Assembly (NCBI GenBank): GCA_900315125.1 | Contig: OMXT01000085.1 | Coordinates: 1 to 61,711 of the forward strand | Length of the DNA: 61,711 bases | Direction of reading: 5' to 3' | From: an uncultured Eubacteriales bacterium | GTDB lineage: Bacteria; Bacillota; Clostridia; Peptostreptococcales; Anaerovoracaceae | In this document: one piece after another, positions 1 to 61,711 of the stretch | Layout of the letters: each line of letters starts with the position of its first letter | How positions within the stretch are numbered: the stretch's first letter is position 1 | The notes under the pieces: generated by a model | Databases searched by the model: none | Told to the model about the DNA's origin: nothing | The model's input: the letters and a program-made list of their open reading frames with translations, nothing else | Position numbers and translations under genes: made by a program

Positions 1-139
1 AATCACCACGAAAACTACGGGGATCCGTGGTAATACAGCCACCCCGATGGTGAAAACCAGGGACTTGCCCGCATGCCGGATCGAATCGCCACGAAAACCA
101 CGGAGATTCGTGGCGATACAGCTATCCGACCGGTGAAAA
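1..139. repeat. Two direct copies of a ~56-bp hairpin-forming repeat
   Basis: Copy 1 (1-56) and copy 2 (84-139) align over their whole length, from the shared aatc start to the shared ggtgaaaa end. Each carries an inverted repeat: accacg (5-10) with cgtggt (26-31) in copy 1, and gccacgaa (88-95) with ttcgtggc (107-114) in copy 2. The closing pair changes from A-T to G-C, which is a compensatory change and suggests the RNA or cruciform structure is selected. More copies may lie left of the window edge. No function is recognised. Confidence 0.6.
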
Positions 140-144
140 TACAC

Positions 145-181
145 GATCCCGTCATTTAGCTGGCAGCGTTGCCACGGGATC
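145..181. other. Nested stem-loop upstream of the riboswitch promoter
   Basis: gatcccgt (145-152) is complementary to acgggatc (174-181), and inside it tggca (161-165) pairs with tgcca (170-174). The stem is strong, but only a short mixed T-run follows, so a terminator for a gene left of the window is possible but not convincing. Confidence 0.4.
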
Positions 182-263
182 CAAAGATTTTCTTAGCAAT
201 CCCTCTGTCGGCTCCTGAAAGTAACGTCCTGAAATAGTGATCTCTCACCTGAAATAATTTCCC

Positions 264-292
264 TTGCACTGGGGATTTTTTCGTGCTATCAT
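264..292 (+). promoter_or_regulatory. Sigma-A promoter for the Mn riboswitch/ATPase transcript
   Basis: TTGCAC (264-269) and TATCAT (287-292) are separated by exactly 17 bp. The predicted transcription start is near 299, about 20 nt before the conserved 5' end of the riboswitch. Confidence 0.65.
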
Positions 293-320
293 GCTTACAA
301 CAGAAGAACAGCATCCATTA

Positions 321-606
321 CTAAAGGGGAGTAGCTGGCTGGATCGGACGCAGTGCAGAGCCAATCAATTCATCGCAGGGATATCAGGTAGATCACAGAA
401 ATTTCCGTGCAGTACATAGTCGTCCGGTGCAGTAGTAATCAGCGTCAATACACGGCAGGGAGCAGGCGGCACAGGATGCCGGCGCGAGCAGAATCTCAGC
501 GCAGGCAGAATCTCAGCGCCGAAGGCTCCGGGATATGCCTGCGTTTACTTGAAACGGCAAGACTTTTAGGACAATATTTTTATTGCCCTGAGAGTCTTTT
601 TATTTT
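321..606 (+). promoter_or_regulatory. yybP-ykoY family Mn2+ riboswitch (long variant)
   Basis: The 5' element ctaaaggggagtagc (321-335) matches the family hallmark AAAGGGGAGUAG. The 3' element ggcaagacttttag (556-569) matches the conserved GGCAAGAC/CUUU side. ctaaag pairs with cttttag to form P1. This family binds Mn2+ and often precedes MntP or P-type ATPase metal exporters, which fits the gene downstream. The spacing between the two conserved ends, about 220 nt, is long for the family because of an inserted arm containing a 15-bp direct repeat (488-502 and 505-519). The 3' P1 strand also forms the 5' side of a terminator, predicting an ON switch: Mn2+ stabilises P1 and blocks termination. 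Confidence 0.82.
559..606 (+). terminator. Intrinsic terminator, riboswitch expression platform
   Basis: aagact (559-564) pairs with agtctt, and aggacaat with attgccct (one mismatch) forms the upper stem; a T-rich run follows. The 5' strand overlaps the P1 strand of the aptamer (563-569), so aptamer folding and termination are mutually exclusive. Confidence 0.75.
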
Positions 607-648
607 GCCCGGCAGGCATGACGATCGGGGAAACAGCAGGAGGGAAGA

Positions 649-3381
649 ATGAGCTACTATAACAAGACACCGGAAAAGATCATGCTGGAGTTCGGCTATT
701 GCAGGCAGCCGCAGGGGCAGGGCACAGCCCAGCAGGTCAGCGGGGAGAAAGGCTCTACACAGCCGCAGGGCACAGCGCAGGCAGTCGGCGGGGGGGAAGT
801 TTTCTCGGAAGGGCGGAAATTGGAGCAGCACCCGGTCCCGGTCCAGCCAGTCAGCTGGGAAGACGGCCTTAGCGAGGATCAGATCCGGAGCAGCCGAAAC
901 AAATACGGCAGCAATAAGCTTCAGGAGAAAAAGAAGAAAAGCAAGCTGCAGATCTTCGCGGAGCAGTTTAAGGATCTTCTGGTGATCATCCTGATCGTGG
1001 CGGCTCTGATCTCAGCGGCGACGGGGAGCATGGAGAGCACGGTGGTCATCATCGCCGTGCTGATCATGAATGCCATCCTGGGCACGGTTCAGACAATCAA
1101 GGCGGAGAAATCGCTGGAAAGTCTGAAGAAGCTCAGCTCCCCCACGGCCAAGGTAATCCGGGGCGGACAGCATCTTGTCATTCCTTCCGAGGAACTGGTC
1201 TGCGGGGATATTTTCCTGCTGGAAGCGGGAGATGTGGTGCCGGGAGACGGACGCATCATAGAGATTTATTCCCTGAAGGTCAATGAGAGCGCCCTGACCG
1301 GCGAGTCAGAGGCGGCGGAAAAGAGCGACGAACTGATAGATGAGGAGAAGGTCGCACTTGGGGATCAGAAAAACATGGTATTCTCCGGAACGCTGATTAC
1401 TTACGGCCGGGCAACGGTGATCACCACCGGCGTCGGACCCAGGACGGAGCTGGGCCGCATCGCGGGACTGATGAACGACACCAGTGAGCGCAAAACGCCG
1501 CTGCAGATCACCATGGATAACTTCAGCAAGCGGCTTTCCATCGGCATCATCCTGATCTGCCTCGCGGTGCTGGGTCTGAGCCTTTACCGGGGCATGCCGG
1601 TGCTGGACGCCATGCTCTTTGCCGTAGCTCTGGCAGTAGCGGCGATCCCGGAGGCGCTGACGTCTATCATCACCATATCGCTGGCTATCGGTACGTCCCG
1701 CATGGCGGAACACAACGCGATCATCAAGCAGCTGGAGGCAGTGGAGGGCCTGGGATGTGTTTCTGTCATCTGTTCCGATAAGACGGGAACACTGACTCAG
1801 AACCGCATGACCGTAGAGCACGAGCTGCCCTGGAAGGACGGCAGGGAGGAGATGCTCCGGGCATCCATCCTGTGCAACGATACCCGGGAGGCAGAAGGCC
1901 AGCTTGTGGGAGATCCCACCGAGACAGCCTTTGTTGCATACTATAAAACCCAGAGGGATGACTACGATCAGGTTATGGAAGACCTGTGGCGGCGCAGCGA
2001 GGTCCCCTTTGATTCGGACCGGAAGCTTATGAGCACGCTGCACAAGATCGGGCCCAAGTATGTCATGTATACCAAGGGCGCCCTGGACGTGATCCTGGCC
2101 AGGGCGGTCAATCTGACGGAGGAGGAAAAGAAGCAGGTCGCCCGACAGAATTACGACCTTTCTAACGACGGCCTGCGGGTGTTGGCCTTTGCACGCAAGG
2201 TCTATGATGACAATATCCAGCTGACGACGAACGAAGAATTCGATCTGGAATACCTGGGACTCATGGCTGAGGTGGATCCGCCCCGGCCGGAGTCGGCCCA
2301 GGCGGTGCAGGACTGCATCGCTGCGGGAATCAAGCCGATCATGATCACCGGGGATCATAAAGTCACGGCTTCCGCCATTGCCCGGAGGATCGGCATCATG
2401 AAGGAAGGGGATCTGGCAGTTACCGGGCCGGAGCTGGACGAGATGAGCGAGGATCAGCTCAGCGAGAAGCTGGAGCATATATCGGTGTACGCCCGTGTTT
2501 CCCCGGATAATAAGATCCGGATCGTCCGGGCTTGGCAGGAGAAGGGATCTATCGTAGCCATGACCGGCGACGGCGTCAATGACGGACCGGCGCTGAAGAG
2601 CGCCGATGTGGGCGTGGCTATGGGCATTACGGGAACAGAAGTGGCCAAGGACTCCGCGTCCATGATTCTGACGGACGACAACTTCGCCACGATCATCAAG
2701 TCTGTGCTGAACGGCAGAAACATCTATGCCAATATAAAGAATGCCATCCAGTACCTGCTGTCAGGCAACGCGGCGGGGATCATCGCGGTCCTCTATGCCT
2801 CCCTGATGGCACTGCCCATGCCCTTTACGGCAGTGCAGCTTTTGTTTATCAACCTGATCACAGACAGCCTGCCGGCACTGGCCATCAGCATGGAGCCTTC
2901 CAATCCGGCGCTGATCCACGACAAACCGAGACCGCGGGACGAGTCGGTGCTGAACGGTCAGACACTGAAGGAAGTCTGCGTTTACGGCATCCTCATTGCG
3001 GCGGCGACGATTGCGGCATATACCATCGGCCTGGGTGCCGGCATCGACGGCGTAGCGGCGGACGGCGTCAAGCTGGGAAGCGTGACGGCGTCCACCATGG
3101 CATTCTCCACGCTGTGTCTCGCACGGCTGTGGCACGGGTTCAACTGCAGGGGAAGAGAGAGCATATTCAAGCTGGGGCTGACAAGCAACATTTACACGAT
3201 CGGGGCTTTCGTGCTGGGGGCGCTGCTCCTGCATCTGCTCCTTCTCGTTCCGTTCCTCTCTCACCTGTTCAGCATCACACCGCTGGATCCTCATCTGCTG
3301 GGATGGGTATGGCTGCTTGCTTTCCTGCCTACGGTGGTGATCCAGATCATCAAGACGGTGAAATACAGGAATGAGGAATAA
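649..3381 (+). CDS. P-type cation-transporting ATPase (Mn2+/Ca2+ exporter type)
   Basis: This is a P2-type ATPase of 910 residues that pumps a divalent cation across the membrane at the cost of ATP. It has TGES (217-220, actuator domain), PEAL (334-337, M4 cation site), DKTGT with the phosphorylated D377, and TGDGVND (639-645), followed by the C-terminal membrane helices. The M4 motif PEALTSI, rather than PEGLP, is as I recall it in the YoaB/CaxP branch that exports Mn2+ or Ca2+. Control by a Mn2+ riboswitch supports manganese detoxification. The start has the SD aggaggga (638-645). The first ~75 residues are an extra Gln/Gly-rich segment with the repeated word QPQGTAQ/QPQGQGTAQ, not part of the usual fold. 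Substrate is inferred, not read directly. Confidence 0.9.
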   Translation: MSYYNKTPEKIMLEFGYCRQPQGQGTAQQVSGEKGSTQPQGTAQAVGGGEVFSEGRKLEQHPVPVQPVSWEDGLSEDQIRSSRNKYGSNKLQEKKKKSKLQIFAEQFKDLLVIILIVAALISAATGSMESTVVIIAVLIMNAILGTVQTIKAEKSLESLKKLSSPTAKVIRGGQHLVIPSEELVCGDIFLLEAGDVVPGDGRIIEIYSLKVNESALTGESEAAEKSDELIDEEKVALGDQKNMVFSGTLITYGRATVITTGVGPRTELGRIAGLMNDTSERKTPLQITMDNFSKRLSIGIILICLAVLGLSLYRGMPVLDAMLFAVALAVAAIPEALTSIITISLAIGTSRMAEHNAIIKQLEAVEGLGCVSVICSDKTGTLTQNRMTVEHELPWKDGREEMLRASILCNDTREAEGQLVGDPTETAFVAYYKTQRDDYDQVMEDLWRRSEVPFDSDRKLMSTLHKIGPKYVMYTKGALDVILARAVNLTEEEKKQVARQNYDLSNDGLRVLAFARKVYDDNIQLTTNEEFDLEYLGLMAEVDPPRPESAQAVQDCIAAGIKPIMITGDHKVTASAIARRIGIMKEGDLAVTGPELDEMSEDQLSEKLEHISVYARVSPDNKIRIVRAWQEKGSIVAMTGDGVNDGPALKSADVGVAMGITGTEVAKDSASMILTDDNFATIIKSVLNGRNIYANIKNAIQYLLSGNAAGIIAVLYASLMALPMPFTAVQLLFINLITDSLPALAISMEPSNPALIHDKPRPRDESVLNGQTLKEVCVYGILIAAATIAAYTIGLGAGIDGVAADGVKLGSVTASTMAFSTLCLARLWHGFNCRGRESIFKLGLTSNIYTIGAFVLGALLLHLLLLVPFLSHLFSITPLDPHLLGWVWLLAFLPTVVIQIIKTVKYRNEE

Positions 3382-3441
3382 GGGGCGGTCAAGGCTTTGT
3401 TATAAAGAACAAAAAACAACAAAAAACATTGTTAAAAATGC

Positions 3442-3470
3442 TTGATTTCCCCAAAACCATATGTTATGGT
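3442..3470 (+). promoter_or_regulatory. Promoter of the aromatic amino acid operon
   Basis: TTGATT (3442-3447) and TATGGT (3465-3470) are 17 bp apart. The predicted start near 3476 leaves about 17 nt before the leader-peptide ATG, containing the SD-like aaagaaagg (3482-3490). Confidence 0.55.
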
Positions 3471-3492
3471 TGTAGAGTAATAAAAGAAAGGC

Positions 3493-3594
3493 ATGGATCA
3501 GACAATGATGAATTTCGCATTTGCAGCAGAATATTATTATTACTACTTTTTCTTTAACAAGAAGAAGGACGTTTTGCTGCAAGGATCGAGATAA
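3493..3594 (+). CDS. Tyr/Phe-rich leader peptide of the aro operon attenuator (33 aa)
   Basis: This short gene encodes a 33-residue peptide with the uninterrupted run EYYYYYFFFN. The Tyr codons are at 3532-3546 (tat tat tat tac tac) and the Phe codons at 3547-3555 (ttt ttc ttt). Two more Phe codons precede the run, and there is no Trp codon. The stop is TAA at 3592-3594. It lies between a promoter and a strong terminator, immediately before aroF and the operon containing tyrA and pheA. This is the architecture of amino-acid attenuation leaders such as pheL or trpL: stalling on uncharged tRNA-Tyr or tRNA-Phe should permit readthrough. The peptide itself probably has no other job. Two in-frame ATGs (3505, 3508) are alternative starts that keep the run. 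Confidence 0.88.
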   Translation: MDQTMMNFAFAAEYYYYYFFFNKKKDVLLQGSR

Positions 3595-3663
3595 GGTCTG
3601 GAGTGCTTTCGGAAGATTATGTTAATCGGAGCCCCGCAGCAAGACGCTGCGGGGCGTTTTTTT
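3572..3663 (+). terminator. Attenuator: antiterminator segment plus intrinsic terminator
   Basis: The terminator has a perfect 10-bp stem, gccccgcagc (3631-3640) with gctgcggggc (3646-3655), a 5-nt loop and a T-run to 3663. A competing element, ttgctgc (3574-3580), is complementary to gcagcaa (3636-3642) and can be extended by a G-U and an A-U pair to 3572/3644. A ribosome stalled on the Tyr/Phe run (3532-3555) would leave 3572-3580 free to form the antiterminator; one reaching the stop codon at 3592 would cover it and allow termination. Confidence 0.8.
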
Positions 3664-3708
3664 CGTCACGAGCAGCCGCGGGAAAATCATTATACGGAGG
3701 AGAAGAAA

Positions 3709-4710
3709 ATGATTACGGTTTTAAAGGCAGGTACAACAGAAGAACAGAAAAGGATGCTGATCAAGTGGTTCGAAGATCAGGGGCTCCGGGTCACGGAATA
3801 TCAGGACGGGGACCAGACGGTGCTGGGACTGATCGGCGATATCAGCAAGATCGATGTGGAGATGCTGGAACTGCTGGATATCGTGGATCACGTGGCGCTG
3901 GTTTCGGAACCCTTCCGCAAGTCCAACCGGAAGTTCCATCCGGAAGATACCATCGTGGACGTGAACGGCGTTAAGATCGGCGGCGGGAACTTCGCGGTTA
4001 TCGCAGGACCCTGCTCGGTAGAGACGGAGGACCAGATCATAGAGGTCGCAGAGGCGGTGAAGAAGTCCGGGGCTACGCTGCTCCGGGGCGGCGCGTTCAA
4101 GCCCAGGACATCCCCCTATGATTTCCAGGGACTGAAGGCGGAGGGACTGCGGCTGCTGATGGAGGCGAAGCGGGTCACCGGTCTGCCGATTGTCACTGAG
4201 ATCATGAACCAGGATCATCTGGAACTCTTCGAGGATGTGGATGTGATCCAGGTCGGCGCGCGGAACATGCAGAACTTTGAACTGCTGAAGGAACTGGGCA
4301 AGCTGAAGAAGCCGATCCTCCTGAAGAGAGGCCTGGCCAATACCATCAAGGAGCTGCTCATGAGCGCCGAGTACATTATGTCCAACGGAAACGAAAACAT
4401 CATCCTCTGCGAAAGAGGTATCCGGACATTCGAGACCTACACCAGAAATACCCTGGATCTGTCCGTGATCCCGGTGCTCCACAAGCTGACCCATCTGCCG
4501 GTCATCGTCGACCCCAGTCACGCTACCGGCCATTCGGACCTGGTGGAGCCAATGGCAATGGCAGCCACAGCCGGAGGCGCCGACGGTCTGATGATCGAGG
4601 TCCACAACAATCCGCCCATGGCGCTGTGCGACGGAGCTCAGTCACTGACGCCGGCGGAGTTCGACGATACGATGCAGAAGGTCCGCAGGATCCGCGAAGT
4701 GGTACAATAG
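3709..4710 (+). CDS. aroF: 3-deoxy-7-phosphoheptulonate (DAHP) synthase
   Basis: This enzyme condenses phosphoenolpyruvate and erythrose 4-phosphate to DAHP, the first step of the shikimate pathway. The 333 residues have an N-terminal ferredoxin-like (ACT-related) regulatory domain (~1-70) joined to the catalytic barrel, as in the Thermotoga type. The barrel carries GPCSVE with C102, RGGAFKPRTSPYDFQG and DPSHATGHSD. The start at 3709 follows the SD cggagg (3695-3700). An upstream in-frame ATG at 3619 would run through the terminator and is rejected. It is the first structural gene behind the Tyr/Phe attenuator and is probably also feedback-inhibited through its N-terminal domain (family knowledge). 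Confidence 0.95.
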   Translation: MITVLKAGTTEEQKRMLIKWFEDQGLRVTEYQDGDQTVLGLIGDISKIDVEMLELLDIVDHVALVSEPFRKSNRKFHPEDTIVDVNGVKIGGGNFAVIAGPCSVETEDQIIEVAEAVKKSGATLLRGGAFKPRTSPYDFQGLKAEGLRLLMEAKRVTGLPIVTEIMNQDHLELFEDVDVIQVGARNMQNFELLKELGKLKKPILLKRGLANTIKELLMSAEYIMSNGNENIILCERGIRTFETYTRNTLDLSVIPVLHKLTHLPVIVDPSHATGHSDLVEPMAMAATAGGADGLMIEVHNNPPMALCDGAQSLTPAEFDDTMQKVRRIREVVQ

Positions 4711-4741
4711 AGAAAAGATTCGGAAGGAATGAGGTGATATT

Positions 4742-5611
4742 ATGGTTGTTGGTATCGTAGGACTTGGACTCATCGGCGGCTCCCTTGCTAAGGCATATAA
4801 GGAAGCGGGGGCCACGGTTTACGGGAAGGATACAAACGAGCTTGTCCAGCAGTTTGCTCTGATGGCGGAGGCAATCGACGGGGAACTGGATGACCGTACG
4901 ATCGGGGAATGCGACCTGATTCTCATCGCGGTCACGCCTCACAGCGCCGTCGCGTGGTTTACGGAAAACGCGCCGAAGATCGACAGGCGCACGATCACGA
5001 TCGACTGCTGCGGAACCAAGAGATATGTATGCCGCCATAACTTCCAGACGGCGGAGAAATACGGGCTGATCTATATGGGCGGCCATCCCATGGCAGGAAA
5101 AGAGCGGGGCGGGTTCAAATACAGTTCCGAGGATCTTTTCCGCAACGCGCCCTTTATCCTGGTTCCGGAGAAATGCGACAATATGGAGCTGATGGAGAAG
5201 GTCAAGAAGATGATCATGACGGCGGGCTTCGGCAGAGTCGGCGTTACTACGCCGGAGGAGCATGACCGGGTCATCGCCTTCACATCCCAGATGCCCCACG
5301 TGGTGTCCAATGGATTTATAAAGAGCGATACAGCTCTCGTGGACAGCCAGATGATCTCAGCGGGCAGTTATCAGGACTTCACCCGGGTCGCTTACCTGGA
5401 TGAGAAGATGTGGTCCGAACTCTTTCTTGAAAACCGCGACAACCTGATGCAGGAGATCCACCGGCTGATCTCGTCTCTGCAGGAATACGAGAACGCTCTG
5501 CGGGACGAAGATCGTGAGCAGCTGGAGAAGCTTCTGGCAGACGGCAAGGCAGCCAAGACGGCTGTCCTTGAAAAATGCGGGCCGGAGCAGATGAACGGAG
5601 AAGGACGATGA
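4742..5611 (+). CDS. tyrA: Prephenate dehydrogenase
   Basis: It oxidatively decarboxylates prephenate to 4-hydroxyphenylpyruvate, the tyrosine branch. The 289-residue protein begins with an NAD(P)-binding GLGLIGGS motif (7-14), and HPMAGKERGG supplies the probable catalytic His (H115). No C-terminal ACT domain is evident, so allosteric Tyr control must come from elsewhere; the leader-peptide attenuator could supply it. The SD gaggtga precedes the ATG. The stop overlaps the aroA start (ATGA), indicating translational coupling. Confidence 0.93.
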   Translation: MVVGIVGLGLIGGSLAKAYKEAGATVYGKDTNELVQQFALMAEAIDGELDDRTIGECDLILIAVTPHSAVAWFTENAPKIDRRTITIDCCGTKRYVCRHNFQTAEKYGLIYMGGHPMAGKERGGFKYSSEDLFRNAPFILVPEKCDNMELMEKVKKMIMTAGFGRVGVTTPEEHDRVIAFTSQMPHVVSNGFIKSDTALVDSQMISAGSYQDFTRVAYLDEKMWSELFLENRDNLMQEIHRLISSLQEYENALRDEDREQLEKLLADGKAAKTAVLEKCGPEQMNGEGR

Positions 5612-6879
5612 GCATATCGATCGACATCATTCCGTCCAAATCCTACGCTCATCGCCAGCTGGTCGCCGCAGCCCTTTCTGAAACACCCTGCAGTGTGGTG
5701 TGTGATTTCGCTTCCGAGGACATCGAGGCAACGAGAAAATGCCTGGCGGCGCTGGAGCCTTCTCTTTCGGGTCGGTCCGGGAACAAAGGCCTCACTGCCA
5801 GCGCCCCGGAAACAGACAGCATATGCACGCTTCCCTGCGGCGAAAGCGGATCTACGCTGCGGTTTCTGCTCCCCCTGGCAGGGGCTCTGGGAACTAAGGC
5901 CCGGTTCCTGACGCAGGGCAGACTGGCGGAGCGGCCCATGGATCCCCTGAGAGATGAACTGACCGTTCACGGATGTTCTCTCAGCGAACCGGGTGTTTCA
6001 CCTATTACTATTGAAGGGCAGTTAACGCCGGGGACGTATATGCTCCCGGGAAACGTATCCTCCCAGTTTATCACAGGGCTTCTCCTGGCGCTGCCTCTCC
6101 TGAAGAAAAAGAGCACTCTGGTCGTCACGGGGAAACTCCAGTCATCGCCTTATATCGACATTACGCTGGATGTGCTGAAGCAGTTCGGGATACAAATCGA
6201 GCAGGAAGTCCGCGAGAGCGGGCGGACATATGAGATCCCGGGGAATCAGCATTACCAGGGTCCGGAGCGGGTTATCACGGAAGGCGACTGGTCCGGCGCA
6301 GCCTTCTGGCTTGCAGCCGGCGCCATCGGCAGCGAGGCTGTGACCGTAAGAGGGCTGAATCCCCATTCTATGCAGGGAGACCGGCGGATCGCGGATGTGC
6401 TGAAGGATTTCGGCGCTTCGGTATTATGGTCGGAGGGAGAGATCACTGCAGAACCGTCGCATCTTCATGGAATCACTGTCGATATCTCAGAAATACCGGA
6501 TCTGGCGCCGGCTGTTGCACTGACAGCGGCTGTTGCGGAAGGCACGACGAGGATCGTCAACGGTCTTCGCCTCCGCATGAAGGAAAGCGACAGGATCCGG
6601 TCGATCTGCGCATCCCTGAAAGCCCTTGGAGCAGACATTACCGAAGAACCGGAGGGCATGACGATCCAGGGGACCGGCGGCAGACCGCTGGAGGGCGGAG
6701 CATGTGACTCCTTCGGCGACCACCGGATCGCCATGATGGAAGCTATCGCTTCGCTGGTATGCAGGAATCCCGTGAACGTTTCTGGAAGCGAAGCGGTCCG
6801 CAAGTCTTATCCCGGATTCTTCCAGGTCATGGAGGAGAAGGGAATGGCGGAGAACCTGAGAGCGGAAGAAATGAGGTAG
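5608..6879 (+). CDS. aroA: 3-phosphoshikimate 1-carboxyvinyltransferase (EPSP synthase)
   Basis: It transfers the enolpyruvyl group of PEP to shikimate 3-phosphate. The 423-residue protein has the N-terminal PSKSYAHR motif (K11), CGESGSTLRFLLPLAG in the PEP-binding region, RMKESDRI and the C-terminal DSFGDHRIAMM. The start at 5608 overlaps the tyrA stop and has the SD ggagaagg. An in-frame ATG at 5575 would lie inside tyrA without a ribosome site. The G-x-S-x-T segment reads GESGSTLR rather than the GNSGTTxR of E. coli, as in class II-like enzymes, so glyphosate tolerance is possible but not shown. Confidence 0.94.
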   Translation: MSISIDIIPSKSYAHRQLVAAALSETPCSVVCDFASEDIEATRKCLAALEPSLSGRSGNKGLTASAPETDSICTLPCGESGSTLRFLLPLAGALGTKARFLTQGRLAERPMDPLRDELTVHGCSLSEPGVSPITIEGQLTPGTYMLPGNVSSQFITGLLLALPLLKKKSTLVVTGKLQSSPYIDITLDVLKQFGIQIEQEVRESGRTYEIPGNQHYQGPERVITEGDWSGAAFWLAAGAIGSEAVTVRGLNPHSMQGDRRIADVLKDFGASVLWSEGEITAEPSHLHGITVDISEIPDLAPAVALTAAVAEGTTRIVNGLRLRMKESDRIRSICASLKALGADITEEPEGMTIQGTGGRPLEGGACDSFGDHRIAMMEAIASLVCRNPVNVSGSEAVRKSYPGFFQVMEEKGMAENLRAEEMR

Positions 6880-6881
6880 TT

Positions 6882-7865
6882 ATGTCATCAACGTTTGGAA
6901 ACAGAATCATCGTTTCTATCTTCGGAGAGTCCCACGGACCGGCTATCGGCGTGAATATCGACGGTCTTCCGGCAGGGCTTGCTGTGGATATGGACGCGCT
7001 GCAGGCTTTTCTGGACCGGCGGGCGCCGGGTCGGAACCGGTATTCAACGCCGAGAAAAGAAAGTGATCGGCCGACATTCCTGGCAGGAATCCGGGACGGT
7101 GTGACCTGCGGCACACCGGTGACGGCAGTGATCATGAATGATAACACCCGCTCCAGGGATTATGAGCAGATGAAGGATATCCCGAGGCCGGGACACGCGG
7201 ATTACGCTGCCCATATCAAATATGGAGGATATGAGGATTACCGGGGCGGCGGGCATTTTTCCGGGCGGCTGACAGCGCCCCTATGCATTGCCGGAGGCAT
7301 ATTTATCCAGGCTCTGGAGGCGAAGGGGATAAGGATCCAGGCCCGCATCCTGGAGATCGGCGGAAACCGGGAGGATCCCTGGGGCGAGATCGACCGCGCG
7401 AGAGAAGACCAGGATTCTGTGGGGGGCATCATAGAATGCACGGTCACAGGTATGCCTGCGGGCATCGGGGATCCCATGTTCGACGGTATGGAAAACCGGA
7501 TCGCCGCGGCGGTATTCGCCATCCCGGCAGTCAAGGGAATCGAGTTCGGCAGAGGATTCAACGCAGCCAGGATCCGTGGAAGTGAAAATAACGACGCTTT
7601 CTGCTATAAAGGCGAAAAAGTAGAAACAGTGACGAATAATCACGGAGGGATCCTGGGAGGTGTAACAAGCGGAATGCCCGTCGTATTCCGCGTGGCGTTT
7701 AAACCGACGCCCTCCATAGGAAAAGAACAGGACAGCATCAGTTATTCAAAGAAGAGCAGCGTAAAGATGGTTGTCACCGGGAGGCATGATCCCTGTATCG
7801 TGCCCCGGGCGGTCCCCTGTGTGGAGGCAGCGGCAGCGATCGCCATCGGTGACTTCATTATATAA
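6882..7865 (+). CDS. aroC: Chorismate synthase
   Basis: It converts EPSP to chorismate with reduced FMN as cofactor. The signature segments GESHGPAIGV, RPGHADYAAHIKYG, YRGGGHFSGRLT and GGVTSGMPVVFRVAFKPTPSIG are intact, as is the late GRHDPCIVPRAVPCVEA. At 327 residues it is somewhat shorter than the usual 350-390, but both ends look complete. The start at 6882 lies 2 nt after the aroA stop, with the SD gaggtag overlapping that stop. The flavin reductase needed to supply FMNH2 is not encoded nearby. Confidence 0.95.
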   Translation: MSSTFGNRIIVSIFGESHGPAIGVNIDGLPAGLAVDMDALQAFLDRRAPGRNRYSTPRKESDRPTFLAGIRDGVTCGTPVTAVIMNDNTRSRDYEQMKDIPRPGHADYAAHIKYGGYEDYRGGGHFSGRLTAPLCIAGGIFIQALEAKGIRIQARILEIGGNREDPWGEIDRAREDQDSVGGIIECTVTGMPAGIGDPMFDGMENRIAAAVFAIPAVKGIEFGRGFNAARIRGSENNDAFCYKGEKVETVTNNHGGILGGVTSGMPVVFRVAFKPTPSIGKEQDSISYSKKSSVKMVVTGRHDPCIVPRAVPCVEAAAAIAIGDFII

Positions 7866-7913
7866 GAAATAAGTTAAGATAATAATCAAAGAATAAACAG
7901 AGGAGAACAAAAA

Positions 7914-9065
7914 ATGAGCGCAAATAAGGAAATCAGTGACTATCGCAGCAGGATCGACGCCGTTGACCAGGAAATCATGAAAAAGCTCGAGGAACGCCTT
8001 GACCTGGCCCAGAAAGAAGCAGAACTCCGCCAGGCAGAGGGACTGCCCATAGAGGACCTCATCGGGGAGAGGGCGCGCCGGGAGGAAATCACCCAGAATG
8101 CGCCGGAAGATATGGCAACTTACGAAAAATTGATGTACAATACAATAAGTGAGCTTTCCCGTGATCACCAGCGCAAGGTTGTCGTAGAGGACACGCCGCT
8201 TGTCAAGTCGATCCGCGAGGCCCAGAAGAATACACCCAAGGTGTTTCCGGAACGGGCTGTGGTCGCGTGCCAGGGCGTGCAGGGAGCGTATCAGCAGCAG
8301 GCATGCGACCGGCTGTTTTCCATGCCGAAGATCCTCTATATGAAGAACTTCAACGGTGTATTCGCCGCCATAGACCAGGGACTGTGCCAGTACGGCGTAC
8401 TGCCGCTGGAGAACAGCACGGCAGGTTCTGTAAACTCTATTTACGACCTGATGGCGAAATACAACTGTTATATCGTACGCAGCGTACGGCTGAAGATCAA
8501 CCACTGCCTGCTGGCCAAACCCGGCGTGCGCATTGGGGACATCCATGAGATATATTCTCATGAACAGGCGATCCTGCAGTGCGAGGATTACCTGAAGAAC
8601 TTCTCCGATTTAAAGGTCACAGAGTGCCCCAACACCGCAGTTGCGGCGGAGATGGTCGCCAAATCGGATCGGAAGGACGTGGCAGCCCTCGCGTCACTGG
8701 AATCCGGACAGCTCTATGGTCTGAACTGTATAGAGGAATCCGTGCAGGACAACGGCAATAATTACACCCGGTTCATCTGCATCAGCAAGAAACTGGAGAT
8801 CTATCCGGGAGCGAACAAGACGAGCCTTCTGCTCTCTGTTGCCCATAAGCCCGGCGCCTTGTACAGCGTGCTTTCCAGGCTGTATACGCTGGACATCAAC
8901 ATGAGCAAACTGGAGTCGAGACCCATTCCCGACCGGGACTTTGTTTACCGCTTCTATTTCGACATTGAGGCGGAGGCATACTCGGACAAGTTCATCCGCC
9001 TGATGAACCAGACGGAGCAGATCAGCGAGGATCTTCGTTATCTGGGCAGCTATAATGAGGTTTAA
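7914..9065 (+). CDS. pheA: Bifunctional chorismate mutase / prephenate dehydratase (P-protein)
   Basis: It carries chorismate through prephenate to phenylpyruvate, the phenylalanine branch. The 383 residues have three parts: an AroQ-type chorismate mutase helix bundle (~1-90, beginning YRSRIDAVDQEI), a prephenate dehydratase domain (~110-290) with the NYTRF motif, and a C-terminal ACT domain (~300-380) carrying the ESRP motif associated with Phe feedback binding. The SD agaggagaa precedes ATG 7914. It sits in the same transcript as tyrA, so both terminal branches share the Tyr/Phe leader control. Confidence 0.94.
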   Translation: MSANKEISDYRSRIDAVDQEIMKKLEERLDLAQKEAELRQAEGLPIEDLIGERARREEITQNAPEDMATYEKLMYNTISELSRDHQRKVVVEDTPLVKSIREAQKNTPKVFPERAVVACQGVQGAYQQQACDRLFSMPKILYMKNFNGVFAAIDQGLCQYGVLPLENSTAGSVNSIYDLMAKYNCYIVRSVRLKINHCLLAKPGVRIGDIHEIYSHEQAILQCEDYLKNFSDLKVTECPNTAVAAEMVAKSDRKDVAALASLESGQLYGLNCIEESVQDNGNNYTRFICISKKLEIYPGANKTSLLLSVAHKPGALYSVLSRLYTLDINMSKLESRPIPDRDFVYRFYFDIEAEAYSDKFIRLMNQTEQISEDLRYLGSYNEV

Positions 9066-9074
9066 TGAGGTATT

Positions 9075-9347
9075 ATGGATCTCAGCGATTACAGAAAAGA
9101 AATAGACGCGGTTGACAGAAAGCTGGTGGAGCTCTTCATCAGAAGGATGGAGATCGCGTCATCCATTGCGGAGTACAAACGGGAGCACGGAATACAGATC
9201 CTGGACTCTTCCAGGGAGCAGGAGAAACTTGACGCAGTGAGCAGACAGGCCGGGGAAGCGATGGCGCCTTACATCCGGGAACTTTTTTCCCGGACCATGG
9301 AAGTGAGCCGAAATTATCAGAGTGGTATTATGGAACGGAGGGAATGA
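9075..9347 (+). CDS. Stand-alone chorismate mutase, AroQ type
   Basis: This 90-residue all-helical protein (YRKEIDAVDRKLVELFIRRM near the N-terminus) is the AroQ chorismate mutase fold, making prephenate from chorismate. It is a second mutase besides the PheA domain just upstream and could supply prephenate to TyrA, which has no mutase domain of its own. It starts 9 nt after pheA. It shares the conserved first-helix R, the IDAVD turn and a later helix with the PheA domain, so it may be an old duplicate. Confidence 0.88.
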   Translation: MDLSDYRKEIDAVDRKLVELFIRRMEIASSIAEYKREHGIQILDSSREQEKLDAVSRQAGEAMAPYIRELFSRTMEVSRNYQSGIMERRE

Positions 9348-9350
9348 TCC

Positions 9351-10541
9351 ATGGCTAAGTTCGGGCTGATCGGGGAGAGACTGGGACACAGTTTTTCTCC
9401 TCTGATTCACAGCAAACTCGGTGATTATGAGTATGTTCTCTGTGAGACGGAAGAGGCAGGTCTGCCGGCGCTGCTGGCGGACAGAGAATTCCAGGGGTTC
9501 AACGTGACGATCCCATATAAGAAAAAGGTCATGGAGCTGTGCGACGAGGTTTCCAGCGAGAGTGTCCGGATCGGCTGTGTTAATACAGTGGTCCGGGAAG
9601 AAGACGGAAAACTCCACGGCTACAACACCGATTACTTCGGTTTCCGCTACCTTATGGAAGAGAACCAGATCGATCCCGGCGGGCGGAAGTGCCTTGTGCT
9701 GGGGAGCGGCGGCGCTTCTCTGACCGTGCGCACCGTACTCGCTGATCTGGGCGCTCGGGAGATCGTTATCATCAGCCGCAGCGGTCCGGATAACTACGAC
9801 AATCTGGACAAGCATTACGACGCGGATATCATCGTAAATACCACGCCCGTGGGCATGTTCCCGGATAATCTTTCTTCGCCCATCAGCCTCTACGGGTTTA
9901 AAAACCTGCGGGGCGTTGTGGATGTGATCTACAATCCCCATAATACCAAGCTTGTACTTTCAGCCATGAAGAAGGACATACCCAGCGCCGGAGGACTGGA
10001 CATGCTGGTAGCCCAGGCATGGCAGGCCAGCATGCTCTTTGAGGGTACAGACTGCGACCGCAGCGAGATCCGCGACGTGGTCAACGAGGTGCTGGACGAG
10101 ACCAAGAACACCATCCTGATCGGCATGCCGGGAGCGGGTAAGACATTCCTGGGAAGGAAAATGGCAGAGAAGGATGGAAAGGAATTCCTGGACATCGATG
10201 AGATGATCGAGGAGCATGAGGGATGCAGCATCCCTGAGATCTTTAAGAATAAAGGCGAAGATTATTTCCGCAGCATAGAGACGCAGATGTTCGATCTGGC
10301 CTGCCGGCGCCAGGGTGTCGTAATCGCGGCGGGAGGCGGCATCATAAAAAGAGAAATCAACCACGATATCGCCCGGCAGAACGGCGTAGTGATCTGGGTC
10401 AAGCGGGATCCGGACAAGCTGGAGACCAACGGCAGACCCCTGTCTCTGACCACGCCGCTGGACCAGATGTACGCGGAGCGGAAAGACGCCTACGAGCGGT
10501 GGAGCGATTTCTTCATCGATAATAATCAGGAGCTGGATTGA
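9351..10541 (+). CDS. aroE-aroK: Fused shikimate dehydrogenase - shikimate kinase
   Basis: One 396-residue protein performs two consecutive steps: reduction of 3-dehydroshikimate to shikimate and its 3-phosphorylation. The AroE part (~1-250) has SFSPLIH (substrate-binding serines), NVTIPYK (catalytic K57), YNTDYFGF and the NADP loop GSGGAS. The AroK part (~253-396) has the Walker A GMPGAGKT (258-265), DIDEMIE, YFRSIE, AAGGGI and the lid NGRPLS. Both halves look catalytically complete. The start 3 nt after the mutase gene and the 1-nt overlap (TGATG) with aroQ point to tight coupling. The fusion order follows the pathway order. Confidence 0.93.
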   Translation: MAKFGLIGERLGHSFSPLIHSKLGDYEYVLCETEEAGLPALLADREFQGFNVTIPYKKKVMELCDEVSSESVRIGCVNTVVREEDGKLHGYNTDYFGFRYLMEENQIDPGGRKCLVLGSGGASLTVRTVLADLGAREIVIISRSGPDNYDNLDKHYDADIIVNTTPVGMFPDNLSSPISLYGFKNLRGVVDVIYNPHNTKLVLSAMKKDIPSAGGLDMLVAQAWQASMLFEGTDCDRSEIRDVVNEVLDETKNTILIGMPGAGKTFLGRKMAEKDGKEFLDIDEMIEEHEGCSIPEIFKNKGEDYFRSIETQMFDLACRRQGVVIAAGGGIIKREINHDIARQNGVVIWVKRDPDKLETNGRPLSLTTPLDQMYAERKDAYERWSDFFIDNNQELD

Positions 10542-11458
10542 TGAAAATACTTGTCATGAACGGTCCGAACCTTAACATGCTGGGCATTCGGGAACCGGAT
10601 ATTTACGGACAGAAGAGTTATCAGGACCTGATTCACTTTATTCAGGGAGCCGCGGCGGCTCTCGATGTGGATGTGGACTTTTACCAGTCCAATCACGAGG
10701 GGGACCTGGTGGACGCCATACAGGAAGCCTACGGCGTATATGACGGCATCGTGATCAATCCCGGCGCTTACACTCATACAAGCGTTGCGCTGCTGGACGC
10801 GGTCAAGGCGGTTGCAATCCCAACGGTTGAAGTGCATATATCCCATGTAGACGAGAGAGAAGCATTCCGTCAGGTGTCCTATATCCGCAGGGCGGCGCTG
10901 GCAACCATCACAGGTATGGGATTCCAGGGCTATGTAGAGGGGATCAAAGTCCTGATTGGCCGTTCTTCTGCGCCTGCGGGAGCGGAGGAGAACCCTTCCG
11001 ATGTTCGCGGAGGATCCATGGACCTCATCCCCTTCGCTGTGATACAGAAGGAACTGCAGCCAGATTACGATCCTCCCGCGCCTCCGGCTATGGACGTCAT
11101 CCCGTTCCATGCCATCCAGCAGGAGCTGCAGCCCGGATATTCGCGGGCAGAGGAACCTGTGGCTGTACCGAAAGAACCTGCAGAAGACCCGACGGCTCTC
11201 CAGTACCTGTTCGCTGTACAGCCTGGCAGGACATATCAGGTCATGATCGAAGAGCTGGATCCTGAGTATCTCTTTACAGTCCAGCCTCCTCTGACCGATC
11301 ATGTGTTTATCCGTGAGCCCCGCGAGCCGAGGCAGCTTGAGTATCTGTTTACAGCTCAGCCGGCATCTCCCTGGCTGATCCGGGGATTTGCAGAAGAAGA
11401 GGAGAACCAGGGACCTGAGATCGACGACGCGGATATCCTTGCTCTTTTCGGAAAATAA
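10541..11458 (+). CDS. aroQ: Type II 3-dehydroquinate dehydratase with long repeat-bearing C-terminal tail
   Basis: Residues 1-141 are a complete type II dehydroquinase, making 3-dehydroshikimate: NGPNLNMLG at 7-15 (near the N-terminus), the catalytic Tyr region (Y22), the NPGAYTHTS loop (73-81) and the conserved VEVHISH (97-102). The family normally ends near residue 145-150. Here about 164 residues continue in frame, acidic and Pro/Gln-rich. They contain two copies of a 17-residue unit (MDLIPFAVIQKELQPDY at 160-176; MDVIPFHAIQQELQPGY at 184-200), three copies of a 9-residue unit (LQYLFAVQP 220-228, PEYLFTVQP 241-249, LEYLFTAQP 266-274), and a DDADILALFGK end. The tail matches no domain I know and looks like repeated short linear motifs. 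ATG 10541 is chosen over TTG 10538. Confidence 0.9.
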   Translation: MKILVMNGPNLNMLGIREPDIYGQKSYQDLIHFIQGAAAALDVDVDFYQSNHEGDLVDAIQEAYGVYDGIVINPGAYTHTSVALLDAVKAVAIPTVEVHISHVDEREAFRQVSYIRRAALATITGMGFQGYVEGIKVLIGRSSAPAGAEENPSDVRGGSMDLIPFAVIQKELQPDYDPPAPPAMDVIPFHAIQQELQPGYSRAEEPVAVPKEPAEDPTALQYLFAVQPGRTYQVMIEELDPEYLFTVQPPLTDHVFIREPREPRQLEYLFTAQPASPWLIRGFAEEEENQGPEIDDADILALFGK

Positions 11459-11482
11459 CAGTAAATATTAATCGTCCATTAT

Positions 11483-11511
11483 GCCCCGGCGTTGCGCCGG
11501 GGCGTTTGCAT
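11483..11511 (+). terminator. Terminator of the aro operon
   Basis: gccccggcg (11483-11491) pairs with cgccggggc (11495-11503), followed by a short T-containing tract that also supplies the -35 box of the next promoter. Confidence 0.65.
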
Positions 11512-11534
11512 TCCTATTGGAGCGGGACTATAAT
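11506..11534 (+). promoter_or_regulatory. Promoter of the yibE/F-like genes
   Basis: TTGCAT (11506-11511) and a perfect TATAAT (11529-11534) are 17 bp apart. The first base of the ATG (11541) is 7 nt after the -10 box, where transcription should begin, implying a leaderless mRNA. Confidence 0.75.
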
Positions 11535-11540
11535 AGCCAC

Positions 11541-12674
11541 ATGAGTAAAAAGACATTATTGATCAAAGTGCTTATTTTTATCCTGTTCGTGGGCGCCTGT
11601 ACCCTGTTTACCGTTCACGACGGTTTTCTGTACGACCGCAGTATCGCAAAGGTCACATCTGTTACAGATCAATATCTGAGGACCAAAACAGGGACAGACG
11701 GAACGAGGAACTACCCGGAGAAGTACTATCGCCAGACGGTCACCGGCGTCCTGCAGAACGGGAGCCGGCGCGGCCAGGAGATCCGGATGACGAATACCTA
11801 TGGAAAGTCGGAAGTCTACGACACCAGGTATTCTCAGGGGGATTATGTGTTCGTGGATAACCTAAAGAGCAGCGGAGGCAGTCTGACCGGAAATATCGCC
11901 GGGACCAAACGGGATGCGTATATCATCATGGTCCTGAGCATCCTGTTCGGATTGTTTCTCCTGACCGGCGGGAAAAGGGGAATTCTGACGATTGTAAGTC
12001 TCGTCCTGAATATGCTGGCCTTCTACTGGGTGCTCCTTCTGTACACAAAGGGCACGAACATCCTCGCTGCAACGGTGCCCATGACGATATTCTTCACAGC
12101 CATGCTTTTGTTCTTCATGTACGGACGCAGTGAACGGACGTGGATCTCCCTTGCCGCGACGCTGGTCACCTGCGCTTTTACCACAGCGGTCGCCGGGATC
12201 GTCATCCATTTCGGGAAAGTGGATTATGATTTTATGGATTACCTGATCACACCCTATGAACAGAACGACGCGAACATGATATTTCTGTCGGAGGTCCTGG
12301 TCGGCTGCCTCGGAGCGGTCATGGATGTTGTGGTGACCATGGTCATGACCGTGGACCAGATCGCGGAGACCGGGCTCCAACCCCGGCGCAGAGACCTGGT
12401 GGATTCCTGCCGGGCAGTGGGAGACGATCTGGTGGGCACCATGATCAACCTGATGTTTTTCACAAACATCGCTGCCTGCATCCCGGCGTTTATCCTGTTT
12501 ATGAGAAATGGCATCGCGTTCCGGACGATCATCCGGTATAACCTGTTCTTTGAGCTGGCCCGGTTCCTGACCGGGAGCATCAGCATCGTCGCAGCCATAC
12601 CTATTTCTGCCTTTGTCGCTGTCTGGTGGTACGGGCGAAAGGAACAGGAGGAAGGAAAGGAGACGGAGAAGTGA
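11541..12674 (+). CDS. YibE/F-like membrane protein (first of pair)
   Basis: This 377-residue protein has an N-terminal membrane anchor (~5-23), an extracytoplasmic segment to ~115, then several transmembrane helices and the conserved cytoplasmic motif region with CLGAVMDVVVTMV and the RRRDLVDSCRAVGDDLVGTM stretch, typical of the YibE/F family. Function of the family is unknown; transport or membrane signalling has been suggested. No Shine-Dalgarno site lies before ATG 11541 and the promoter predicts a leaderless transcript. An earlier in-frame start at 11481 would lie within the terminator, so it is rejected. It overlaps the next gene by 4 nt (GTGA). Confidence 0.8.
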   Translation: MSKKTLLIKVLIFILFVGACTLFTVHDGFLYDRSIAKVTSVTDQYLRTKTGTDGTRNYPEKYYRQTVTGVLQNGSRRGQEIRMTNTYGKSEVYDTRYSQGDYVFVDNLKSSGGSLTGNIAGTKRDAYIIMVLSILFGLFLLTGGKRGILTIVSLVLNMLAFYWVLLLYTKGTNILAATVPMTIFFTAMLLFFMYGRSERTWISLAATLVTCAFTTAVAGIVIHFGKVDYDFMDYLITPYEQNDANMIFLSEVLVGCLGAVMDVVVTMVMTVDQIAETGLQPRRRDLVDSCRAVGDDLVGTMINLMFFTNIAACIPAFILFMRNGIAFRTIIRYNLFFELARFLTGSISIVAAIPISAFVAVWWYGRKEQEEGKETEK

Positions 12675-13471
12675 TACTCGGTATTTTGCTTGCAGTTCTG
12701 ATCATCCTGATTTTTCTGGTCTGCGGGGATCAGGGGACCCGTTCTATCGTTTCTACTGTGATGAATGCGGCTGTGCTGCTGATCGCCCTGTTCCTCATGA
12801 CCCGGGGCGCTCAGCCCATACTGACGACACTGGCATGCAGCGTGGTCATCACAGCAGTCACGCTGTTTTACCAGAACGGGGTGAATATCAAGTCCCTTGC
12901 CGCCTTCATATCTGTTGTGGCAGTGATCCTTGTACTGCTGCCCGTCGTCTGGTACTTCGCGGACGGTGCAAACGCCGCAGGGTTCCCGCCGGAGAACTAT
13001 GAGATCACAGATTCGGAAGGGTATACCCGCAACATTGATATCAGCATGCTGCAGCTGCAGATCAGCATCATGATCATCGCGCTGATCGGGACGGTGATCG
13101 ACACGGCTGTGGCTATTATTTCTTCTATATATGAGATCCGGGAGAATAACCGGGAGATGCCGCTGGAGGAACTGATCCGCTCGTCCTTCCGGGTGAGCCG
13201 GGCGGTGCTCAATACGTCAATTCATACGATATTCTATATTTATATCGCTGAATATATGACACTTTTTATCCAGTACGTATCCGATTATTCTTTCGCGGCC
13301 GTCCTGAACAGCAAGTCACTGGCTCACGAATTGATATCTATTGCGGTCAGCGGCATGGGATGCTGTCTCGTTGTCCCTGCGGCGACGGTGATCGGCGCGC
13401 TGATGATCCGGGGAAGAGAATCATCAGAGGGTTCGCCGAGCCATCTGCTCCAGGGCCATGTAAAAAAATAG
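12671..13471 (+). CDS. YibE/F-like membrane protein (second of pair)
   Basis: This 266-residue polytopic protein has about six or seven hydrophobic helices. The central segment with IALIGTVIDTAVAIISS and the EELIRSSFRVSRAVLNTSI stretch aligns in character with the VMDVVVTMV and DSCRAVGDDLVGTM part of the preceding protein, so the two are related and probably form a heteromer. It starts with GTG at 12671 overlapping the previous stop, with the SD aaggag at 12656-12661. It lacks the N-terminal soluble portion of its partner. Function unknown. Confidence 0.75.
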   Translation: MILGILLAVLIILIFLVCGDQGTRSIVSTVMNAAVLLIALFLMTRGAQPILTTLACSVVITAVTLFYQNGVNIKSLAAFISVVAVILVLLPVVWYFADGANAAGFPPENYEITDSEGYTRNIDISMLQLQISIMIIALIGTVIDTAVAIISSIYEIRENNREMPLEELIRSSFRVSRAVLNTSIHTIFYIYIAEYMTLFIQYVSDYSFAAVLNSKSLAHELISIAVSGMGCCLVVPAATVIGALMIRGRESSEGSPSHLLQGHVKK

Positions 13472-13498
13472 CCAAAAACTATTTATAGAAACAGTGAA

Positions 13499-13526
13499 TT
13501 GTTATAAAATGTTAGCAGTATATATT
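13499..13526 (+). promoter_or_regulatory. Promoter upstream of metY
   Basis: TTGTTA (13499-13504), 16-bp spacer, TATATT (13521-13526). The transcript would have only a short leader, and no S-box or T-box fits in the gap. Confidence 0.45.
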
Positions 13527-13548
13527 TAATATGAAATGAGGGTACAGT

Positions 13549-14835
13549 ATGAAACAGGAAACAAAATGCATTCAGGCAGGATACACTCCCAGCAACGGGG
13601 AACCCCGCATGATTCCAATCATCCAGAGCACGACGTTCAAGTATGACACCAGCGAGGAGATGGGAAAACTCTTCGCGCTGGAAAAGGAAGGGTACTTCTA
13701 CACCAGACTGCAGAATCCCACCAACGATAACGTGGCGGCCAAGATCTGCGCACTGGAAGGAGGCACTGCAGCCATGCTCACAAGCTCCGGCCAGGCAGCG
13801 TCCTTTTTCTCCGTATTTAACATAGCGACAGCAGGGGATCACGTCATCGCATCCACATCCATTTACGGCGGTACGTTCAACCTGTTCAACGTGACCATGC
13901 GCAAGATGGGCATCGACTTTACATTCGTTGATCCGGACTGCACTGACGAAGAACTGGAAGCGGCGTTCCGGCCCAATACCAAGGCTGTGTTCGGCGAGAC
14001 CATAGCAAACCCCGCGCTGATCGTATTTGACATAGAGCGGTTTGCCCAGGCAGCCCACGCCCACGGTGTTCCTCTGATCATAGACAATACATTTGCAACG
14101 CCGATCAACTGTCGTCCCATCGAATGGGGCGCGGATATCGTCACCCACTCCACGACGAAATACATGGACGGTCATGACGCGACCGTAGGCGGATGCATCG
14201 TAGACAGCGGGAACTTCGACTGGATGGCCCATGCGGATAAATTCCCGGGTCTGACGACGCCGGATGAATCCTATCACGGCATCACATACGCTGAGAAATT
14301 TGGTAAGGAAGGGGCTTATATAACAAAGGCTACCGCGCAGCTCATGAGAGATTTCGGCTCCATTCCGTCTCCCATGAATTCCTATATTCTCAACCTTGGA
14401 CTGGAATCTCTGGCAGTCCGCATGGACCGTCACGTTTCCAATGCGCAGAAGGTGGCGGAATTCCTGGATAATGATGAGAGAGTGACATGGGTCAATTATC
14501 CGGGACTCCCTTCCAATAAATATTACGAGCGGGCGAAGAAGTACATGCCGAAGGGAACATGCGGCGTGATCTCCTTCGGCGTAAAAGGCGGAAGAGCGGG
14601 AGTAGAAGCGTTCATGAAGCACCTGAAGCTGGCGATCATCGCCACCCACGTAGCGGACGCTCACACATGCATCCTTCACCCGGCGAATTCCACTCACCAG
14701 CAGCTCACCGATGAGGAGCTCATTGCCAGCGGCGTCGGTCCGGACCTGATCCGTCTCTCTGTGGGCATAGAGAACGTGGACGATATCATTGCAGACCTGG
14801 CCCAGGCGCTGGATGGGATGGAGGATGGCCGGTAA
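13549..14835 (+). CDS. metY: O-acetylhomoserine sulfhydrylase-type PLP enzyme
   Basis: A Cys/Met-metabolism PLP enzyme of 428 residues. The family makes homocysteine from O-acetylhomoserine and sulfide in the cytoplasm. Visible are YTRLQNPT, LTSSGQAA, STSIYGGTFNLF (phosphate binding) and HSTTKYMDGHD with the PLP lysine K204, then GGCIVDSG. The length and C-terminus (ATHVADAHTCILHPANSTH) fit MetY rather than the shorter cystathionine gamma-synthases. The SD gagggt precedes ATG 13549. No sulfur-responsive riboswitch is visible upstream. Substrate is inferred from the family. Confidence 0.88.
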   Translation: MKQETKCIQAGYTPSNGEPRMIPIIQSTTFKYDTSEEMGKLFALEKEGYFYTRLQNPTNDNVAAKICALEGGTAAMLTSSGQAASFFSVFNIATAGDHVIASTSIYGGTFNLFNVTMRKMGIDFTFVDPDCTDEELEAAFRPNTKAVFGETIANPALIVFDIERFAQAAHAHGVPLIIDNTFATPINCRPIEWGADIVTHSTTKYMDGHDATVGGCIVDSGNFDWMAHADKFPGLTTPDESYHGITYAEKFGKEGAYITKATAQLMRDFGSIPSPMNSYILNLGLESLAVRMDRHVSNAQKVAEFLDNDERVTWVNYPGLPSNKYYERAKKYMPKGTCGVISFGVKGGRAGVEAFMKHLKLAIIATHVADAHTCILHPANSTHQQLTDEELIASGVGPDLIRLSVGIENVDDIIADLAQALDGMEDGR

Positions 14836-14874
14836 ACGATAATACCGGACGGACTCATTTAACGGAGAACAGTT

Positions 14875-15564
14875 ATGGATTTTGATAAAAAATGGGAGGA
14901 GATCATCGGCAGTTATTTCGGTGATCTCCTGCCCAGGTATCAGCAGACACTGACAGAGGCGACCGCCCTTGGGAAAAAGGTCTCGCTGTTCAGAAAAGTG
15001 GATTTCAGCGGGGTCGTTCAGGCGTTCCGGGATATCCGCGCCAGCGTGGACGTTCTGCAGGAACAGGCGGAAGCCCTGGAACCGGAAACAGGCGGGGAGC
15101 AGGCGGTTCTTTACACGAAGATGAAGGATGCGCTGATCCGCAGCCTGGATGATTTCAGCATTCTATGCGGTCGGCACGGAGATTTCTACGAGATCAACGA
15201 CCAGAAGCAGTACCGGAAGAAGCAGATAAAAGTAAAGGATTTCCAGTTTGCCTGGCAGGGTGTGCAGATCGGCACGGAGAATACGGCGGAATCGCTGGAT
15301 CTTCTGGAACGTTATGATAAACGGTTCCACGGAGAAGACGTCGACATCCCGGAATTGGATGAGGAAGACGCAGCTGAGGCTGATACGGCAGAAGACAGCA
15401 GTGATGAAGAAGAACAGGAGAAGGCAGAAGCCATGGGTCTGAACCGCATGGAGCGCGTGGATGAGAGAGAACTTGTCCGCCGGCAGCGGCGGCAGCCTCA
15501 CGTTTACGGCAAAGCTGCCTATGATGAAGAGGAAGAGGACGGCTCTTCCGGAGACGAAGACTGA
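14875..15564 (+). CDS. Hypothetical acidic protein preceding rmuC
   Basis: I do not recognise this 229-residue protein. Residues 1-~160 look mostly helical (beginning MDFDKKWEEIIGSYFGDLLP) and contain a short basic patch (KQYRKKQIKVKDFQFAW). Residues ~163-185 are a strongly acidic, Ser/Glu/Asp-rich linker, then a basic RRQRRQP patch, then an acidic tail. No signal peptide or membrane segment is visible. The SD ggagaa precedes the ATG. It overlaps rmuC by one base (TGATG), so it is likely co-translated with it. Confidence 0.75.
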   Translation: MDFDKKWEEIIGSYFGDLLPRYQQTLTEATALGKKVSLFRKVDFSGVVQAFRDIRASVDVLQEQAEALEPETGGEQAVLYTKMKDALIRSLDDFSILCGRHGDFYEINDQKQYRKKQIKVKDFQFAWQGVQIGTENTAESLDLLERYDKRFHGEDVDIPELDEEDAAEADTAEDSSDEEEQEKAEAMGLNRMERVDERELVRRQRRQPHVYGKAAYDEEEEDGSSGDED

Positions 15565-16601
15565 TGGGTGTTTCCGGAATCATCCTTATCATCTTGCTGG
15601 CTGTTTCCCTTGCAGTCTCTGTGTTTACGCTGATCCGGTTCGCGGATCTGCGGAGAGAAGTCAGCGCATACCGTACGGAAACCGGACGGGCGATGAATGA
15701 CTCCCTGGATCAGTTCGGCAACATGATGTACAACACCCAGCGGACCGCTTCGGATATCCAGAGCCAGCGCATGAGGGAGCTCAGCGAGAGACTGGATCAG
15801 ATCAGCCGTGGGATCGGCGAGATGCAGAGCATCGCTTCCGGTGTGGATGACCTGAAGAAGATCCTCTCAAACGTGAAGACGAGAGGAATACTGGGAGAAG
15901 TTCAGCTGGGTTCCATCCTTGCGGAGATCCTGGCGCCGGACCAGTATGAGGAGAATGTCAACACCGCGGGCATCGGCAATAACGTGGTGGAGTTTGCGGT
16001 GAAGCTGCCGGGAGACGGCAGGGATCCTGTATATCTGCCCATAGATTCCAAGTTTCCCGCGGATACGTATGTCCATCTGATGGACGCCTATGAGAGCGGC
16101 GATAAGAGCCGGATCGAATCGGCCAGGAAGGCTTTGTCCCAGACCATAAAGCGGGAGGCGAAGGATATCCGTGACAAGTATATCGCGCCCCCGAGGACCA
16201 CAGGTTACGGCATCATGTTCCTTCCCTTTGAAGGGCTTTATGCCGAGGTCATACGGCTGGGTCTGATCGAGACGCTGCAGCGGGATTACAGCGTGAATAT
16301 CGCCGGTCCCACCACCATGGCGGCATTGCTGAACAGCCTTCAGATGGGCTTCCGGACACTGGCGATACAGCAGCATTCTGATGAGGTCTGGCAGGTGCTG
16401 GGCGCGGTGAAGACGGAGTTCGCGAACTTCGAGACGGCGCTGGACCGGACCCAGAAGAATCTGGACCTGGCAAGCGCCGGTCTCGAGTCCCTGGTGGGCG
16501 TCAGGACGCGGGCGATCCGCCGGAAGCTGGATCGGGTGACAGAGCTGCCGGAGGAAGAATCCAATCGTTATTTTCACTTTCGTCAGGAGGACGATGAATG
16601 A
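15564..16601 (+). CDS. rmuC: DNA recombination protein RmuC
   Basis: A 345-residue RmuC-family protein. It has an N-terminal membrane helix (~3-22), a coiled-coil stretch (~25-95) and the nuclease-like core with GILGEVQLGSILAEIL, DSKFPADTY and APPRTTGYGIMFLPFEGLYAE. RmuC limits DNA inversions in E. coli and belongs to the PD-(D/E)xK superfamily. Its ATG overlaps the preceding stop, and its stop overlaps the next ATG (ATGA). Confidence 0.92.
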   Translation: MGVSGIILIILLAVSLAVSVFTLIRFADLRREVSAYRTETGRAMNDSLDQFGNMMYNTQRTASDIQSQRMRELSERLDQISRGIGEMQSIASGVDDLKKILSNVKTRGILGEVQLGSILAEILAPDQYEENVNTAGIGNNVVEFAVKLPGDGRDPVYLPIDSKFPADTYVHLMDAYESGDKSRIESARKALSQTIKREAKDIRDKYIAPPRTTGYGIMFLPFEGLYAEVIRLGLIETLQRDYSVNIAGPTTMAALLNSLQMGFRTLAIQQHSDEVWQVLGAVKTEFANFETALDRTQKNLDLASAGLESLVGVRTRAIRRKLDRVTELPEEESNRYFHFRQEDDE

Positions 16602-17299
16602 GCATATACGCAATCGGTGATCTGCATCTGTCCTTTGACGAACGGATCGTAAAGCCGATGGATATTTTCGGCGCCCGCTGGGCGGATCATGCAGCAAGGG
16701 TAAAGGCAGCCTGGGAGGAGACGGTAGCGCAGGAGGATACGGTGCTGATCCCCGGGGACATTTCCTGGGGGCTGCGGCTGGACGAGGCCATGGCGGATTT
16801 CCGCTGGATCCATGAACTTCCGGGGTACAAAGTCATCACCAAGGGGAATCACGATCTCTGGTGGGCGTCTATCAATAAACTGAACAGTATGTACGACGAT
16901 ATAACATTCCTGCAGAATCACTGCTACCCTGTAAAGGGAACGGATGCGGTGATATGCGGGACCAGGGGCTGGATCTGCCCGGGAACGGCGGGATTCGATG
17001 AGCATGACCGCAAGATCTACGAGCGGGAGCTGCTGCGGCTGAAGTTTTCGCTGGAAGAAGCGAAGAGCATGGGCGCCGGCTATATTATCGGTGCGCTCCA
17101 TTATCCGCCGACGAACGACCGAATGCAGCCCTCCGGATTTACGGAGCTGCTTTCCCGCTATGGGGCCAGGCAGTGCGTTTACGGTCATCTCCACGGAGAA
17201 GACGCATTTCGAAACGGCTTTCAGGGAATGATGGACGGCGTGCAGTACCGGCTTGTTTCCCTGGATTATCTCGGCTGCAGGCCGCTGAAAATCTACTGA
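16598..17299 (+). CDS. Metallophosphoesterase
   Basis: A 233-residue calcineurin-like phosphohydrolase with the metal-binding set GDLHLS (D8, H10), GDISW, GNHDLWW, ALHYPP and YGHLHG all in place, so it should be active on a phosphoester; the substrate is unknown. It starts inside the rmuC stop with the SD caggagg (16584-16590). There is no signal peptide, so it is cytoplasmic. Confidence 0.88.
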   Translation: MSIYAIGDLHLSFDERIVKPMDIFGARWADHAARVKAAWEETVAQEDTVLIPGDISWGLRLDEAMADFRWIHELPGYKVITKGNHDLWWASINKLNSMYDDITFLQNHCYPVKGTDAVICGTRGWICPGTAGFDEHDRKIYERELLRLKFSLEEAKSMGAGYIIGALHYPPTNDRMQPSGFTELLSRYGARQCVYGHLHGEDAFRNGFQGMMDGVQYRLVSLDYLGCRPLKIY

Positions 17300-17322
17300 T
17301 TCGTGTTTAGGGGGTATGAAGC

Positions 17323-18501
17323 ATGAAGAGAGTAATACTTATGATCATGGACAGCGTCGGGGTGGGAGCAGAGCCGGACGCGGCGAAATACGGCGACGAG
17401 GGTGCAGATACACTGCTCCACGCGGCGGAGCATACCGAAGGATTTGCGATCCCGAACCTGCAGAAGCTTGGATTCGGCAACGTAGAAGGGGCATGCGGCG
17501 GGAAACTTGCGCTCCCGGCAGCGAGCCTTACGGGATCCTTTGGCAGGATGCGGGAGCAGTCCGCCGGCAAGGACACGACGACCGGTCACTGGGAGATCGC
17601 GGGGATCGAGACCATGGTTCCCTTCAAGACCTATCCGGAAGGGTTCCCGAAGGAATTTATCGATCAGTTCCAGAAGGCGATCGGCACAGAGGTTCTGGGC
17701 AATTATCCGGCGTCGGGCACAGAGATCATAGAAGTCCTGGGCGATGAGCACGAGGCGACGGGAAAGCCCATCGTCTATACCTCTGCGGACAGTGTTTTCC
17801 AGATCGCGGCCAATACGGACGTCATTTCGCTGGAGCGCCTGTACGAGATGTGCCAGACTGCCCGGGATATGCTGAAAGGAGACTGGGCTTGCGCCCGGGT
17901 CATCGCAAGGCCCTATGTAAAGGAAAACGGGAAACGCACACGGACAAGCGACCGCAGAGACTACTCCGTCACACCGCCGGAACCCACGCTGCTGGACCAT
18001 ATCAACGACGGGGGACAGACCGTTTATGCCGTGGGCAAGATCCACGATATATTTAACGGCAGAGGATGTACCAAATCCGTCCATACGGTGAGCAACATGG
18101 ACGGGGTGGATAAGACCATCGAGGCAATGAATATGGATTTTCCCGGACTGATATTTACGAATCTGGTAGAATTCGATTCCCTGTATGGTCACCGGAGGGA
18201 TCCTTCCGGCTACGGAAAGGCGATCATGGAATTTGACGCCCGTCTGCCGGAGATCCTGCAAGCGCTGAAGCCGGAGGATATTCTGATGATTACTGCGGAT
18301 CATGGGAACGATCCGGTTCATGCCGGAACAGATCATACCAGAGAGTATGTGCCTATCGTCGTGACCGGGCAGCCCGTAAAACCAGGGATCGATTTGGGGA
18401 CCCGCCCCACATTCGCCGAGTGCGGACAGACCATCGCCGATTATCTGGGAGTAAAGGAAACACCGGTGGGATCCAGTTTCCTGAAGGAAATACTGAGGTA
18501 A
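17323..18501 (+). CDS. deoB: Phosphopentomutase
   Basis: It interconverts (deoxy)ribose 1-phosphate and 5-phosphate in nucleoside salvage. The 392 residues carry the alkaline-phosphatase-superfamily metal sites: MDSVGVGAEPDA at the N-terminus, GKDTTTGHWE with the phosphorylated Thr, and DHGNDP near the C-terminus. The SD aggggg precedes ATG 17323. It lies directly upstream of pyrimidine-nucleoside phosphorylase, whose sugar phosphate product is its substrate. Confidence 0.96.
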   Translation: MKRVILMIMDSVGVGAEPDAAKYGDEGADTLLHAAEHTEGFAIPNLQKLGFGNVEGACGGKLALPAASLTGSFGRMREQSAGKDTTTGHWEIAGIETMVPFKTYPEGFPKEFIDQFQKAIGTEVLGNYPASGTEIIEVLGDEHEATGKPIVYTSADSVFQIAANTDVISLERLYEMCQTARDMLKGDWACARVIARPYVKENGKRTRTSDRRDYSVTPPEPTLLDHINDGGQTVYAVGKIHDIFNGRGCTKSVHTVSNMDGVDKTIEAMNMDFPGLIFTNLVEFDSLYGHRRDPSGYGKAIMEFDARLPEILQALKPEDILMITADHGNDPVHAGTDHTREYVPIVVTGQPVKPGIDLGTRPTFAECGQTIADYLGVKETPVGSSFLKEILR

Positions 18502-18507
18502 ACGCCA

Positions 18508-19812
18508 ATGAATATGGAAGATATCATAATAAAAAAACGGGACGGGGGCAAACTGACGGAACAGGAGATCCGTTACTTTGTCCGCGGTTATACGGCAGGG
18601 GACATACCGGATTATCAGGCATCCGCCCTCCTTATGGCGATTTATTTCCAGAAGCTTGACAGGGAGGAGACGTTCCAGCTGACAGATGCCATGAAGTCCT
18701 CGGGCGACATGGCTGACCTGTCCGGCATACCCGGCATAAAGGTGGATAAACATTCCACCGGCGGCGTGGGTGATAAGACGACGCTGATCGCGGCGCCGAT
18801 CGCCGCTGCCTGCGGCGTGCCCATCGCCAAGATGAGCGGAAGAGGACTGGGCTTTACAGGGGGGACCATCGATAAACTGGAATCCATTCCCGGCATGCGG
18901 ACAACGTTGACTCCTGAGGAATTTACGGCTCAGGTGTCAGAGATCGGCATAGCCCTCATCGGTCAGAGCGGACACATCACGCCGGCGGACAAGAAGATCT
19001 ATGCGCTCCGGGATGTAACAGGAACGGTGGAAAACATGAGCCTGATCGCATCCTCTATTATGAGCAAGAAACTGGCTGCCGGAAGCGATGCCATCGTTCT
19101 GGATGTGAAGTGCGGAGACGGCGCCTTCATGAAGAAACAGGAGGACGCCCGGGAGCTGGGACAGATCATGTGCGATATCGGCGAAAGCGCCGGGCGGAAG
19201 ACCATCGCCATGATCACGGATATGAATCAGCCCCTTGGCTGCGCCGTTGGGAACGGACTGGAAGTCCGCGAGGCCATCGATGTGCTTCACGGAAAAGGTC
19301 CTTACGATATTACAGAGCTCTCTCTTCAGCTGGCGGGCGCAATGATCTATCTCGGAGGAAGAGTCAAAGCCTTTGAAGAGGGCGCTTACATGGCACGGCA
19401 GGCACTGTCCAGCGGCGCGGCGTGGGAGAAGTTCCGCATGCTCGTTCAGCATCAGGGCGGAGACCTGGAGACCATAGAGGATCCGGACCTGCTGCCCCGG
19501 TCCGATACGAAGAAGCAGATCATTGCGGACAGTTATGGCTTTGTATCCCGCATAGAAGCGGAGCAGATCGGCATCGCTTCTCAGCATACCGGCGCCGGAC
19601 GGGCAGTCAAAGATGAAGCCATAGACCCGGGAGCCGGCGTTGTCCTGGAGAAAAAGGTCGGAGACCACGTTTCCAAGGGCGAGGTGCTCGCTGCTGTGTA
19701 CGCCTCGTCCCGGAAGAAGGCGGAGCTGGCTGCCGATGAGGTGGAGCTTGCCTATACCATTTCCAGAGACCGCCCGGAAGTACCGGAACTCATAAAGGAA
19801 ATTATTCGCTAG
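18508..19812 (+). CDS. pdp: Pyrimidine-nucleoside phosphorylase
   Basis: It cleaves uridine or thymidine with phosphate into base and sugar 1-phosphate. At 434 residues it has the phosphate-binding KHSTGGVGDKTTL, the hinge signature KMSGRGLGFTGGTIDKLES and the C-terminal domain with DEAIDPGAGVVL. Length and motifs fit the Bacillus-type Pdp; DeoA (thymidine phosphorylase) is the close alternative. The start lies 6 nt after deoB, with the SD gaggta overlapping the deoB stop, making a two-gene salvage operon. Confidence 0.93.
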   Translation: MNMEDIIIKKRDGGKLTEQEIRYFVRGYTAGDIPDYQASALLMAIYFQKLDREETFQLTDAMKSSGDMADLSGIPGIKVDKHSTGGVGDKTTLIAAPIAAACGVPIAKMSGRGLGFTGGTIDKLESIPGMRTTLTPEEFTAQVSEIGIALIGQSGHITPADKKIYALRDVTGTVENMSLIASSIMSKKLAAGSDAIVLDVKCGDGAFMKKQEDARELGQIMCDIGESAGRKTIAMITDMNQPLGCAVGNGLEVREAIDVLHGKGPYDITELSLQLAGAMIYLGGRVKAFEEGAYMARQALSSGAAWEKFRMLVQHQGGDLETIEDPDLLPRSDTKKQIIADSYGFVSRIEAEQIGIASQHTGAGRAVKDEAIDPGAGVVLEKKVGDHVSKGEVLAAVYASSRKKAELAADEVELAYTISRDRPEVPELIKEIIR

Positions 19813-19903
19813 TTATTATCTGCTTTAACAGGGATCTGCGGTGACAGGAGCCTGCAGTGCTAAGAATCATCAGGAAACAGATCCGCGGATGGAGAGGGAA
19901 GGA

Positions 19904-21037
19904 ATGGGAGAAATAAACAGAGCAGGGGCAGAAACTGCCTCGGATACAGGAACGTCGCCGGCAGGAGTCCTGCGATTCGCCGGCGCATTCTGTGCCTGGA
20001 TCATCGGCAGCGGCTTCGCCACAGGGCAGGAGATCCTGCAGTTCGTCACAAGTTATGGAATGATGAGCTTCCCATCCATGGCGGTGCTTGCAGCGGGGTT
20101 TGCCCTGATGGGATTTACCATTACACTGACGGGATACCGTTTCCGACAGAAGGAAGGGTTCCGTCATTTCAGTTATTTCTGCGGAGATAAACTGGGCGCG
20201 GTATATAACTGGAGCGTTCCGGTGATCCAGATCGTCCCCCTGAGCATCCTGCTCTCCGGAGGCGGCGCGACGCTCCATGAGTATTACGGCTTAAACCATA
20301 CGCTGGGTGTCCTCATCATGGCTCTCGCTGTACTGGTCACATTCTATGCGGGTTTCGACCGGCTCGTCAGTGTGGTGGGCATGGTGGGTCCGGTGATCAT
20401 CGTCTTCACCCTCCTGGTGGGCTGCGTGACCCTTGTCCGGGACATGGGGAAATTTCCGGAGATCCCGGGATTCCAGGGCTGTCTTATTCCTAAGCAGCCT
20501 TCCTCCAGCTGGCTCTGGAGCTCTGTTCTTTATATTTCCATGAATTTCTTCTGCGGCAGTGTGTTTTACACCGAACTGGGACAGTCCGCCCGCAGCCGGA
20601 AAGAAGTGATTTGGGGCACGGGTGCAGGGGTGGCTGCTCTGATTGTCGCCATCGCTATTATCAGCACTGCTATGCTGCTCAATGGGCCGGCTACCGCCCT
20701 CAGGGACATCCCTACGCTCTATCTTGCGAAGAGAGTTGCAGAGCCGGTGGGCGCGCTGTTCTCCGTGATCCTTGTCCTCGGTATTTTTTCCTCCGCCTGC
20801 ACCGGATTCTACGTCGTCGTATCCCTTCTCAGCAAGAATATCCGGCCGATACGTGAACACCAGAAAGCGGCGGCATTTCTTGTGATCGCCATCGCCTTTA
20901 CTATCGGCGTCTTCAGCTTCGGCAACCTGATCAGTATATTCTATCCCATCAACGGATTCCTGGGGATTATGTTTGCCCTCGCCGTAGCTCGGCGCTGCAT
21001 TATCTATATTATCAGCAGGAACAAAGCCAGGGCTTGA
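19904..21037 (+). CDS. YkvI-like membrane transporter
   Basis: A polytopic protein of ~377 residues with about ten hydrophobic helices. It opens with AFCAWIIGSGFATGQEILQF, the unwound first-helix signature of LeuT-fold secondary transporters in the YkvI family. The substrate is unknown; an amino acid or similar solute with Na+ or H+ coupling is inferred. ATG 19904 is preferred because of the SD gagaggg (19892-19898) five bases before it. ATG 19889 and GTG 19841 are upstream alternatives with poorer sites. Confidence 0.75.
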   Translation: MGEINRAGAETASDTGTSPAGVLRFAGAFCAWIIGSGFATGQEILQFVTSYGMMSFPSMAVLAAGFALMGFTITLTGYRFRQKEGFRHFSYFCGDKLGAVYNWSVPVIQIVPLSILLSGGGATLHEYYGLNHTLGVLIMALAVLVTFYAGFDRLVSVVGMVGPVIIVFTLLVGCVTLVRDMGKFPEIPGFQGCLIPKQPSSSWLWSSVLYISMNFFCGSVFYTELGQSARSRKEVIWGTGAGVAALIVAIAIISTAMLLNGPATALRDIPTLYLAKRVAEPVGALFSVILVLGIFSSACTGFYVVVSLLSKNIRPIREHQKAAAFLVIAIAFTIGVFSFGNLISIFYPINGFLGIMFALAVARRCIIYIISRNKARA

Positions 21038-21061
21038 ACCTGCGACCAACAAAGAAAAATA

Positions 21062-21097
21062 AAACAGACCGCCTCACGATCGTGAGACGGTCTGTTT
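21062..21097. terminator. Bidirectional terminator between ykvI-like gene and tRNA-Ala
   Basis: aaacagaccg (21062-21071) pairs with cggtctgttt (21088-21097), with an inner ctcacg/cgtgag stem. A-rich and T-rich flanks allow termination of both convergent transcripts. Confidence 0.75.
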
Positions 21098-21102
21098 AGT
21101 AA

Positions 21103-21176
21103 TGGAGCATAGGAGGATCGAACTCCTGAACCTCTTGACTGCCAGTCAAGCGCTCTCCCAGCTGAGCTAATGCCCC
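21103..21176 (-). tRNA. tRNA-Ala (anticodon GGC)
   Basis: On the minus strand the cloverleaf reads ggggcat ... atgctcc with a complete 7-bp acceptor stem (one G-U pair), the D-arm agctcagctgggagagc, the anticodon arm cttga-ctggcag-tcaag with GGC at 34-36, and the T-arm with gttcgatcc. The 3' CCA is not encoded. A -35-like TTGACG lies upstream (21212-21217 on this strand), with a weak CAAAAT at 21189-21194. Confidence 0.95.
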
Positions 21177-21244
21177 GTAACAAATAATATTTTGCCATAG
21201 AACAGGGTCTGCGTCAAGAATTATTAAAATTTTTTCAAAGGGCA

Positions 21245-21304
21245 TTGACAGAAACAGCCTATTGTGCTATTGTACTAAGTACTTAATACAGTAATACTTA
21301 ATAC
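21245..21304 (+). promoter_or_regulatory. Promoter and direct-repeat operator of the GntR/ABC module
   Basis: TTGACA (21245-21250) and TATTGT (21268-21273) are 17 bp apart. Immediately downstream, tacttaatac occurs twice (21280-21289 and 21295-21304) with a 15-bp period. This position, over the start of transcription, fits autorepression by the GntR protein encoded next. Confidence 0.65.
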
Positions 21305-21324
21305 TGACGGTTCGGAGGGAGCAT

Positions 21325-21714
21325 ATGGAATGGAAGTTTGAAAGCGGCCTGCCGATCTACTCGCAGATCATCGACCAGATGAGCATGAGCATTGCTGCCG
21401 GTATTTACGGTCCGGGGGACAAGCTGCCATCTGTGCGGGAACTGGCTACGGACGCGGGGGTCAATCCCAATACCATGCAGCGGGCGCTGGGGGAGCTGGA
21501 GCGCAGGGGCCTGGTGCATTCCGAGCGCACCAGCGGACGGTTCGTCACGATGGAGACGGGCGTCCTGCAGGAACTGCGGGAGACGATGATCGGGGAATAT
21601 ATTGAGGAGTTCTTTGGGAAGCTGAGGAAAATGGGAATGACCGATCAGGAGATCGCGGAAGCTGTCGAGAGATGGAAAGACAGCTCAGGAAATCTGGACA
21701 GCAGGGGGAGGTAA
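21325..21714 (+). CDS. GntR-family regulator, YtrA type
   Basis: A 129-residue DNA-binding protein: winged helix-turn-helix (~10-75, with GDKLPSVRELATDAGVNPNT) plus only a short C-terminal helical dimerisation part, the YtrA subfamily layout. Such proteins usually repress an adjacent ABC transporter operon, here the two following genes. The SD gagggag precedes ATG 21325, and direct-repeat operators lie at 21280-21304. The effector is unknown. Confidence 0.9.
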   Translation: MEWKFESGLPIYSQIIDQMSMSIAAGIYGPGDKLPSVRELATDAGVNPNTMQRALGELERRGLVHSERTSGRFVTMETGVLQELRETMIGEYIEEFFGKLRKMGMTDQEIAEAVERWKDSSGNLDSRGR

Positions 21715-21718
21715 TAGA

Positions 21719-22414
21719 ATGGCACGGATAGAATGCAGAAATTTATCGAAAAACTACGGGTCCATGCGGGCGCTGGACCATGTGGATCTCAGCATAGAAC
21801 CGGGACAGGTCGTCGGACTTCTCGGCCCGAACGGCAGCGGCAAGACAACCATGATCAAGCTGGCAGCCGGTCTGCTGCAGCCCACAGAAGGAGAAATTCT
21901 CATAGACGGCAGCAAACCGGGTCCCCAGACCAAGGCGCAGACAGCCTATCTTCCGGACCGGGATTTTCTGCCGGATTATATGAAGGTAGCGCAGCTCATG
22001 AAATACTACCGGGATTTCTTCGCTGACTTTAATGAGCATAAGGCAGTGGAAATGTTTCAGGATCTGGGCATCCAGCCTGATATGGTGGTCAGGCACATGT
22101 CCAAGGGTATGCTGGAGAAGGTCCAGCTGATCCTGTGTATGAGCCGGGACGCCAGAGTGTACCTGCTGGATGAACCTATCGGAGGCGTGGGTCCCGCAGC
22201 CAGGGATTACATCATCCGGACGATCATAGGCAATTACAATCCGGAGGCTGCGGTCATCATTTCCACACACCTGATATCAGACGTGGAACCGATCCTGGAG
22301 GATGTGATCTTCCTGAAGCAGGGCAGTGTCGTCATTCACGACAGGGCAGACACGCTAAGGGAAGAAAAGGGAAAGAGCATTGATGAGTTATTCAGGGAGG
22401 TATTCAGATGTTAG
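21719..22414 (+). CDS. ABC transporter ATP-binding protein
   Basis: A 231-residue ABC ATPase with Walker A GPNGSGKT (36-43) and Walker B VYLLDEP. The signature motif is degenerate (MSKGMLEKVQL in place of LSGGQ), as in YtrB-type exporters. It is translated from the same operon as the YtrA-type repressor and overlaps the permease gene by 7 nt. It probably energises export of a peptide or antibiotic-like compound, or a cell-envelope function; the substrate is unknown. Confidence 0.9.
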   Translation: MARIECRNLSKNYGSMRALDHVDLSIEPGQVVGLLGPNGSGKTTMIKLAAGLLQPTEGEILIDGSKPGPQTKAQTAYLPDRDFLPDYMKVAQLMKYYRDFFADFNEHKAVEMFQDLGIQPDMVVRHMSKGMLEKVQLILCMSRDARVYLLDEPIGGVGPAARDYIIRTIIGNYNPEAAVIISTHLISDVEPILEDVIFLKQGSVVIHDRADTLREEKGKSIDELFREVFRC

Positions 22415-23220
22415 GGAAACTGATGAAATATGAATTAAAGGCCATGGGACGCAAACTGCTGCCCCTCTACGGCGCTGTACTTGTTCTCAGTCTCATCGCC
22501 GGAGTGCCCTTCAATGCGGAAGGGAAACACAGCTTTAAGGCTACGGTACTCCTGTTTCTCCTTCTTGCTGTCGTAATGGTCATGACCGTCGTTCTCGTGA
22601 TCCAGCGGTTCAGCAGAAACCTCCTGGGCAGGGAAGGGTATCTTGTGCTGACCCTTCCGGTGTCTTCTGCAAGCCATATACTGAACAAAGTCTTCTCTGC
22701 CGTAATCTGGATGGCTCTTTCCGCAGCAGTCGCCTTCTTTGCCATGTTTCTCCTGATGGCTCTCACGCCCATGCACGGCACACTCTTTGACGGATGGGGA
22801 TTTCTGACGGGCAGCTTCTATGCGGGCGGCGTGCCTGTGACCGGCGATATAGTGGGACTGACAGCAGAAGTTGTCATTATGATCCTGCTTGCGTTCGCTG
22901 TTTTCGCTCTGATGATCTATGCGTCCATATCCATAGGACACCAGGCGGACAGTCATCAGGGGCTGCTGTCCGTCGTCGCCTTCGTCGTCATCTGTATGAT
23001 CGAGAACGGGATAAACAGCCTGCTTCGAGTCAGCGTTCCATCCAGTCTGGTGCTGGGATCGAGCAGCATAGAAATCGACGGCGCCATGATGAACCAGCAG
23101 CAGATGCTGCACGCGATAGAAAAAGGCATGGGGATTGGAATCCTGTTTTTAGCAGTCTGGTGCGTAATTTTCTACTTTATCACCTGGTACCTGCTGGACT
23201 GCCGTCTGAATCTGGAATAA
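22408..23220 (+). CDS. ABC transporter permease
   Basis: A 270-residue integral membrane protein with about six hydrophobic segments and no conserved enzymatic motif. The position overlapping the ATPase gene identifies it as the membrane partner. A large hydrophilic loop or domain, as in MacB-type permeases, is absent. The SD gggaggt precedes the ATG. Confidence 0.8.
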   Translation: MLGKLMKYELKAMGRKLLPLYGAVLVLSLIAGVPFNAEGKHSFKATVLLFLLLAVVMVMTVVLVIQRFSRNLLGREGYLVLTLPVSSASHILNKVFSAVIWMALSAAVAFFAMFLLMALTPMHGTLFDGWGFLTGSFYAGGVPVTGDIVGLTAEVVIMILLAFAVFALMIYASISIGHQADSHQGLLSVVAFVVICMIENGINSLLRVSVPSSLVLGSSSIEIDGAMMNQQQMLHAIEKGMGIGILFLAVWCVIFYFITWYLLDCRLNLE

Positions 23221-23237
23221 CCAAACTGGCATGACAG

Positions 23238-23280
23238 CCGGGAATCGTGGAAATACTGCCGCGATTCTCGGTTATTTTTA
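23238..23280 (+). terminator. Terminator after the GntR/ABC operon
   Basis: ccgggaatcg (23238-23247) pairs with cgattctcgg (23262-23271), one wobble, followed by ttattttta. Confidence 0.75.
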
Positions 23281-23340
23281 TTATCTAAAAGATAAATTTT
23301 AGTAACTTTTCTGGTGAATTTTGTTAGTATCCAGACGAAA

Positions 23341-23526
23341 GTTTGTTAAAAATCATTCGTCATATAGGATTTAACAGAATTGCGTTAAAGCTATAACGAT
23401 CAATAGAGTCAAGCCAGGACTTTGTTAACAAAAATACAGAGATTTAGTTAGTTAATAATCAAATTATCAGAAAAATTTGTGAAAAATTTATTTTATCTTG
23501 TATGCGAAAAAATACAATACTATAAT
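23341..23526 (+). promoter_or_regulatory. AT-rich regulatory region and promoter of the aldehyde dehydrogenase gene
   Basis: TTGTAT (23498-23503) and a perfect TATAAT (23521-23526) are 17 bp apart. Upstream lie two symmetric elements: tttaac-8-gttaaa (23370-23389) and the 12-bp palindrome tttgttaacaaa (23421-23432). The half-site TTGTTAA resembles that of the redox repressor Rex, but the spacing is not the canonical one, so the regulator is unidentified. Confidence 0.6.
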
Positions 23527-23616
23527 GAAGCCGTAAAGAAAAGAGAAACCCCGACATGAAGTGGAAGGTAAGACAGAGGGAGAAGGGTTTCCTGAAAGAT
23601 AACAGGAGGTTTAACA

Positions 23617-25104
23617 ATGGAAAAGGCAAAGTTAAGAGACAAGTATCAGCTTTACATCGGCGGTAAGTTTGTAGACGCCTCGGACGGCGGCACATTTAAG
23701 ACAACGAACCCGGCCACCGGCGAGATCCTCGCAACATGCGCAGAGGCGACGAAGGAAGATGTAGACGCGGCTGTCGATGCTGCCTGGAAAGCCTTTGAAT
23801 CGTGGAAGAAGACGACTACAGCAGAGAGAGCGAAGATCCTGAATCAGGTTGCGGATATCATCGATGAGAATACGGAATTTCTGGCTCAGGTAGAATCCAT
23901 GGACAACGGTAAACCGATCCGTGAATGCATGGCCATTGATATCCCGATGAGCGCTCAGCACTTCAGATATTTCGCCGGATGCATCATGGCGGAAGAGGGC
24001 AGTGCCAACATGCTGGACAACAACACCATGAGCCTGATTCTGAGAGAGCCCATCGGCGTTGTAGGACAGATCGTTCCCTGGAACTTCCCGTTCCTGATGG
24101 CTGCTTGGAAACTGGCTCCGGTACTGGCAGCAGGCGACTGCACTGTATTTAAGAGCTCCAGTTCCACACCGCTGAGCGTCAACGAGCTGGCGATCCTGAC
24201 GAAGGACGTTATTCCGGCAGGCGTATTCAACGTAATCACCGGCAAGGGCAGCAAATCCGGACAGGACATGCTGGAGCATCCGGGATTCCGCAAGCTGGCA
24301 TTTACCGGATCCACAGAAGTCGGCAGAAACATCGCCCACGCAGCAGCTGAGAAGCTGATCCCGGCTACATTGGAGCTGGGCGGCAAGTCCGCAAACATCT
24401 TCTTCGATGACTGCAAGTGGGATATGGCGATGGACGGCCTGCAGCTGGGCATCCTGTTCAACCAGGGCCAGGTCTGCTGCGCAGGTTCCAGAGTCTTCGT
24501 ACAGGAAGGCATCTATGATAAATTCGTAGCAGAAGCAGTTAAGAGATTCAATGCCGTCAAGGTCGGCGATCCGCTGGATCCGGAGACGCAGATGGGCTCT
24601 CAGATCAATGAGATCCAGCTGGGCAAGATCCTGAATTACATCGACATCGCCAAATCCGAGGGCGCGACGATCGCCTGCGGCGGCGCAAGATATGAGGAAG
24701 GTGCTCTGTCCAAGGGCTGCTTCATGAAGCCGACTCTGATCACAAACGTAACAAACGATATGAGAGTCGCTCAGGAAGAGATCTTCGGACCGGTTGCGGT
24801 AGTTATCAAGTTTAAGGATGAGGACGATGTGATCAAGATGGCAAACGACAGCACCTACGGACTGGGCGGAGCTGTCTGGACAAGGGATATCAACAAGGCG
24901 ATCCGCGTATCCAGAGCCATTGAAACCGGACGTATGTGGGTCAACACATACAACGCGATTCCGGAAGGCGCTCCCTTCGGCGGATATAAGGAATCCGGCA
25001 TAGGCCGCGAGACCCATAAGGTCATTCTGCAGCACTACACGCAGATGAAGAACATCATGATCAATCTCTCCGAGGAACCTTCGGGATTCTATCCGGAGAA
25101 ATGA
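23617..25104 (+). CDS. NAD(P)+-dependent aldehyde dehydrogenase
   Basis: A 495-residue member of the aldehyde dehydrogenase superfamily that oxidises an aldehyde to the carboxylic acid. Visible are VPWNFP, the cofactor/active-site segment FTGSTEVG, the general-base motif LELGGKSAN, and GQVCCAGSR, whose first Cys (C287) aligns with the catalytic Cys. The C-terminal GGYKESGIGRE is intact. It has its own strong promoter, an 85-nt leader and the SD aggaggt. The substrate cannot be told from sequence; acetaldehyde-type substrates are common for this group. Confidence 0.93.
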   Translation: MEKAKLRDKYQLYIGGKFVDASDGGTFKTTNPATGEILATCAEATKEDVDAAVDAAWKAFESWKKTTTAERAKILNQVADIIDENTEFLAQVESMDNGKPIRECMAIDIPMSAQHFRYFAGCIMAEEGSANMLDNNTMSLILREPIGVVGQIVPWNFPFLMAAWKLAPVLAAGDCTVFKSSSSTPLSVNELAILTKDVIPAGVFNVITGKGSKSGQDMLEHPGFRKLAFTGSTEVGRNIAHAAAEKLIPATLELGGKSANIFFDDCKWDMAMDGLQLGILFNQGQVCCAGSRVFVQEGIYDKFVAEAVKRFNAVKVGDPLDPETQMGSQINEIQLGKILNYIDIAKSEGATIACGGARYEEGALSKGCFMKPTLITNVTNDMRVAQEEIFGPVAVVIKFKDEDDVIKMANDSTYGLGGAVWTRDINKAIRVSRAIETGRMWVNTYNAIPEGAPFGGYKESGIGRETHKVILQHYTQMKNIMINLSEEPSGFYPEK

Positions 25105-25240
25105 TAGAAGGTAATCTCACATTATCCAGCAGGCACGGCGATTCCGGCAGGTCGAAGCGAGTCGATCTTCTGGGAGTGAATCTTGGAGAGACGGCCGGGA
25201 ATTTCCTGCCGGCAGGATGATAGTTATCTTTCACGGAGAA

Positions 25241-25272
25241 AGAGGCTGCCGATATTCGGCGGCTTCTTTTTC
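25241..25272 (+). terminator. Terminator of the aldehyde dehydrogenase gene
   Basis: agaggctgccga (25241-25252) pairs with tcggcggcttct (25256-25267) with two wobbles, followed by a T-run. Confidence 0.75.
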
Positions 25273-25330
25273 TGGTTTTTGGAACAAAGCCCTGACCGGC
25301 CGGCATCCGGCAAATCAGACCTTTGATCCA

Positions 25331-25361
25331 CAAAAAAGAAGAGGCTGCAGCTGCAGCCTCT
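25331..25361 (-). terminator. Terminator of gdhA
   Basis: A perfect 24-bp palindrome, aagaggctgcag/ctgcagcctctt (25338-25361), is followed on the minus strand by CTTTTTT. It is 43 nt past the gdhA stop. Confidence 0.8.
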
Positions 25362-25404
25362 TGATTTGATTGATTTTCTCAGCAGTACAATGCTCTGGTT
25401 CGGT

Positions 25405-26751
25405 TTATACAAAACCCTGCCACTTCATGGCTTTTGCAACTCTTTCGAATCCGGCAATGTTTGCTCCGGCAATGAAATTGTCGCCCAGGTTGTACTTGGC
25501 GCATGCATCCTCGCACTGTTTGAAGATGTTGACCATGATGTTCTCCAGCTGTGCGTGAACGTCCTCTGCGGAGAATACGATGTGCTCAGCGTTCTGAGAC
25601 ATCTCCAGGCAGGAGCATGCAACGCCGCCTGCGTTAGCAGCCTTGGACGGTCCGATCACTACGCCGTTATCCTGCAGATACTTGATAGCCTCGTTTGTGG
25701 TAGGCATGTTAGCGCCCTCGCACAGGTACTTAGCACCGTTGGCGACCATGTTCTTAGCATCTTCCAGGTGAATATCATTCTGCATTGCACTCGGAATATA
25801 AACGTCAGCCTTAACTTCCCAGGGCTTCTTTCCAGGATAGAATGTAGCGCTTGGGAACTTGTCTGCATAAGGAGCGCAGATGTTCTTACCGGAAGCTCTG
25901 AGCTCGAGCAGGTAATCTTCCTTCTCTCCAGCGGTAACGCCGTCCGGATCGTAGATGTATCCGTCCGGTCCGGAAATGGTGATGACCTTAGCGCCCAGCT
26001 GATTCAGCTTCTGAGTAACGCCCCAGGATACGTTTCCGAATCCGGAGATCGCAACAGTCTTACCTTCCAGAGACTCGCCGAAGTGCTTCAGCATCTCTCT
26101 GCAGTAATAAACGATACCATAACCGGTAGCTTCTGTTCTTCCGTACAGTCCGCCGTTCTCAACGCCCTTGCCGCTGAATGTTCCGTCGTACTGGTTGGTG
26201 ATTCTCTTATACTGACCCATGATGTAGCCGATCTCTCTTCCGCCTACACCCATGTCTCCTGCAGGGTCATCCTGGTTCGGTCCTACATATTTATAGAGCT
26301 CAGTAGCAAAGCTCTGGCAGAATCTCATAACCTCTGCGTCGGACTTGCCGGCAGGATCAAAGTCGGAACCGCCCTTGCCGCCGCCGATCGGAAGACCGGT
26401 CAGGGAGTTCTTGAAGATCTGCTCAAATGCCAGGAACTTCAGCATTCCTACATATACGTTGGACTGGAATCTGATTCCTCCTTTATAGGGTCCTAAAGCG
26501 CTGTTGAACTGAACTCTCCATCCTCTGTTTACATGGGGTTTGCCCTCATCGTCTGTCCAGGGAACACGGAACTGAATGATTCTCTCAGGTTCAATCAGTC
26601 TGTCCATAAGTCCGGACTCGATGTACTCAGGATGAGCTTCCAGTACCGGTTCGATGGAAGTGAGAACTTCCTCTACGGTCTGCAGAAATTCCGGCTCGTT
26701 AGGATCTTTCGCCTTAGCCTTGTCGATGTACTGCTGTACTAAATTTCCCAT
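25405..26751 (-). CDS. gdhA: NADP-type glutamate dehydrogenase
   Basis: It interconverts 2-oxoglutarate plus ammonia with glutamate, linking carbon and nitrogen metabolism. At 448 residues it is the hexameric small form. It contains the catalytic-lysine segment LPIGGGKGGSDFDP, GVGGREIGYIMGQY, and the nucleotide-binding VAISGFGNVSWG. The start at 26751 has the SD gaggaga and a promoter at 26818-26846. Monocistronic by the terminators on both sides. NADP preference is inferred from the family. Confidence 0.95.
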   Translation of the reverse strand: MGNLVQQYIDKAKAKDPNEPEFLQTVEEVLTSIEPVLEAHPEYIESGLMDRLIEPERIIQFRVPWTDDEGKPHVNRGWRVQFNSALGPYKGGIRFQSNVYVGMLKFLAFEQIFKNSLTGLPIGGGKGGSDFDPAGKSDAEVMRFCQSFATELYKYVGPNQDDPAGDMGVGGREIGYIMGQYKRITNQYDGTFSGKGVENGGLYGRTEATGYGIVYYCREMLKHFGESLEGKTVAISGFGNVSWGVTQKLNQLGAKVITISGPDGYIYDPDGVTAGEKEDYLLELRASGKNICAPYADKFPSATFYPGKKPWEVKADVYIPSAMQNDIHLEDAKNMVANGAKYLCEGANMPTTNEAIKYLQDNGVVIGPSKAANAGGVACSCLEMSQNAEHIVFSAEDVHAQLENIMVNIFKQCEDACAKYNLGDNFIAGANIAGFERVAKAMKWQGFV

Positions 26752-26817
26752 AGGTATCTCCTCTTTTCCTAATAAAAATTACAATGGGCTGGAGCCCTTC
26801 TCCCGGCTCCAATACAA

Positions 26818-26846
26818 AATATAACACTTTGGCTAAAGCCCGTCAA
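26818..26846 (-). promoter_or_regulatory. Promoter of gdhA
   Basis: On the minus strand, TTGACG (26846-26841) and TATATT (26823-26818) are 17 bp apart. The leader contains a GGAGCC-8-GGCTCC hairpin just upstream of the SD. Confidence 0.7.
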
Positions 26847-27014
26847 CACCACAGATTTAAGATTTCCAAATATATTTTGGACCTGTGATTTCAGGGCGGA
26901 AAGGGAGGTTGGCGCCGGTCCCGGGCGCTGCTTTGGATGCTCTTCGAGGGAGGACAAAGCCAGGGCTTTGCCCTATGGAAATTGTGAAAAAATTTACATG
27001 GACATGAATCAGAA

Positions 27015-27043
27015 TTGATTTTGCTCTGGCATGATTTTACTAT
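27015..27043 (+). promoter_or_regulatory. Distal promoter candidate for mgtE
   Basis: TTGATT (27015-27020), 17-bp spacer, TACTAT (27038-27043). Confidence 0.45.
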
Positions 27044-27076
27044 GTATGCACAGCGGCGTTCGAACGTATGAATCGG

Positions 27077-27105
27077 TTGTCACCGCTGGTATTTTGCGCT
27101 ATAAT
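27077..27105 (+). promoter_or_regulatory. Proximal promoter of mgtE
   Basis: TTGTCA (27077-27082), 17-bp spacer, perfect TATAAT (27100-27105), with start expected near 27112. Confidence 0.7.
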
Positions 27106-27152
27106 TAGAGGTAGTGACAGGAATTTTATGACAGGAAAGGAGGGAACGGCTG

Positions 27153-28553
27153 ATGGATAATTACGCAGTCGATAAGGAACTCCTCATGGAGGAATCCCTC
27201 GAGAAAATTATGGAGCTTCTGGTGGAGAAACAGTACTTCCTCGCCAGGGACGAACTGCTGAAATACAATGCAGTGGATATCGCGGATCTGCTGCAGGAGA
27301 TCATAGATGACAGCGGCATACAGATGGCGGTCATCATGTTCCGGCTGCTTCCCAAGGACACGTCGGTGGAGGTCTTTGCGGAGCTGCCCTCTGACGACCA
27401 GGTCAATATTGTTAATGAGATTACTGATAAGGAAATCGCGTTCATCATGGACGAGATGGACTTTGACGATAAGATCGATATCCTGGAGGAGCTGCCCGCC
27501 AATGTAGTGGACAAGATCCTGGACCAGACGCCCAAGTCGGAGCGGAAACAGATTAATATGTTCCTGAATTATCCGGAGGACAGCGCAGGGAGCCTGATGA
27601 CTCCGGAATATATTTCCCTCCAGAAGAAGTGGACCGTCCGGCAGGCGCTGGAGCATATCAAGAAGGAGAATATGGAGGCGGAAACGGTCTACACCTGTTA
27701 TGTCAAGGATACGGGACGCAAGCTGATCGGGATCGTTTCGCTGGCCAAGCTTGTGATCAGCGATGACGACACGCGGATCATGGATATCATGGTAACCGAC
27801 TACATCTATGAGACAGTAAATACGGATCAGGAGGATGTAGCTGATGACTTCAAGAAGTACGGCTATCTGGCCCTGCCTGTTGTGGATAAGGAGCACCGCC
27901 TCGTGGGCATCATCACATTCGACGATGTCATGGACGTCATGGAAGATGAGGCGACGGAAGATATCGAGCGTATGAACGGCGTCATCGACTTTGAGGACTC
28001 GGACAAGGGCTACCTGGACATTTCTGTCTGGCAGCATGCCAAGAACCGGCTGCCCTGGCTGATCATCCTCATGATCGCCTATATATTCACCGGGCGGATC
28101 ATAACCAGCTTTGAGACGTCTCTGTCCAAGGTGATAGAACTGGTGGCATACATGCCCATGCTCATGGGAACCGGCGGCAACTGCGGATCCCAGGCGGCGA
28201 CATTGATCATCCGCGGACTGGCTACGGATGAGGTGGACACCGGAGACGCTCTGAAGGTCCTGTGGAAAGAGATCCGCATCGGCGCCATTATCGGTGTTGT
28301 CCTGAGCATACTCAATTACGGCAGAATATGGTTCATTGACGGGGTCCATAATCCCGGCATCGCCATGACGGTCTGCGCGTCCATGCTCTTCATCGTGATC
28401 ATTGCCAAGGTTATCGGCAGCATGATACCGCTGATCGTAGAGAAGATCCACCTGGATCCGGCGCTCATCGCCAATCCTGCGATCTCCTCCGTATCCGACG
28501 CGGTGGCTCTGAGCATTTACTTCGCCATGGCTATGACATTCCTGCCGATCTAG
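27153..28553 (+). CDS. mgtE: Magnesium transporter MgtE
   Basis: A 466-residue Mg2+ channel of the MgtE/SLC41 family. It has an N-terminal superhelical MgtE domain (~20-130), tandem CBS domains (~140-265) that sense intracellular Mg2+, and a C-terminal membrane domain of about five helices with AYMPMLMGTGGNCGSQ, the conserved pore region. It gates itself on cytoplasmic Mg2+, and no Mg riboswitch is visible. The SD aaaggagg precedes ATG 27153. Confidence 0.95.
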   Translation: MDNYAVDKELLMEESLEKIMELLVEKQYFLARDELLKYNAVDIADLLQEIIDDSGIQMAVIMFRLLPKDTSVEVFAELPSDDQVNIVNEITDKEIAFIMDEMDFDDKIDILEELPANVVDKILDQTPKSERKQINMFLNYPEDSAGSLMTPEYISLQKKWTVRQALEHIKKENMEAETVYTCYVKDTGRKLIGIVSLAKLVISDDDTRIMDIMVTDYIYETVNTDQEDVADDFKKYGYLALPVVDKEHRLVGIITFDDVMDVMEDEATEDIERMNGVIDFEDSDKGYLDISVWQHAKNRLPWLIILMIAYIFTGRIITSFETSLSKVIELVAYMPMLMGTGGNCGSQAATLIIRGLATDEVDTGDALKVLWKEIRIGAIIGVVLSILNYGRIWFIDGVHNPGIAMTVCASMLFIVIIAKVIGSMIPLIVEKIHLDPALIANPAISSVSDAVALSIYFAMAMTFLPI

Positions 28554-28608
28554 GAATCTGCACTGCAGCCGGCTTTCAGGAATACAGTGATAAGGAAAGG
28601 GGAGACTT

Positions 28609-29511
28609 ATGGCTGAATTTACGGAAGATGTTACATTAGAATACATACACAGCATCATAAAGAAGCGTTCGCCCTTTATTCATAAAGGCGACTGCGGCCG
28701 GGTACTGATTGTGGCAGGCGGCGCGGGCATGACCGGAGCGGCGGTCCTTTCTGCCCGGGCAGCGCTGCGCAGCGGCAGCGGCCTCGTTTATGTCTGCACG
28801 CCCAAACAGAATTATCCTGTCGTCCAGACCCTGGCGCCGGAGGCGATCTGCGTGGACTGGAACCAGGTGGCAGGGACATTCGGCAGCAAGTCTGCAGGAA
28901 ACTGGAATTATGACGCGGTAGCCTTCGGCCCGGGGATGGGCGTCACACCGGCAAGCCGCCGCATGCTCAAGGCGGTCCTTCTGAGTTATACCGGTCCTCT
29001 GGTGCTGGACGCAGACGGACTGAACTGTCTTTCCGCGGATGCGGAACTGGCGGGATTTGCGCGGAATTACAGCGGAGAACTTGTTGTCACGCCCCATATT
29101 GGCGAGGCGAAGCGGCTCCTTGCCGGTCGGAAGGAAGCGGCGGGTTCGCGGGAAGATATGGTTCGTTCTCTTGTTCTCGCCTATCGCTGCATTGCCGTGC
29201 TCAAGGGCGCCGGGACACTTACAGCCAGGCTGGAGGGCAGCGGGACGGAAAGCGGCATCCGTATTTTCCGCAATACTACCGGCAATCCGGGCATGGCAAC
29301 GGCGGGAGCCGGCGATGTGCTTACCGGAGTCATTACGTCGCTGGCGGGACAGGGGATCCCTCTGTGGGACGCGGCCCGGTCCGGCGTCTGGCTCCACGGC
29401 AGGGCTGGGGATATCGCCTGCCGGTATAAGGGAGAATACGGGCTGATCGCGTCCGATATCGTGGATGCGCTTCCTGCTGCATTTATGGGCGCCGCGCAGG
29501 AGCAGCAGTGA
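28609..29511 (+). CDS. nnrD: ADP-dependent (S)-NAD(P)H-hydrate dehydratase
   Basis: It repairs hydrated NAD(P)H using ADP. The 300-residue ribokinase-like domain contains HKGDCGRVLIVAGGAGMTGA, AFGPGMG, LDADGLN, VTPHIGEAKRL and the NPGMATAGAGDVLTGVI anion hole with the catalytic Asp. Only the dehydratase is present; the NnrE epimerase domain with which it is often fused is absent here and not nearby. The SD aaagggga precedes the ATG. Confidence 0.93.
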   Translation: MAEFTEDVTLEYIHSIIKKRSPFIHKGDCGRVLIVAGGAGMTGAAVLSARAALRSGSGLVYVCTPKQNYPVVQTLAPEAICVDWNQVAGTFGSKSAGNWNYDAVAFGPGMGVTPASRRMLKAVLLSYTGPLVLDADGLNCLSADAELAGFARNYSGELVVTPHIGEAKRLLAGRKEAAGSREDMVRSLVLAYRCIAVLKGAGTLTARLEGSGTESGIRIFRNTTGNPGMATAGAGDVLTGVITSLAGQGIPLWDAARSGVWLHGRAGDIACRYKGEYGLIASDIVDALPAAFMGAAQEQQ

Positions 29512-29567
29512 TTACAGCAGTGATCGGATAGGGATCGGATTAAGAGAATTTATCAGGGGTGCGAGTT

Positions 29568-30362
29568 ATGAGACGGGAGTTCTATCGGACGGAACAGGTT
29601 ATACCTGTAAGGCGAAGACAGCTGAATATCGCAGTGACCGGCCTTGGCCGCGGAGTGGGAACCACACTGGTTGCCGCGTCCGCGGCCTTTTACTTTGCGG
29701 AGAACGGGGAAAGTGTGACATTTACCGAATGCGCTGTGCCTTCGGAGGCGGAGGGACTGCTCTATGACGGGGCGGCTATGGATCAGCGGTTTATCGGCCG
29801 CCGGTTCTGTCCGGTTTACGAGGTCCTTCGCAGCGGCGGAAGTCTGCGGGGCAGGGGAAATTATGAGATGAATATTAACTGGAGGCTTATCACGCCGCAG
29901 GACAGGAATATAGGAAGAGAAGAGGCGGAAAGAATTGTCTGCCGCCTCGCGGATAATGCAGGGGATGACATATGCATTTTTGACGTCCAGCCCGGTCTGA
30001 TCGTTTCGGACGGCGGTCATGCCGTTTTTCCTCTGGCGGACATGGATGTGCTTCTGGTTGTGGCTGACCCGATGCCCTCCCGGCTGGCAGCGGGGAAGGA
30101 CCGGCTGGAATGGATCCGGCAGGCTGGGGCGGCAGAAGGCCGCCCGGATGTCTGGTTTGCGGTAAGCGGCAAGGGCGCCGGCGTCAGCCGGCGCCAGGTG
30201 GCAGGATTTCTCGGCGGCAGAAATATTCTGTGGATCCCGGAGCTGGACAGGCAGGAACTGTACCGGGACGAATTCCACTGCAGATTCCACTGGCAGAACG
30301 AAAATGTGCGGCAGGCTATGACAGGTGTGTTCACCAAACTTTCACAGAGTATCACGAGATAA
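29568..30362 (+). CDS. ParA/MinD-like P-loop protein without the Walker A lysine
   Basis: A 264-residue protein with a Rossmann-type opening, LNIAVTGLGRGVGTTLVAAS. It resembles the deviant Walker A of ParA/MinD (GGxGKTT) but lacks the Lys before TT, and a Walker-B-like FDVQPG strand lies at about 140. There is no obvious C-terminal membrane-targeting helix. It may bind nucleotide poorly or act as a non-catalytic relative; function unknown. ATG 29568 has the SD aggggtg; GTG 29559 is an alternative start. It lies between nnrD and ftsE. Confidence 0.7.
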   Translation: MRREFYRTEQVIPVRRRQLNIAVTGLGRGVGTTLVAASAAFYFAENGESVTFTECAVPSEAEGLLYDGAAMDQRFIGRRFCPVYEVLRSGGSLRGRGNYEMNINWRLITPQDRNIGREEAERIVCRLADNAGDDICIFDVQPGLIVSDGGHAVFPLADMDVLLVVADPMPSRLAAGKDRLEWIRQAGAAEGRPDVWFAVSGKGAGVSRRQVAGFLGGRNILWIPELDRQELYRDEFHCRFHWQNENVRQAMTGVFTKLSQSITR

Positions 30363-30587
30363 TCGCAGTAATGTTGTGGCAATGCACCGCGTTTCGTGTT
30401 ATACTACTAAAGTATTAAGAAAAATTAAGAAATGCACGGTATTTTCAGGGACTTCGGGGAGACCTTATTTTAGCGTGCATTCACTGCAGCAGAAATTTGG
30501 CATTTCAATGCAGGATGTATGCGGTATTATGATTTGTCTGGACGGGGCAGCCTGCATGCATTGGATCAATATGGGAGTACACATTTT
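30363..30587 (+). promoter_or_regulatory. Promoter region and structured leader of ftsEX
   Basis: A TATACT -10 box lies near 30402, with a TGGCAA -35-like element 17 bp upstream. The following leader contains long-range inverted repeats, aatgcacg/cgtgcatt (30432-30439 with 30473-30480) and atgcagg/cctgcat flanking a 40-nt segment (30509-30557). No known riboswitch is recognised. Confidence 0.45.
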
Positions 30588-31310
30588 ATGATAACATTTA
30601 CGAATGTCACTAAAATGTATGGTGACAATATAGGATTGGAAAACGCCAGCGTGGATATCCAGACCGGCGATTTTGTATTTCTGGTAGGTCCCAGCGGCGC
30701 GGGAAAATCTACTTTTATTAAGCTCATTCTGAAAGAAATCGACGCGGACTCCGGAAGGATCGAGGTGGGTGATTATGTCGTGACCGGTTTGCCGAACCGG
30801 CTGGTTCCCCAGCTTCGCCGCAAGGTCGGGATCGTATTCCAGGATTTTCGACTTTTGCCGAAGAAGACGGTGTTCGAGAACGTCGCATTTGCCATGGAGA
30901 TCATGCACAAGAGCCGCAGGCAGATCCGGAGAAGGGTGCCTCAGGTGCTGGAGCTGGTGGGCATTGCCGAGATGGGGAAGCGATATCCTCAGGAGCTTTC
31001 TGCCGGCGAGCAGCAGCGTGTTGCCATTGCCCGGGCGATCATCAATAACCCCAAGGTGCTGATTGCCGACGAGCCTACGGGGAATCTGGACCCGGAGACA
31101 GCATACGGCATCATGGATCTTCTGAACGAGATCAATATGACGGGAACGACGATCGTCATGGTGACCCATGCCAAGGATATCGTCGACCGGATGAATAAAC
31201 GGGTCATCGCCATTGATTCCGGCCATATCGTAAGAGATGACTACGGTCAGTACGGATATGAGGATGATGGTACAGACGGCTGGACAGGAGGGGTCTTCGG
31301 CGATGAGTAG
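30588..31310 (+). CDS. ftsE: Cell division ATP-binding protein FtsE
   Basis: The ABC ATPase of the FtsEX complex, which transmits ATP hydrolysis to a periplasmic or cell-wall hydrolase. At 240 residues it has Walker A GPSGAGKST (34-42), signature LSAGEQQR and Walker B VLIADEPTGNLDP. ATG 30588 is preceded by gggag (30573-30577). The C-terminal ~15 residues after the core are acidic and Gly-rich. It overlaps ftsX by 8 nt. Confidence 0.95.
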   Translation: MITFTNVTKMYGDNIGLENASVDIQTGDFVFLVGPSGAGKSTFIKLILKEIDADSGRIEVGDYVVTGLPNRLVPQLRRKVGIVFQDFRLLPKKTVFENVAFAMEIMHKSRRQIRRRVPQVLELVGIAEMGKRYPQELSAGEQQRVAIARAIINNPKVLIADEPTGNLDPETAYGIMDLLNEINMTGTTIVMVTHAKDIVDRMNKRVIAIDSGHIVRDDYGQYGYEDDGTDGWTGGVFGDE

Positions 31311-32193
31311 TTTCTTTTATAACATAAAGCAGGCGTTCCTGCAGATATTCAGAAATAAGGGGATGTCCCTGGCATCGATCCTTGCTATCACAGCTATGAT
31401 GCTGATCCTGGGACTTTTCTTTGTCATATATGTCAATGTCAATCTCTTCACTGAGATCATCAAGCAGGATTATGATACGGTGGAGATCTATCTGAAGGAC
31501 AGCACCGATGAGGAGCAGGCCCAGTCTATCATGGACACGCTGGAGACGGTCAGCGGCGTCACAAGCGTCAAGTACCGCACCAAGGACCAGGCGCTGCAGA
31601 TCCTGAAGAAGCGCTGGGGAGAGAGCGGATATCTCCTGGATTCCCTCGGTGAGAATCCTCTTCCCAATTCTGTCGTTATCAAGGTGACGAATCTCGCCTC
31701 GGCCAACCGGGTGAATGCCATCGCTGGGAAGATGGACGGGGTGGAAAGTACCAAATACTATAAGGAAACAGTGGATAAGCTCACGAGGGTGACGCGGTTT
31801 ATGTCTATGGCGGCTGTCGTTATCATGGCATTCCTCATCATCGTTTCCGTCGTGGTGGTGTCCAATACGATCAAGCTGACCGTTTTCGCACGGGCAAAGG
31901 AAATACAGATCATGAAATATGTCGGCGCGACAAACTGGTTTGTCCGGGGGCCGTTCCTCGTGGAGGGCATGATCATCGGTATCGTTTCGTCGCTGATCGC
32001 AGCAGGACTGACTTATGTTCTATATGGCAAACTGGTCAGCCTTATCGGCGTCCAGGTCATGACGATCCTGTCGTCGCCGCTTGTACCGGCGGGATATCTC
32101 TTTACAAACCTGATGATCATATTCCTGGCCATGGGTGTGGGCATCGGTTCCACGGGCAGCATCATATCCATGAGGAAATTCCTGGCGAAGTAA
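31303..32193 (+). CDS. ftsX: Cell division protein FtsX
   Basis: The 296-residue membrane partner of FtsE. It has one N-terminal helix (~22-45), an extracellular domain (~50-165) that in the family contacts the hydrolase activator, then three more helices. The SD aggagggg lies inside ftsE. Start 31303 is chosen over an in-frame upstream ATG at 31237, which would add residues encoded within ftsE. Confidence 0.94.
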   Translation: MSSFFYNIKQAFLQIFRNKGMSLASILAITAMMLILGLFFVIYVNVNLFTEIIKQDYDTVEIYLKDSTDEEQAQSIMDTLETVSGVTSVKYRTKDQALQILKKRWGESGYLLDSLGENPLPNSVVIKVTNLASANRVNAIAGKMDGVESTKYYKETVDKLTRVTRFMSMAAVVIMAFLIIVSVVVVSNTIKLTVFARAKEIQIMKYVGATNWFVRGPFLVEGMIIGIVSSLIAAGLTYVLYGKLVSLIGVQVMTILSSPLVPAGYLFTNLMIIFLAMGVGIGSTGSIISMRKFLAK

Positions 32194-32228
32194 CCGCCGA
32201 AAGAATAAGACAGTAGCAGGAGGTTTAC

Positions 32229-33278
32229 ATGCAGACAAGTTTCACAAAAAAGTTTTTTGTGCTGGTTCTGATCGCAGCGGTCCTGGTTTGCTTTACACAG
32301 GTAACATTCGGATCCTCCACAAAGGAAAAGAAGAAACAGCTGAAGGAAGTCCAGAGCCAGAAGGACGATATTTCCGGCGAACTGGACGAGATGAAGGCGA
32401 AGATACGCAAGTCCCAGAATACACTGGACAGCCTTTCTTCCCAGATCGATAAGAAACAGGAGCAGATCGACGAGGCGGAGACTGCTCTCCAGAAGACGAA
32501 GGCGAAGATAGAAGAAAGAAATGAGGGGCTGAACAAGCGTCTCCGCGCCATGTACAAGAGCGGAACCATCGGATATGTGGATGTGATCCTTGGGTCAAAC
32601 AGCGTTGAGGAACTGGTGACCAATGTGGATATGGTCCAGAAGATCTTCAGCAACGACCAGACGATCCTGACGGAACTGAAAGCTCAGAAGACGGAGATCG
32701 ATGAGCAGGAGACCAAGCTGCAGGAACAGAAAGCGGCTCTGGATAAGCAGAAGAAAGAACGGGATGAGGATCAGGCAGTCCTTGTCGCCCAGAAGAAGAA
32801 GCTGCAGGATAAATATGACACGCTGTCAGCAACGGAGAGCAAATTGAAAGACGCGATCGCCAAAGCCCAGGCAGCGGGCGGCGTTGTGTATTCCGGCGGC
32901 AAATGGGCATTCCCTCTGCACAGCAGCTATACGCTGACATCCCATTACGGCGAGGCCCGCAGCTATGAGAGCCATCCGGGGGTAGACCTCGCGGTGCCTA
33001 CAGGGACGCCAGTCTATGCGGCACAGAGCGGAAAGGTCGTAACTGCCGGCTCCTACGGGGGATACGGTAATGCGGTAATGATCTATCATGGGAATAACGT
33101 TACTTCTGTTTACGGCCATAATTCCAGAGTCGTCGTCAGTGTCGGACAGACGGTCAAGAGGGGACAGCTGATCGCCTATGCAGGGTCGACGGGATGGAGC
33201 ACCGGACCTCATGTGCATTTTGAGGTCAGGGTCAACGGTTCCCCGGTCAGCACGCAGCCGTATATCGGAATCAGTTAA
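32229..33278 (+). CDS. EnvC/PcsB-like M23 peptidase with coiled coil
   Basis: A secreted cell-wall protein of 349 residues: signal peptide (~1-30), a long coiled coil (~33-220) rich in Lys/Glu/Gln, and a C-terminal LytM/M23 domain (~235-345). The zinc set appears complete (SHPGVDLAVP with H and D; GPHVHFEV), so unlike E. coli EnvC it may itself be a peptidoglycan endopeptidase. The position 35 nt after ftsX and the coiled coil match the FtsEX-controlled partner of other bacteria. The SD caggagg precedes the ATG. Confidence 0.9.
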   Translation: MQTSFTKKFFVLVLIAAVLVCFTQVTFGSSTKEKKKQLKEVQSQKDDISGELDEMKAKIRKSQNTLDSLSSQIDKKQEQIDEAETALQKTKAKIEERNEGLNKRLRAMYKSGTIGYVDVILGSNSVEELVTNVDMVQKIFSNDQTILTELKAQKTEIDEQETKLQEQKAALDKQKKERDEDQAVLVAQKKKLQDKYDTLSATESKLKDAIAKAQAAGGVVYSGGKWAFPLHSSYTLTSHYGEARSYESHPGVDLAVPTGTPVYAAQSGKVVTAGSYGGYGNAVMIYHGNNVTSVYGHNSRVVVSVGQTVKRGQLIAYAGSTGWSTGPHVHFEVRVNGSPVSTQPYIGIS

Positions 33279-33295
33279 GGAGAACGAATTAATCA

Positions 33296-34933
33296 ATGGA
33301 TCTGGAACCAAAAATCAGAGAACTGCTGAATAAGAGGGGCATCGTGTCAGAAACAGAGATTGCGGAATTTCTGTCTGACCGGCCCCAGAAAACATATGAT
33401 CCATTCCTGCTTCTGAATATGGAAGCGGGAGTGGATCTCATATTATCTGCCATAGATGAGGGAAAGAAGATCTGCATCTACGGCGACTACGACGCGGATG
33501 GCATCACGTCCACCGTGATCATGTGGGAAGTGCTGTCTCATCTGACGGACCGGCTGATGTATCATATTCCCTCCCGCTTTGATGAAGGATATGGACTGAA
33601 CTGCGATGCGGTCCGTGAGATCAGGGAAGAAGGAGCAGACCTGCTGATAACAGTGGACTGCGGCAGTGTGTCCTGTGAGGAAGTAGCCTATGCGAAAGAA
33701 CTGGGAATGGATGTGCTCGTTACGGACCATCATCAGGTGACGGATCGCATTGCTGACTGCATCGTCATCAATCCGGCCCAGCCGGGAGAGACGTACCCCT
33801 TCCGTTTTCTCGCCGGGTGCGGCGTCGCCTTCAAGGTCTGTCAAGCCCTCGTCATGGTGACCGGCCTGCCCAAGCGGGCGCTGACATCCACACTGGATCT
33901 TGTAGGGATCGGGACGATCGGGGACATCGTTCCCCTGGTGGATGAGAACAGGACTCTCGCCAAGTACGGGCTGCGGGCAGTCAATACCGGCGCCCGGGAG
34001 AATCTTCGCATGCTCATCGAGGCGGTCGGCCTGAAGCCGGGAAAGATAACGGCAGAAATTGTATCCTTTGTTATCGTGCCACATCTCAATGCGGCGGGGA
34101 GAATGGTCCATGCGAGGATCGCGGCAGACCTTTTCCTGACCCGTGATCCGGTGAAAGCTGCAGACAGCATCCGGCAGATCTGCGAACTGAACCAGAGACG
34201 GAAACGCATTCAGCAGGATACATATGAGGAATGCGCAGAGATGATCCGCAGTCAGTACTCACAGGATCCGTTCCTGCTGCTGCCTCTGCGGGATGCCCAC
34301 GAGGGGATCACAGGCATCGTCGCCGGAAAAATAAAGGAAGAATACTACCGTCCCACTGTGATTGTGACTCCGGTAGGACAGGGACTTTGTAAAGGCACGG
34401 GCAGAAGCATCGAGGGCATTGATATCTATCAGGTGCTGAAGAAGAGCGAGGAGCTCTTTGAGCGGTTCGGCGGCCATAAGGCGGCATGCGGATTCACCAT
34501 GAAAGAAGAGAACATTCCTGCCCTGAGAAAGAGTATCATGGATCAGATGGCAGAAGTCAGCAGCGATGTATGGAAAAGGGATACGACGCCGGACCTGGAA
34601 GTAGAAGGAAAGGACCTGACATTTCATCTGGCGGAACAGCTGTCGCTGCTCGAACCCTGCGGAGCGGGCAATCCGAGACCGGGCATCGGCGTGCGCGGCA
34701 GGAGCCAGAATGCGGCGCGGATCGGCGCTGACGGTCAGTTCCTGCGGTTTACTGCCAGACTTCAGGGCGGAGAGTGCCTGTCATGTATCGCATTCCGCAA
34801 TACGGATGAGATCGAGGCGATGTTCCGCGGCGGCAGGGAACTTCTTATTGCAGGAACCCTGGGCGTCAATGTATGGAGAGACCGCAGAAATCTTCAGCTT
34901 ATCACAGAAAGCGTTTCTGAAGCATCTGTATAG
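33296..34933 (+). CDS. recJ: Single-stranded-DNA-specific exonuclease RecJ
   Basis: A 545-residue 5'-3' ssDNA exonuclease of the DHH superfamily used in recombination and mismatch repair. It has GDYDADGITST, VDCGS, VTDHHQV, the DHHA1 domain with FGGHKAACGF, and a C-terminal OB-like region. It is slightly shorter than the usual 560-580 but has all motifs. The SD aaggaga precedes the ATG. It interrupts a run of cell-envelope genes. Confidence 0.94.
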   Translation: MDLEPKIRELLNKRGIVSETEIAEFLSDRPQKTYDPFLLLNMEAGVDLILSAIDEGKKICIYGDYDADGITSTVIMWEVLSHLTDRLMYHIPSRFDEGYGLNCDAVREIREEGADLLITVDCGSVSCEEVAYAKELGMDVLVTDHHQVTDRIADCIVINPAQPGETYPFRFLAGCGVAFKVCQALVMVTGLPKRALTSTLDLVGIGTIGDIVPLVDENRTLAKYGLRAVNTGARENLRMLIEAVGLKPGKITAEIVSFVIVPHLNAAGRMVHARIAADLFLTRDPVKAADSIRQICELNQRRKRIQQDTYEECAEMIRSQYSQDPFLLLPLRDAHEGITGIVAGKIKEEYYRPTVIVTPVGQGLCKGTGRSIEGIDIYQVLKKSEELFERFGGHKAACGFTMKEENIPALRKSIMDQMAEVSSDVWKRDTTPDLEVEGKDLTFHLAEQLSLLEPCGAGNPRPGIGVRGRSQNAARIGADGQFLRFTARLQGGECLSCIAFRNTDEIEAMFRGGRELLIAGTLGVNVWRDRRNLQLITESVSEASV

Positions 34934-34968
34934 CGCCGGATGATTTGGAAAACCGGCGAGGTGATCAT

Positions 34969-36147
34969 ATGGACGAAGCAAACAGAAAACAGACAATACG
35001 CATAATCCTTATTACAGTCTGCGTTACGGTTGCCGCAGCGGTTCTTCTGGTATGGGCTGCGGCGGAGATCGGCGGTCTCCGCCTTGTCAACGGAAAGACT
35101 TATGAAAGAAATGAGAAGATCGCGGTGAAGTACGGGAAACTCTATGACATCCAGACGAAAATAGAGGACGAAGGTCTCTGGGATGTCAGCGAATCGAAAC
35201 AGATGAACGCTGTGTACAAAGGCCTGGTCGGGAGCTTGAATGATAAATATTCTGAGTATTACACACCTTCGGAGGCGAAAGAATGGGATAATTATGTCAA
35301 TGCGACATTCTACGGCATCGGGGTAATATTTACACAGGACGAAAAGAACAGATTCCTGATTTCCGACGTGATCGACCAGAGCCCTGCGGATAATGCCGGG
35401 TTGAAGAAGGGGGATATCATCACACAGGTCAACGGAAAAACCTATAAGACGTCCGACAAGTTAAAAGATGCCATACGGGGAGAACTGGGAACGAAGGTAA
35501 ACGTGACATACGAGAGAAACGGCGTGTCGAAAACAGTGACCATTACAAGAGGAAAAGTTACGGAAACAACCGTATCCGGGACTATTCTGAAGGATCATAT
35601 GGCGTACATTCGGATCAGTTCCTTTGCTGAGAAAACAGCAGAAGAATTCCAGCATGAGCTCAGCACACTGGAGAAAAAGGATCCGAAGGGTCTCATTATC
35701 GACCTGCGTGAGAATCCCGGCGGTTATGCGGACCAGGCACTGAAAATCGCTGATCAGCTCCTGCCGGAATGCACCATTACGTACCTGCAGGACAGAAAAG
35801 GGAAAAAGACATATTACAATTCGAAGGAAAGTGCAACGAAACTGAAATATGTTCTTCTCGTGGACGGCGGTTCCGCCAGTTCCTCTGAGATCGTTGCGGC
35901 GGCAGTCAAGGATAATAAAGGCGGAAAACTTGTCGGGACCCGCACGTTCGGCAAGGGGATCGTGCAGCAGGAGTATCAGTTCAATGACGGTTCGGAACTG
36001 AAGCTGACGACCCATCAGTATTTCTCTCCGAAAGGGCACCGGATCAACAAGGTAGGGATCAAACCGGATTATACGGTAAAATTCGATATATCCGGCGATC
36101 ATGACGCACAGCTTGAGAAGGCGATGCAGCTCCTGGAGGCTGATTGA
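34969..36147 (+). CDS. S41-family carboxy-terminal processing protease
   Basis: A membrane-anchored serine protease of 392 residues: N-terminal helix (~12-31), PDZ domain (~105-190), then the S41 core with DLRENPGG, DGGSASSSEI (catalytic Ser) and FGKGIVQ (catalytic Lys). It acts on the outer face of the membrane; substrates are likely cell-wall hydrolases or other surface proteins (family inference), in keeping with the FtsEX-M23 genes upstream. The SD gaggtg (34959-34964) sets ATG 34969. Confidence 0.92.
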   Translation: MDEANRKQTIRIILITVCVTVAAAVLLVWAAAEIGGLRLVNGKTYERNEKIAVKYGKLYDIQTKIEDEGLWDVSESKQMNAVYKGLVGSLNDKYSEYYTPSEAKEWDNYVNATFYGIGVIFTQDEKNRFLISDVIDQSPADNAGLKKGDIITQVNGKTYKTSDKLKDAIRGELGTKVNVTYERNGVSKTVTITRGKVTETTVSGTILKDHMAYIRISSFAEKTAEEFQHELSTLEKKDPKGLIIDLRENPGGYADQALKIADQLLPECTITYLQDRKGKKTYYNSKESATKLKYVLLVDGGSASSSEIVAAAVKDNKGGKLVGTRTFGKGIVQQEYQFNDGSELKLTTHQYFSPKGHRINKVGIKPDYTVKFDISGDHDAQLEKAMQLLEAD

Positions 36148-36172
36148 CTTTATTGCGATAAAGTGCTATACT
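36144..36172 (+). promoter_or_regulatory. Promoter of the YerC-type regulator gene
   Basis: TTGACT (36144-36149), 17-bp spacer, TATACT (36167-36172). The -35 box overlaps the stop codon of the S41 protease gene. Confidence 0.7.
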
Positions 36173-36239
36173 GTGCCTTGAGCCGGCATCTTCCGTAAAT
36201 GCTGAGGTTTGGGGAGAGCCGGAAGAAGGAGACTTTAAC

Positions 36240-36542
36240 ATGGCATATGAATCTAAATTTAAGAGAGACGATATTGACGAACTGTTTGACGCGATCCTGA
36301 CCCTTCGGGACAGGGAGGACTGTTACCGCTTTTTTGAGGATATCTGCACGGTAAACGAGATCCATTCGATCTCCCAGCGGCTGCAGGTAGCCAAGCTCCT
36401 CTCTCAGAAACGGACATATAATGAGATCGAGAAGATCACCAGGGCGTCCACTGCGACGATCAGCAGGATAAACAAGTGTCTTCTCTACGGCGCTGACGGG
36501 TACCGCAGGGTGCTGGAGCGGCTGGACAAGGAGAAGGAATAA
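36240..36542 (+). CDS. TrpR-like regulator, YerC/YecD family
   Basis: A 100-residue helical DNA-binding protein related to TrpR, with the helix-turn-helix around RTYNEIEKITRASTATISRINKCLLYG. In this family the ligand is not established, and it need not bind tryptophan. It is transcribed alone between its promoter and the terminator at 36570. It could act on amino-acid genes such as those in this window, but no site was identified. Confidence 0.9.
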   Translation: MAYESKFKRDDIDELFDAILTLRDREDCYRFFEDICTVNEIHSISQRLQVAKLLSQKRTYNEIEKITRASTATISRINKCLLYGADGYRRVLERLDKEKE

Positions 36543-36569
36543 CAGAATATAAATACGAGATGACAGAAT

Positions 36570-36617
36570 AGGGTGTCTCAGAAGGCTACAGTTACCTTCA
36601 GGGACACCCTCTTTTCG
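36570..36617 (+). terminator. Terminator after the yerC-like gene
   Basis: agggtgtc (36570-36577) pairs with gacaccct (36603-36610), with an inner gaagg/ccttc stem and a following ctttt. Confidence 0.75.
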
Positions 36618-36627
36618 TATCCATTTT

Positions 36628-36656
36628 TTGACTTGCAGAAGATTTAGCGTTACAAT
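36628..36656 (+). promoter_or_regulatory. Promoter of the phosphopantetheinyl transferase operon
   Basis: TTGACT (36628-36633), 17-bp spacer, TACAAT (36651-36656). Confidence 0.7.
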
Positions 36657-36712
36657 GTGGGGGTATATTCAGAGAAAAGGCAGAGAAGGCTTTGAGAGTA
36701 ACAGGGGGTATT

Positions 36713-37258
36713 ATGAATTCTATCTATATTTATGACGGCAGCTTCCAGAAGGGGGATGCAGGCTTTTTCATGATCCGGGGCGCCGCAGCAAGACATTGCC
36801 TGGAGAGCGGCATTCCCTTCGACGCAGCAAGGGCGAAGATCGTCCGTGACGAGAAGGGCAAGCCCTATTTCGAGGATTATCCGCTGGAGTTTTCGCTGAC
36901 CCACAGCGGATCGCTCTGGATGTGTATGTTCAGCAGCCAGCCCTGCGGCCTGGATCTTCAGGTGATCAGGGACTGTGATCATGAAAAGATCTCCGCCCGC
37001 TATTATAAACCTGAGGAGCAGAAGTATGTGGAGGAGAACGGGCTGGAGGGATTCTTCGATGTCTGGGTCCGCAAGGAAGCTTACTGTAAGATGACGGGGG
37101 AGGGGCTGTTCGGAGCGGACATGCCTTCGGTCCTGGCGGACAGCGGTGTCTTTGCCGGAAAAGAATATCATTTCCAGGACGTGGAGATCGCTGACGATAT
37201 GCGCTGCGCTGTATGCACAGGGCCTGAGGCGGAAATAGAACTGAGGGTCCTGGCATGA
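36713..37258 (+). CDS. 4'-phosphopantetheinyl transferase, Sfp-type
   Basis: It transfers phosphopantetheine from CoA to a carrier protein. The 181 residues have FSLTHSG, CGLDLQ with the Mg2+ ligand D81, and WVRKEAYCKMTGEGL (E122, K126). The usual acidic residue two after D81 is Gln (Q83). It is shorter than Sfp (~224) because the N-terminal half is compact. No carrier protein or NRPS/PKS gene is in the window. ATG 36713 follows the SD aggggg. It overlaps recX by 4 nt. Confidence 0.82.
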   Translation: MNSIYIYDGSFQKGDAGFFMIRGAAARHCLESGIPFDAARAKIVRDEKGKPYFEDYPLEFSLTHSGSLWMCMFSSQPCGLDLQVIRDCDHEKISARYYKPEEQKYVEENGLEGFFDVWVRKEAYCKMTGEGLFGADMPSVLADSGVFAGKEYHFQDVEIADDMRCAVCTGPEAEIELRVLA

Positions 37259-37734
37259 GGAAGCGGTCTGCGGAGGAAGCGGCCGCCCGCAAGCTGGCGG
37301 ATCGTAGCATGTCAGTAGAAGAGCTGCGCCGGTGGCTCAGGAACAAAGGCTACAGTGCCGATGAAACAGAAACTGTGATTGCTGTTTTTCTGGAGCTGGA
37401 CTATCTGAATGATGAGCGGTACTGCAGCGAATATATAGATTATGCCCTGCGACGGAACATGGGCAGAAGGCGGATCCTTGCCGATCTGGCAGGCAGGGGC
37501 ATAAACGGGGAAATGGCGGAAAACGCCTATGAGGACTTTGTTTCTGAAGAAGACGTACCTCCGGAAGCAGAACGTGCCAGGGAAGAAGCATCCCGGGTGC
37601 TGCGCATGGCAGATCTTACATGGGATGATCCGGTGCCGGAAAAGATCCGGGCAAGGGTTGCCCGGAAACTGAACAGCTACGGGTTCAGTGCATCGACGAT
37701 CTATGGGATTCTTGATGAGATGAAGAGGGGATGA
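37255..37734 (+). CDS. recX: Regulatory protein RecX
   Basis: A 159-residue helical-repeat protein that modulates RecA filaments. The typical SVEELRRWLRNKGYS and LDYLNDERYCSEYIDYALR segments are visible. ATG overlaps the preceding stop (ATGA), and its own stop overlaps the region of the next start. recA is not adjacent. Confidence 0.88.
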   Translation: MRKRSAEEAAARKLADRSMSVEELRRWLRNKGYSADETETVIAVFLELDYLNDERYCSEYIDYALRRNMGRRRILADLAGRGINGEMAENAYEDFVSEEDVPPEAERAREEASRVLRMADLTWDDPVPEKIRARVARKLNSYGFSASTIYGILDEMKRG

Positions 37735-37736
37735 AT

Positions 37737-38639
37737 ATGGACTGGAGACTGTGGATGGGGCCGCTGATTGGCGCCCTTATCGGTTACTGTACGAATTATA
37801 TTGCCGTCAAGATGCTGTTTCGGCCATACGAGCCGAAGTACCTGTTTGGGCATCGGCTGCCCTTTACGCCGGGAATCATACCAAAGAGTAAGGACCGGAT
37901 CGCCGGAGCTATAGGCACGACGCTGGTGAACCACCTGCTGACGCCGGAGACGCTGAAGAGTTATCTGCTGGCGCCGGATCTGAAACAGAAGATCGCAGGT
38001 ACAGTGAACAGTGTGATAGAAAGGGAAACAGCAGACGACCGCAAAGTTCGGGATGTGATTACTTACTATATGGACGGTGAGGAGTTCGACCAGCTTGCAG
38101 AACGGGAGGAAGCGGCAGTCTCTGAAATGCTCACAATCAAGATGCTGGATCTTGATCTGGGAAGCATCGTCGGGGAATCGGTGCTCCGGGCGATCCGGGA
38201 AAAGCAGGATACGTCATGGGCAGCCAAGTTTATGACGGAAAATTTTATCCATTCTCTGATCAGTAAGATCAGTGAGAAGACAAATGAGATCGTCGTGGAG
38301 GAAGGACCTGGCATGATACAGAACCTGATCCACAGGGAATCCAGCGAACTTCAGGAAAAGACCATGGGTGAACTGTTCACAAGACTGAAGGGAACAGGCA
38401 TCGATATCGGTGAGAAAGTGGTTCAGGGATATGAGGTCGTTTTGGACCGGCGCATGGAAAGCATCCTGAACGCGGTGGACTTCTCACGGATTGCCAGAGA
38501 GAAGATCAGCGCCATGGATCCCCGGCAGCTGGAGCAGCTGACACTTTCTGTGGCGAAAAAAGAACTGAGCGCGATCGTTAATCTAGGAGCATTGATCGGG
38601 TTCGTTCTGGGCCTGCTGAATCTGCTGACAGCGCTGTAA
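37737..38639 (+). CDS. DUF445 membrane-associated protein
   Basis: A ~300-residue DUF445 (YheB-like) protein: an N-terminal helix with GALIGYCTNYIAVKMLFRP, the hallmark of the family, FTPGIIPKSKDRIAG, a long helical middle, and a C-terminal helix (~280-298). In Bacillus a relative is a spore-associated membrane protein, but the molecular role is unknown. ATG 37737 has the SD gagggg at the right distance; ATG 37731 is too close to it. Confidence 0.85.
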   Translation: MDWRLWMGPLIGALIGYCTNYIAVKMLFRPYEPKYLFGHRLPFTPGIIPKSKDRIAGAIGTTLVNHLLTPETLKSYLLAPDLKQKIAGTVNSVIERETADDRKVRDVITYYMDGEEFDQLAEREEAAVSEMLTIKMLDLDLGSIVGESVLRAIREKQDTSWAAKFMTENFIHSLISKISEKTNEIVVEEGPGMIQNLIHRESSELQEKTMGELFTRLKGTGIDIGEKVVQGYEVVLDRRMESILNAVDFSRIAREKISAMDPRQLEQLTLSVAKKELSAIVNLGALIGFVLGLLNLLTAL

Positions 38640-38654
38640 TGGAGGATAAGTAAG

Positions 38655-38978
38655 ATGAAAGAAATACTGCTGAAACCGGACAGTCCCTTCTTTAACTATG
38701 TGGATGTGTCTGTGATAGATTTCCCAAAAGGCGTATCGGAAGGAACGGAGCGACGCCGCTGCAGGATACAGGTGGAATTCGCTAAAGTGGATGTGGAGCA
38801 GCTGAAGAAGCGGGGGCTGGATTACGCTGCGGCGATCCAGTATTACAGAGATTACATATACAAGCTTGTCAAGGTGAATCTGGCTATGGACTGGGAGTGC
38901 ATCGGGGGTATGGATGAGCTCATGAAGATCGTAGAAGATCATGTCAAACCATATTACGAAGAGAGCCCGGCGGACTGA
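38655..38978 (+). CDS. Small conserved-looking protein of unknown function
   Basis: A 107-residue soluble protein I do not recognise. It has mixed beta/alpha character (MKEILLKPDSPFFNYVDVSV, then a helix QLKKRGLDYAAAIQYYRDYI) and no membrane segment. It lies 15 nt after the DUF445 gene with the SD ggagga, so it is likely the last gene of that operon. Confidence 0.65.
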   Translation: MKEILLKPDSPFFNYVDVSVIDFPKGVSEGTERRRCRIQVEFAKVDVEQLKKRGLDYAAAIQYYRDYIYKLVKVNLAMDWECIGGMDELMKIVEDHVKPYYEESPAD

Positions 38979-39026
38979 GGCGCTGCGGCCCTGGAATATC
39001 CATGTTTGGTCTGGTGGGGGCTGTGG

Positions 39027-39093
39027 TATAATATAAAAGTTAATGATAACAGACGCTGATTCCCGGACTACGGCTCAAGGATCAGCGATTTTT
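39027..39093 (+). promoter_or_regulatory. Promoter, dyad and terminator-like leader hairpin of the CobW operon
   Basis: A perfect TATAAT (39027-39032) is followed at the start of transcription by the dyad gtta-atga-taac (39039-39050). cgctgat (39054-39060) and atcagcg (39081-39087), with an inner ccg/cgg, then form a hairpin followed by attttta. The hairpin may attenuate transcription before the gene at 39117. The dyad does not match the full Zur box. Confidence 0.45.
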
Positions 39094-39116
39094 ACGGAAA
39101 GAGATGGTTTTGGATT

Positions 39117-40223
39117 ATGGCAAAAGTAGATATTTTTTCGGGATTTCTGGGAGCGGGAAAGACAACTCTGATCAGAAAACTGATTAAGGAAGCGTATCAG
39201 GGCGAGCAGGTCGTACTCATAGAGAACGAGTTCGGCGAGATCGGCGTTGACGGCGGATTTCTGCAGGATACCGGCGTCAAGATCAATCAAATGGCAGCAG
39301 GCTGCATCTGCTGTACCCTTGTAGGGGATTTCGGCAAGGCGCTGAACCAGGTGATCGCGGATTATGAACCGGACCGGATCCTCATCGAGCCCTCCGGCGT
39401 CGGAAAGCTCAGTGATGTGATCATCGCCGTTCAGGATCTTCATAACGACAAGATTCAGCTGAACGGATTTACCACAGTAGTAGATGCGAAGAAATGCAAG
39501 ATGTATATGAAGAATTTCGGCGAATTCTTCGATAACCAGATAGAGAATGCCAGTTCCATCATCCTGAGCCATGTAGATGGTATTTCCCAGAAGAAGATGG
39601 ACGAGTGTGTTGCCATGCTCCGGGAGCATAACCAGGATGCTACGATCGTTACCACACCCTGGGATCAGATCAGCGGAAAAGAGATCCTATCGATCATGGA
39701 ACAGAAAAAGACACTGTCTGCAGAACTGGATAAGCTGAGAGAGGAAGCTTACCGGGAGCAGGCGGAGCATGAGGCAGAAGAGGCGGAGGAGCATGAACAT
39801 CATCATGATCATGACCATGACCATGAAGAACATGACCATGAGGATCACGACCACCACGACCATGACCATGACCACGAGGATCACGACCATGAGGGACATC
39901 ATCACCACCACCATCATCACCATCACGGCGGTCACGACGCGGACGAGGTATTCGATGATTTCGGCGTAGAGACAGCTCATAAGTTTACGAAGGAGCGGAT
40001 CCAGAGCGCCCTGGAAGGACTCCAGAATATCGGCGAAGTGGGGCAGGTGCTCCGCGCGAAGGGCATCGTAGAGAGCGATGACGGTCAGTGGATCCATTTC
40101 GACTACGTTCCCGGTGAGCCGGATGTCAGGACAGGTCCGGCAGCAGCTACAGGCATGATCTGTGTCATCGGCGCGGGGATCGACCATGACCGCATCCGTG
40201 AACTGTTTGGATTAGGAGAGTAA
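39117..40223 (+). CDS. CobW/COG0523-family G3E GTPase with long His-rich segment
   Basis: A 368-residue metallochaperone-type GTPase: Walker A GFLGAGKT (9-16), the metal-binding CICC (63-66), the GTP-specificity region, and the CobW C-terminal domain (~280-365). Between them, residues ~217-273 hold 29 His among Asp/Glu, including ten in a row, a large metal-binding reservoir. The family delivers Zn2+ (ZNG1/YciC), Co2+ or Fe to client enzymes; Zn2+ is most likely here but not proven. The SD is weak. The next gene, also CobW-related, starts 3 nt after its stop. Confidence 0.88.
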   Translation: MAKVDIFSGFLGAGKTTLIRKLIKEAYQGEQVVLIENEFGEIGVDGGFLQDTGVKINQMAAGCICCTLVGDFGKALNQVIADYEPDRILIEPSGVGKLSDVIIAVQDLHNDKIQLNGFTTVVDAKKCKMYMKNFGEFFDNQIENASSIILSHVDGISQKKMDECVAMLREHNQDATIVTTPWDQISGKEILSIMEQKKTLSAELDKLREEAYREQAEHEAEEAEEHEHHHDHDHDHEEHDHEDHDHHDHDHDHEDHDHEGHHHHHHHHHHGGHDADEVFDDFGVETAHKFTKERIQSALEGLQNIGEVGQVLRAKGIVESDDGQWIHFDYVPGEPDVRTGPAAATGMICVIGAGIDHDRIRELFGLGE

Positions 40224-40226
40224 CTG

Positions 40227-41207
40227 ATGGAAATACCTGTATATCTGTTTACGGGCTTCCTGGAATCGGGCAAGACTACGTTTATTCAGGAAGCACTGGA
40301 GGGACCGGACTTCAATATGGGTGAAAGGACCCTTTTCCTGCTGTGCGAGGAGGGAGAAGAAGAGTATCATCCGAGCCGGTTCTTCGGAACCAATGTGTTC
40401 TTTGAGACCATAGAAAATGAAGAGGATCTGACGACGGAACATCTGGAGGAGCTTCAGAAGAAGCATAAGATCGAGCGGGTCATCGTCGAATACAACGGTA
40501 TGTGGATGCTGGACACGCTGTATCAGAACATGCCGGAAGAATGGCTTTGTTATCAGGAAATGATGTTTGCTGATGCCCGCACGTTCCTGACATATAACGA
40601 CAACATGCGCCAGCTGGTCTATGACAAGCTAAAGAGCGCGGAACTCGTCGTTTTCAACCGCTGCACACGAGAGGCCCTGGCGCAGAAGGACGAAAAGGGC
40701 GTGGACGCCAAGCATCGGATGCACAGGATCTGCCATGCGGCGAACCGCAGAAGCCAGATACTCTACGAATACGGCAAGGATGATGTGGAGATGGACAACA
40801 TCCCGGATCCTCTTCCCTTCGATATCAATGCTCCAGTCATCACGGTAAAAGACGACGCATACGCGGAGTGGTACCGGGATATCAACGAAGGACAGGATAA
40901 ATACGAAGGAAAAGTCATCCATGTCCGCGGCCGCCTGGTGAACGGCGGAGAGATCCCGGAGGATAAGTTCGTTTTCGGCAGACATGTCATGACATGCTGC
41001 GTGCAGGATATCCAGTTCGCGGGATTGGTTGCCCGCTGGACGAAGGAAGTGGCATCCTATGAGAACGGCGACTGGGTAGAGATCACAGCCAAGGTCCATG
41101 TGGAGGATGATCCGGTGTATGCCGGCGAAGGTCCGGGACCAGTCCTGTACTGCACCAAGGTAAAGAAGTGCGAACCCTCAGTGCCGGAAGTAGCGACATT
41201 CTTCTGA
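40227..41207 (+). CDS. CobW-like GTPase domain fused to a YcgQ/DUF1980-like domain
   Basis: A 326-residue two-domain protein. Residues 1-~205 are a CobW/G3E-like P-loop domain with GFLESGKTT (10-18), but without the CxCC metal motif. Residues ~210-326 (AEWYRDINEGQDKYEGKVI, FVFGRHVMTCCVQDIQFAGL) resemble the C-terminal soluble domain of YcgQ (TIGR03943/DUF1980), which in Bacillus belongs to the zinc-starvation regulon along with the CobW protein YciC. The fusion and the coupling to a His-rich CobW gene suggest one zinc-handling unit. The SD ggagag precedes ATG 40227. Confidence 0.78.
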   Translation: MEIPVYLFTGFLESGKTTFIQEALEGPDFNMGERTLFLLCEEGEEEYHPSRFFGTNVFFETIENEEDLTTEHLEELQKKHKIERVIVEYNGMWMLDTLYQNMPEEWLCYQEMMFADARTFLTYNDNMRQLVYDKLKSAELVVFNRCTREALAQKDEKGVDAKHRMHRICHAANRRSQILYEYGKDDVEMDNIPDPLPFDINAPVITVKDDAYAEWYRDINEGQDKYEGKVIHVRGRLVNGGEIPEDKFVFGRHVMTCCVQDIQFAGLVARWTKEVASYENGDWVEITAKVHVEDDPVYAGEGPGPVLYCTKVKKCEPSVPEVATFF

Positions 41208-41220
41208 TGGAAGCAAGAAA

Positions 41221-41271
41221 AGGGGCGCTGCGGAAAGTCATCTCGACTTCCGCAGCGCCCCTCGTTATTTT
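41221..41271. terminator. Bidirectional terminator
   Basis: aggggcgctgcggaa (41221-41235) pairs with ttccgcagcgcccct (41248-41262), with an inner gtc/gac; a T-rich run follows on the plus strand. It separates the CobW operon from the convergent minus-strand gene. Confidence 0.85.
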
Positions 41272-41289
41272 AGCCGGCATACCGGCAGA

Positions 41290-41694
41290 TTAGTTGTTCT
41301 CTGCTGCTTCTTTTGCTGCCTTCTTCTTCGCAACCTGTTCCTGGATGTAGAACTCGATTCTCTTAGTGCGGATGGCAGCCTCCTGCTCCTCAAAGTAATT
41401 CTTCATCTGGAGTTCGATGCGCTCCTGTTCTTCCGCTGTCAGTTCCGGGTTTACGAAACTCTCCTTCTTCGAAGCGTCGTCATAGGCGTCCTCGAGCATC
41501 TTATTCTGGCTTGCCGTTGTTTCATCAAGGAACTCTTTGATATGGAGCATGACATCGGCATGGGCGTTGAGCAGATAGCGGCTCATCTCCTGAAAGATCT
41601 GGTAGTCCGCGTCGTCGCCTTCCACCTTCTTGACGGAATCCTGCTTCAGCGCATATTCATATGCATCCTGTAATAATAAATCTCTGTATTTCAT
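41290..41694 (-). CDS. Hypothetical helical protein
   Basis: A 134-residue protein of unknown function, almost entirely helical and highly charged, ending in a KKKAAKEAAENN tail. No membrane segment or known domain. Start 41694 is chosen for its strong SD (ggggagg, 8 nt upstream); an in-frame ATG at 41751 lacks one. It faces the CobW operon and diverges from the CarD-like gene. Confidence 0.65.
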   Translation of the reverse strand: MKYRDLLLQDAYEYALKQDSVKKVEGDDADYQIFQEMSRYLLNAHADVMLHIKEFLDETTASQNKMLEDAYDDASKKESFVNPELTAEEQERIELQMKNYFEEQEAAIRTKRIEFYIQEQVAKKKAAKEAAENN

Positions 41695-41853
41695 TGGAAT
41701 TCCTCCCCAATTATTAGGTAACAGTTGATAACTATATCTTATATGTATCATTGTACCACATAATTCAAAATATTAACATTGCTAAGTGCATGCCCGTTTT
41801 TTGACAATACAGACAATTTACTTTTACCTCTTACGTTTTTTGATAAAAGGGTG

Positions 41854-41859
41854 TATAAT
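41854..41859 (+). promoter_or_regulatory. -10 box of the CarD-like gene
   Basis: A perfect TATAAT, with only a poor -35 match (TTACGT) 17-18 bp upstream. Promoters activated by CarD-family factors are often weak at -35, so autoregulation is conceivable. Confidence 0.4.
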
Positions 41860-41902
41860 ATAGTCAGATTATTGTGTCCGAATATAGAGAGAAGGTGACT
41901 TG

Positions 41903-42415
41903 ATGTTCAAAGTAGACGACCTGATCATGTATGGGGGAACAGGAGTCTGCAAGGTTGAGGCTATATCGAGTATGGATTTCGGCCCCAAGGACAAGCTTTA
42001 CTATGTTCTGCAGCCGCTATATCAGTCCGGGACAATTTATGCTCCGACGGATAATGACAAGGTATATATGAGGCCGGTGATTTCACCGGAGGAGGCGAAT
42101 GAACTGATCGACCAGATGCCCTATGTCCATTCGGAAATTTATAAGAGCAGCAGTATTCAGCAGCTGTCTAAACACTACCAGTCGGTGATCGACAGCCATG
42201 ATAATGTGGAACTGATCCGTCTGACCAAGTCGATTCATAAAAAGAAGGAAGATGCTCAGAAACAGAACCGGCATCTTGGTCAGATCGACAAGAAATTCAT
42301 GAAGCGGGCGGAGAATCTTCTGTTTGGAGAGATCGCGGCAGCCCTTCAGATCCCGATAGAGCAGGTGGCTGGTTACATAGCGGATCGCATTGATAATTTC
42401 TACAGGGAAGATTAG
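41903..42415 (+). CDS. CarD-like transcription factor
   Basis: A 170-residue CarD/CdnL-family protein that binds the RNA polymerase beta subunit. The N-terminal Tudor-like domain (~1-60: DDLIMYGGTGVCKVEAISS) and helical C-terminal domain (~70-165: KKKEDAQKQNRHLGQIDKKF, MKRAENLLFGEIAAAL) are clear. It usually stabilises open complexes at rRNA and stress promoters. The SD gaaggtg places ATG 41903. Confidence 0.92.
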   Translation: MFKVDDLIMYGGTGVCKVEAISSMDFGPKDKLYYVLQPLYQSGTIYAPTDNDKVYMRPVISPEEANELIDQMPYVHSEIYKSSSIQQLSKHYQSVIDSHDNVELIRLTKSIHKKKEDAQKQNRHLGQIDKKFMKRAENLLFGEIAAALQIPIEQVAGYIADRIDNFYRED

Positions 42416-42442
42416 CATGACCCTTTGACGGATAAGCGGGTG

Positions 42443-42472
42443 ACCTTCCAGCTTCTGGCCGGGAGGTTTTTT
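42443..42472 (+). terminator. Terminator after the CarD-like gene
   Basis: accttcc (42443-42449) pairs with gggaggt (42461-42467), one wobble, then six T. Confidence 0.75.
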
Positions 42473-42473
42473 G

Positions 42474-42502
42474 TTGCGGAGAAGAGTACTTTATTTTATA
42501 CT
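42474..42502 (+). promoter_or_regulatory. Promoter of the lipoprotein gene
   Basis: TTGCGG (42474-42479), 17-bp spacer, TATACT (42497-42502), directly after the preceding terminator. Confidence 0.6.
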
Positions 42503-42539
42503 GTTTTATATAAAACGAAGGGATAAGGGGGGGATAACA

Positions 42540-43220
42540 ATGAGAAGAAAACTGTTGGTCATCGGGCTGATCCTGTGTCTCAGTGTGATAATGACTGCCT
42601 GCGGAAAGAACAGCGGTCAGGAGAGCACCAATGCTTCCGCGTCTTCGGGAACGGCATCGTCAGAGCTGGCATCGCCCTCTGACGCAGCGGATCAGTTCAT
42701 GAAGGCAGTAAAACAGAAGGATGAGAAGACGCTGGATCAGATCTACCTGGGAGATACGGAGAAGGTTTTCGGCGCCCTGGAATCGGAAGATATAGAGGAT
42801 GCCGTGGGTGAGAAGACCATGGAGCAGGTGGAAGACAAACTATTCGGCTTCAAGTATGAGCTGGGAGAAGAAAAGATCGACGGTGACAAGGCGTCGGTGG
42901 ATGTAAATATCAGGACATATGACTTTGGCGGGCTGATCGGCGACTTCATGCAGGATTATTTTGCGAATGCAATTTCCGCAGCGCTGAAGGGTAAGGACGA
43001 CAGCAGGATCCAGGAGGATGCGCTGAAGACATTCCGCAGCAGTATGAAGGATCTGGAATTTTCCAGTGACCGGGATGCGACGATCTGGCTTACGAAAAAA
43101 GACGGGGAATGGGTCGTAAAAGACCTTTCGTCCAATACCACATTCCTCGACGCCCTCACAGGAGGCGCGTACAGCCGGATGATAAAAATATCCAAACAGG
43201 TCGAGAAACTGACATCTTAA
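42540..43220 (+). CDS. Predicted lipoprotein
   Basis: A 226-residue exported lipoprotein: basic start and hydrophobic core (MRRKLLVIGLILCLSVIMTA) with a lipobox ending at C21, then a Ser/Ala-rich linker (~25-48) and a globular domain of NTF2-like character (DAADQFMKAVKQKDEKTLDQ). Function unknown; many Firmicutes carry similar DUF4878/DUF5105-type lipoproteins. The SD aagggggg precedes ATG 42540. Confidence 0.8.
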   Translation: MRRKLLVIGLILCLSVIMTACGKNSGQESTNASASSGTASSELASPSDAADQFMKAVKQKDEKTLDQIYLGDTEKVFGALESEDIEDAVGEKTMEQVEDKLFGFKYELGEEKIDGDKASVDVNIRTYDFGGLIGDFMQDYFANAISAALKGKDDSRIQEDALKTFRSSMKDLEFSSDRDATIWLTKKDGEWVVKDLSSNTTFLDALTGGAYSRMIKISKQVEKLTS

Positions 43221-43237
43221 GGAGAACGAAAAGAGGA

Positions 43238-44206
43238 ATGAAGTATTCGGAAATAAGAATAAAAACAAATGAACCCGGGATAGAGGCGCTCTGCGCCAAG
43301 CTGCTCTCTGTGGGAATAGAAAATACCGCAGTGACGGATCCCCAGGATATCGAAGAAATCATGGAACATAAGCAGTCCTATAAGTGGGATTATATTGAGG
43401 ACGAAGTAGCGCAGCGGATGAAGCTTCCTCCGGAGGTCACAGTATATACTGAGGATGATGAGGAAACGGAGCGGGTCCTCAGGGCAGTGGAGGAGCTTAA
43501 GGCGGATGCTGACTCGGGCGTGTTCGGCCCGGGAGCAGATTTCGGTACGCTGGAAGTCACTGTCAGCCAGCATGATGACTCAGAATGGAAGGATAAATGG
43601 AAAGAGTACTTTAAGCCCTTCCGTGTATCAGAGCATATCCTGATCAAGCCGACCTGGGAGCAGCTGACGGACGCAGGTTCGCAGGACATCGTCATAGAGA
43701 TCGATCCGGGCATGGCTTTCGGCACAGGCACCCATGAGACCACATCCATGTGCATAGAGATGCTGGATGCATGGATCAGACCGGGGATGCGTGTGCTGGA
43801 TGCGGGATGCGGATCAGGGATCCTGTCCATAGCAGCGGCTAAGCTGGGCGCGGCGGATGTTCTGGGCGTCGATATCGATGAGACTGCTGTGGAAGTTGCG
43901 AAAGAGAATATCGCGCTGAATCATATGGAACAGGCGGCGCGGGCAGAATACGGCGATGTGACGGAAGGCGTCGATTATAAGGCGGATCTCTGCGTTGCCA
44001 ACCTGATGGCAGAATTGCTGTGCATGATCACACCGGACGTCCCCGCACATCTGACGCCTGGCGGTCTCTATATTTCATCGGGAATCCTGGTGGAGAAAGA
44101 GCAGCTGGTCCTGGACGCGCTGAAGTCCTCCGGCTTCCGGATACAGGAGGTTCGGGAAAAGGGCGAATGGTGCTGCATTGCTGCCTCCCTTGGAGAACCG
44201 CGATGA
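43238..44206 (+). CDS. prmA: Ribosomal protein L11 methyltransferase
   Basis: It trimethylates ribosomal protein L11 using SAM. A 322-residue protein with an N-terminal substrate-recognition domain (~1-90), then the methyltransferase core with GTGTHETT and the SAM loop VLDAGCGSGILSIAAAKLGA, and NLMAELL. It overlaps mtaB (ATGA). An upstream in-frame ATG at 43109 lies within the lipoprotein gene and is rejected. Confidence 0.93.
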   Translation: MKYSEIRIKTNEPGIEALCAKLLSVGIENTAVTDPQDIEEIMEHKQSYKWDYIEDEVAQRMKLPPEVTVYTEDDEETERVLRAVEELKADADSGVFGPGADFGTLEVTVSQHDDSEWKDKWKEYFKPFRVSEHILIKPTWEQLTDAGSQDIVIEIDPGMAFGTGTHETTSMCIEMLDAWIRPGMRVLDAGCGSGILSIAAAKLGAADVLGVDIDETAVEVAKENIALNHMEQAARAEYGDVTEGVDYKADLCVANLMAELLCMITPDVPAHLTPGGLYISSGILVEKEQLVLDALKSSGFRIQEVREKGEWCCIAASLGEPR

Positions 44207-45504
44207 AGGCGGCGTTCCATACTCTCGGATGCAAGGTAAACCAGTATGAAACTGAGAGCCTGAGGGAACAATTCCGAAGAGGCGGATACCAGATCGTCGA
44301 TGAGAATGATTTTGCCGATGTATATGTGATCAACACCTGTACGGTCACAAATCTGGCGGACCGTAAATCCCGGCAGTTCATCCGCAGGGCACGGAAGATC
44401 AATCCGGAGGCTGTCGTCGCGGTGACCGGATGCTATGCCCAGATGAATCCGGAGGAAGCCGCATCCATCGAGGGCGTTCAGATCGTTACAGGCACAGATG
44501 AAAAACATATTCTTTTCGAGCGGGTGCAGGAATATCTCAAGGTCCGGAAGCCTTCGGTCACGATAAAGAACTATGACGAGCTGACCCAGTATGAGGATCT
44601 TGGCATCATCGAGGCGATGGATTCGCGGAGCCGGGCCTTTGTTAAGATACAGGAAGGATGCAATCGCTTCTGCTCATACTGCGTCATTCCCTATGCCCGG
44701 GGCAGCGTGCGCAGCCGGCGGGCAGAAGAGATCCTGGATGAAGCCGAAGGACTGATCAGCAGCGGTTATCGTGAAATCGTGCTGACAGGGATCAATACGG
44801 CCCTCTACGGTGCGGAAACAGGGACACTCGGTATTGCGGACCTGATCGGGCAGCTGTCGGAGCTGCCGGGTGATTTTCGCATCCGTCTCAGTTCCCTGGA
44901 GCCGACGGTGATCGACGCGGATTATGTTCGAAAGCTTCTGCCATATGACAGACTGTGTCATCATCTTCACCTTTCTATCCAGAGCGGATCGGACCGGATC
45001 CTGAAGTCCATGGACCGGGGATACGGCAGGGAGAAATATCTGGATATCGTCCGAACACTGAGAGAATTCGATCCCTGCTATGGGATAACCACAGATATCA
45101 TTGTAGGATTTCCCGGGGAAACGGAAGAGGATTTCCGTGACTCCCTGAGGATCGTTGAACAGGCGGGATTCCTGCGCGTACACGCTTTTAAATATTCTCC
45201 CAGAGAAGGGACGCCTGCGGCGAAGATGAACGGGCAGATCCCGGGCACCGTCAAACAGGAGCGGGTGCGGGCGCTGATCGAGGCAGCCGGCAGGCAGGAG
45301 GAACAGTTCCTGCAGACTTGCAGAGGTCAGGTAAGGAAGGCTTTGTTCGAAAAAACAGAGCCAGAGACGCAAATGGCCTGCGGGTACACCGATAACTATA
45401 TTCCGGTGTATGTCCCGGGCGGCGATAATCTGTTTAATCAGTTTTACGATGTAAAACTATTAAAAATATACCGTGACGGTATGCTCGGTGAAATCGTAAG
45501 ATAA
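44203..45504 (+). CDS. mtaB: tRNA t6A37 methylthiotransferase MtaB
   Basis: A 433-residue radical-SAM enzyme that adds a methylthio group to t6A37 of ANN-decoding tRNAs. The UPF0004 domain (~1-110) has three cluster Cys (TLGCKVNQYE, INTCTVTN, GCYAQ). The radical-SAM CxxxCxxC is at CNRFCSYC, and a TRAM domain lies at the C-terminus. The LGCKVNQYE opening separates MtaB from MiaB. Co-occurrence with prmA is common in Firmicutes. Confidence 0.93.
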   Translation: MKAAFHTLGCKVNQYETESLREQFRRGGYQIVDENDFADVYVINTCTVTNLADRKSRQFIRRARKINPEAVVAVTGCYAQMNPEEAASIEGVQIVTGTDEKHILFERVQEYLKVRKPSVTIKNYDELTQYEDLGIIEAMDSRSRAFVKIQEGCNRFCSYCVIPYARGSVRSRRAEEILDEAEGLISSGYREIVLTGINTALYGAETGTLGIADLIGQLSELPGDFRIRLSSLEPTVIDADYVRKLLPYDRLCHHLHLSIQSGSDRILKSMDRGYGREKYLDIVRTLREFDPCYGITTDIIVGFPGETEEDFRDSLRIVEQAGFLRVHAFKYSPREGTPAAKMNGQIPGTVKQERVRALIEAAGRQEEQFLQTCRGQVRKALFEKTEPETQMACGYTDNYIPVYVPGGDNLFNQFYDVKLLKIYRDGMLGEIVR

Positions 45505-45529
45505 CGCCGGGCTGGAAAGGAGAACCAAC

Positions 45530-45871
45530 ATGGCAGACTGCATTTTTTGCGCGATCGCGAACCACGAGATCCCAACAGATGTCGTCTATGAAGACGATAA
45601 GATCATGTGCTTCCGCGATGCAGAGCCTCAGGCTCCGGTCCACGTGCTGATCGTACCGAAGAAGCATATCGCTTCACTGGATGACACAGACGCGTCGGAT
45701 CAGGAACTGCTGGGTTACATCCTGCTGAAAGTCAAGGAAATCGCGTCGGATCTCGGACTGGAAAATGGCTACAGGGTCGTGGTCAATAACGGGGAAGACG
45801 CATTCCAGACTGTAAAGCATCTGCATTTCCACATTCTCGGGAAACGCAAGCTGACCTGGCCGCCGGGCTGA
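45530..45871 (+). CDS. HIT-family (HINT-like) hydrolase
   Basis: A 113-residue histidine-triad protein, with CIFCAI near the N-terminus and the catalytic HLHFHIL triad. HINT-branch proteins hydrolyse AMP-lysine or adenosine phosphoramidates. The SD gaaaggaga precedes the ATG. Confidence 0.93.
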   Translation: MADCIFCAIANHEIPTDVVYEDDKIMCFRDAEPQAPVHVLIVPKKHIASLDDTDASDQELLGYILLKVKEIASDLGLENGYRVVVNNGEDAFQTVKHLHFHILGKRKLTWPPG

Positions 45872-45886
45872 TGAAGGAGAAGCAGG

Positions 45887-45928
45887 CATCTCTCTGATGG
45901 AATCATCAGGCAGGAGATGCTTGTTTTT
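45887..45928 (+). terminator. Terminator after the HIT gene
   Basis: catctc (45887-45892) pairs with gagatg (45914-45919), with an inner ctgatg/catcag stem and TTGTTTTTT after. The T-run is reused as the next -35 box. Confidence 0.8.
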
Positions 45929-45949
45929 TGTGTGCCCTTCAAGTATAAT
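45921..45949 (+). promoter_or_regulatory. Promoter of the deacetylase operon
   Basis: TTGTTT (45921-45926), 17-bp spacer, perfect TATAAT (45944-45949). Confidence 0.65.
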
Positions 45950-46031
45950 CTACCCTTGGAAAAGAAATCCAGTTATATATTTTCGCGGTTATCGCACACA
46001 GCGAACAGGCGAACAGAGGAAGGCGGAATCT

Positions 46032-46325
46032 ATGGCACGGAAAAAAGTAAAGCTCACGGTCGTGGACAGAAAAGGACCGGTGGGCTGCCATCATGGACAT
46101 AAACCAGGAGATACCTTTGATTTTGATACGGACCGGGGCACACTGTGTCCCATGGCGATGCATGTGGCGTTTCCATATATCGACATACTTCGCTACGGCG
46201 GGGATCTGCCTCTGAGCAGGGAAGGGGATCTGCGGTTCTGCTGCCCCGATGCGGATGTAATGAATATATTCCGTATCGATTTGGAGGATGCTGAAGAGAA
46301 GGCTGGCCCGGAGGACGTCGAATGA
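46032..46325 (+). CDS. TIGR04076-family small protein
   Basis: A 97-residue protein with the TIGR04076 pattern: GPVGCHHGHKPGDTFDF, then a conserved Cys in LCPMAMH, and RFCCPDADV. Several Cys and His residues suggest metal or cluster binding, but the function is unknown. It overlaps the deacetylase gene by 4 nt. Upstream in-frame starts lack a good SD; gaggaagg serves ATG 46032. Confidence 0.75.
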   Translation: MARKKVKLTVVDRKGPVGCHHGHKPGDTFDFDTDRGTLCPMAMHVAFPYIDILRYGGDLPLSREGDLRFCCPDADVMNIFRIDLEDAEEKAGPEDVE

Positions 46326-47404
46326 AGAAACGGAAAAGAGATCCGGGCCGGCTGCATCTTAATGATCCGGAGAAGTTTACAAGTGTATATATCACGGAGC
46401 ACAGGAACCGAAAGCGCATGACTCATCGGCAGAAACAGCTGATCGTCATAGGGATCATTGTGCTGCTCGTTATTATTGCCGGTATCGTCATGCTCCGCGC
46501 GTTTACACAGGAGCCGGTGATCGCATTTAAGCAGAGCAAATATACTATGAATATCGGTGACAGTCAGAAGCTCTCGGTAAAACTTGATCCCGCGAACGGA
46601 AAGGCGCCTAAGCTCAGTTTTACATCGGACCATCCGGCGGTCGTCTCCGTAAACAGTGACGGCAGGGCGAAGGCGAAGAGAGGAGGCACAGCAGTGATCA
46701 CCTGCACGTCCAGAGACGGGCAGAAGATCAAGGTGAAGATCACGGTGAAATCTCCTAAGCAGGAAAAAGTGATCTACATCACCTACGATGACGGACCCAG
46801 CGCTGAGGTAACGCCGGATGTGCTCAGGGTTCTGAAAAAATATCATGCGACAGCCACGTTCTTTGTCGTGGGACAGCAGGTAAAAGAATATCCGGAGCTG
46901 CTGGAGGCGGAAGCGGCGGAGGGCCATACGATCGCCGTCCATACTTATACTCATGATTATAATAAAATCTACCGCAGCAGCGATGCATACATAAAGGATT
47001 TTACCAGAACAGCGAAGCTCATAAAGAAACTGACGGGAAAGACGCCGCTGTACTGGCGTTTCCCGGGCGGCGGAAATAATGACTTTATGTCTTCGGAAAC
47101 CCGGAGCGCCATATTGAAGGAGCTCCATAAGCAGGGCTACATGGAGATGGACTGGGATGCTTATACAGAAGATGCTGTCGGCGTCGATTATTCTGTGAAA
47201 AGCATGAGCGACAACGGAATCCGGTCCCTGAAAAATTCCAGGGTTCCTGTCATACTGATCCACGATCTGAGTGAGAAATCCCATGCTGCCGAGGTGACGG
47301 AAAATATCCTGAAATATTTCAGCAAGAGGGGATATTCCTTTGAAGGCCTGGACGATTACTACGGCGCTGAGATCACATTTGGAAGCGGCGAAAGCGGGAA
47401 ATGA
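46322..47404 (+). CDS. Membrane-anchored polysaccharide deacetylase with Ig-like (BIG2) domain
   Basis: A 360-residue surface enzyme: cytoplasmic start, one membrane helix (~37-60), an Ig-like/BIG2-type domain (~63-145, with PKLSFTSDHPAVVSVNSDGR), then a NodB deacetylase domain (~150-350). The zinc and catalytic motifs are present: TYDDGPS and HTYTHDY, with the arginine motif YWRFPGG. It probably de-N-acetylates peptidoglycan or another wall glycan, which can confer lysozyme resistance (family knowledge). Confidence 0.9.
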   Translation: MKKRKRDPGRLHLNDPEKFTSVYITEHRNRKRMTHRQKQLIVIGIIVLLVIIAGIVMLRAFTQEPVIAFKQSKYTMNIGDSQKLSVKLDPANGKAPKLSFTSDHPAVVSVNSDGRAKAKRGGTAVITCTSRDGQKIKVKITVKSPKQEKVIYITYDDGPSAEVTPDVLRVLKKYHATATFFVVGQQVKEYPELLEAEAAEGHTIAVHTYTHDYNKIYRSSDAYIKDFTRTAKLIKKLTGKTPLYWRFPGGGNNDFMSSETRSAILKELHKQGYMEMDWDAYTEDAVGVDYSVKSMSDNGIRSLKNSRVPVILIHDLSEKSHAAEVTENILKYFSKRGYSFEGLDDYYGAEITFGSGESGK

Positions 47405-47465
47405 TCCGGTTTTCTGCGGTTACAGCGGCAGGCCGGACTGCCTTTCTCCGGACATTAAAAAACAC

Positions 47466-47494
47466 TTGCCTGATGGAATCAAAAATAGTATAAT
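47466..47494 (+). promoter_or_regulatory. Promoter of rpsU
   Basis: TTGCCT (47466-47471), 17-bp spacer, perfect TATAAT (47489-47494). Confidence 0.7.
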
Positions 47495-47563
47495 AACTTT
47501 CGTTGTAGCACAGAGTTCATTTTGTGAAGCTTAATCTATATTAAGTCAGGAGGTGAAACGGGA

Positions 47564-47743
47564 ATGGCACAGGTAATCGTAAGAGAAAATGAAAGCTTGG
47601 AGAGCGCTCTGAAGAGATTCAAGAGATCATGCGCTAGAGACGGCGTCATGGCTGAGGTCAGAAAGAGAGAGCATTATGAGAAGCCGAGCGTAAAGAGAAA
47701 GAAAAAGTCAGAAGCGGCCAGAAAGAAAGCTAAGAAGTATTAA
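47564..47743 (+). CDS. rpsU: 30S ribosomal protein S21
   Basis: A 59-codon gene encoding a small, very basic protein with the S21 pattern: [20 protein letters not shown], then [14 protein letters not shown] and a Lys/Ala-rich end. S21 sits near the anti-SD region of the small subunit. It has the strong SD aggaggtg (47549-47556) and its own promoter. gatB/yqeY, dnaG and rpoD, frequent neighbours elsewhere, are not adjacent here. Confidence 0.95.
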
Positions 47744-47995
47744 TAGAGCATCGTTTCAGCGACGGTACTCAGGTGTCTTCGGACTCCGCGTTATTTATAA
47801 ACATTTCAGAAAGAATCGGGAATGTCAGTAACCACTGGTTAAACCTTACTGATGAAAAAGCTTACAGAACGAACTGCTTACAATAAGATGAACATGATTC
47901 TGAATTTCAGGGGAAACGCAGCAGTTTCCCCTTCAGAGAATAAGAAAGGGCTGTTGCTGCGGTGACCGCCCTTTTTGAAATTGGAGAATAATTGC
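47744..47995 (+). terminator. rpsU 3' region with two terminator-like hairpins
   Basis: Two hairpins lie here: aggggaaac/gtttcccct (47910-47933), followed by tcag rather than T; and aaagggc/gccc (47945-47971), followed by TTTTT, the likely real terminator. Upstream, gtcagtaa with ttactgat (about 47824-47853) is a third inverted repeat. No gene was seen in the ~165 nt before the first hairpin, so a long 3' UTR or small RNA is possible. Confidence 0.55.
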
Positions 47996-48793
47996 TTGAG
48001 TAACAGGAATCGACAAGTCAGACTCAGCACAGAGATGCTCTTCGCGGTGCTGGTATCCGCAGCGGTGGTCTATCTCGCCTCCCAGAGGATCGGACAGCAG
48101 ATCGCGCCGGGAACGGTCGGGCGTTTCCTTGCCGCGCTCATGATGATCCTGCTCATGGGATGCGTGCTGAAGTGGACCGGGCTGCTTCGGTTTACCGGGA
48201 GAAAAGCGGCACTTCAGTCCGTGACTGTTCTAGTCACCGCAGTATCTGTGATCAGCGGAGGGCTTGCCGTATCGGCCTTTGCCGTGCAGACGGGACTGCC
48301 CCTTACTGCAGAAGACGTGAGCCGGGCAGTATCGGGCGCAGCGTCCGGCGCGGCATCCGGAAGCAGTGCATTTTTTACGATACTGACATTTGTGATCGCA
48401 GTGCCGATATCAGAAGAAATTATATTTCGCGGCGCGGCTTACGGCGCTCTTCGCTGCCGGATGTCCATGATACCGGCGGGAGTCACAGCCGGAGCTTTGT
48501 TCGCGCTGGTCCATGGTCCCTGCGCCGGCGCCGCCGCGGCGTTCATCAGCGGGTTTCTGCTGTGCATTCTCTATGAGATCACGGAGAACCTCGCGGCGCC
48601 CATGATCGTCCACGGGGTGAACAACTGCATGAGCCTGACGGGAGGCATCAGTGTTACGGGCGTGACCATATGGATCGTTATTATTGTCGGGCTGGTGGTC
48701 TGCGCCGCAGGATGCAGAGGGATGATAAAGATCGCGGCGCTGACTGACAGGGAAAGAAGAAAGGAAACAGAACCTATTGACCGTACAAAATGA
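47996..48793 (+). CDS. CPBP-family intramembrane metalloprotease
   Basis: A 265-residue membrane protein of the CPBP/Abi family with about seven helices. The glutamate motif EEIIFRG and the following LVHGP and HGVNN histidines form the expected zinc-type active site. Members range from prenyl-endopeptidase relatives to bacteriocin-immunity proteins; the substrate is unknown. TTG 47996 is chosen as start because ggag (47983-47986) lies 9 nt upstream; TTG 47975 falls inside the terminator. Confidence 0.8.
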   Translation: MSNRNRQVRLSTEMLFAVLVSAAVVYLASQRIGQQIAPGTVGRFLAALMMILLMGCVLKWTGLLRFTGRKAALQSVTVLVTAVSVISGGLAVSAFAVQTGLPLTAEDVSRAVSGAASGAASGSSAFFTILTFVIAVPISEEIIFRGAAYGALRCRMSMIPAGVTAGALFALVHGPCAGAAAAFISGFLLCILYEITENLAAPMIVHGVNNCMSLTGGISVTGVTIWIVIIVGLVVCAAGCRGMIKIAALTDRERRKETEPIDRTK

Positions 48794-49751
48794 GGATTTC
48801 AGGAAAATAAAAATTGATGATACTGTAGACTTGCACACTGTTTTCGGCAGCCTCGACGGCAATCTGGCGCGGATACGGGAAAGCACGGGAACGGATGTAA
48901 TCGTCCGGGAGGATGACCTGATCCTCCGGGGCGGTGATATGGACAGGGCGGAGCATATGCTCCATGAGCTGGCATCAGCTGCGAAACGGGGCGAGACCCT
49001 GGATGAGCAGAAGCTCAATTATATCGTGTCGCTGGCGGAGGCGGATGTTTCCTATGAGCAGCAGGACATCAGCAGAGATGTGATCTGTTTCACCACTCAC
49101 GGCAAACCGATCCGGGCAAAGACAGCGGGACAGAAGCAGTATGTGGAAAGCATCCGGAAACGGGATGTGGTCTTCGCCATAGGACCGGCGGGCACCGGCA
49201 AGACATATATTGCGGTAGCCATGGCGATCAATGCCTTTAAAAATAAAGAAGTCCAGCGGATCATCCTGGCCAGGCCAGCGGTGGAAGCGGGAGAGAATCT
49301 GGGCTTTCTGCCCGGCGACCTCCAGGAAAAGGTCGATCCCTATCTTCGCCCGCTCTATGACGGACTTTACGATATCCTGGGCAGGGAAACAGCCATGCGC
49401 CTGAAGGAAAAAGAAGTCATAGAGGTTGTTCCCCTGGCATATATGAGGGGGAGGACCCTGGACGATGCCTTTATCATCCTTGACGAAGCCCAGAATACAA
49501 CCCAGGAACAGATGAAGATGTTCCTTACCCGTATGGGATTCGGGTCTAAGGTCGTGGTTACTGGCGATGTGACCCAGATTGATCTGCCGAAGGGGAAGAA
49601 AAGCGGCCTGGTCGAAGCGGAACGGGTGCTGAGAAATGTAAAGGGCATAGATTTCTGCTACCTGAAAGATGTAGACGTCGTCCGTCACGAGATGGTCAAG
49701 CGGATCATCAAGGCTTATGACGCCTATTACAGAAAAGAGGACCGCCGATGA
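48777..49751 (+). CDS. phoH: PhoH-like ATPase
   Basis: A 324-residue PhoH-family P-loop protein with Walker A GPAGTGKTY and ILDEAQN (Walker B). It usually accompanies YbeY and Era in RNA maturation or ribosome quality control. It starts at TTG 48777, 17 nt before the end of the preceding gene; the first ATG is too far inside the conserved domain. It overlaps ybeY by 4 nt. Confidence 0.93.
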   Translation: MTVQNEDFRKIKIDDTVDLHTVFGSLDGNLARIRESTGTDVIVREDDLILRGGDMDRAEHMLHELASAAKRGETLDEQKLNYIVSLAEADVSYEQQDISRDVICFTTHGKPIRAKTAGQKQYVESIRKRDVVFAIGPAGTGKTYIAVAMAINAFKNKEVQRIILARPAVEAGENLGFLPGDLQEKVDPYLRPLYDGLYDILGRETAMRLKEKEVIEVVPLAYMRGRTLDDAFIILDEAQNTTQEQMKMFLTRMGFGSKVVVTGDVTQIDLPKGKKSGLVEAERVLRNVKGIDFCYLKDVDVVRHEMVKRIIKAYDAYYRKEDRR

Positions 49752-50206
49752 ACATTTATTTTTCTGAAGAGGAGAACATCGATCAGCAGATCATCGAGAC
49801 GATGAAGCATGCTGCCGAGTACTGCGCCGCGCTGGAAGGTCTGGACAGCGATATCTGTGAGATCAGCGTCAGCTTTGTTTCTGAGGATACGATCCATGAG
49901 CTGAACCGGGACTACCGGGGAACGGACCGGGTCACAGACGTTCTGTCCTTTCCCCAGTATGAATCCGTCGAGGATATGCAGGGAGACCTCATAGAACTGG
50001 GCGACGTGGTGATCTGTGAAAAGCGGGCCCGGGAGCAGGCAGAGGAGTTCGGTCATTCCTACGAGCGGGAGATCATTTACCTGTTCGTTCACAGCGTTCT
50101 TCATCTCCTGGGCTATGACCATATGGAAGAAGGGGAGAAGCAGGTGATGCGCGCCCGGGAGGAAGAAGTCATGGATCATCTGGGGATCCCAAGGAGGCAG
50201 TCATGA
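49748..50206 (+). CDS. ybeY: rRNA maturation endoribonuclease YbeY
   Basis: A 152-residue zinc enzyme that processes the 3' end of 16S rRNA and aids ribosome quality control. The HSVLHLLGYDH motif supplies the three zinc-binding His, and the conserved NRDYRGTDRVTDVLSFP is present. It is coupled to phoH and cdd by 4-nt overlaps. Confidence 0.95.
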   Translation: MNIYFSEEENIDQQIIETMKHAAEYCAALEGLDSDICEISVSFVSEDTIHELNRDYRGTDRVTDVLSFPQYESVEDMQGDLIELGDVVICEKRAREQAEEFGHSYEREIIYLFVHSVLHLLGYDHMEEGEKQVMRAREEEVMDHLGIPRRQS

Positions 50207-50580
50207 ACTACAGGGATCTTTATCTTGCCGCGCACAAAGCCATGGCTCGGGCCTACTGCCCCTATTCTCACTTCCAGGTAGGCGCCGCGCTGCTGACAGA
50301 AGACGGGACCGTGTTTACGGGTGTAAATGTCGAGAATGCGTCCTATGGGGCGTCGATCTGCGCGGAGCGCACGGCATGCGTCAAAGCAGTATCCGAAGGG
50401 TATGATAAATACAGGGCATTGGCTGTCTGCTCCAGCAGCGGCAGCGCGTCCATGTGCGGGATCTGCCGTCAGTTTCTGGCAGAGTTCGGCACGGATCTGG
50501 ATGTCATCACGGGAGATGACGCGGATCATCTTACGATCCGGAAACTTTCAGAACTTCTGCCGGACAGTTTCAGCTTATAG
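50203..50580 (+). CDS. cdd: Cytidine deaminase
   Basis: It converts cytidine and deoxycytidine to uridine forms for salvage. The 125-residue homotetrameric type has CAERTA (zinc Cys and catalytic Glu) and CGICRQ (two zinc Cys). It completes a salvage set with pdp and deoB encoded elsewhere in the window. The position between ybeY and era is typical of Firmicutes. Confidence 0.95.
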   Translation: MNYRDLYLAAHKAMARAYCPYSHFQVGAALLTEDGTVFTGVNVENASYGASICAERTACVKAVSEGYDKYRALAVCSSSGSASMCGICRQFLAEFGTDLDVITGDDADHLTIRKLSELLPDSFSL

Positions 50581-50598
50581 AAAACAGGAGAGAAACAT

Positions 50599-51504
50599 TT
50601 GAAATCAGGATTTATTGGGATCATCGGAAGGCCGAATGTGGGGAAATCCACCCTTCTGAATCAGATCCTCGGCGAGAAAGTCGCCATAACATCGAATAAG
50701 CCGCAGACCACGAGGAACAGTATCCGCGGTATCTACACCCGTCCGGAGACAGAATCGAAGGAAGGGGTCCAGATGGTGTTTATCGATACGCCGGGAATAC
50801 ACCGCGGACATAACAAACTTGGAACGGCTATGACGGAGATGGCGGTAAACACACTGAAGGAAGTGGACGTCATCCTCTTCCTCGTGGACGGACCTCTTTC
50901 CGCAGGGCCGGGCGATCGGCGCATCACGGAAATGCTTCAGACGATCGACACGCCGAAGATCCTTGTGGCGAATAAGATGGATACCATGGAGCCGGAGGAT
51001 TATCTGAAAATATATAATGAATATCATGAGCTCGACCTGTTCGATGATATATACGGTACATCGGCACTGAAGGGAACGAATGTGCCCGAGCTTCTGGAAC
51101 GAATCGAGAGCCTGCTGGATGAAGGTCCCATGTATTTCCCGGAAGACATGATCACAGATTATCCGGAACGGTTCCTTGCCAGCGAAGTGATCCGGGAAAA
51201 ACTTCTTCAGTTCCTGGATGAAGAAGTGCCCCATGGTACTGCTGTGGAGATAGAGTCCTACAGAGAAGAGGAACGGATCACCAGGATCGGCGCTGTTATT
51301 TACTGTGAAAAGAAGTCTCACAAGGGGATCATCATCGGCAGACAGGGCAAGAAACTGAAGGGGATCGGAAAAGCGGCAAGACTGGAACTGGAAGCACTGC
51401 TGGGGACGAAAATATACCTGGAGCTTTGGGTCAAGGTAAAGGAAAACTGGCGCGACAGCGATGTTGACCTGGCGAACTTTGGGTACAGGGAAAATGACAG
51501 ATGA
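50599..51504 (+). CDS. era: GTPase Era
   Basis: A 301-residue ribosome-assembly GTPase that binds the 3' end of 16S rRNA. G1 GRPNVGKS, G3 DTPG and G4 NKMD are present, with the C-terminal KH domain (GIIIGRQGKKLKGIG). The start is TTG 50599 with the SD caggaga; no ATG lies before G1. It overlaps recO by 4 nt. Confidence 0.95.
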   Translation: MKSGFIGIIGRPNVGKSTLLNQILGEKVAITSNKPQTTRNSIRGIYTRPETESKEGVQMVFIDTPGIHRGHNKLGTAMTEMAVNTLKEVDVILFLVDGPLSAGPGDRRITEMLQTIDTPKILVANKMDTMEPEDYLKIYNEYHELDLFDDIYGTSALKGTNVPELLERIESLLDEGPMYFPEDMITDYPERFLASEVIREKLLQFLDEEVPHGTAVEIESYREEERITRIGAVIYCEKKSHKGIIIGRQGKKLKGIGKAARLELEALLGTKIYLELWVKVKENWRDSDVDLANFGYRENDR

Positions 51505-52304
51505 ATGTCAGGACACGGGGCATCGTGTTTCGGCAGATCCAGGCAACCGGCGGACGGAAAATGCTCCTTCTCTTTACGGAAAAATACGGGAAGATCAGCA
51601 CGGGGACAAATCTGAATGAAAAAAGTAAAAATCGGTCCTCTTTGGCTATTCGACCCTTTACGTTCGGAAATTACCAGATTTATGAGGGAAAAAATTATTA
51701 TAATCTGGACGGAGCAGAAACGATACGGAGTTATTACAGTATCGGAGAAGATCTGGACCGATATATGGTTTCCTCTTATATCCTGGAACTGACAGAGAAG
51801 ATCATTCCCCTTGAGGTGCCTCAGCCTGGCATATTCCGGCTGCTGATCGACTTTATGGATGAGGTATCCGTGCGCCGGGGCCAGTACGGCACCCTGGTGC
51901 TTGCCTACGAGATCCGTGCGCTGCGCATGCTCGGCGTGTTTCCCCAGACTGGTGAGTGCAGCCGCTGCGGGAGGAGTGACGGTCTTGCGTATTTCAGCAT
52001 TCCCGACGGCGGAATGTTGTGCAGCAGCTGTTTCCAAAAAATACGGGACGCGGCGGAACATCCATTGATTTATCATACGAAGTTTGATATAGTAAGTGTA
52101 CTGAATTATCTAGGTTCCGGCTCATTCTCCGCCTTTCGGGATATTGCGCTGGAACAGGATACAGCCAGACGGCTGCAGCGTATCATCAGGGAATATATTT
52201 CCTATTATCTGGACGTGGGGCATCTGAAGAGTGAGAGTCTTCTGGATGCGCAGATCCGAAAGGGAAAGGGCGGAAACGGACGCCCTGGGAATCAAGGAGG
52301 TTAA
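51501..52304 (+). CDS. recO: DNA repair protein RecO
   Basis: A 267-residue recombination mediator that loads RecA onto SSB-coated DNA. It has an N-terminal OB fold (~1-80, RTRGIVFRQ), a helical middle, and a zinc site formed by CSRCG and CSSC. The stop is two bases before the ATG of the next gene, whose SD aaggagg lies within recO. Confidence 0.92.
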   Translation: MNVRTRGIVFRQIQATGGRKMLLLFTEKYGKISTGTNLNEKSKNRSSLAIRPFTFGNYQIYEGKNYYNLDGAETIRSYYSIGEDLDRYMVSSYILELTEKIIPLEVPQPGIFRLLIDFMDEVSVRRGQYGTLVLAYEIRALRMLGVFPQTGECSRCGRSDGLAYFSIPDGGMLCSSCFQKIRDAAEHPLIYHTKFDIVSVLNYLGSGSFSAFRDIALEQDTARRLQRIIREYISYYLDVGHLKSESLLDAQIRKGKGGNGRPGNQGG

Positions 52305-52306
52305 CC

Positions 52307-53137
52307 ATGGAGATTACGTTAGAGAAGATCGAACTGGTCAAGGACCGCACCGGAGTAACTTATAAAGAAGCGAAGGAAGCGCTGGAGAAGACAGACGGCA
52401 ATGTTGTAGAAGCGATCATCGCCATAGAGGACAGTGTGGATGAGACGAACTCCACCCGGAAGATCGGGGCACAGGGAGAGGCGCTGATCGATAAGATGAA
52501 GGAGATCGTCAGACGCGGGAACATCGCGAAGATCGTCGTAAAACGCAATGGAGAGAAGCTCCTCAACATTCCTGTCAACGCAGGTGTTCTGGGTGCAGTT
52601 GTTGCTCCCTGGGGCGTGATCCTCGGTGTCGTTGCTGCATTCGGCTTTAAGTGCGAGATCGAACTGGTGAAAGACAGCGGTGAGATCATCAGCTTAACGG
52701 ATAAGGCAGGGAATATCGTAGAGGATGTAAAGACGAAAGGAACGGATATTTACTCGGATATTAAGAGCAAGGCGCCGTCCTTCTACGAGTCAGTCCGCGA
52801 AAAGGGAGAAGATGCCGTAAACAGGGCAAAGGGCGCGGCAAGAGACGCCAGAGATGCGGCGGATGATTTTGCTGATGACATAGAAGAGCGTGTAGACGAT
52901 CTGCAGGCTAAGGCAGATGAAGCGCTCCGCCGGGCATATGACCATGAGGACGCGGCTGCAGCGGCTGAGGAAGAAGCAGATGCTGCGGTCGAGGCTGCAG
53001 AAGAAGCACTGGAGAAGGCGGAAGAGATGTCTGACCAGGCGGACGAAGCTGCAGCGGAAGCAGAAGCAATGGCTGAAGAAGCTGAGAAGAAGGCGGAAGA
53101 GGCAGAAGCTGCTGCGGAATCCGAAGACGAAGAATAA
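52307..53137 (+). CDS. UBA/TS-N-like + DUF4342 protein with Ala/Glu coiled-coil tail
   Basis: A 276-residue protein. Residues ~1-42 form a UBA/TS-N-like three-helix unit (VKDRTGVTYKEAKEALEKTD). Residues ~60-135 match DUF4342, with a hydrophobic Gly/Val hairpin (GVLGAVVAPWGVILGVVAAF). The rest is a long Ala/Glu/Asp-rich helix with heptad-like AEEA repeats, likely coiled coil. The hydrophobic hairpin suggests membrane association. Function unknown; placement between recO and glyQS recurs in Clostridia as far as I recall. Confidence 0.75.
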   Translation: MEITLEKIELVKDRTGVTYKEAKEALEKTDGNVVEAIIAIEDSVDETNSTRKIGAQGEALIDKMKEIVRRGNIAKIVVKRNGEKLLNIPVNAGVLGAVVAPWGVILGVVAAFGFKCEIELVKDSGEIISLTDKAGNIVEDVKTKGTDIYSDIKSKAPSFYESVREKGEDAVNRAKGAARDARDAADDFADDIEERVDDLQAKADEALRRAYDHEDAAAAAEEEADAAVEAAEEALEKAEEMSDQADEAAAEAEAMAEEAEKKAEEAEAAAESEDEE

Positions 53138-53171
53138 AATAATATTATTATAGAAAGTTGGTATAACATTC

Positions 53172-54581
53172 ATGGGCAATGAAGTAACAATGGAGAAGAT
53201 CGTATCACTGGCTAAGGGCAGAGGATTTATTTATCCTGGTTCCGAAATATACGGAGGCCTTGCTAATACCTGGGATTACGGTCCCCTTGGAGTAGAGTTC
53301 AAGAATAACATCAAGAAGGCATGGTGGAAGAAGTTCGTTCAGGAATCCAAATACAACGTAGGCTTGGATGCCGCAATTCTGATGAATCCCAGAACATGGG
53401 AAGCATCCGGACATGTAGGCGGTTTTTCTGATCCGCTGATCGACTGCAAGAACTGTCATTCCAGATTCAGAGCAGATAAGCTGATCGAGGATTATATTGC
53501 GGAGACCGGCGGGGAAGAAGTGGTCGTTGACGGATGGTCCAACGAGCAGATGGAGAATTATATCGCTGAGAATCATATTCCGTGCCCGGACTGCGGCAAG
53601 AGTGACTTCACCGGTATCCGCCAGTTTAACCTGATGTTCAAGACGTTCCAGGGTGTTACAGAGGACAGCAAGTCCCAGATCTATCTGAGACCGGAGACCG
53701 CCCAGGGAATATTCGTCAACTTCAAGAATGTTGCCAGAACATCCAGAAAGAAGATCCCCTTCGGGATCGCACAGATCGGAAAATCCTTCCGCAATGAGAT
53801 CACACCGGGCAACTTCACATTCCGGACGAGAGAATTCGAACAGATGGAGCTGGAGTTCTTCTGCAAGCCGGGAACTGATCTGGAATGGTTCAATTACTGG
53901 AAAGACTACTGCGAGAATTTCCTGAAGTCCCTGAATATGAACATGGATCATGTCCGTCTCAGAGACCATGAGAAGGAAGAACTTTCGCATTACAGTACCG
54001 CTACGACGGACATAGAATATCTTTTCCCCTTCGGATGGGGCGAGCTGTGGGGAATTGCTGACCGCACAGACTTTGACCTGAGCAAGCACAGTGAGTTCTC
54101 CGGAACAGAGATGACCTTTACTGAAGGAGAGGGAAAAGACAGAGAAACATATATCCCGTACTGCATCGAGCCGTCGCTGGGAGCCGACCGTGTCGCTCTC
54201 GCGTTCCTGATCGATGCATACGATGAAGAGACCGTAACCGATGCCAAGGGGAAAGAGGATACGCGTGTGATCATGCACTTCCACCCCGCGCTGGCACCGT
54301 TCAAGGCAGCCGTTCTTCCGCTGGCCAAGAAACTGGCGGGGGATGCGGAACCGATATACGAGGAGTTGTCTAAGCATTTCAGCGTAGACTACGACGTAAC
54401 AGGTTCAATCGGGAAGAGATACCGCAGAGAAGATGAGATAGGTACCCCGTTCTGCATATGCGTTGACTTCGATACGAAGGAGGACGGATGTGTTACGATT
54501 CGTGACCGCGATACGATGGAGCAGATCAGGATCCCCGTCGATCAGGTCAGAAACTACATTGAAGAACGTCTGGAATTCTGA
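53172..54581 (+). CDS. glyQS: Glycine-tRNA ligase, dimeric type
   Basis: A 469-residue class II aminoacyl-tRNA synthetase of the alpha2 type. Motif 1 and the glycine pocket ([12 protein letters not shown]), motif 2 ([24 protein letters not shown]) and motif 3 ([14 protein letters not shown]) are visible, with the anticodon-binding domain (~370-469). A short Cys-rich insertion (DCKNCHS, CPDCGK) could bind zinc. No T-box leader was found in the 34-nt gap upstream. Confidence 0.95.
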
Positions 54582-54597
54582 TCCGGACGCTGGCACC

Positions 54598-54621
54598 AAA
54601 AACCGCTGATCAGCGGTTTTT
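54598..54621 (+). terminator. Terminator between glyQS and ppdK
   Basis: aaaaccgctgatcagcggtttt is self-complementary and followed by T. The palindrome works on either strand; no separate promoter for ppdK was identified, so partial readthrough is likely. Confidence 0.75.
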
Positions 54622-54647
54622 GCATGAGAAGGAGGTACAAAGAACTC

Positions 54648-57275
54648 ATGGCACAGAAATTCGTTTATTCATTTAATGAGGGATCCAAGGACATGCGTTC
54701 CCTGCTGGGAGGCAAGGGCGCCAATCTGGCAGAGATGACCAAGATCGGTCTGCCGGTTCCCTTTGGATTCACCGTTACGACCGATGCCTGCAAGCAGTAC
54801 TATACTGACGGCGGAAAGATCGATGACAGCATCGTGGCAGAGATCGAAGATAAGCTGGTCGAGCTGGAGAACGTAATGGGAAAGAAGCTGGGTGATCCCG
54901 CAGATCCCCTCCTGGTTTCCGTCCGTTCCGGCGCTCCCATTTCCATGCCGGGAATGATGGACACCGTACTGAACCTCGGACTGAATGACCAGACTGTTAT
55001 CGCTCTCGGAAAACTGACTTCCAACGAGAGATTCGCCTATGACAGCTATCGCCGTTTCCTGCAGATGTTCGGCGATGTCGTCATGGAGATCCCCATGAAG
55101 AAATTCAATGAGATCTTCGACGGACGCAAGGCAGAAGTCGGCGCCAAGTTCGACGTAGACCTGAATACAGATGATCTCAAGGAGATCATCAAGGGATATA
55201 AGGCGCTGTATGTAGAGGTACTGGGCAGGGAATTCCCGCAGGAGCCCAAGGAACAGCTGATGGAAGCGATCAAGGCTGTATTCCGTTCCTGGGGCAATGA
55301 CCGCGCTATCCTTTACCGCAAGCTGAATGATATCCCGGAGGATCTGGGAACAGCAGTCAATGTTCAGTCCATGGTATTCGGAAACAAGGGCAATGATTCC
55401 GGTACAGGTGTTGCATTTACCCGTAACCCGGCTACCGGCGAGAATAAGCTTTATGGAGAATTCCTGGTCAACGCCCAGGGAGAAGATGTGGTATCCGGCG
55501 TCCGCACCCCGAAGAAGATCGCTGAGATGAAGGAATCCTTCCCTGAGGCTTATGCGAAGTTCGAGAATATCGCGGAGCTGCTGGAGAAGCACTATACCGA
55601 TATGCAGGACATGGAGTTCACCGTAGAGAACGGCAAGCTTTACATGCTGCAGACCAGAAATGGAAAGAGAACAGCTCAGGCTGCTGTAAATATTGCGGTA
55701 GACATGGTCAATGAAGGGCTGATCGACAAGAAAACTGCCGTGCTCCGGATCGAACCGGCCTTTGTTGAGCATCTGCTCCACCCCCGCTTTGATGAGGGAG
55801 AAGAAGATGAGGCAACGCCCATCGCCCATGGTCTGAATGCTTCCCCGGGAGCTGCATGCGGAAAGATCTGCTTCTCCGCAGATCAGGCTTCTGAGATAGC
55901 GAAAAATGGGGAGAAGGCGATCCTCGTCAGAACAGAGACTTCGCCGGAGGATCTGGCAGGCATGGTCGTAGCTCAGGGTATCCTGACAGCACACGGCGGA
56001 GCCACATCCCATGCAGCGGTCGTTGCCCGCGGAATGGGCAAGTGCTGCGTTACCGGATGCTCCGCGCTGGTTATTGACGAAGATGCACAGACTCTGACCG
56101 TTGACGGCAAAGTATATACGTCAGATGATTATATCTCTGTGGACGGCACAAGCGGCGATGTCTACGCAGGCATGCTGAAGCTGGTACCTGTAGAGATTTC
56201 CGGCAACTTCAATACCATCATGGGATGGGCGGATGATATTCGCACGATGAAGGTCCGCACCAATGCGGATACCCCGAGAGACGCAAAGCAGGCCATCGAG
56301 TTCGGCGCGGAGGGCATCGGCCTCTGCCGTACAGAGCACATGTTCTTCAGTGAGGACAGGATCCCGGCGATCCGCGAGATGATCATTGCCGATAATGAAG
56401 CAGACCGCCGTAAGGCGCTGGCTAAACTCCTGCCTTACCAGAAGGGTGACTTTAAGGAGATGTATCTTGCGCTGGAAGACCGTCCGATGACGATCCGTCT
56501 GCTGGATCCGCCTCTGCACGAGTTCCTGCCCAAGACGCCGGAAGAGATGGAGCAGCTGTCTGCCACTTCCGGGATTCCGGTAGAGAAGCTGGAGGCGAGA
56601 GCAAGCGCACTGAAGGAAGCCAACCCCATGCTGGGGCACAGAGGCTGCCGTCTTGCGGTAACATATCCTGAGATCGCAGAGATGCAGACAGAGGCGATCA
56701 TCACTGCGGCTATTGAGGCTTCTGATGAGCTGGGATATGATATCACACCGGAGATCATGATCCCTCTGGTAGGCAACGTAAAGGAACTGAAATTTGTCAA
56801 GGATACCGTTACTGCTACAGCAGAGAAGGTAATGGAAGAGAAGGGAAAGAAGCTTGAGTATCTGGTAGGAACCATGATCGAGATCCCGAGAGCCGCTCTG
56901 ACAGCGGACGAGATCGCCCAGGAAGCAGAGTTCTTCTCCTTCGGAACGAATGACCTTACCCAGATGACCTTTGGATTCTCCAGGGATGATACGGCAGAGC
57001 TCATCAGAGATTATCTTGACAGAGGCATCATGGATTATGACCCGTTCAAGTCCATTGATCAGACCGGCGTCGGCAAACTCATGGAATACGCGGTCACAAA
57101 CGGCAAGAAGGTCCGCCCGAATATTCACCTCGGCATCTGCGGTGAGCACGGCGGAGATCCCAGAAGCATCGAATTCTGCAACAAGATCGGTCTTCAGTAT
57201 GTATCCTGCTCGCCTTTCCGTGTACCGGTAGCGAGACTGGCGGCAGCCCAGGCTGCGATCAAGCAGAGCAAATAA
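54648..57275 (+). CDS. ppdK: Pyruvate, phosphate dikinase
   Basis: It interconverts pyruvate, ATP and phosphate with PEP, AMP and pyrophosphate; in anaerobic Firmicutes it can run in the glycolytic direction. The 875 residues have the ATP-grasp domain (~1-340), the phosphohistidine segment GGATSHAAVVARGMGKCC, and the C-terminal PEP barrel with GICGEHGGDP. PEP made here is also the substrate for AroF and AroA. ATG 54648 is placed by the SD ggaggt (54631-54636); ATG 54624 lies too close to the terminator. Confidence 0.96.
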   Translation: MAQKFVYSFNEGSKDMRSLLGGKGANLAEMTKIGLPVPFGFTVTTDACKQYYTDGGKIDDSIVAEIEDKLVELENVMGKKLGDPADPLLVSVRSGAPISMPGMMDTVLNLGLNDQTVIALGKLTSNERFAYDSYRRFLQMFGDVVMEIPMKKFNEIFDGRKAEVGAKFDVDLNTDDLKEIIKGYKALYVEVLGREFPQEPKEQLMEAIKAVFRSWGNDRAILYRKLNDIPEDLGTAVNVQSMVFGNKGNDSGTGVAFTRNPATGENKLYGEFLVNAQGEDVVSGVRTPKKIAEMKESFPEAYAKFENIAELLEKHYTDMQDMEFTVENGKLYMLQTRNGKRTAQAAVNIAVDMVNEGLIDKKTAVLRIEPAFVEHLLHPRFDEGEEDEATPIAHGLNASPGAACGKICFSADQASEIAKNGEKAILVRTETSPEDLAGMVVAQGILTAHGGATSHAAVVARGMGKCCVTGCSALVIDEDAQTLTVDGKVYTSDDYISVDGTSGDVYAGMLKLVPVEISGNFNTIMGWADDIRTMKVRTNADTPRDAKQAIEFGAEGIGLCRTEHMFFSEDRIPAIREMIIADNEADRRKALAKLLPYQKGDFKEMYLALEDRPMTIRLLDPPLHEFLPKTPEEMEQLSATSGIPVEKLEARASALKEANPMLGHRGCRLAVTYPEIAEMQTEAIITAAIEASDELGYDITPEIMIPLVGNVKELKFVKDTVTATAEKVMEEKGKKLEYLVGTMIEIPRAALTADEIAQEAEFFSFGTNDLTQMTFGFSRDDTAELIRDYLDRGIMDYDPFKSIDQTGVGKLMEYAVTNGKKVRPNIHLGICGEHGGDPRSIEFCNKIGLQYVSCSPFRVPVARLAAAQAAIKQSK

Positions 57276-57346
57276 TCCCGGATTTTTCTGCCGGTTCTCT
57301 GACTCGAAGAAGAGAGACGGAAAGATAAAGGGAATATAAAAATGTC

Positions 57347-57375
57347 TTGAAATTCCGTGCAGGCTGTATTATAAT
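57347..57375 (+). promoter_or_regulatory. Promoter of tRNA-Ala(CGC)
   Basis: TTGAAA (57347-57352), 17-bp spacer, perfect TATAAT (57370-57375), 24 nt before the mature tRNA 5' end. Confidence 0.8.
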
Positions 57376-57398
57376 ACTGCTTGCATGGAATTTTATTT

Positions 57399-57474
57399 GG
57401 GGCATTAGCTCAGCTGGGAGAGCGCCAGGTTCGCAATCTGGAGGTCAGGGGTTCGATCCCCCTATGCTCCACCA
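57399..57474 (+). tRNA. tRNA-Ala (anticodon CGC)
   Basis: A complete 76-nt cloverleaf: ggggcat/atgctcc acceptor stem, anticodon arm ccagg-ttcgcaa-tctgg with CGC, T-arm gttcgatcc, and encoded CCA (57472-57474). Body outside the anticodon arm is nearly the same as tRNA-Ala(GGC) at 21103. Confidence 0.96.
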
Positions 57475-57479
57475 ATTAA

Positions 57480-57503
57480 GGGACCGCCTGAGGCGGTCTT
57501 TTT
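57480..57503 (+). terminator. Terminator after tRNA-Ala(CGC)
   Basis: gaccgcc, a short tga loop and ggcggtc form a stem followed by TTTTT. Confidence 0.8.
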
Positions 57504-57535
57504 GTATAGTTAATTTGGAAATAAAGGAGATGCGT

Positions 57536-58675
57536 ATGATCTACAGTGATTTTCAGGGGCTTAAGCTGTCCATGCTCGGCATGGGAACCATGAGGCTGCC
57601 TGTGATCGACGGAGACGACAGCAGAATTGAGCCGGAAGAAACACAGCGAATGGTGGATTATGCCATGGCCAACGGCGTCAACTACTATGATACGGCATGG
57701 GGATATCACGGCGGCAACTCAGAAATCATGGTCGGGAAGGCTTTGTCGAAATATAAAAGAGAAGATTACTATCTGACGACCAAGTTCCCGGGCTACGATC
57801 TTTCCAATATGCCGAAGGCGGAGGAAATCTTCGAGAAGCAGCTGGAGAAATGCGGCGTGGATTATTTTGACTTCTACCTGATCCATAATGTCTGCGAGCT
57901 GAATATCGACGAGTACCTGAATCCGGCTCATAAGATAAAAGAATATTTCGTGGAGCAGAAGATAAAGGGAAGGATTCGCCATCTGGGATTCTCCATGCAC
58001 GGCGGCAATGATGTGCTGAAGCGATTTATGAGTCATTACGGAGACGCTATGGAATTCTGTCAGCTCCAGCTCAATTACATAGACTGGGATTTTCAGGACG
58101 CCCGTACTAAAGTGGCGATGATGAAAGAAGCGGGCATACCGATCTGGGTCATGGAGCCTATGAGAGGCGGACGGCTGACCAGTCTCAGTGAGGCGGAGTA
58201 TGGGCCGCTGAAGGCGCTTCGTCCGGAATACAGTCAGGCGGAGTGGGCGTTCCGTTTTCTGCAGTCTGTGCCGGAGGTCTCCGTCGTCCTGACCGGTGCG
58301 TCGAGTCTGGAACAGATCAAGGAAAATGTCAGGATCTTTGAGGAAAAGAAACCGCTGACGGATCAGGAGATGCAGGCGCTTGCTGAAATGGGAAATAAGA
58401 TAATCTCTGATAAGACGGTGCCCTGTACCGCCTGCAGGTACTGTACATCGCACTGTCCCCAGGAGCTTGACATACCGGATCTGCTGAAACTGTATAACGA
58501 ACATGTCTTTACAGGAGGCGGTTTCATTGCGCCCATGGCTCTTGCTGCGATCCCGAGAGAAAAGAGGCCGGCAGCGTGCATCGGATGCCGCAGCTGTGAG
58601 TCCGTCTGTCCGCAGCAGATCAGGATCTCAGAGGTCCTGGCGGATTTTACGCAGAAACTGAAAGCGGGGAGGTAA
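57536..58675 (+). CDS. Aldo/keto reductase with two C-terminal 4Fe-4S motifs
   Basis: A 379-residue protein: an aldo/keto reductase barrel (~1-285, with GMGTMRLP, the catalytic Tyr region in DTAWGYHGG, and FSMHGG) followed by a ferredoxin-like segment with CTACRYCTSHCP and CIGCRSCESVCP. Such proteins are frequent in anaerobes and presumably exchange electrons between the clusters and the barrel; substrate unknown. ATG 57536 is 6 nt after aaaggag (57523-57529); ATG 57530 abuts it and is unlikely. The stop is TAA at 58673. Confidence 0.9.
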   Translation: MIYSDFQGLKLSMLGMGTMRLPVIDGDDSRIEPEETQRMVDYAMANGVNYYDTAWGYHGGNSEIMVGKALSKYKREDYYLTTKFPGYDLSNMPKAEEIFEKQLEKCGVDYFDFYLIHNVCELNIDEYLNPAHKIKEYFVEQKIKGRIRHLGFSMHGGNDVLKRFMSHYGDAMEFCQLQLNYIDWDFQDARTKVAMMKEAGIPIWVMEPMRGGRLTSLSEAEYGPLKALRPEYSQAEWAFRFLQSVPEVSVVLTGASSLEQIKENVRIFEEKKPLTDQEMQALAEMGNKIISDKTVPCTACRYCTSHCPQELDIPDLLKLYNEHVFTGGGFIAPMALAAIPREKRPAACIGCRSCESVCPQQIRISEVLADFTQKLKAGR

Positions 58676-58677
58676 TG

Positions 58678-59220
58678 ATGAGGGATTATCTTGTTGTCGT
58701 AGACATGCAGAAGGATTTTATCGACGGCGCGCTGGGTACAGCGGAAGCGGTAAAGATCGTCCCCGCTGTCCAGAAGAAGATCCGTGAGTTCGACGGGCAG
58801 GTGGTATTTACTATGGATACCCATCCGGCGGATTATCTCGACACTCAGGAGGGCAGGAATCTGCCAGTAGAGCACTGCATCCGGGGAACGGACGGATGGA
58901 AACTGGAACCTGGCATCGCGGCGCTGCAGGAGAAGCTGGATGCACCTGTCTTTGAAAAGCCCACATTCGGGAGCAGGGCGCTGGGTGAATACCTCCTGGA
59001 AAAGGACAGGGAAGAAGGGATCGGAACGATTGAGGTGATCGGTCTCTGCACCGATATCTGCGTGGTATCCAATGCTCTTTTGATCAAAGCCTTCCTCCCC
59101 GAGATTCCGGTCATAACGGATTCCTCCTGCTGCGCAGGCGTCACACCGGGAAAACACAGGGCGGCGCTGGAGACCATGGCGAGCTGCCAGATTCAGGTGA
59201 TCCAGAACCCGGGAGACTGA
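58678..59220 (+). CDS. Isochorismatase-like cysteine hydrolase (nicotinamidase-type)
   Basis: A 180-residue cysteine hydrolase. The catalytic triad is visible: VVDMQKDF (Asp), a Lys in the FEKPTFGS segment, and GLCTDICVVSNAL (Cys). The zinc-ligand pattern DTHPADY resembles nicotinamidases (PncA), which convert nicotinamide to nicotinate. ATG 58678 is preferred for its spacing to ggggagg (58666-58672); ATG 58675 overlaps the previous stop. Confidence 0.85.
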   Translation: MRDYLVVVDMQKDFIDGALGTAEAVKIVPAVQKKIREFDGQVVFTMDTHPADYLDTQEGRNLPVEHCIRGTDGWKLEPGIAALQEKLDAPVFEKPTFGSRALGEYLLEKDREEGIGTIEVIGLCTDICVVSNALLIKAFLPEIPVITDSSCCAGVTPGKHRAALETMASCQIQVIQNPGD

Positions 59221-59224
59221 TGCC

Positions 59225-60040
59225 ATGCCCACCACATATGCTCATTACCGGTTCGGATGCGGCGTGCGGCAGAGGCTCGGTGCTTCTGAGCGGAAGATCA
59301 TAGATAATAACAGGGAACTCTTTGACTGGGGCGTACACGGTCCGGATCTGATGTTCTATTATCATCCTTTTTTTCCCGGCGCGGTCAACATGCTGGGGCG
59401 CCGCTATCATAAAACAAAGGGATGCGTATTTTTCGAACAGCAGAAGAGATGGCTGGCACCGACTCCCGGCGATGCTGCTGACGGACGCGGAGCGCTTTCC
59501 GGTCTCCCAGAACCCGAGACAGCTTACCTAATGGGCGTCCTGTGTCATTTCGTGCTGGACCGGGAATGCCATCCGTATATTGGAAGGATACAGAACATGA
59601 AGCGGAGCCACAGTGCGATCGAGGCTTCTTTTGACCGTCTGCTCATGGAAAAGGACGGCATAGACCCGCTGAACCACGTGCCGAATTCTCATTTGATCGT
59701 GTCTGGTCACTCTGCTGAAGTTATTCGAAAATTCTACCCGGAACTTACGGCAGCGCAGGTGATAGGGGCGGAGAGGGGTATGAGACAGGTCGTTTCTGTG
59801 CTTGCTTCTAAGGGACTGAAACGGCGTGTGCTGATGGATCTTGCTGTGATCATCGGTAAACGGGGAATGTTTATTACCCGTGAGCCGAATCCCATTTGTC
59901 ATGAAAGCGACAGGACGCTTCTGGAGCTTTACGACAGGGCTGCGGAGCGATATCCCGGAATGCTGGCGCAGCTTTGGGATTTTCTGCTTAAGGGCGAAAA
60001 GCTGGGAACGGAATTCGACCATACCTTTGGAAGAATATAA
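59225..60040 (+). CDS. Zinc-dependent phospholipase C family protein
   Basis: A 271-residue protein with the start PTTYAHYRFGCGV and the dispersed His/Asp ligands (WGVHGPD, LCHFVLDRECHPYIGRI) of the zinc-PLC/P1-like fold. There is no signal peptide, unlike secreted phospholipase C, so it may act on a cytoplasmic phosphoester. It is the last gene of the aldo/keto reductase operon and starts 4 nt after the preceding stop. Confidence 0.78.
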   Translation: MPTTYAHYRFGCGVRQRLGASERKIIDNNRELFDWGVHGPDLMFYYHPFFPGAVNMLGRRYHKTKGCVFFEQQKRWLAPTPGDAADGRGALSGLPEPETAYLMGVLCHFVLDRECHPYIGRIQNMKRSHSAIEASFDRLLMEKDGIDPLNHVPNSHLIVSGHSAEVIRKFYPELTAAQVIGAERGMRQVVSVLASKGLKRRVLMDLAVIIGKRGMFITREPNPICHESDRTLLELYDRAAERYPGMLAQLWDFLLKGEKLGTEFDHTFGRI

Positions 60041-60041
60041 G

Positions 60042-60098
60042 AAGGATACTGAAATGCAGAGGACAGCGGGGCGAGATGCTCTGCTGATCCTCATTTTT
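60042..60098. terminator. Possible terminator between convergent genes
   Basis: aggat (60043-60047) and gcagag (60057-60062) can pair with ctctgc (60079-60084) and atcct (60087-60091), and the plus strand then has a T-run. Weak and interrupted. Confidence 0.4.
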
Positions 60099-61455
60099 TT
60101 CTGTTCAGTTTCTCTGTGATCTCCCGGTGTACCTGCCGCGTTACAGGATATCTCCATATCGCAGCAGCGGATATGGCGAGGAAAATACAGGGAATGACCA
60201 TGAGGCAGTTTGCGATCCAGGATTCCGCGCAGGCGGTCTGATGAGACGCTGTTCCGTCGAATCCCGCCAGCTGGAGAATAACGCCCAGGAGCAGTGTCCC
60301 GATGCCGGAGGCTGCTGCTTCCACCAGGCCCTGGAAGGAAACGATCGTTGCCTGCCGGGACTTTCCGGTCGCCAGGAGATCATAGTCGCACATGTCATAG
60401 TAGACCGAGGGCATGATGCTCCAGTAAACAAATGTTGTAAATGTCAGCATGAGCATCATGAAAAGGCACTGAACAAGGGAGTGCACACCGGTCAGGCGGA
60501 CGGCAACCATGCCGATGATCCCGGTGGCATAGAAGAGTATCAGCGTTCCCCGTTTATCCAGCTTCTGAATGAGCCAGCTAATGATGGGCAGCAGGATCAG
60601 GCCGTATACGCAGCGCAGTGCAAGAGTCATAGAGACGCTTGTACCGGAGAGTCCCATGTTATAAGTCAGATAGTAGACGATGCTGGAGAGAGCCATACTG
60701 TAGCAGATCAGAGCGCTGACGCTGGATATGATCAGGTGCTTCATGGGCTTCAGCCGTGCGACAGAGAGATACTCTCTGAAAATCTCAGAAAGGTTCAGGC
60801 TGATATGCTCTGTCCTGCGGGAGCAGGGCGGATCCTTTTCGCCGGAGACCATGACGGTTATAATAATGGAAACGGCAGTGATCAGACCGACAGAGCCTCC
60901 GACGATACTCCATGCATGACCGAGAGACAGGCCGTAAGACGTCATAAAATCCACGGCCATGGACGGAAACATAAAAGACAGAAATGTGCCTGCTGTATTG
61001 AAAAAAGAAGCGTAGAGGCGGAGTACCGTCCGGTCTTCGTAATCTGTTGTATAAGCAGCGCCCAGGGCCAGATAGGGAACGAAAAAACCAGTATAACATG
61101 TCCAGACGGTCATAAGGATCAGGCCATAGTAAAAAGGCTTGACAGCGGATGGCAGGGGCACGTCGGTAAAGATGGCGAAGAGGGAAAGCATCAGGGGAAT
61201 GGCAAAGAGGAACATGACAGGACGCCTTCTCCCGCGGGATGTAAATACCTGGTCCGCGGCAAAGCCCATGACCGGATTAAACAGCGCATTCCAGACTGCT
61301 CCGACAATGGAGATCACCCCTGCCGCGGCGGGGCGGATCCCCGCTGCCGTTGTCAGGAAGAACAGCAGGTAGGATGAAATCATATTATAAGTCAGCACAT
61401 CTCCCAGGGAGGCAGATCCATATCCCAGCTTTTCTTTAAATGTCAGTTTATTCAT
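60091..61455 (-). CDS. GPH-family sugar:cation symporter (MelB-like MFS transporter)
   Basis: A 454-residue membrane protein with about twelve helices. The N-terminus LTFKEKLGYGSASLGDVLTYNMISSY and the loop GFAADQVFTSRGRRRPVMF are characteristic of glycoside-pentoside-hexuronide symporters. Substrate unknown; no sugar hydrolase gene is adjacent. ATG 61455 is used, with gaaagga 11-12 nt upstream; a TTG three codons earlier is too close to that site. Confidence 0.88.
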   Translation of the reverse strand: MNKLTFKEKLGYGSASLGDVLTYNMISSYLLFFLTTAAGIRPAAAGVISIVGAVWNALFNPVMGFAADQVFTSRGRRRPVMFLFAIPLMLSLFAIFTDVPLPSAVKPFYYGLILMTVWTCYTGFFVPYLALGAAYTTDYEDRTVLRLYASFFNTAGTFLSFMFPSMAVDFMTSYGLSLGHAWSIVGGSVGLITAVSIIITVMVSGEKDPPCSRRTEHISLNLSEIFREYLSVARLKPMKHLIISSVSALICYSMALSSIVYYLTYNMGLSGTSVSMTLALRCVYGLILLPIISWLIQKLDKRGTLILFYATGIIGMVAVRLTGVHSLVQCLFMMLMLTFTTFVYWSIMPSVYYDMCDYDLLATGKSRQATIVSFQGLVEAAASGIGTLLLGVILQLAGFDGTASHQTACAESWIANCLMVIPCIFLAISAAAIWRYPVTRQVHREITEKLNRKK

Positions 61456-61489
61456 CGACGCCAATATCCTTTCACGAATTCACAAATCT

Positions 61490-61518
61490 ATGTTACCCTA
61501 CATACCTTAGGATTGCAA
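61490..61518 (-). promoter_or_regulatory. Promoter of the GPH symporter gene
   Basis: On the minus strand, TTGCAA (61518-61513) and TAACAT (61495-61490) are 17 bp apart. Beyond it to the window edge (61519-61711) no gene was seen. Confidence 0.55.
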
Positions 61519-61711
61519 CGATTCCGGCGACAGACGCATAAATAATGATTCTATTCCGGTTCGTTATATTCACGAAATGAGTTATCGGAGAATAATGACA
61601 GGTCGAAATTATAAGATAATTTGCAAGTTAGTGTAAAATAGATGTGGAGGTTTTAGGGAGAAGAGGATAATCCGAGAGAATAAAATAGAGGCCACCTTCT
61701 TGTGATAGAAT

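Follow-up and report, generated by a model that had tools for sequence, protein, structure and literature searches.

A putative tyrosine- and phenylalanine-reading leader-peptide attenuator ahead of an aro operon in Anaerovoracaceae and its relatives in Clostridia

Introduction

The aro operon of an uncultured Eubacteriales bacterium (Anaerovoracaceae, Clostridia) is, with a probability that we put at about 0.88 on the grounds of sequence comparison, headed by a classical ribosome-mediated transcription attenuator that would read two amino acids, tyrosine and phenylalanine. The window, as the term is used here, is the whole stretch of 61,711 nucleotides that was analysed (assembly GCA_900315125.1, contig OMXT01000085.1, forward strand), in which the leader region occupies the gap between a long open reading frame at 649-3381, presumably a P-type ATPase, and aroF, which begins at 3709. 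The comparison covers conservation of the leader, its reading frame, the terminators that follow it, the pairing of segments with their own partners, their spacing, and the relation between the codon mix of the leader and the content of the operon. Leader-peptide attenuation is a textbook mechanism in Proteobacteria and is known in Actinobacteria; for the amino acid genes of Firmicutes, control is commonly attributed to T-boxes, leaders that sense tRNA charging and control termination before such genes. In E. coli, pheL reads Phe, and the Tyr genes are under the control of TyrR.

The leader open reading frame

The features of the leader region are as follows, in window coordinates.

3442..3470, + strand: promoter-like site, recognised by eye (TTGATT 3442-3447, 17 nt, TATGGT 3465-3470, TG extension 3462-3463)
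3486..3491, + strand: Shine-Dalgarno-like GAAAGG of the leader, by sequence; a similar element occurs in relatives, e.g. L105
3493..3594, + strand: leader peptide ORF, read from the sequence; 33 codons is its largest reading, with a TAA stop at 3592-3594
3520..3532, + strand: segment 1, which pairs with segment 2 (anti-antiterminator), from the fold and the own-partner pairing test across loci
3532..3546, + strand: five Tyr control codons, TAT TAT TAT TAC TAC
3547..3555, + strand: three Phe control codons, TTT TTC TTT
3571..3583, + strand: segment 2 (GTTTTGCTGCAAG), from the fold and the own-partner test; its part 3571-3580 forms the antiterminator's 5' arm
3636..3645, + strand: segment 3, the 3' arm of the antiterminator, from the fold and the own-partner test; it overlaps the 5' arm and loop of the terminator
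3631..3663, + strand: intrinsic terminator with a T7 tract (hairpin 3631-3655, T7 3657-3663), from scan and fold

The ORF at 3493-3594 translates as MDQTMMNFAFAAEYYYYYFFFNKKKDVLLQGSR*, with 33 codons if the start is placed at 3493, and its stretch 3532-3555, upstream of aroF (3709), encodes the run YYYYYFFF, whose nucleotide pattern (TAY)5(TTY)3 has a single occurrence in the 2.3-Mb assembly, against 0 for the reversed control pattern. The five Tyr codons followed by three Phe codons thus stand as described in the original prediction, but its length of 33 codons probably does not: a start at 3505 or 3508, giving 29 or 28 residues, is preferred because relatives begin there and because GAAAGG, the sole SD-like stretch seen, lies only 1 nt before ATG 3493. 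Relatives from the genus open at the equivalent of 3505/3508, for example at that of ATG 3508 in MNRFAFAAEYYYYYFFF (L105) and MQRFAFTAAYYYYYFFF (L121). From GAAAGG to ATG 3505 and ATG 3508 the distances are 13 and 16 nt, which is long for SD spacing, and in L105 the same element sits 12 nt 5' of the leader start. The promoter-like site is weak by consensus, and is absent from the list produced by the consensus scan.

The operon downstream

Pfam identifies eight proteins of the aromatic pathway downstream of the leader.

3709..4710, + strand: aroF, DAHP synthase, the first gene (DAHP_synth_1)
4742..5611, + strand: tyrA, prephenate dehydrogenase (PDH_N, PDH_C)
5602..6879, + strand: aroA, EPSP synthase, start approximate (EPSP_synthase)
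6882..7865, + strand: aroC, chorismate synthase, start approximate (Chorismate_synt)
7914..9065, + strand: pheA, chorismate mutase-prephenate dehydratase (CM_2, PDT)
9075..9347, + strand: a separate second chorismate mutase (CM_2)
9351..10541, + strand: aroE-aroK fusion (Shikimate_dh_N, SKI)
10538..11458, + strand: aroQ, type II dehydroquinase, much extended at its C-terminus (DHquinase_II, residues 3-139 of 306)

Both terminal branches, tyrA and pheA, are present as had been expected, while the designation of this cluster as a whole aro operon was slightly too strong, aroB not being among the eight proteins by Pfam. The extension of AroQ comprises approximately 165 residues after the dehydroquinase domain and carries short repeated motifs, such as PFAVIQKELQP/PFHAIQQELQP and YLFAVQP/YLFTVQP.

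Terminator and competing pairings in the window

The stem of the terminator at 3631-3655 has 10 pairs, 9 of them GC, which bears out the perfect 10-bp hairpin proposed earlier, and its fold of -23.9 kcal/mol (z -6.5) is equalled by 0 of 200 shuffles. A loose terminator scan of the 1.5-kb stretch found 1 site, and by itself is no evidence, because 1.3 are expected by chance; the case is carried by the strength of the hairpin (z -6.5) and by the comparisons among loci. The antiterminator is also recovered, and in the fold of 3561-3645 it extends from the nine pairs first proposed (3572-3580 with 3636-3644) to ten (3571-3580 with 3636-3645), the folded stretch as a whole not being unusually stable (z -1.48; 17 of 200 shuffles as good). 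A third pairing, of which there was no mention earlier, joins 3520-3532 to 3571-3583 through 13 pairs, and is predicted to be the element that completes the switch. Nested within it is the hairpin 3546-3554:3559-3567, which contains the Phe codons (z -5.4), these being the control codons nearest segment 2. When 3514-3657 is folded as one piece (z -5.6), it forms the hairpin 3520-3532:3571-3583, a weak hairpin, and the terminator.

Distribution of the leader among relatives

The stretches upstream of 189 DAHP synthase genes were compared, namely that of the window (L001), those of 80 named loci (the best 80 of at least 593 DAHP synthase relatives), 29 from a family search, and 79 fetched by hand from the family list; two of them (L034 and L091) were dropped as too short and nine near-duplicates were removed, leaving 178. 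A leader was defined as an ORF of 8-60 codons within the last 400 nt, with at least 6 Tyr/Phe per 10 residues. By this rule one lies upstream of DAHP synthase in 126 of the 178 de-duplicated loci, as against 5 on the reverse strand and a mean of 2.0 in dinucleotide shuffles (five per stretch); this fraction is not a prevalence, the loci having been selected for similarity to the window. Among 190 pairs of residues, it is Tyr with Phe that tops the enrichment, with 124 observed against 2.7 in shuffles and 5 on the reverse strand. Of the 124 runs used for codon counts, 120 hold both residues, 1 Tyr only and 3 Phe only. Two candidates, L056 and L106, were judged by eye to be the C-terminal coding sequence of pheA and are rejected as leaders, as is L018, which lies below the cut; the former two are counted in the 126 and excluded from the 124 runs.

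The nearest named DAHP synthase among the best 80 of at least 593 relatives is that of Aminicella lysinilytica (Anaerovoracaceae, Clostridia), at 81% identity; in one genome of the same genus (G142, L088) the upstream stretch nearly duplicates that of this species, so that the window belongs to the genus of A. lysinilytica as the genus is delimited in the search. In line with the expectation that Tyr/Phe coding would be kept while codons drifted, 12 of the 14 assessable genomes of the genus retain a Tyr/Phe-dense leader, and its third bases drift; G004 and G239 have none by this rule. In this set G276 was cut at a contig edge and G281 was left out; L187 ended at the contig edge.

A phylum-wide sample was drawn from 178 genomes with a search match, taking 60 genomes at one or two per family and one DAHP synthase each. 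Here a leader is present in 12 of 60 genomes and 11 of 58 families (reverse strand 1, shuffles 0.9), a count that includes the doubtful-looking L206 and is a lower bound, since many genomes have several DAHP synthases and a few matches started after residue 1. The idea that the leader is present throughout the phylum is thus ruled out, and its known range comprises 33 numbered genera of one family (own count) together with the 11 of 58 further families sampled. Several of the records come, by their titles, from gut or rumen samples.

Eleven loci (L005, L006, L016, L033, L036, L049, L060, L067, L071, L074 and L075) carry the labels Treponema(taceae), Bacteroidaceae, Lentisphaerae, Oligosphaeraceae, Thermoguttaceae or Sutterella, and 7 of them have a leader by the same rule (L016, L033, L036 and L074 do not); either these are misbinned contigs, or the aro cluster with its leader has spread to other phyla. 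In one subgroup the leaders (L160, L170, L182) have a common GLF..FTGYF tail, and for two genomes of this subgroup, G056 and G178, a search extending over 9 kb turned up no tyrA and no pheA.

The switch across loci

A script located a terminator between leader and gene in 119 of the 126 loci; it returned none for L025, L054, L084, L100, L102, and the coding matches L056 and L106, and in L084 a terminator is visible by eye. In these 119 loci, the 60 nt that follow the run form a duplex with the 5' part of their own terminator at a mean of -14.9 kcal/mol, as opposed to -10.9 with permuted partners (z -16.4; 0 of 10000 permutations as low), and the 60 nt ending at the end of the run pair preferentially with the next 60 nt of the same locus (z -22.9; 0 of 10000). 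A control stretch upstream of the leader lacks such an own-partner excess in the same 119 loci (z -1.0; 1637 of 10000), so that shared base composition is an unlikely reason for it. In most cases the own partner is surpassed by at least one other: its median rank falls in the best 11% of 119, the window ranks 3, and ranks as poor as 72 to 99 occur in L003, L020, L026, L063, L126 and L161. Arms that have changed together include AAGTAATTTGTGC with GCACGGATTACTT (L005), GCTTTGTGCTGC with GCTGCACGAAGC (L019), and GAGTTTGCTGCA with TGCAGTGAAACTC (L163).

The core of segment 2, sought with a word list within 75 nt of the run in 124 loci, was found in 86, where it starts a median of 19 nt past the last control codon (10-90% range 14 to 23.5). 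Its frames relative to the run number 38, 26 and 22 and the core therefore occurs in all three, which indicates that segment 2 is kept as nucleotides and not as amino acids; in 30 of the 86 loci the leader stop precedes it.

These elements suggest how the switch could operate, leader translation, ribosome stalling, termination in vivo and the role of both amino acids as inputs being the parts that we infer. With Tyr-tRNA and Phe-tRNA both charged, the ribosome would proceed to the leader stop codon, segment 2 would either be covered or pair again with segment 1, and formation of the terminator (3631-3655) would turn the operon off. If either tRNA were short, the ribosome would stall at a Tyr or a Phe codon, so that segment 1 would be covered or separated from segment 2, and the freed segment 2 (3571-3580) would pair with segment 3 (3636-3645); no terminator would form, and the operon with both terminal branches would be transcribed. 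A ribosome stalled on a Tyr codon would cover segment 1; one stalled on a Phe codon would have segment 1 immediately behind it and segment 2 immediately in front, both too close to it to pair with each other. The spacing suggests that segment 2 would be free for segment 3 in either stall, in which case the leader would work as an OR gate, a shortage of Tyr or of Phe being enough.

Leader composition and operon content

The genes tyrA and pheA (prephenate dehydratase) were sought by tblastn, which misses those beyond approximately 9 kb or too divergent. The idea that composition follows operon content arose from inspection of a first set, in which 63 loci had a leader (score at least 5; L018 and L056 excluded), and 14 of the 63 were set aside where a contig end lay within 6 kb downstream and both genes were not seen. 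The mean Phe share of the leader was 0.69 where pheA was found without tyrA (n=4), 0.55 with both (29), and 0.38 where tyrA was found without pheA (10), with uncorrected Mann-Whitney p values of 0.036 (pheA-only versus both), 0.0004 (tyrA-only versus both) and 0.008 (pheA-only versus tyrA-only). A second set was fetched afterwards, and consists of 40 hand-picked leader-bearing loci with enough downstream contig, other fitting loci having been excluded; its means were 0.84 (3), 0.53 (26) and 0.36 (8), with p values of 0.011, 0.018 and 0.018. Where neither gene was found, the spread was wide, around means of 0.47 for six loci in the first set and 0.46 for three in the second. Averaged over clusters of DAHP synthases, the contrasts give p values of 0.002 to 0.006 at 80% identity and 0.006 to 0.017 at 75%; at 70% (14 cluster-class values) significance is lost (p 0.12 to 0.74), the order of the means being unchanged.

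Individual cases lie at both extremes: two genomes of one genus (G032, G108) have Phe-only runs before pheA operons in which tyrA was not found, and another (G031) has a leader without Phe before tyrA, pheA not being found. In two exceptions (G479 and L022) tyrA was found and pheA was not, yet Phe exceeds Tyr. By these comparisons, the Phe share of the leader tends to follow operon content, with exceptions. Since the leader is kept in many relatives and its Tyr/Phe mix tends to match the operon, it very probably senses shortage of either product.

An attenuator of the same kind could have one amino acid alone as its real input, which we consider unlikely. Such is the report for Corynebacterium glutamicum, whose AroR leader, according to a review (PMC11802643), responds to Phe and not to Tyr, so that Tyr codons need not mean Tyr control; the position of the Phe codons nearest segment 2 would also fit. 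On the other hand, both residues occur in 120 of 124 runs, and the leaders of tyrA operons in which pheA was not found are Tyr-rich on average, that of G031 being without Phe, from which it follows that Tyr must matter in at least some of them.

T-boxes and other RNA regulators

It is highly improbable that a T-box or a metabolite riboswitch is in control, with the Tyr/Phe run incidental. In the leader region no match to an Rfam family attains the gathering score, and no T-box (RF00230) appears there at E values up to 5. At that same limit, Thr_leader is the sole amino acid leader listed, scoring 16.1 bits where the cut-off is 55, and the five other families listed are likewise sub-threshold; the missing match to an Rfam leader is no argument against an attenuation mechanism. 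Furthermore, the tests of frame and composition point to translation, and T-box matches are found elsewhere in the genome of the window, nine of them at eight places, all under the Rfam gathering score and none at aroF. They precede trpE, thrS, ileS, a TrpB-like enzyme, asparagine synthase, a Na/solute symporter and a subunit of a 2-oxoacid oxidoreductase, names that, trpE apart, are best NCBIfam matches, most pieces being cut by the end of the locus and several scoring under the curated cut-off; the eighth place, by eye, precedes a leuA-like gene. The T-boxes of this lineage seem to be poorly covered by the Rfam cut-off. The hisG stretch of the same genome has no Rfam match at E up to 0.001. 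Within L111-L118, the loci from this genome, the T-box matches combine low E-values with scores below gathering.

What speaks for T-box control is its presence before some DAHP synthase genes that lack the leader: a sense T-box was found in 2 of 20 examined out of the 52 leaderless family loci (L176, L188), and in 2 of 20 examined out of the 48 leaderless loci of the phylum sample (L239, L241). Near two of these T-box-bearing loci lies a tRNA gene, at 659-731 in L176 and 631-703 in L188, on the strand opposite to the T-box.

Translation of the run as codons

In 128 loci the Tyr/Phe-dense stretch was located without requiring an ORF, and an SD-like site with an open start leads into the run in frame in 92 of them, as compared with 3 and 0 in the other two frames; 35 loci have no such site and start by this rule. 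Third bases are mixed, with TAT 236, TAC 275, TTT 360 and TTC 103 over the runs of 124 loci. In 19 aligned eight-codon runs from close relatives, T/C changes occur in the third base of codons 1, 2, 3, 4 and 6, codons 5, 7 and 8 being fixed; this alignment was picked by amino acid pattern, so that fixed first and second bases are uninformative and only third-base changes count. Pairing of the run and the sequence around it with downstream stretches is indeed seen, as would be the case if the run were kept merely as RNA, as the strand of a hairpin, and not as codons; the frame preference (92 versus 3 and 0), the mixed T/C third bases, and a Tyr/Phe ratio that tracks operon content make this scarcely credible. 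That the run is a chance AT-rich stretch beside an ordinary terminator, Tyr and Phe codons being AT-rich, can be dismissed as negligible in view of the reverse-strand and shuffle controls (126 versus 5 and 2.0; 124 versus 5 and 2.7).

Attenuation by a translated Tyr/Phe leader, as originally proposed for the window, thus agrees with the terminators, the antiterminator, the reading frame, and the composition of leaders in relation to operon content, and remains the putative mechanism preferred here.

Relation to known systems

An aroR leader before aroF of Corynebacterium glutamicum was reportedly the subject of work by Neshat et al. in 2014. As described, AroR is a Phe-Tyr-Phe leader peptide that acts by attenuation on an operon with aroF (PMC11802643, PMC4046766). 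The likeness to the window lies in a leader peptide with Phe and Tyr before aroF and in attenuation; by its description, the system differs in belonging to Actinobacteria, in having three control residues named as opposed to eight here, and in that Tyr is without effect. In a study of five genomes, Clostridium novyi among them, Stav et al. 2019 (PMC6429828, Fig. 6b) depict a pair of candidate uORFs, located at shikimate genes and notable for Phe and Tyr, which, from that description, could be of the same family as the leader of the window. A further uORF beside a terminator upstream of aroF, uORFC-13-1, comes from Acholeplasma and environmental sequences (PMC8632094); it differs in that a U run codes for at least one Phe, no Tyr being reported in its description. 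The same paper recalls that attenuation of E. coli aroF was hypothesised earlier, and for Shewanella aroF an 'attenuator sensing tyr-tRNA' has been put forward, citing 1980 work on E. coli aroF-tyrA (PMC2659441). The Shewanella proposal is alike in that a DAHP synthase gene would be regulated at the RNA level through Tyr-tRNA, and differs in concerning Gammaproteobacteria and in a description without a Tyr/Phe run or terminator. The E. coli pheL-pheA attenuator (PMC11802643), which also precedes a gene of the aromatic pathway, shares the leader peptide, alternative hairpins and terminator, and differs in that Phe is read.

Within Firmicutes, a 2010 paper describes His leaders in bacilli and calls them the first leader peptide system beyond Proteobacteria and Actinobacteria, the ermC leader apart (PMC2965389), and a leucine-rich attenuator peptide has been reported in Staphylococcus aureus (PMC5794164); both, as described, are likewise leader attenuation in Firmicutes, and they differ in the amino acids and operons concerned. 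A T-box is reported at the tyrosine operon of the B. cereus group (PMC2494555). T-box leaders differ in having no leader peptide, and in the genome of the window a T-box match is found before trpE instead.

The original prediction knew of no combined Tyr/Phe attenuator in Clostridia, and searches of open-licence papers yielded no description of a Tyr/Phe leader family in Clostridia, of the three-segment switch, or of the match between codon mix and operon. The claim to novelty narrows, nevertheless, given the Phe-Tyr-Phe leader before C. glutamicum aroF and the Phe/Tyr uORFs of Stav et al. 2019, as far as these are described. The leader of the window would appear, from the comparison of loci, to be a widespread new form of a known kind of control.

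Biological meaning

In the window's genome a leader that would respond to two amino acids is placed on the first step of aromatic synthesis, and T-boxes exist beside it. We lean towards the view that Tyr/Phe leaders exert a major, tunable control on the shikimate pathway across much of Clostridia, in the place that T-boxes hold elsewhere, and that their Tyr/Phe mix evolves to match the terminal branches present (tyrA, pheA, or both). The leader would then be an OR gate with inputs that track the genes of its operon, Trp being left to the separate T-box of trpE. The correlation between codon mix and operon constitutes a natural experiment on the number of control codons that a sensor requires and on the way in which it retunes, and the codon mix itself offers a guess, from sequence only, at the aromatic product that an operon is built to supply.
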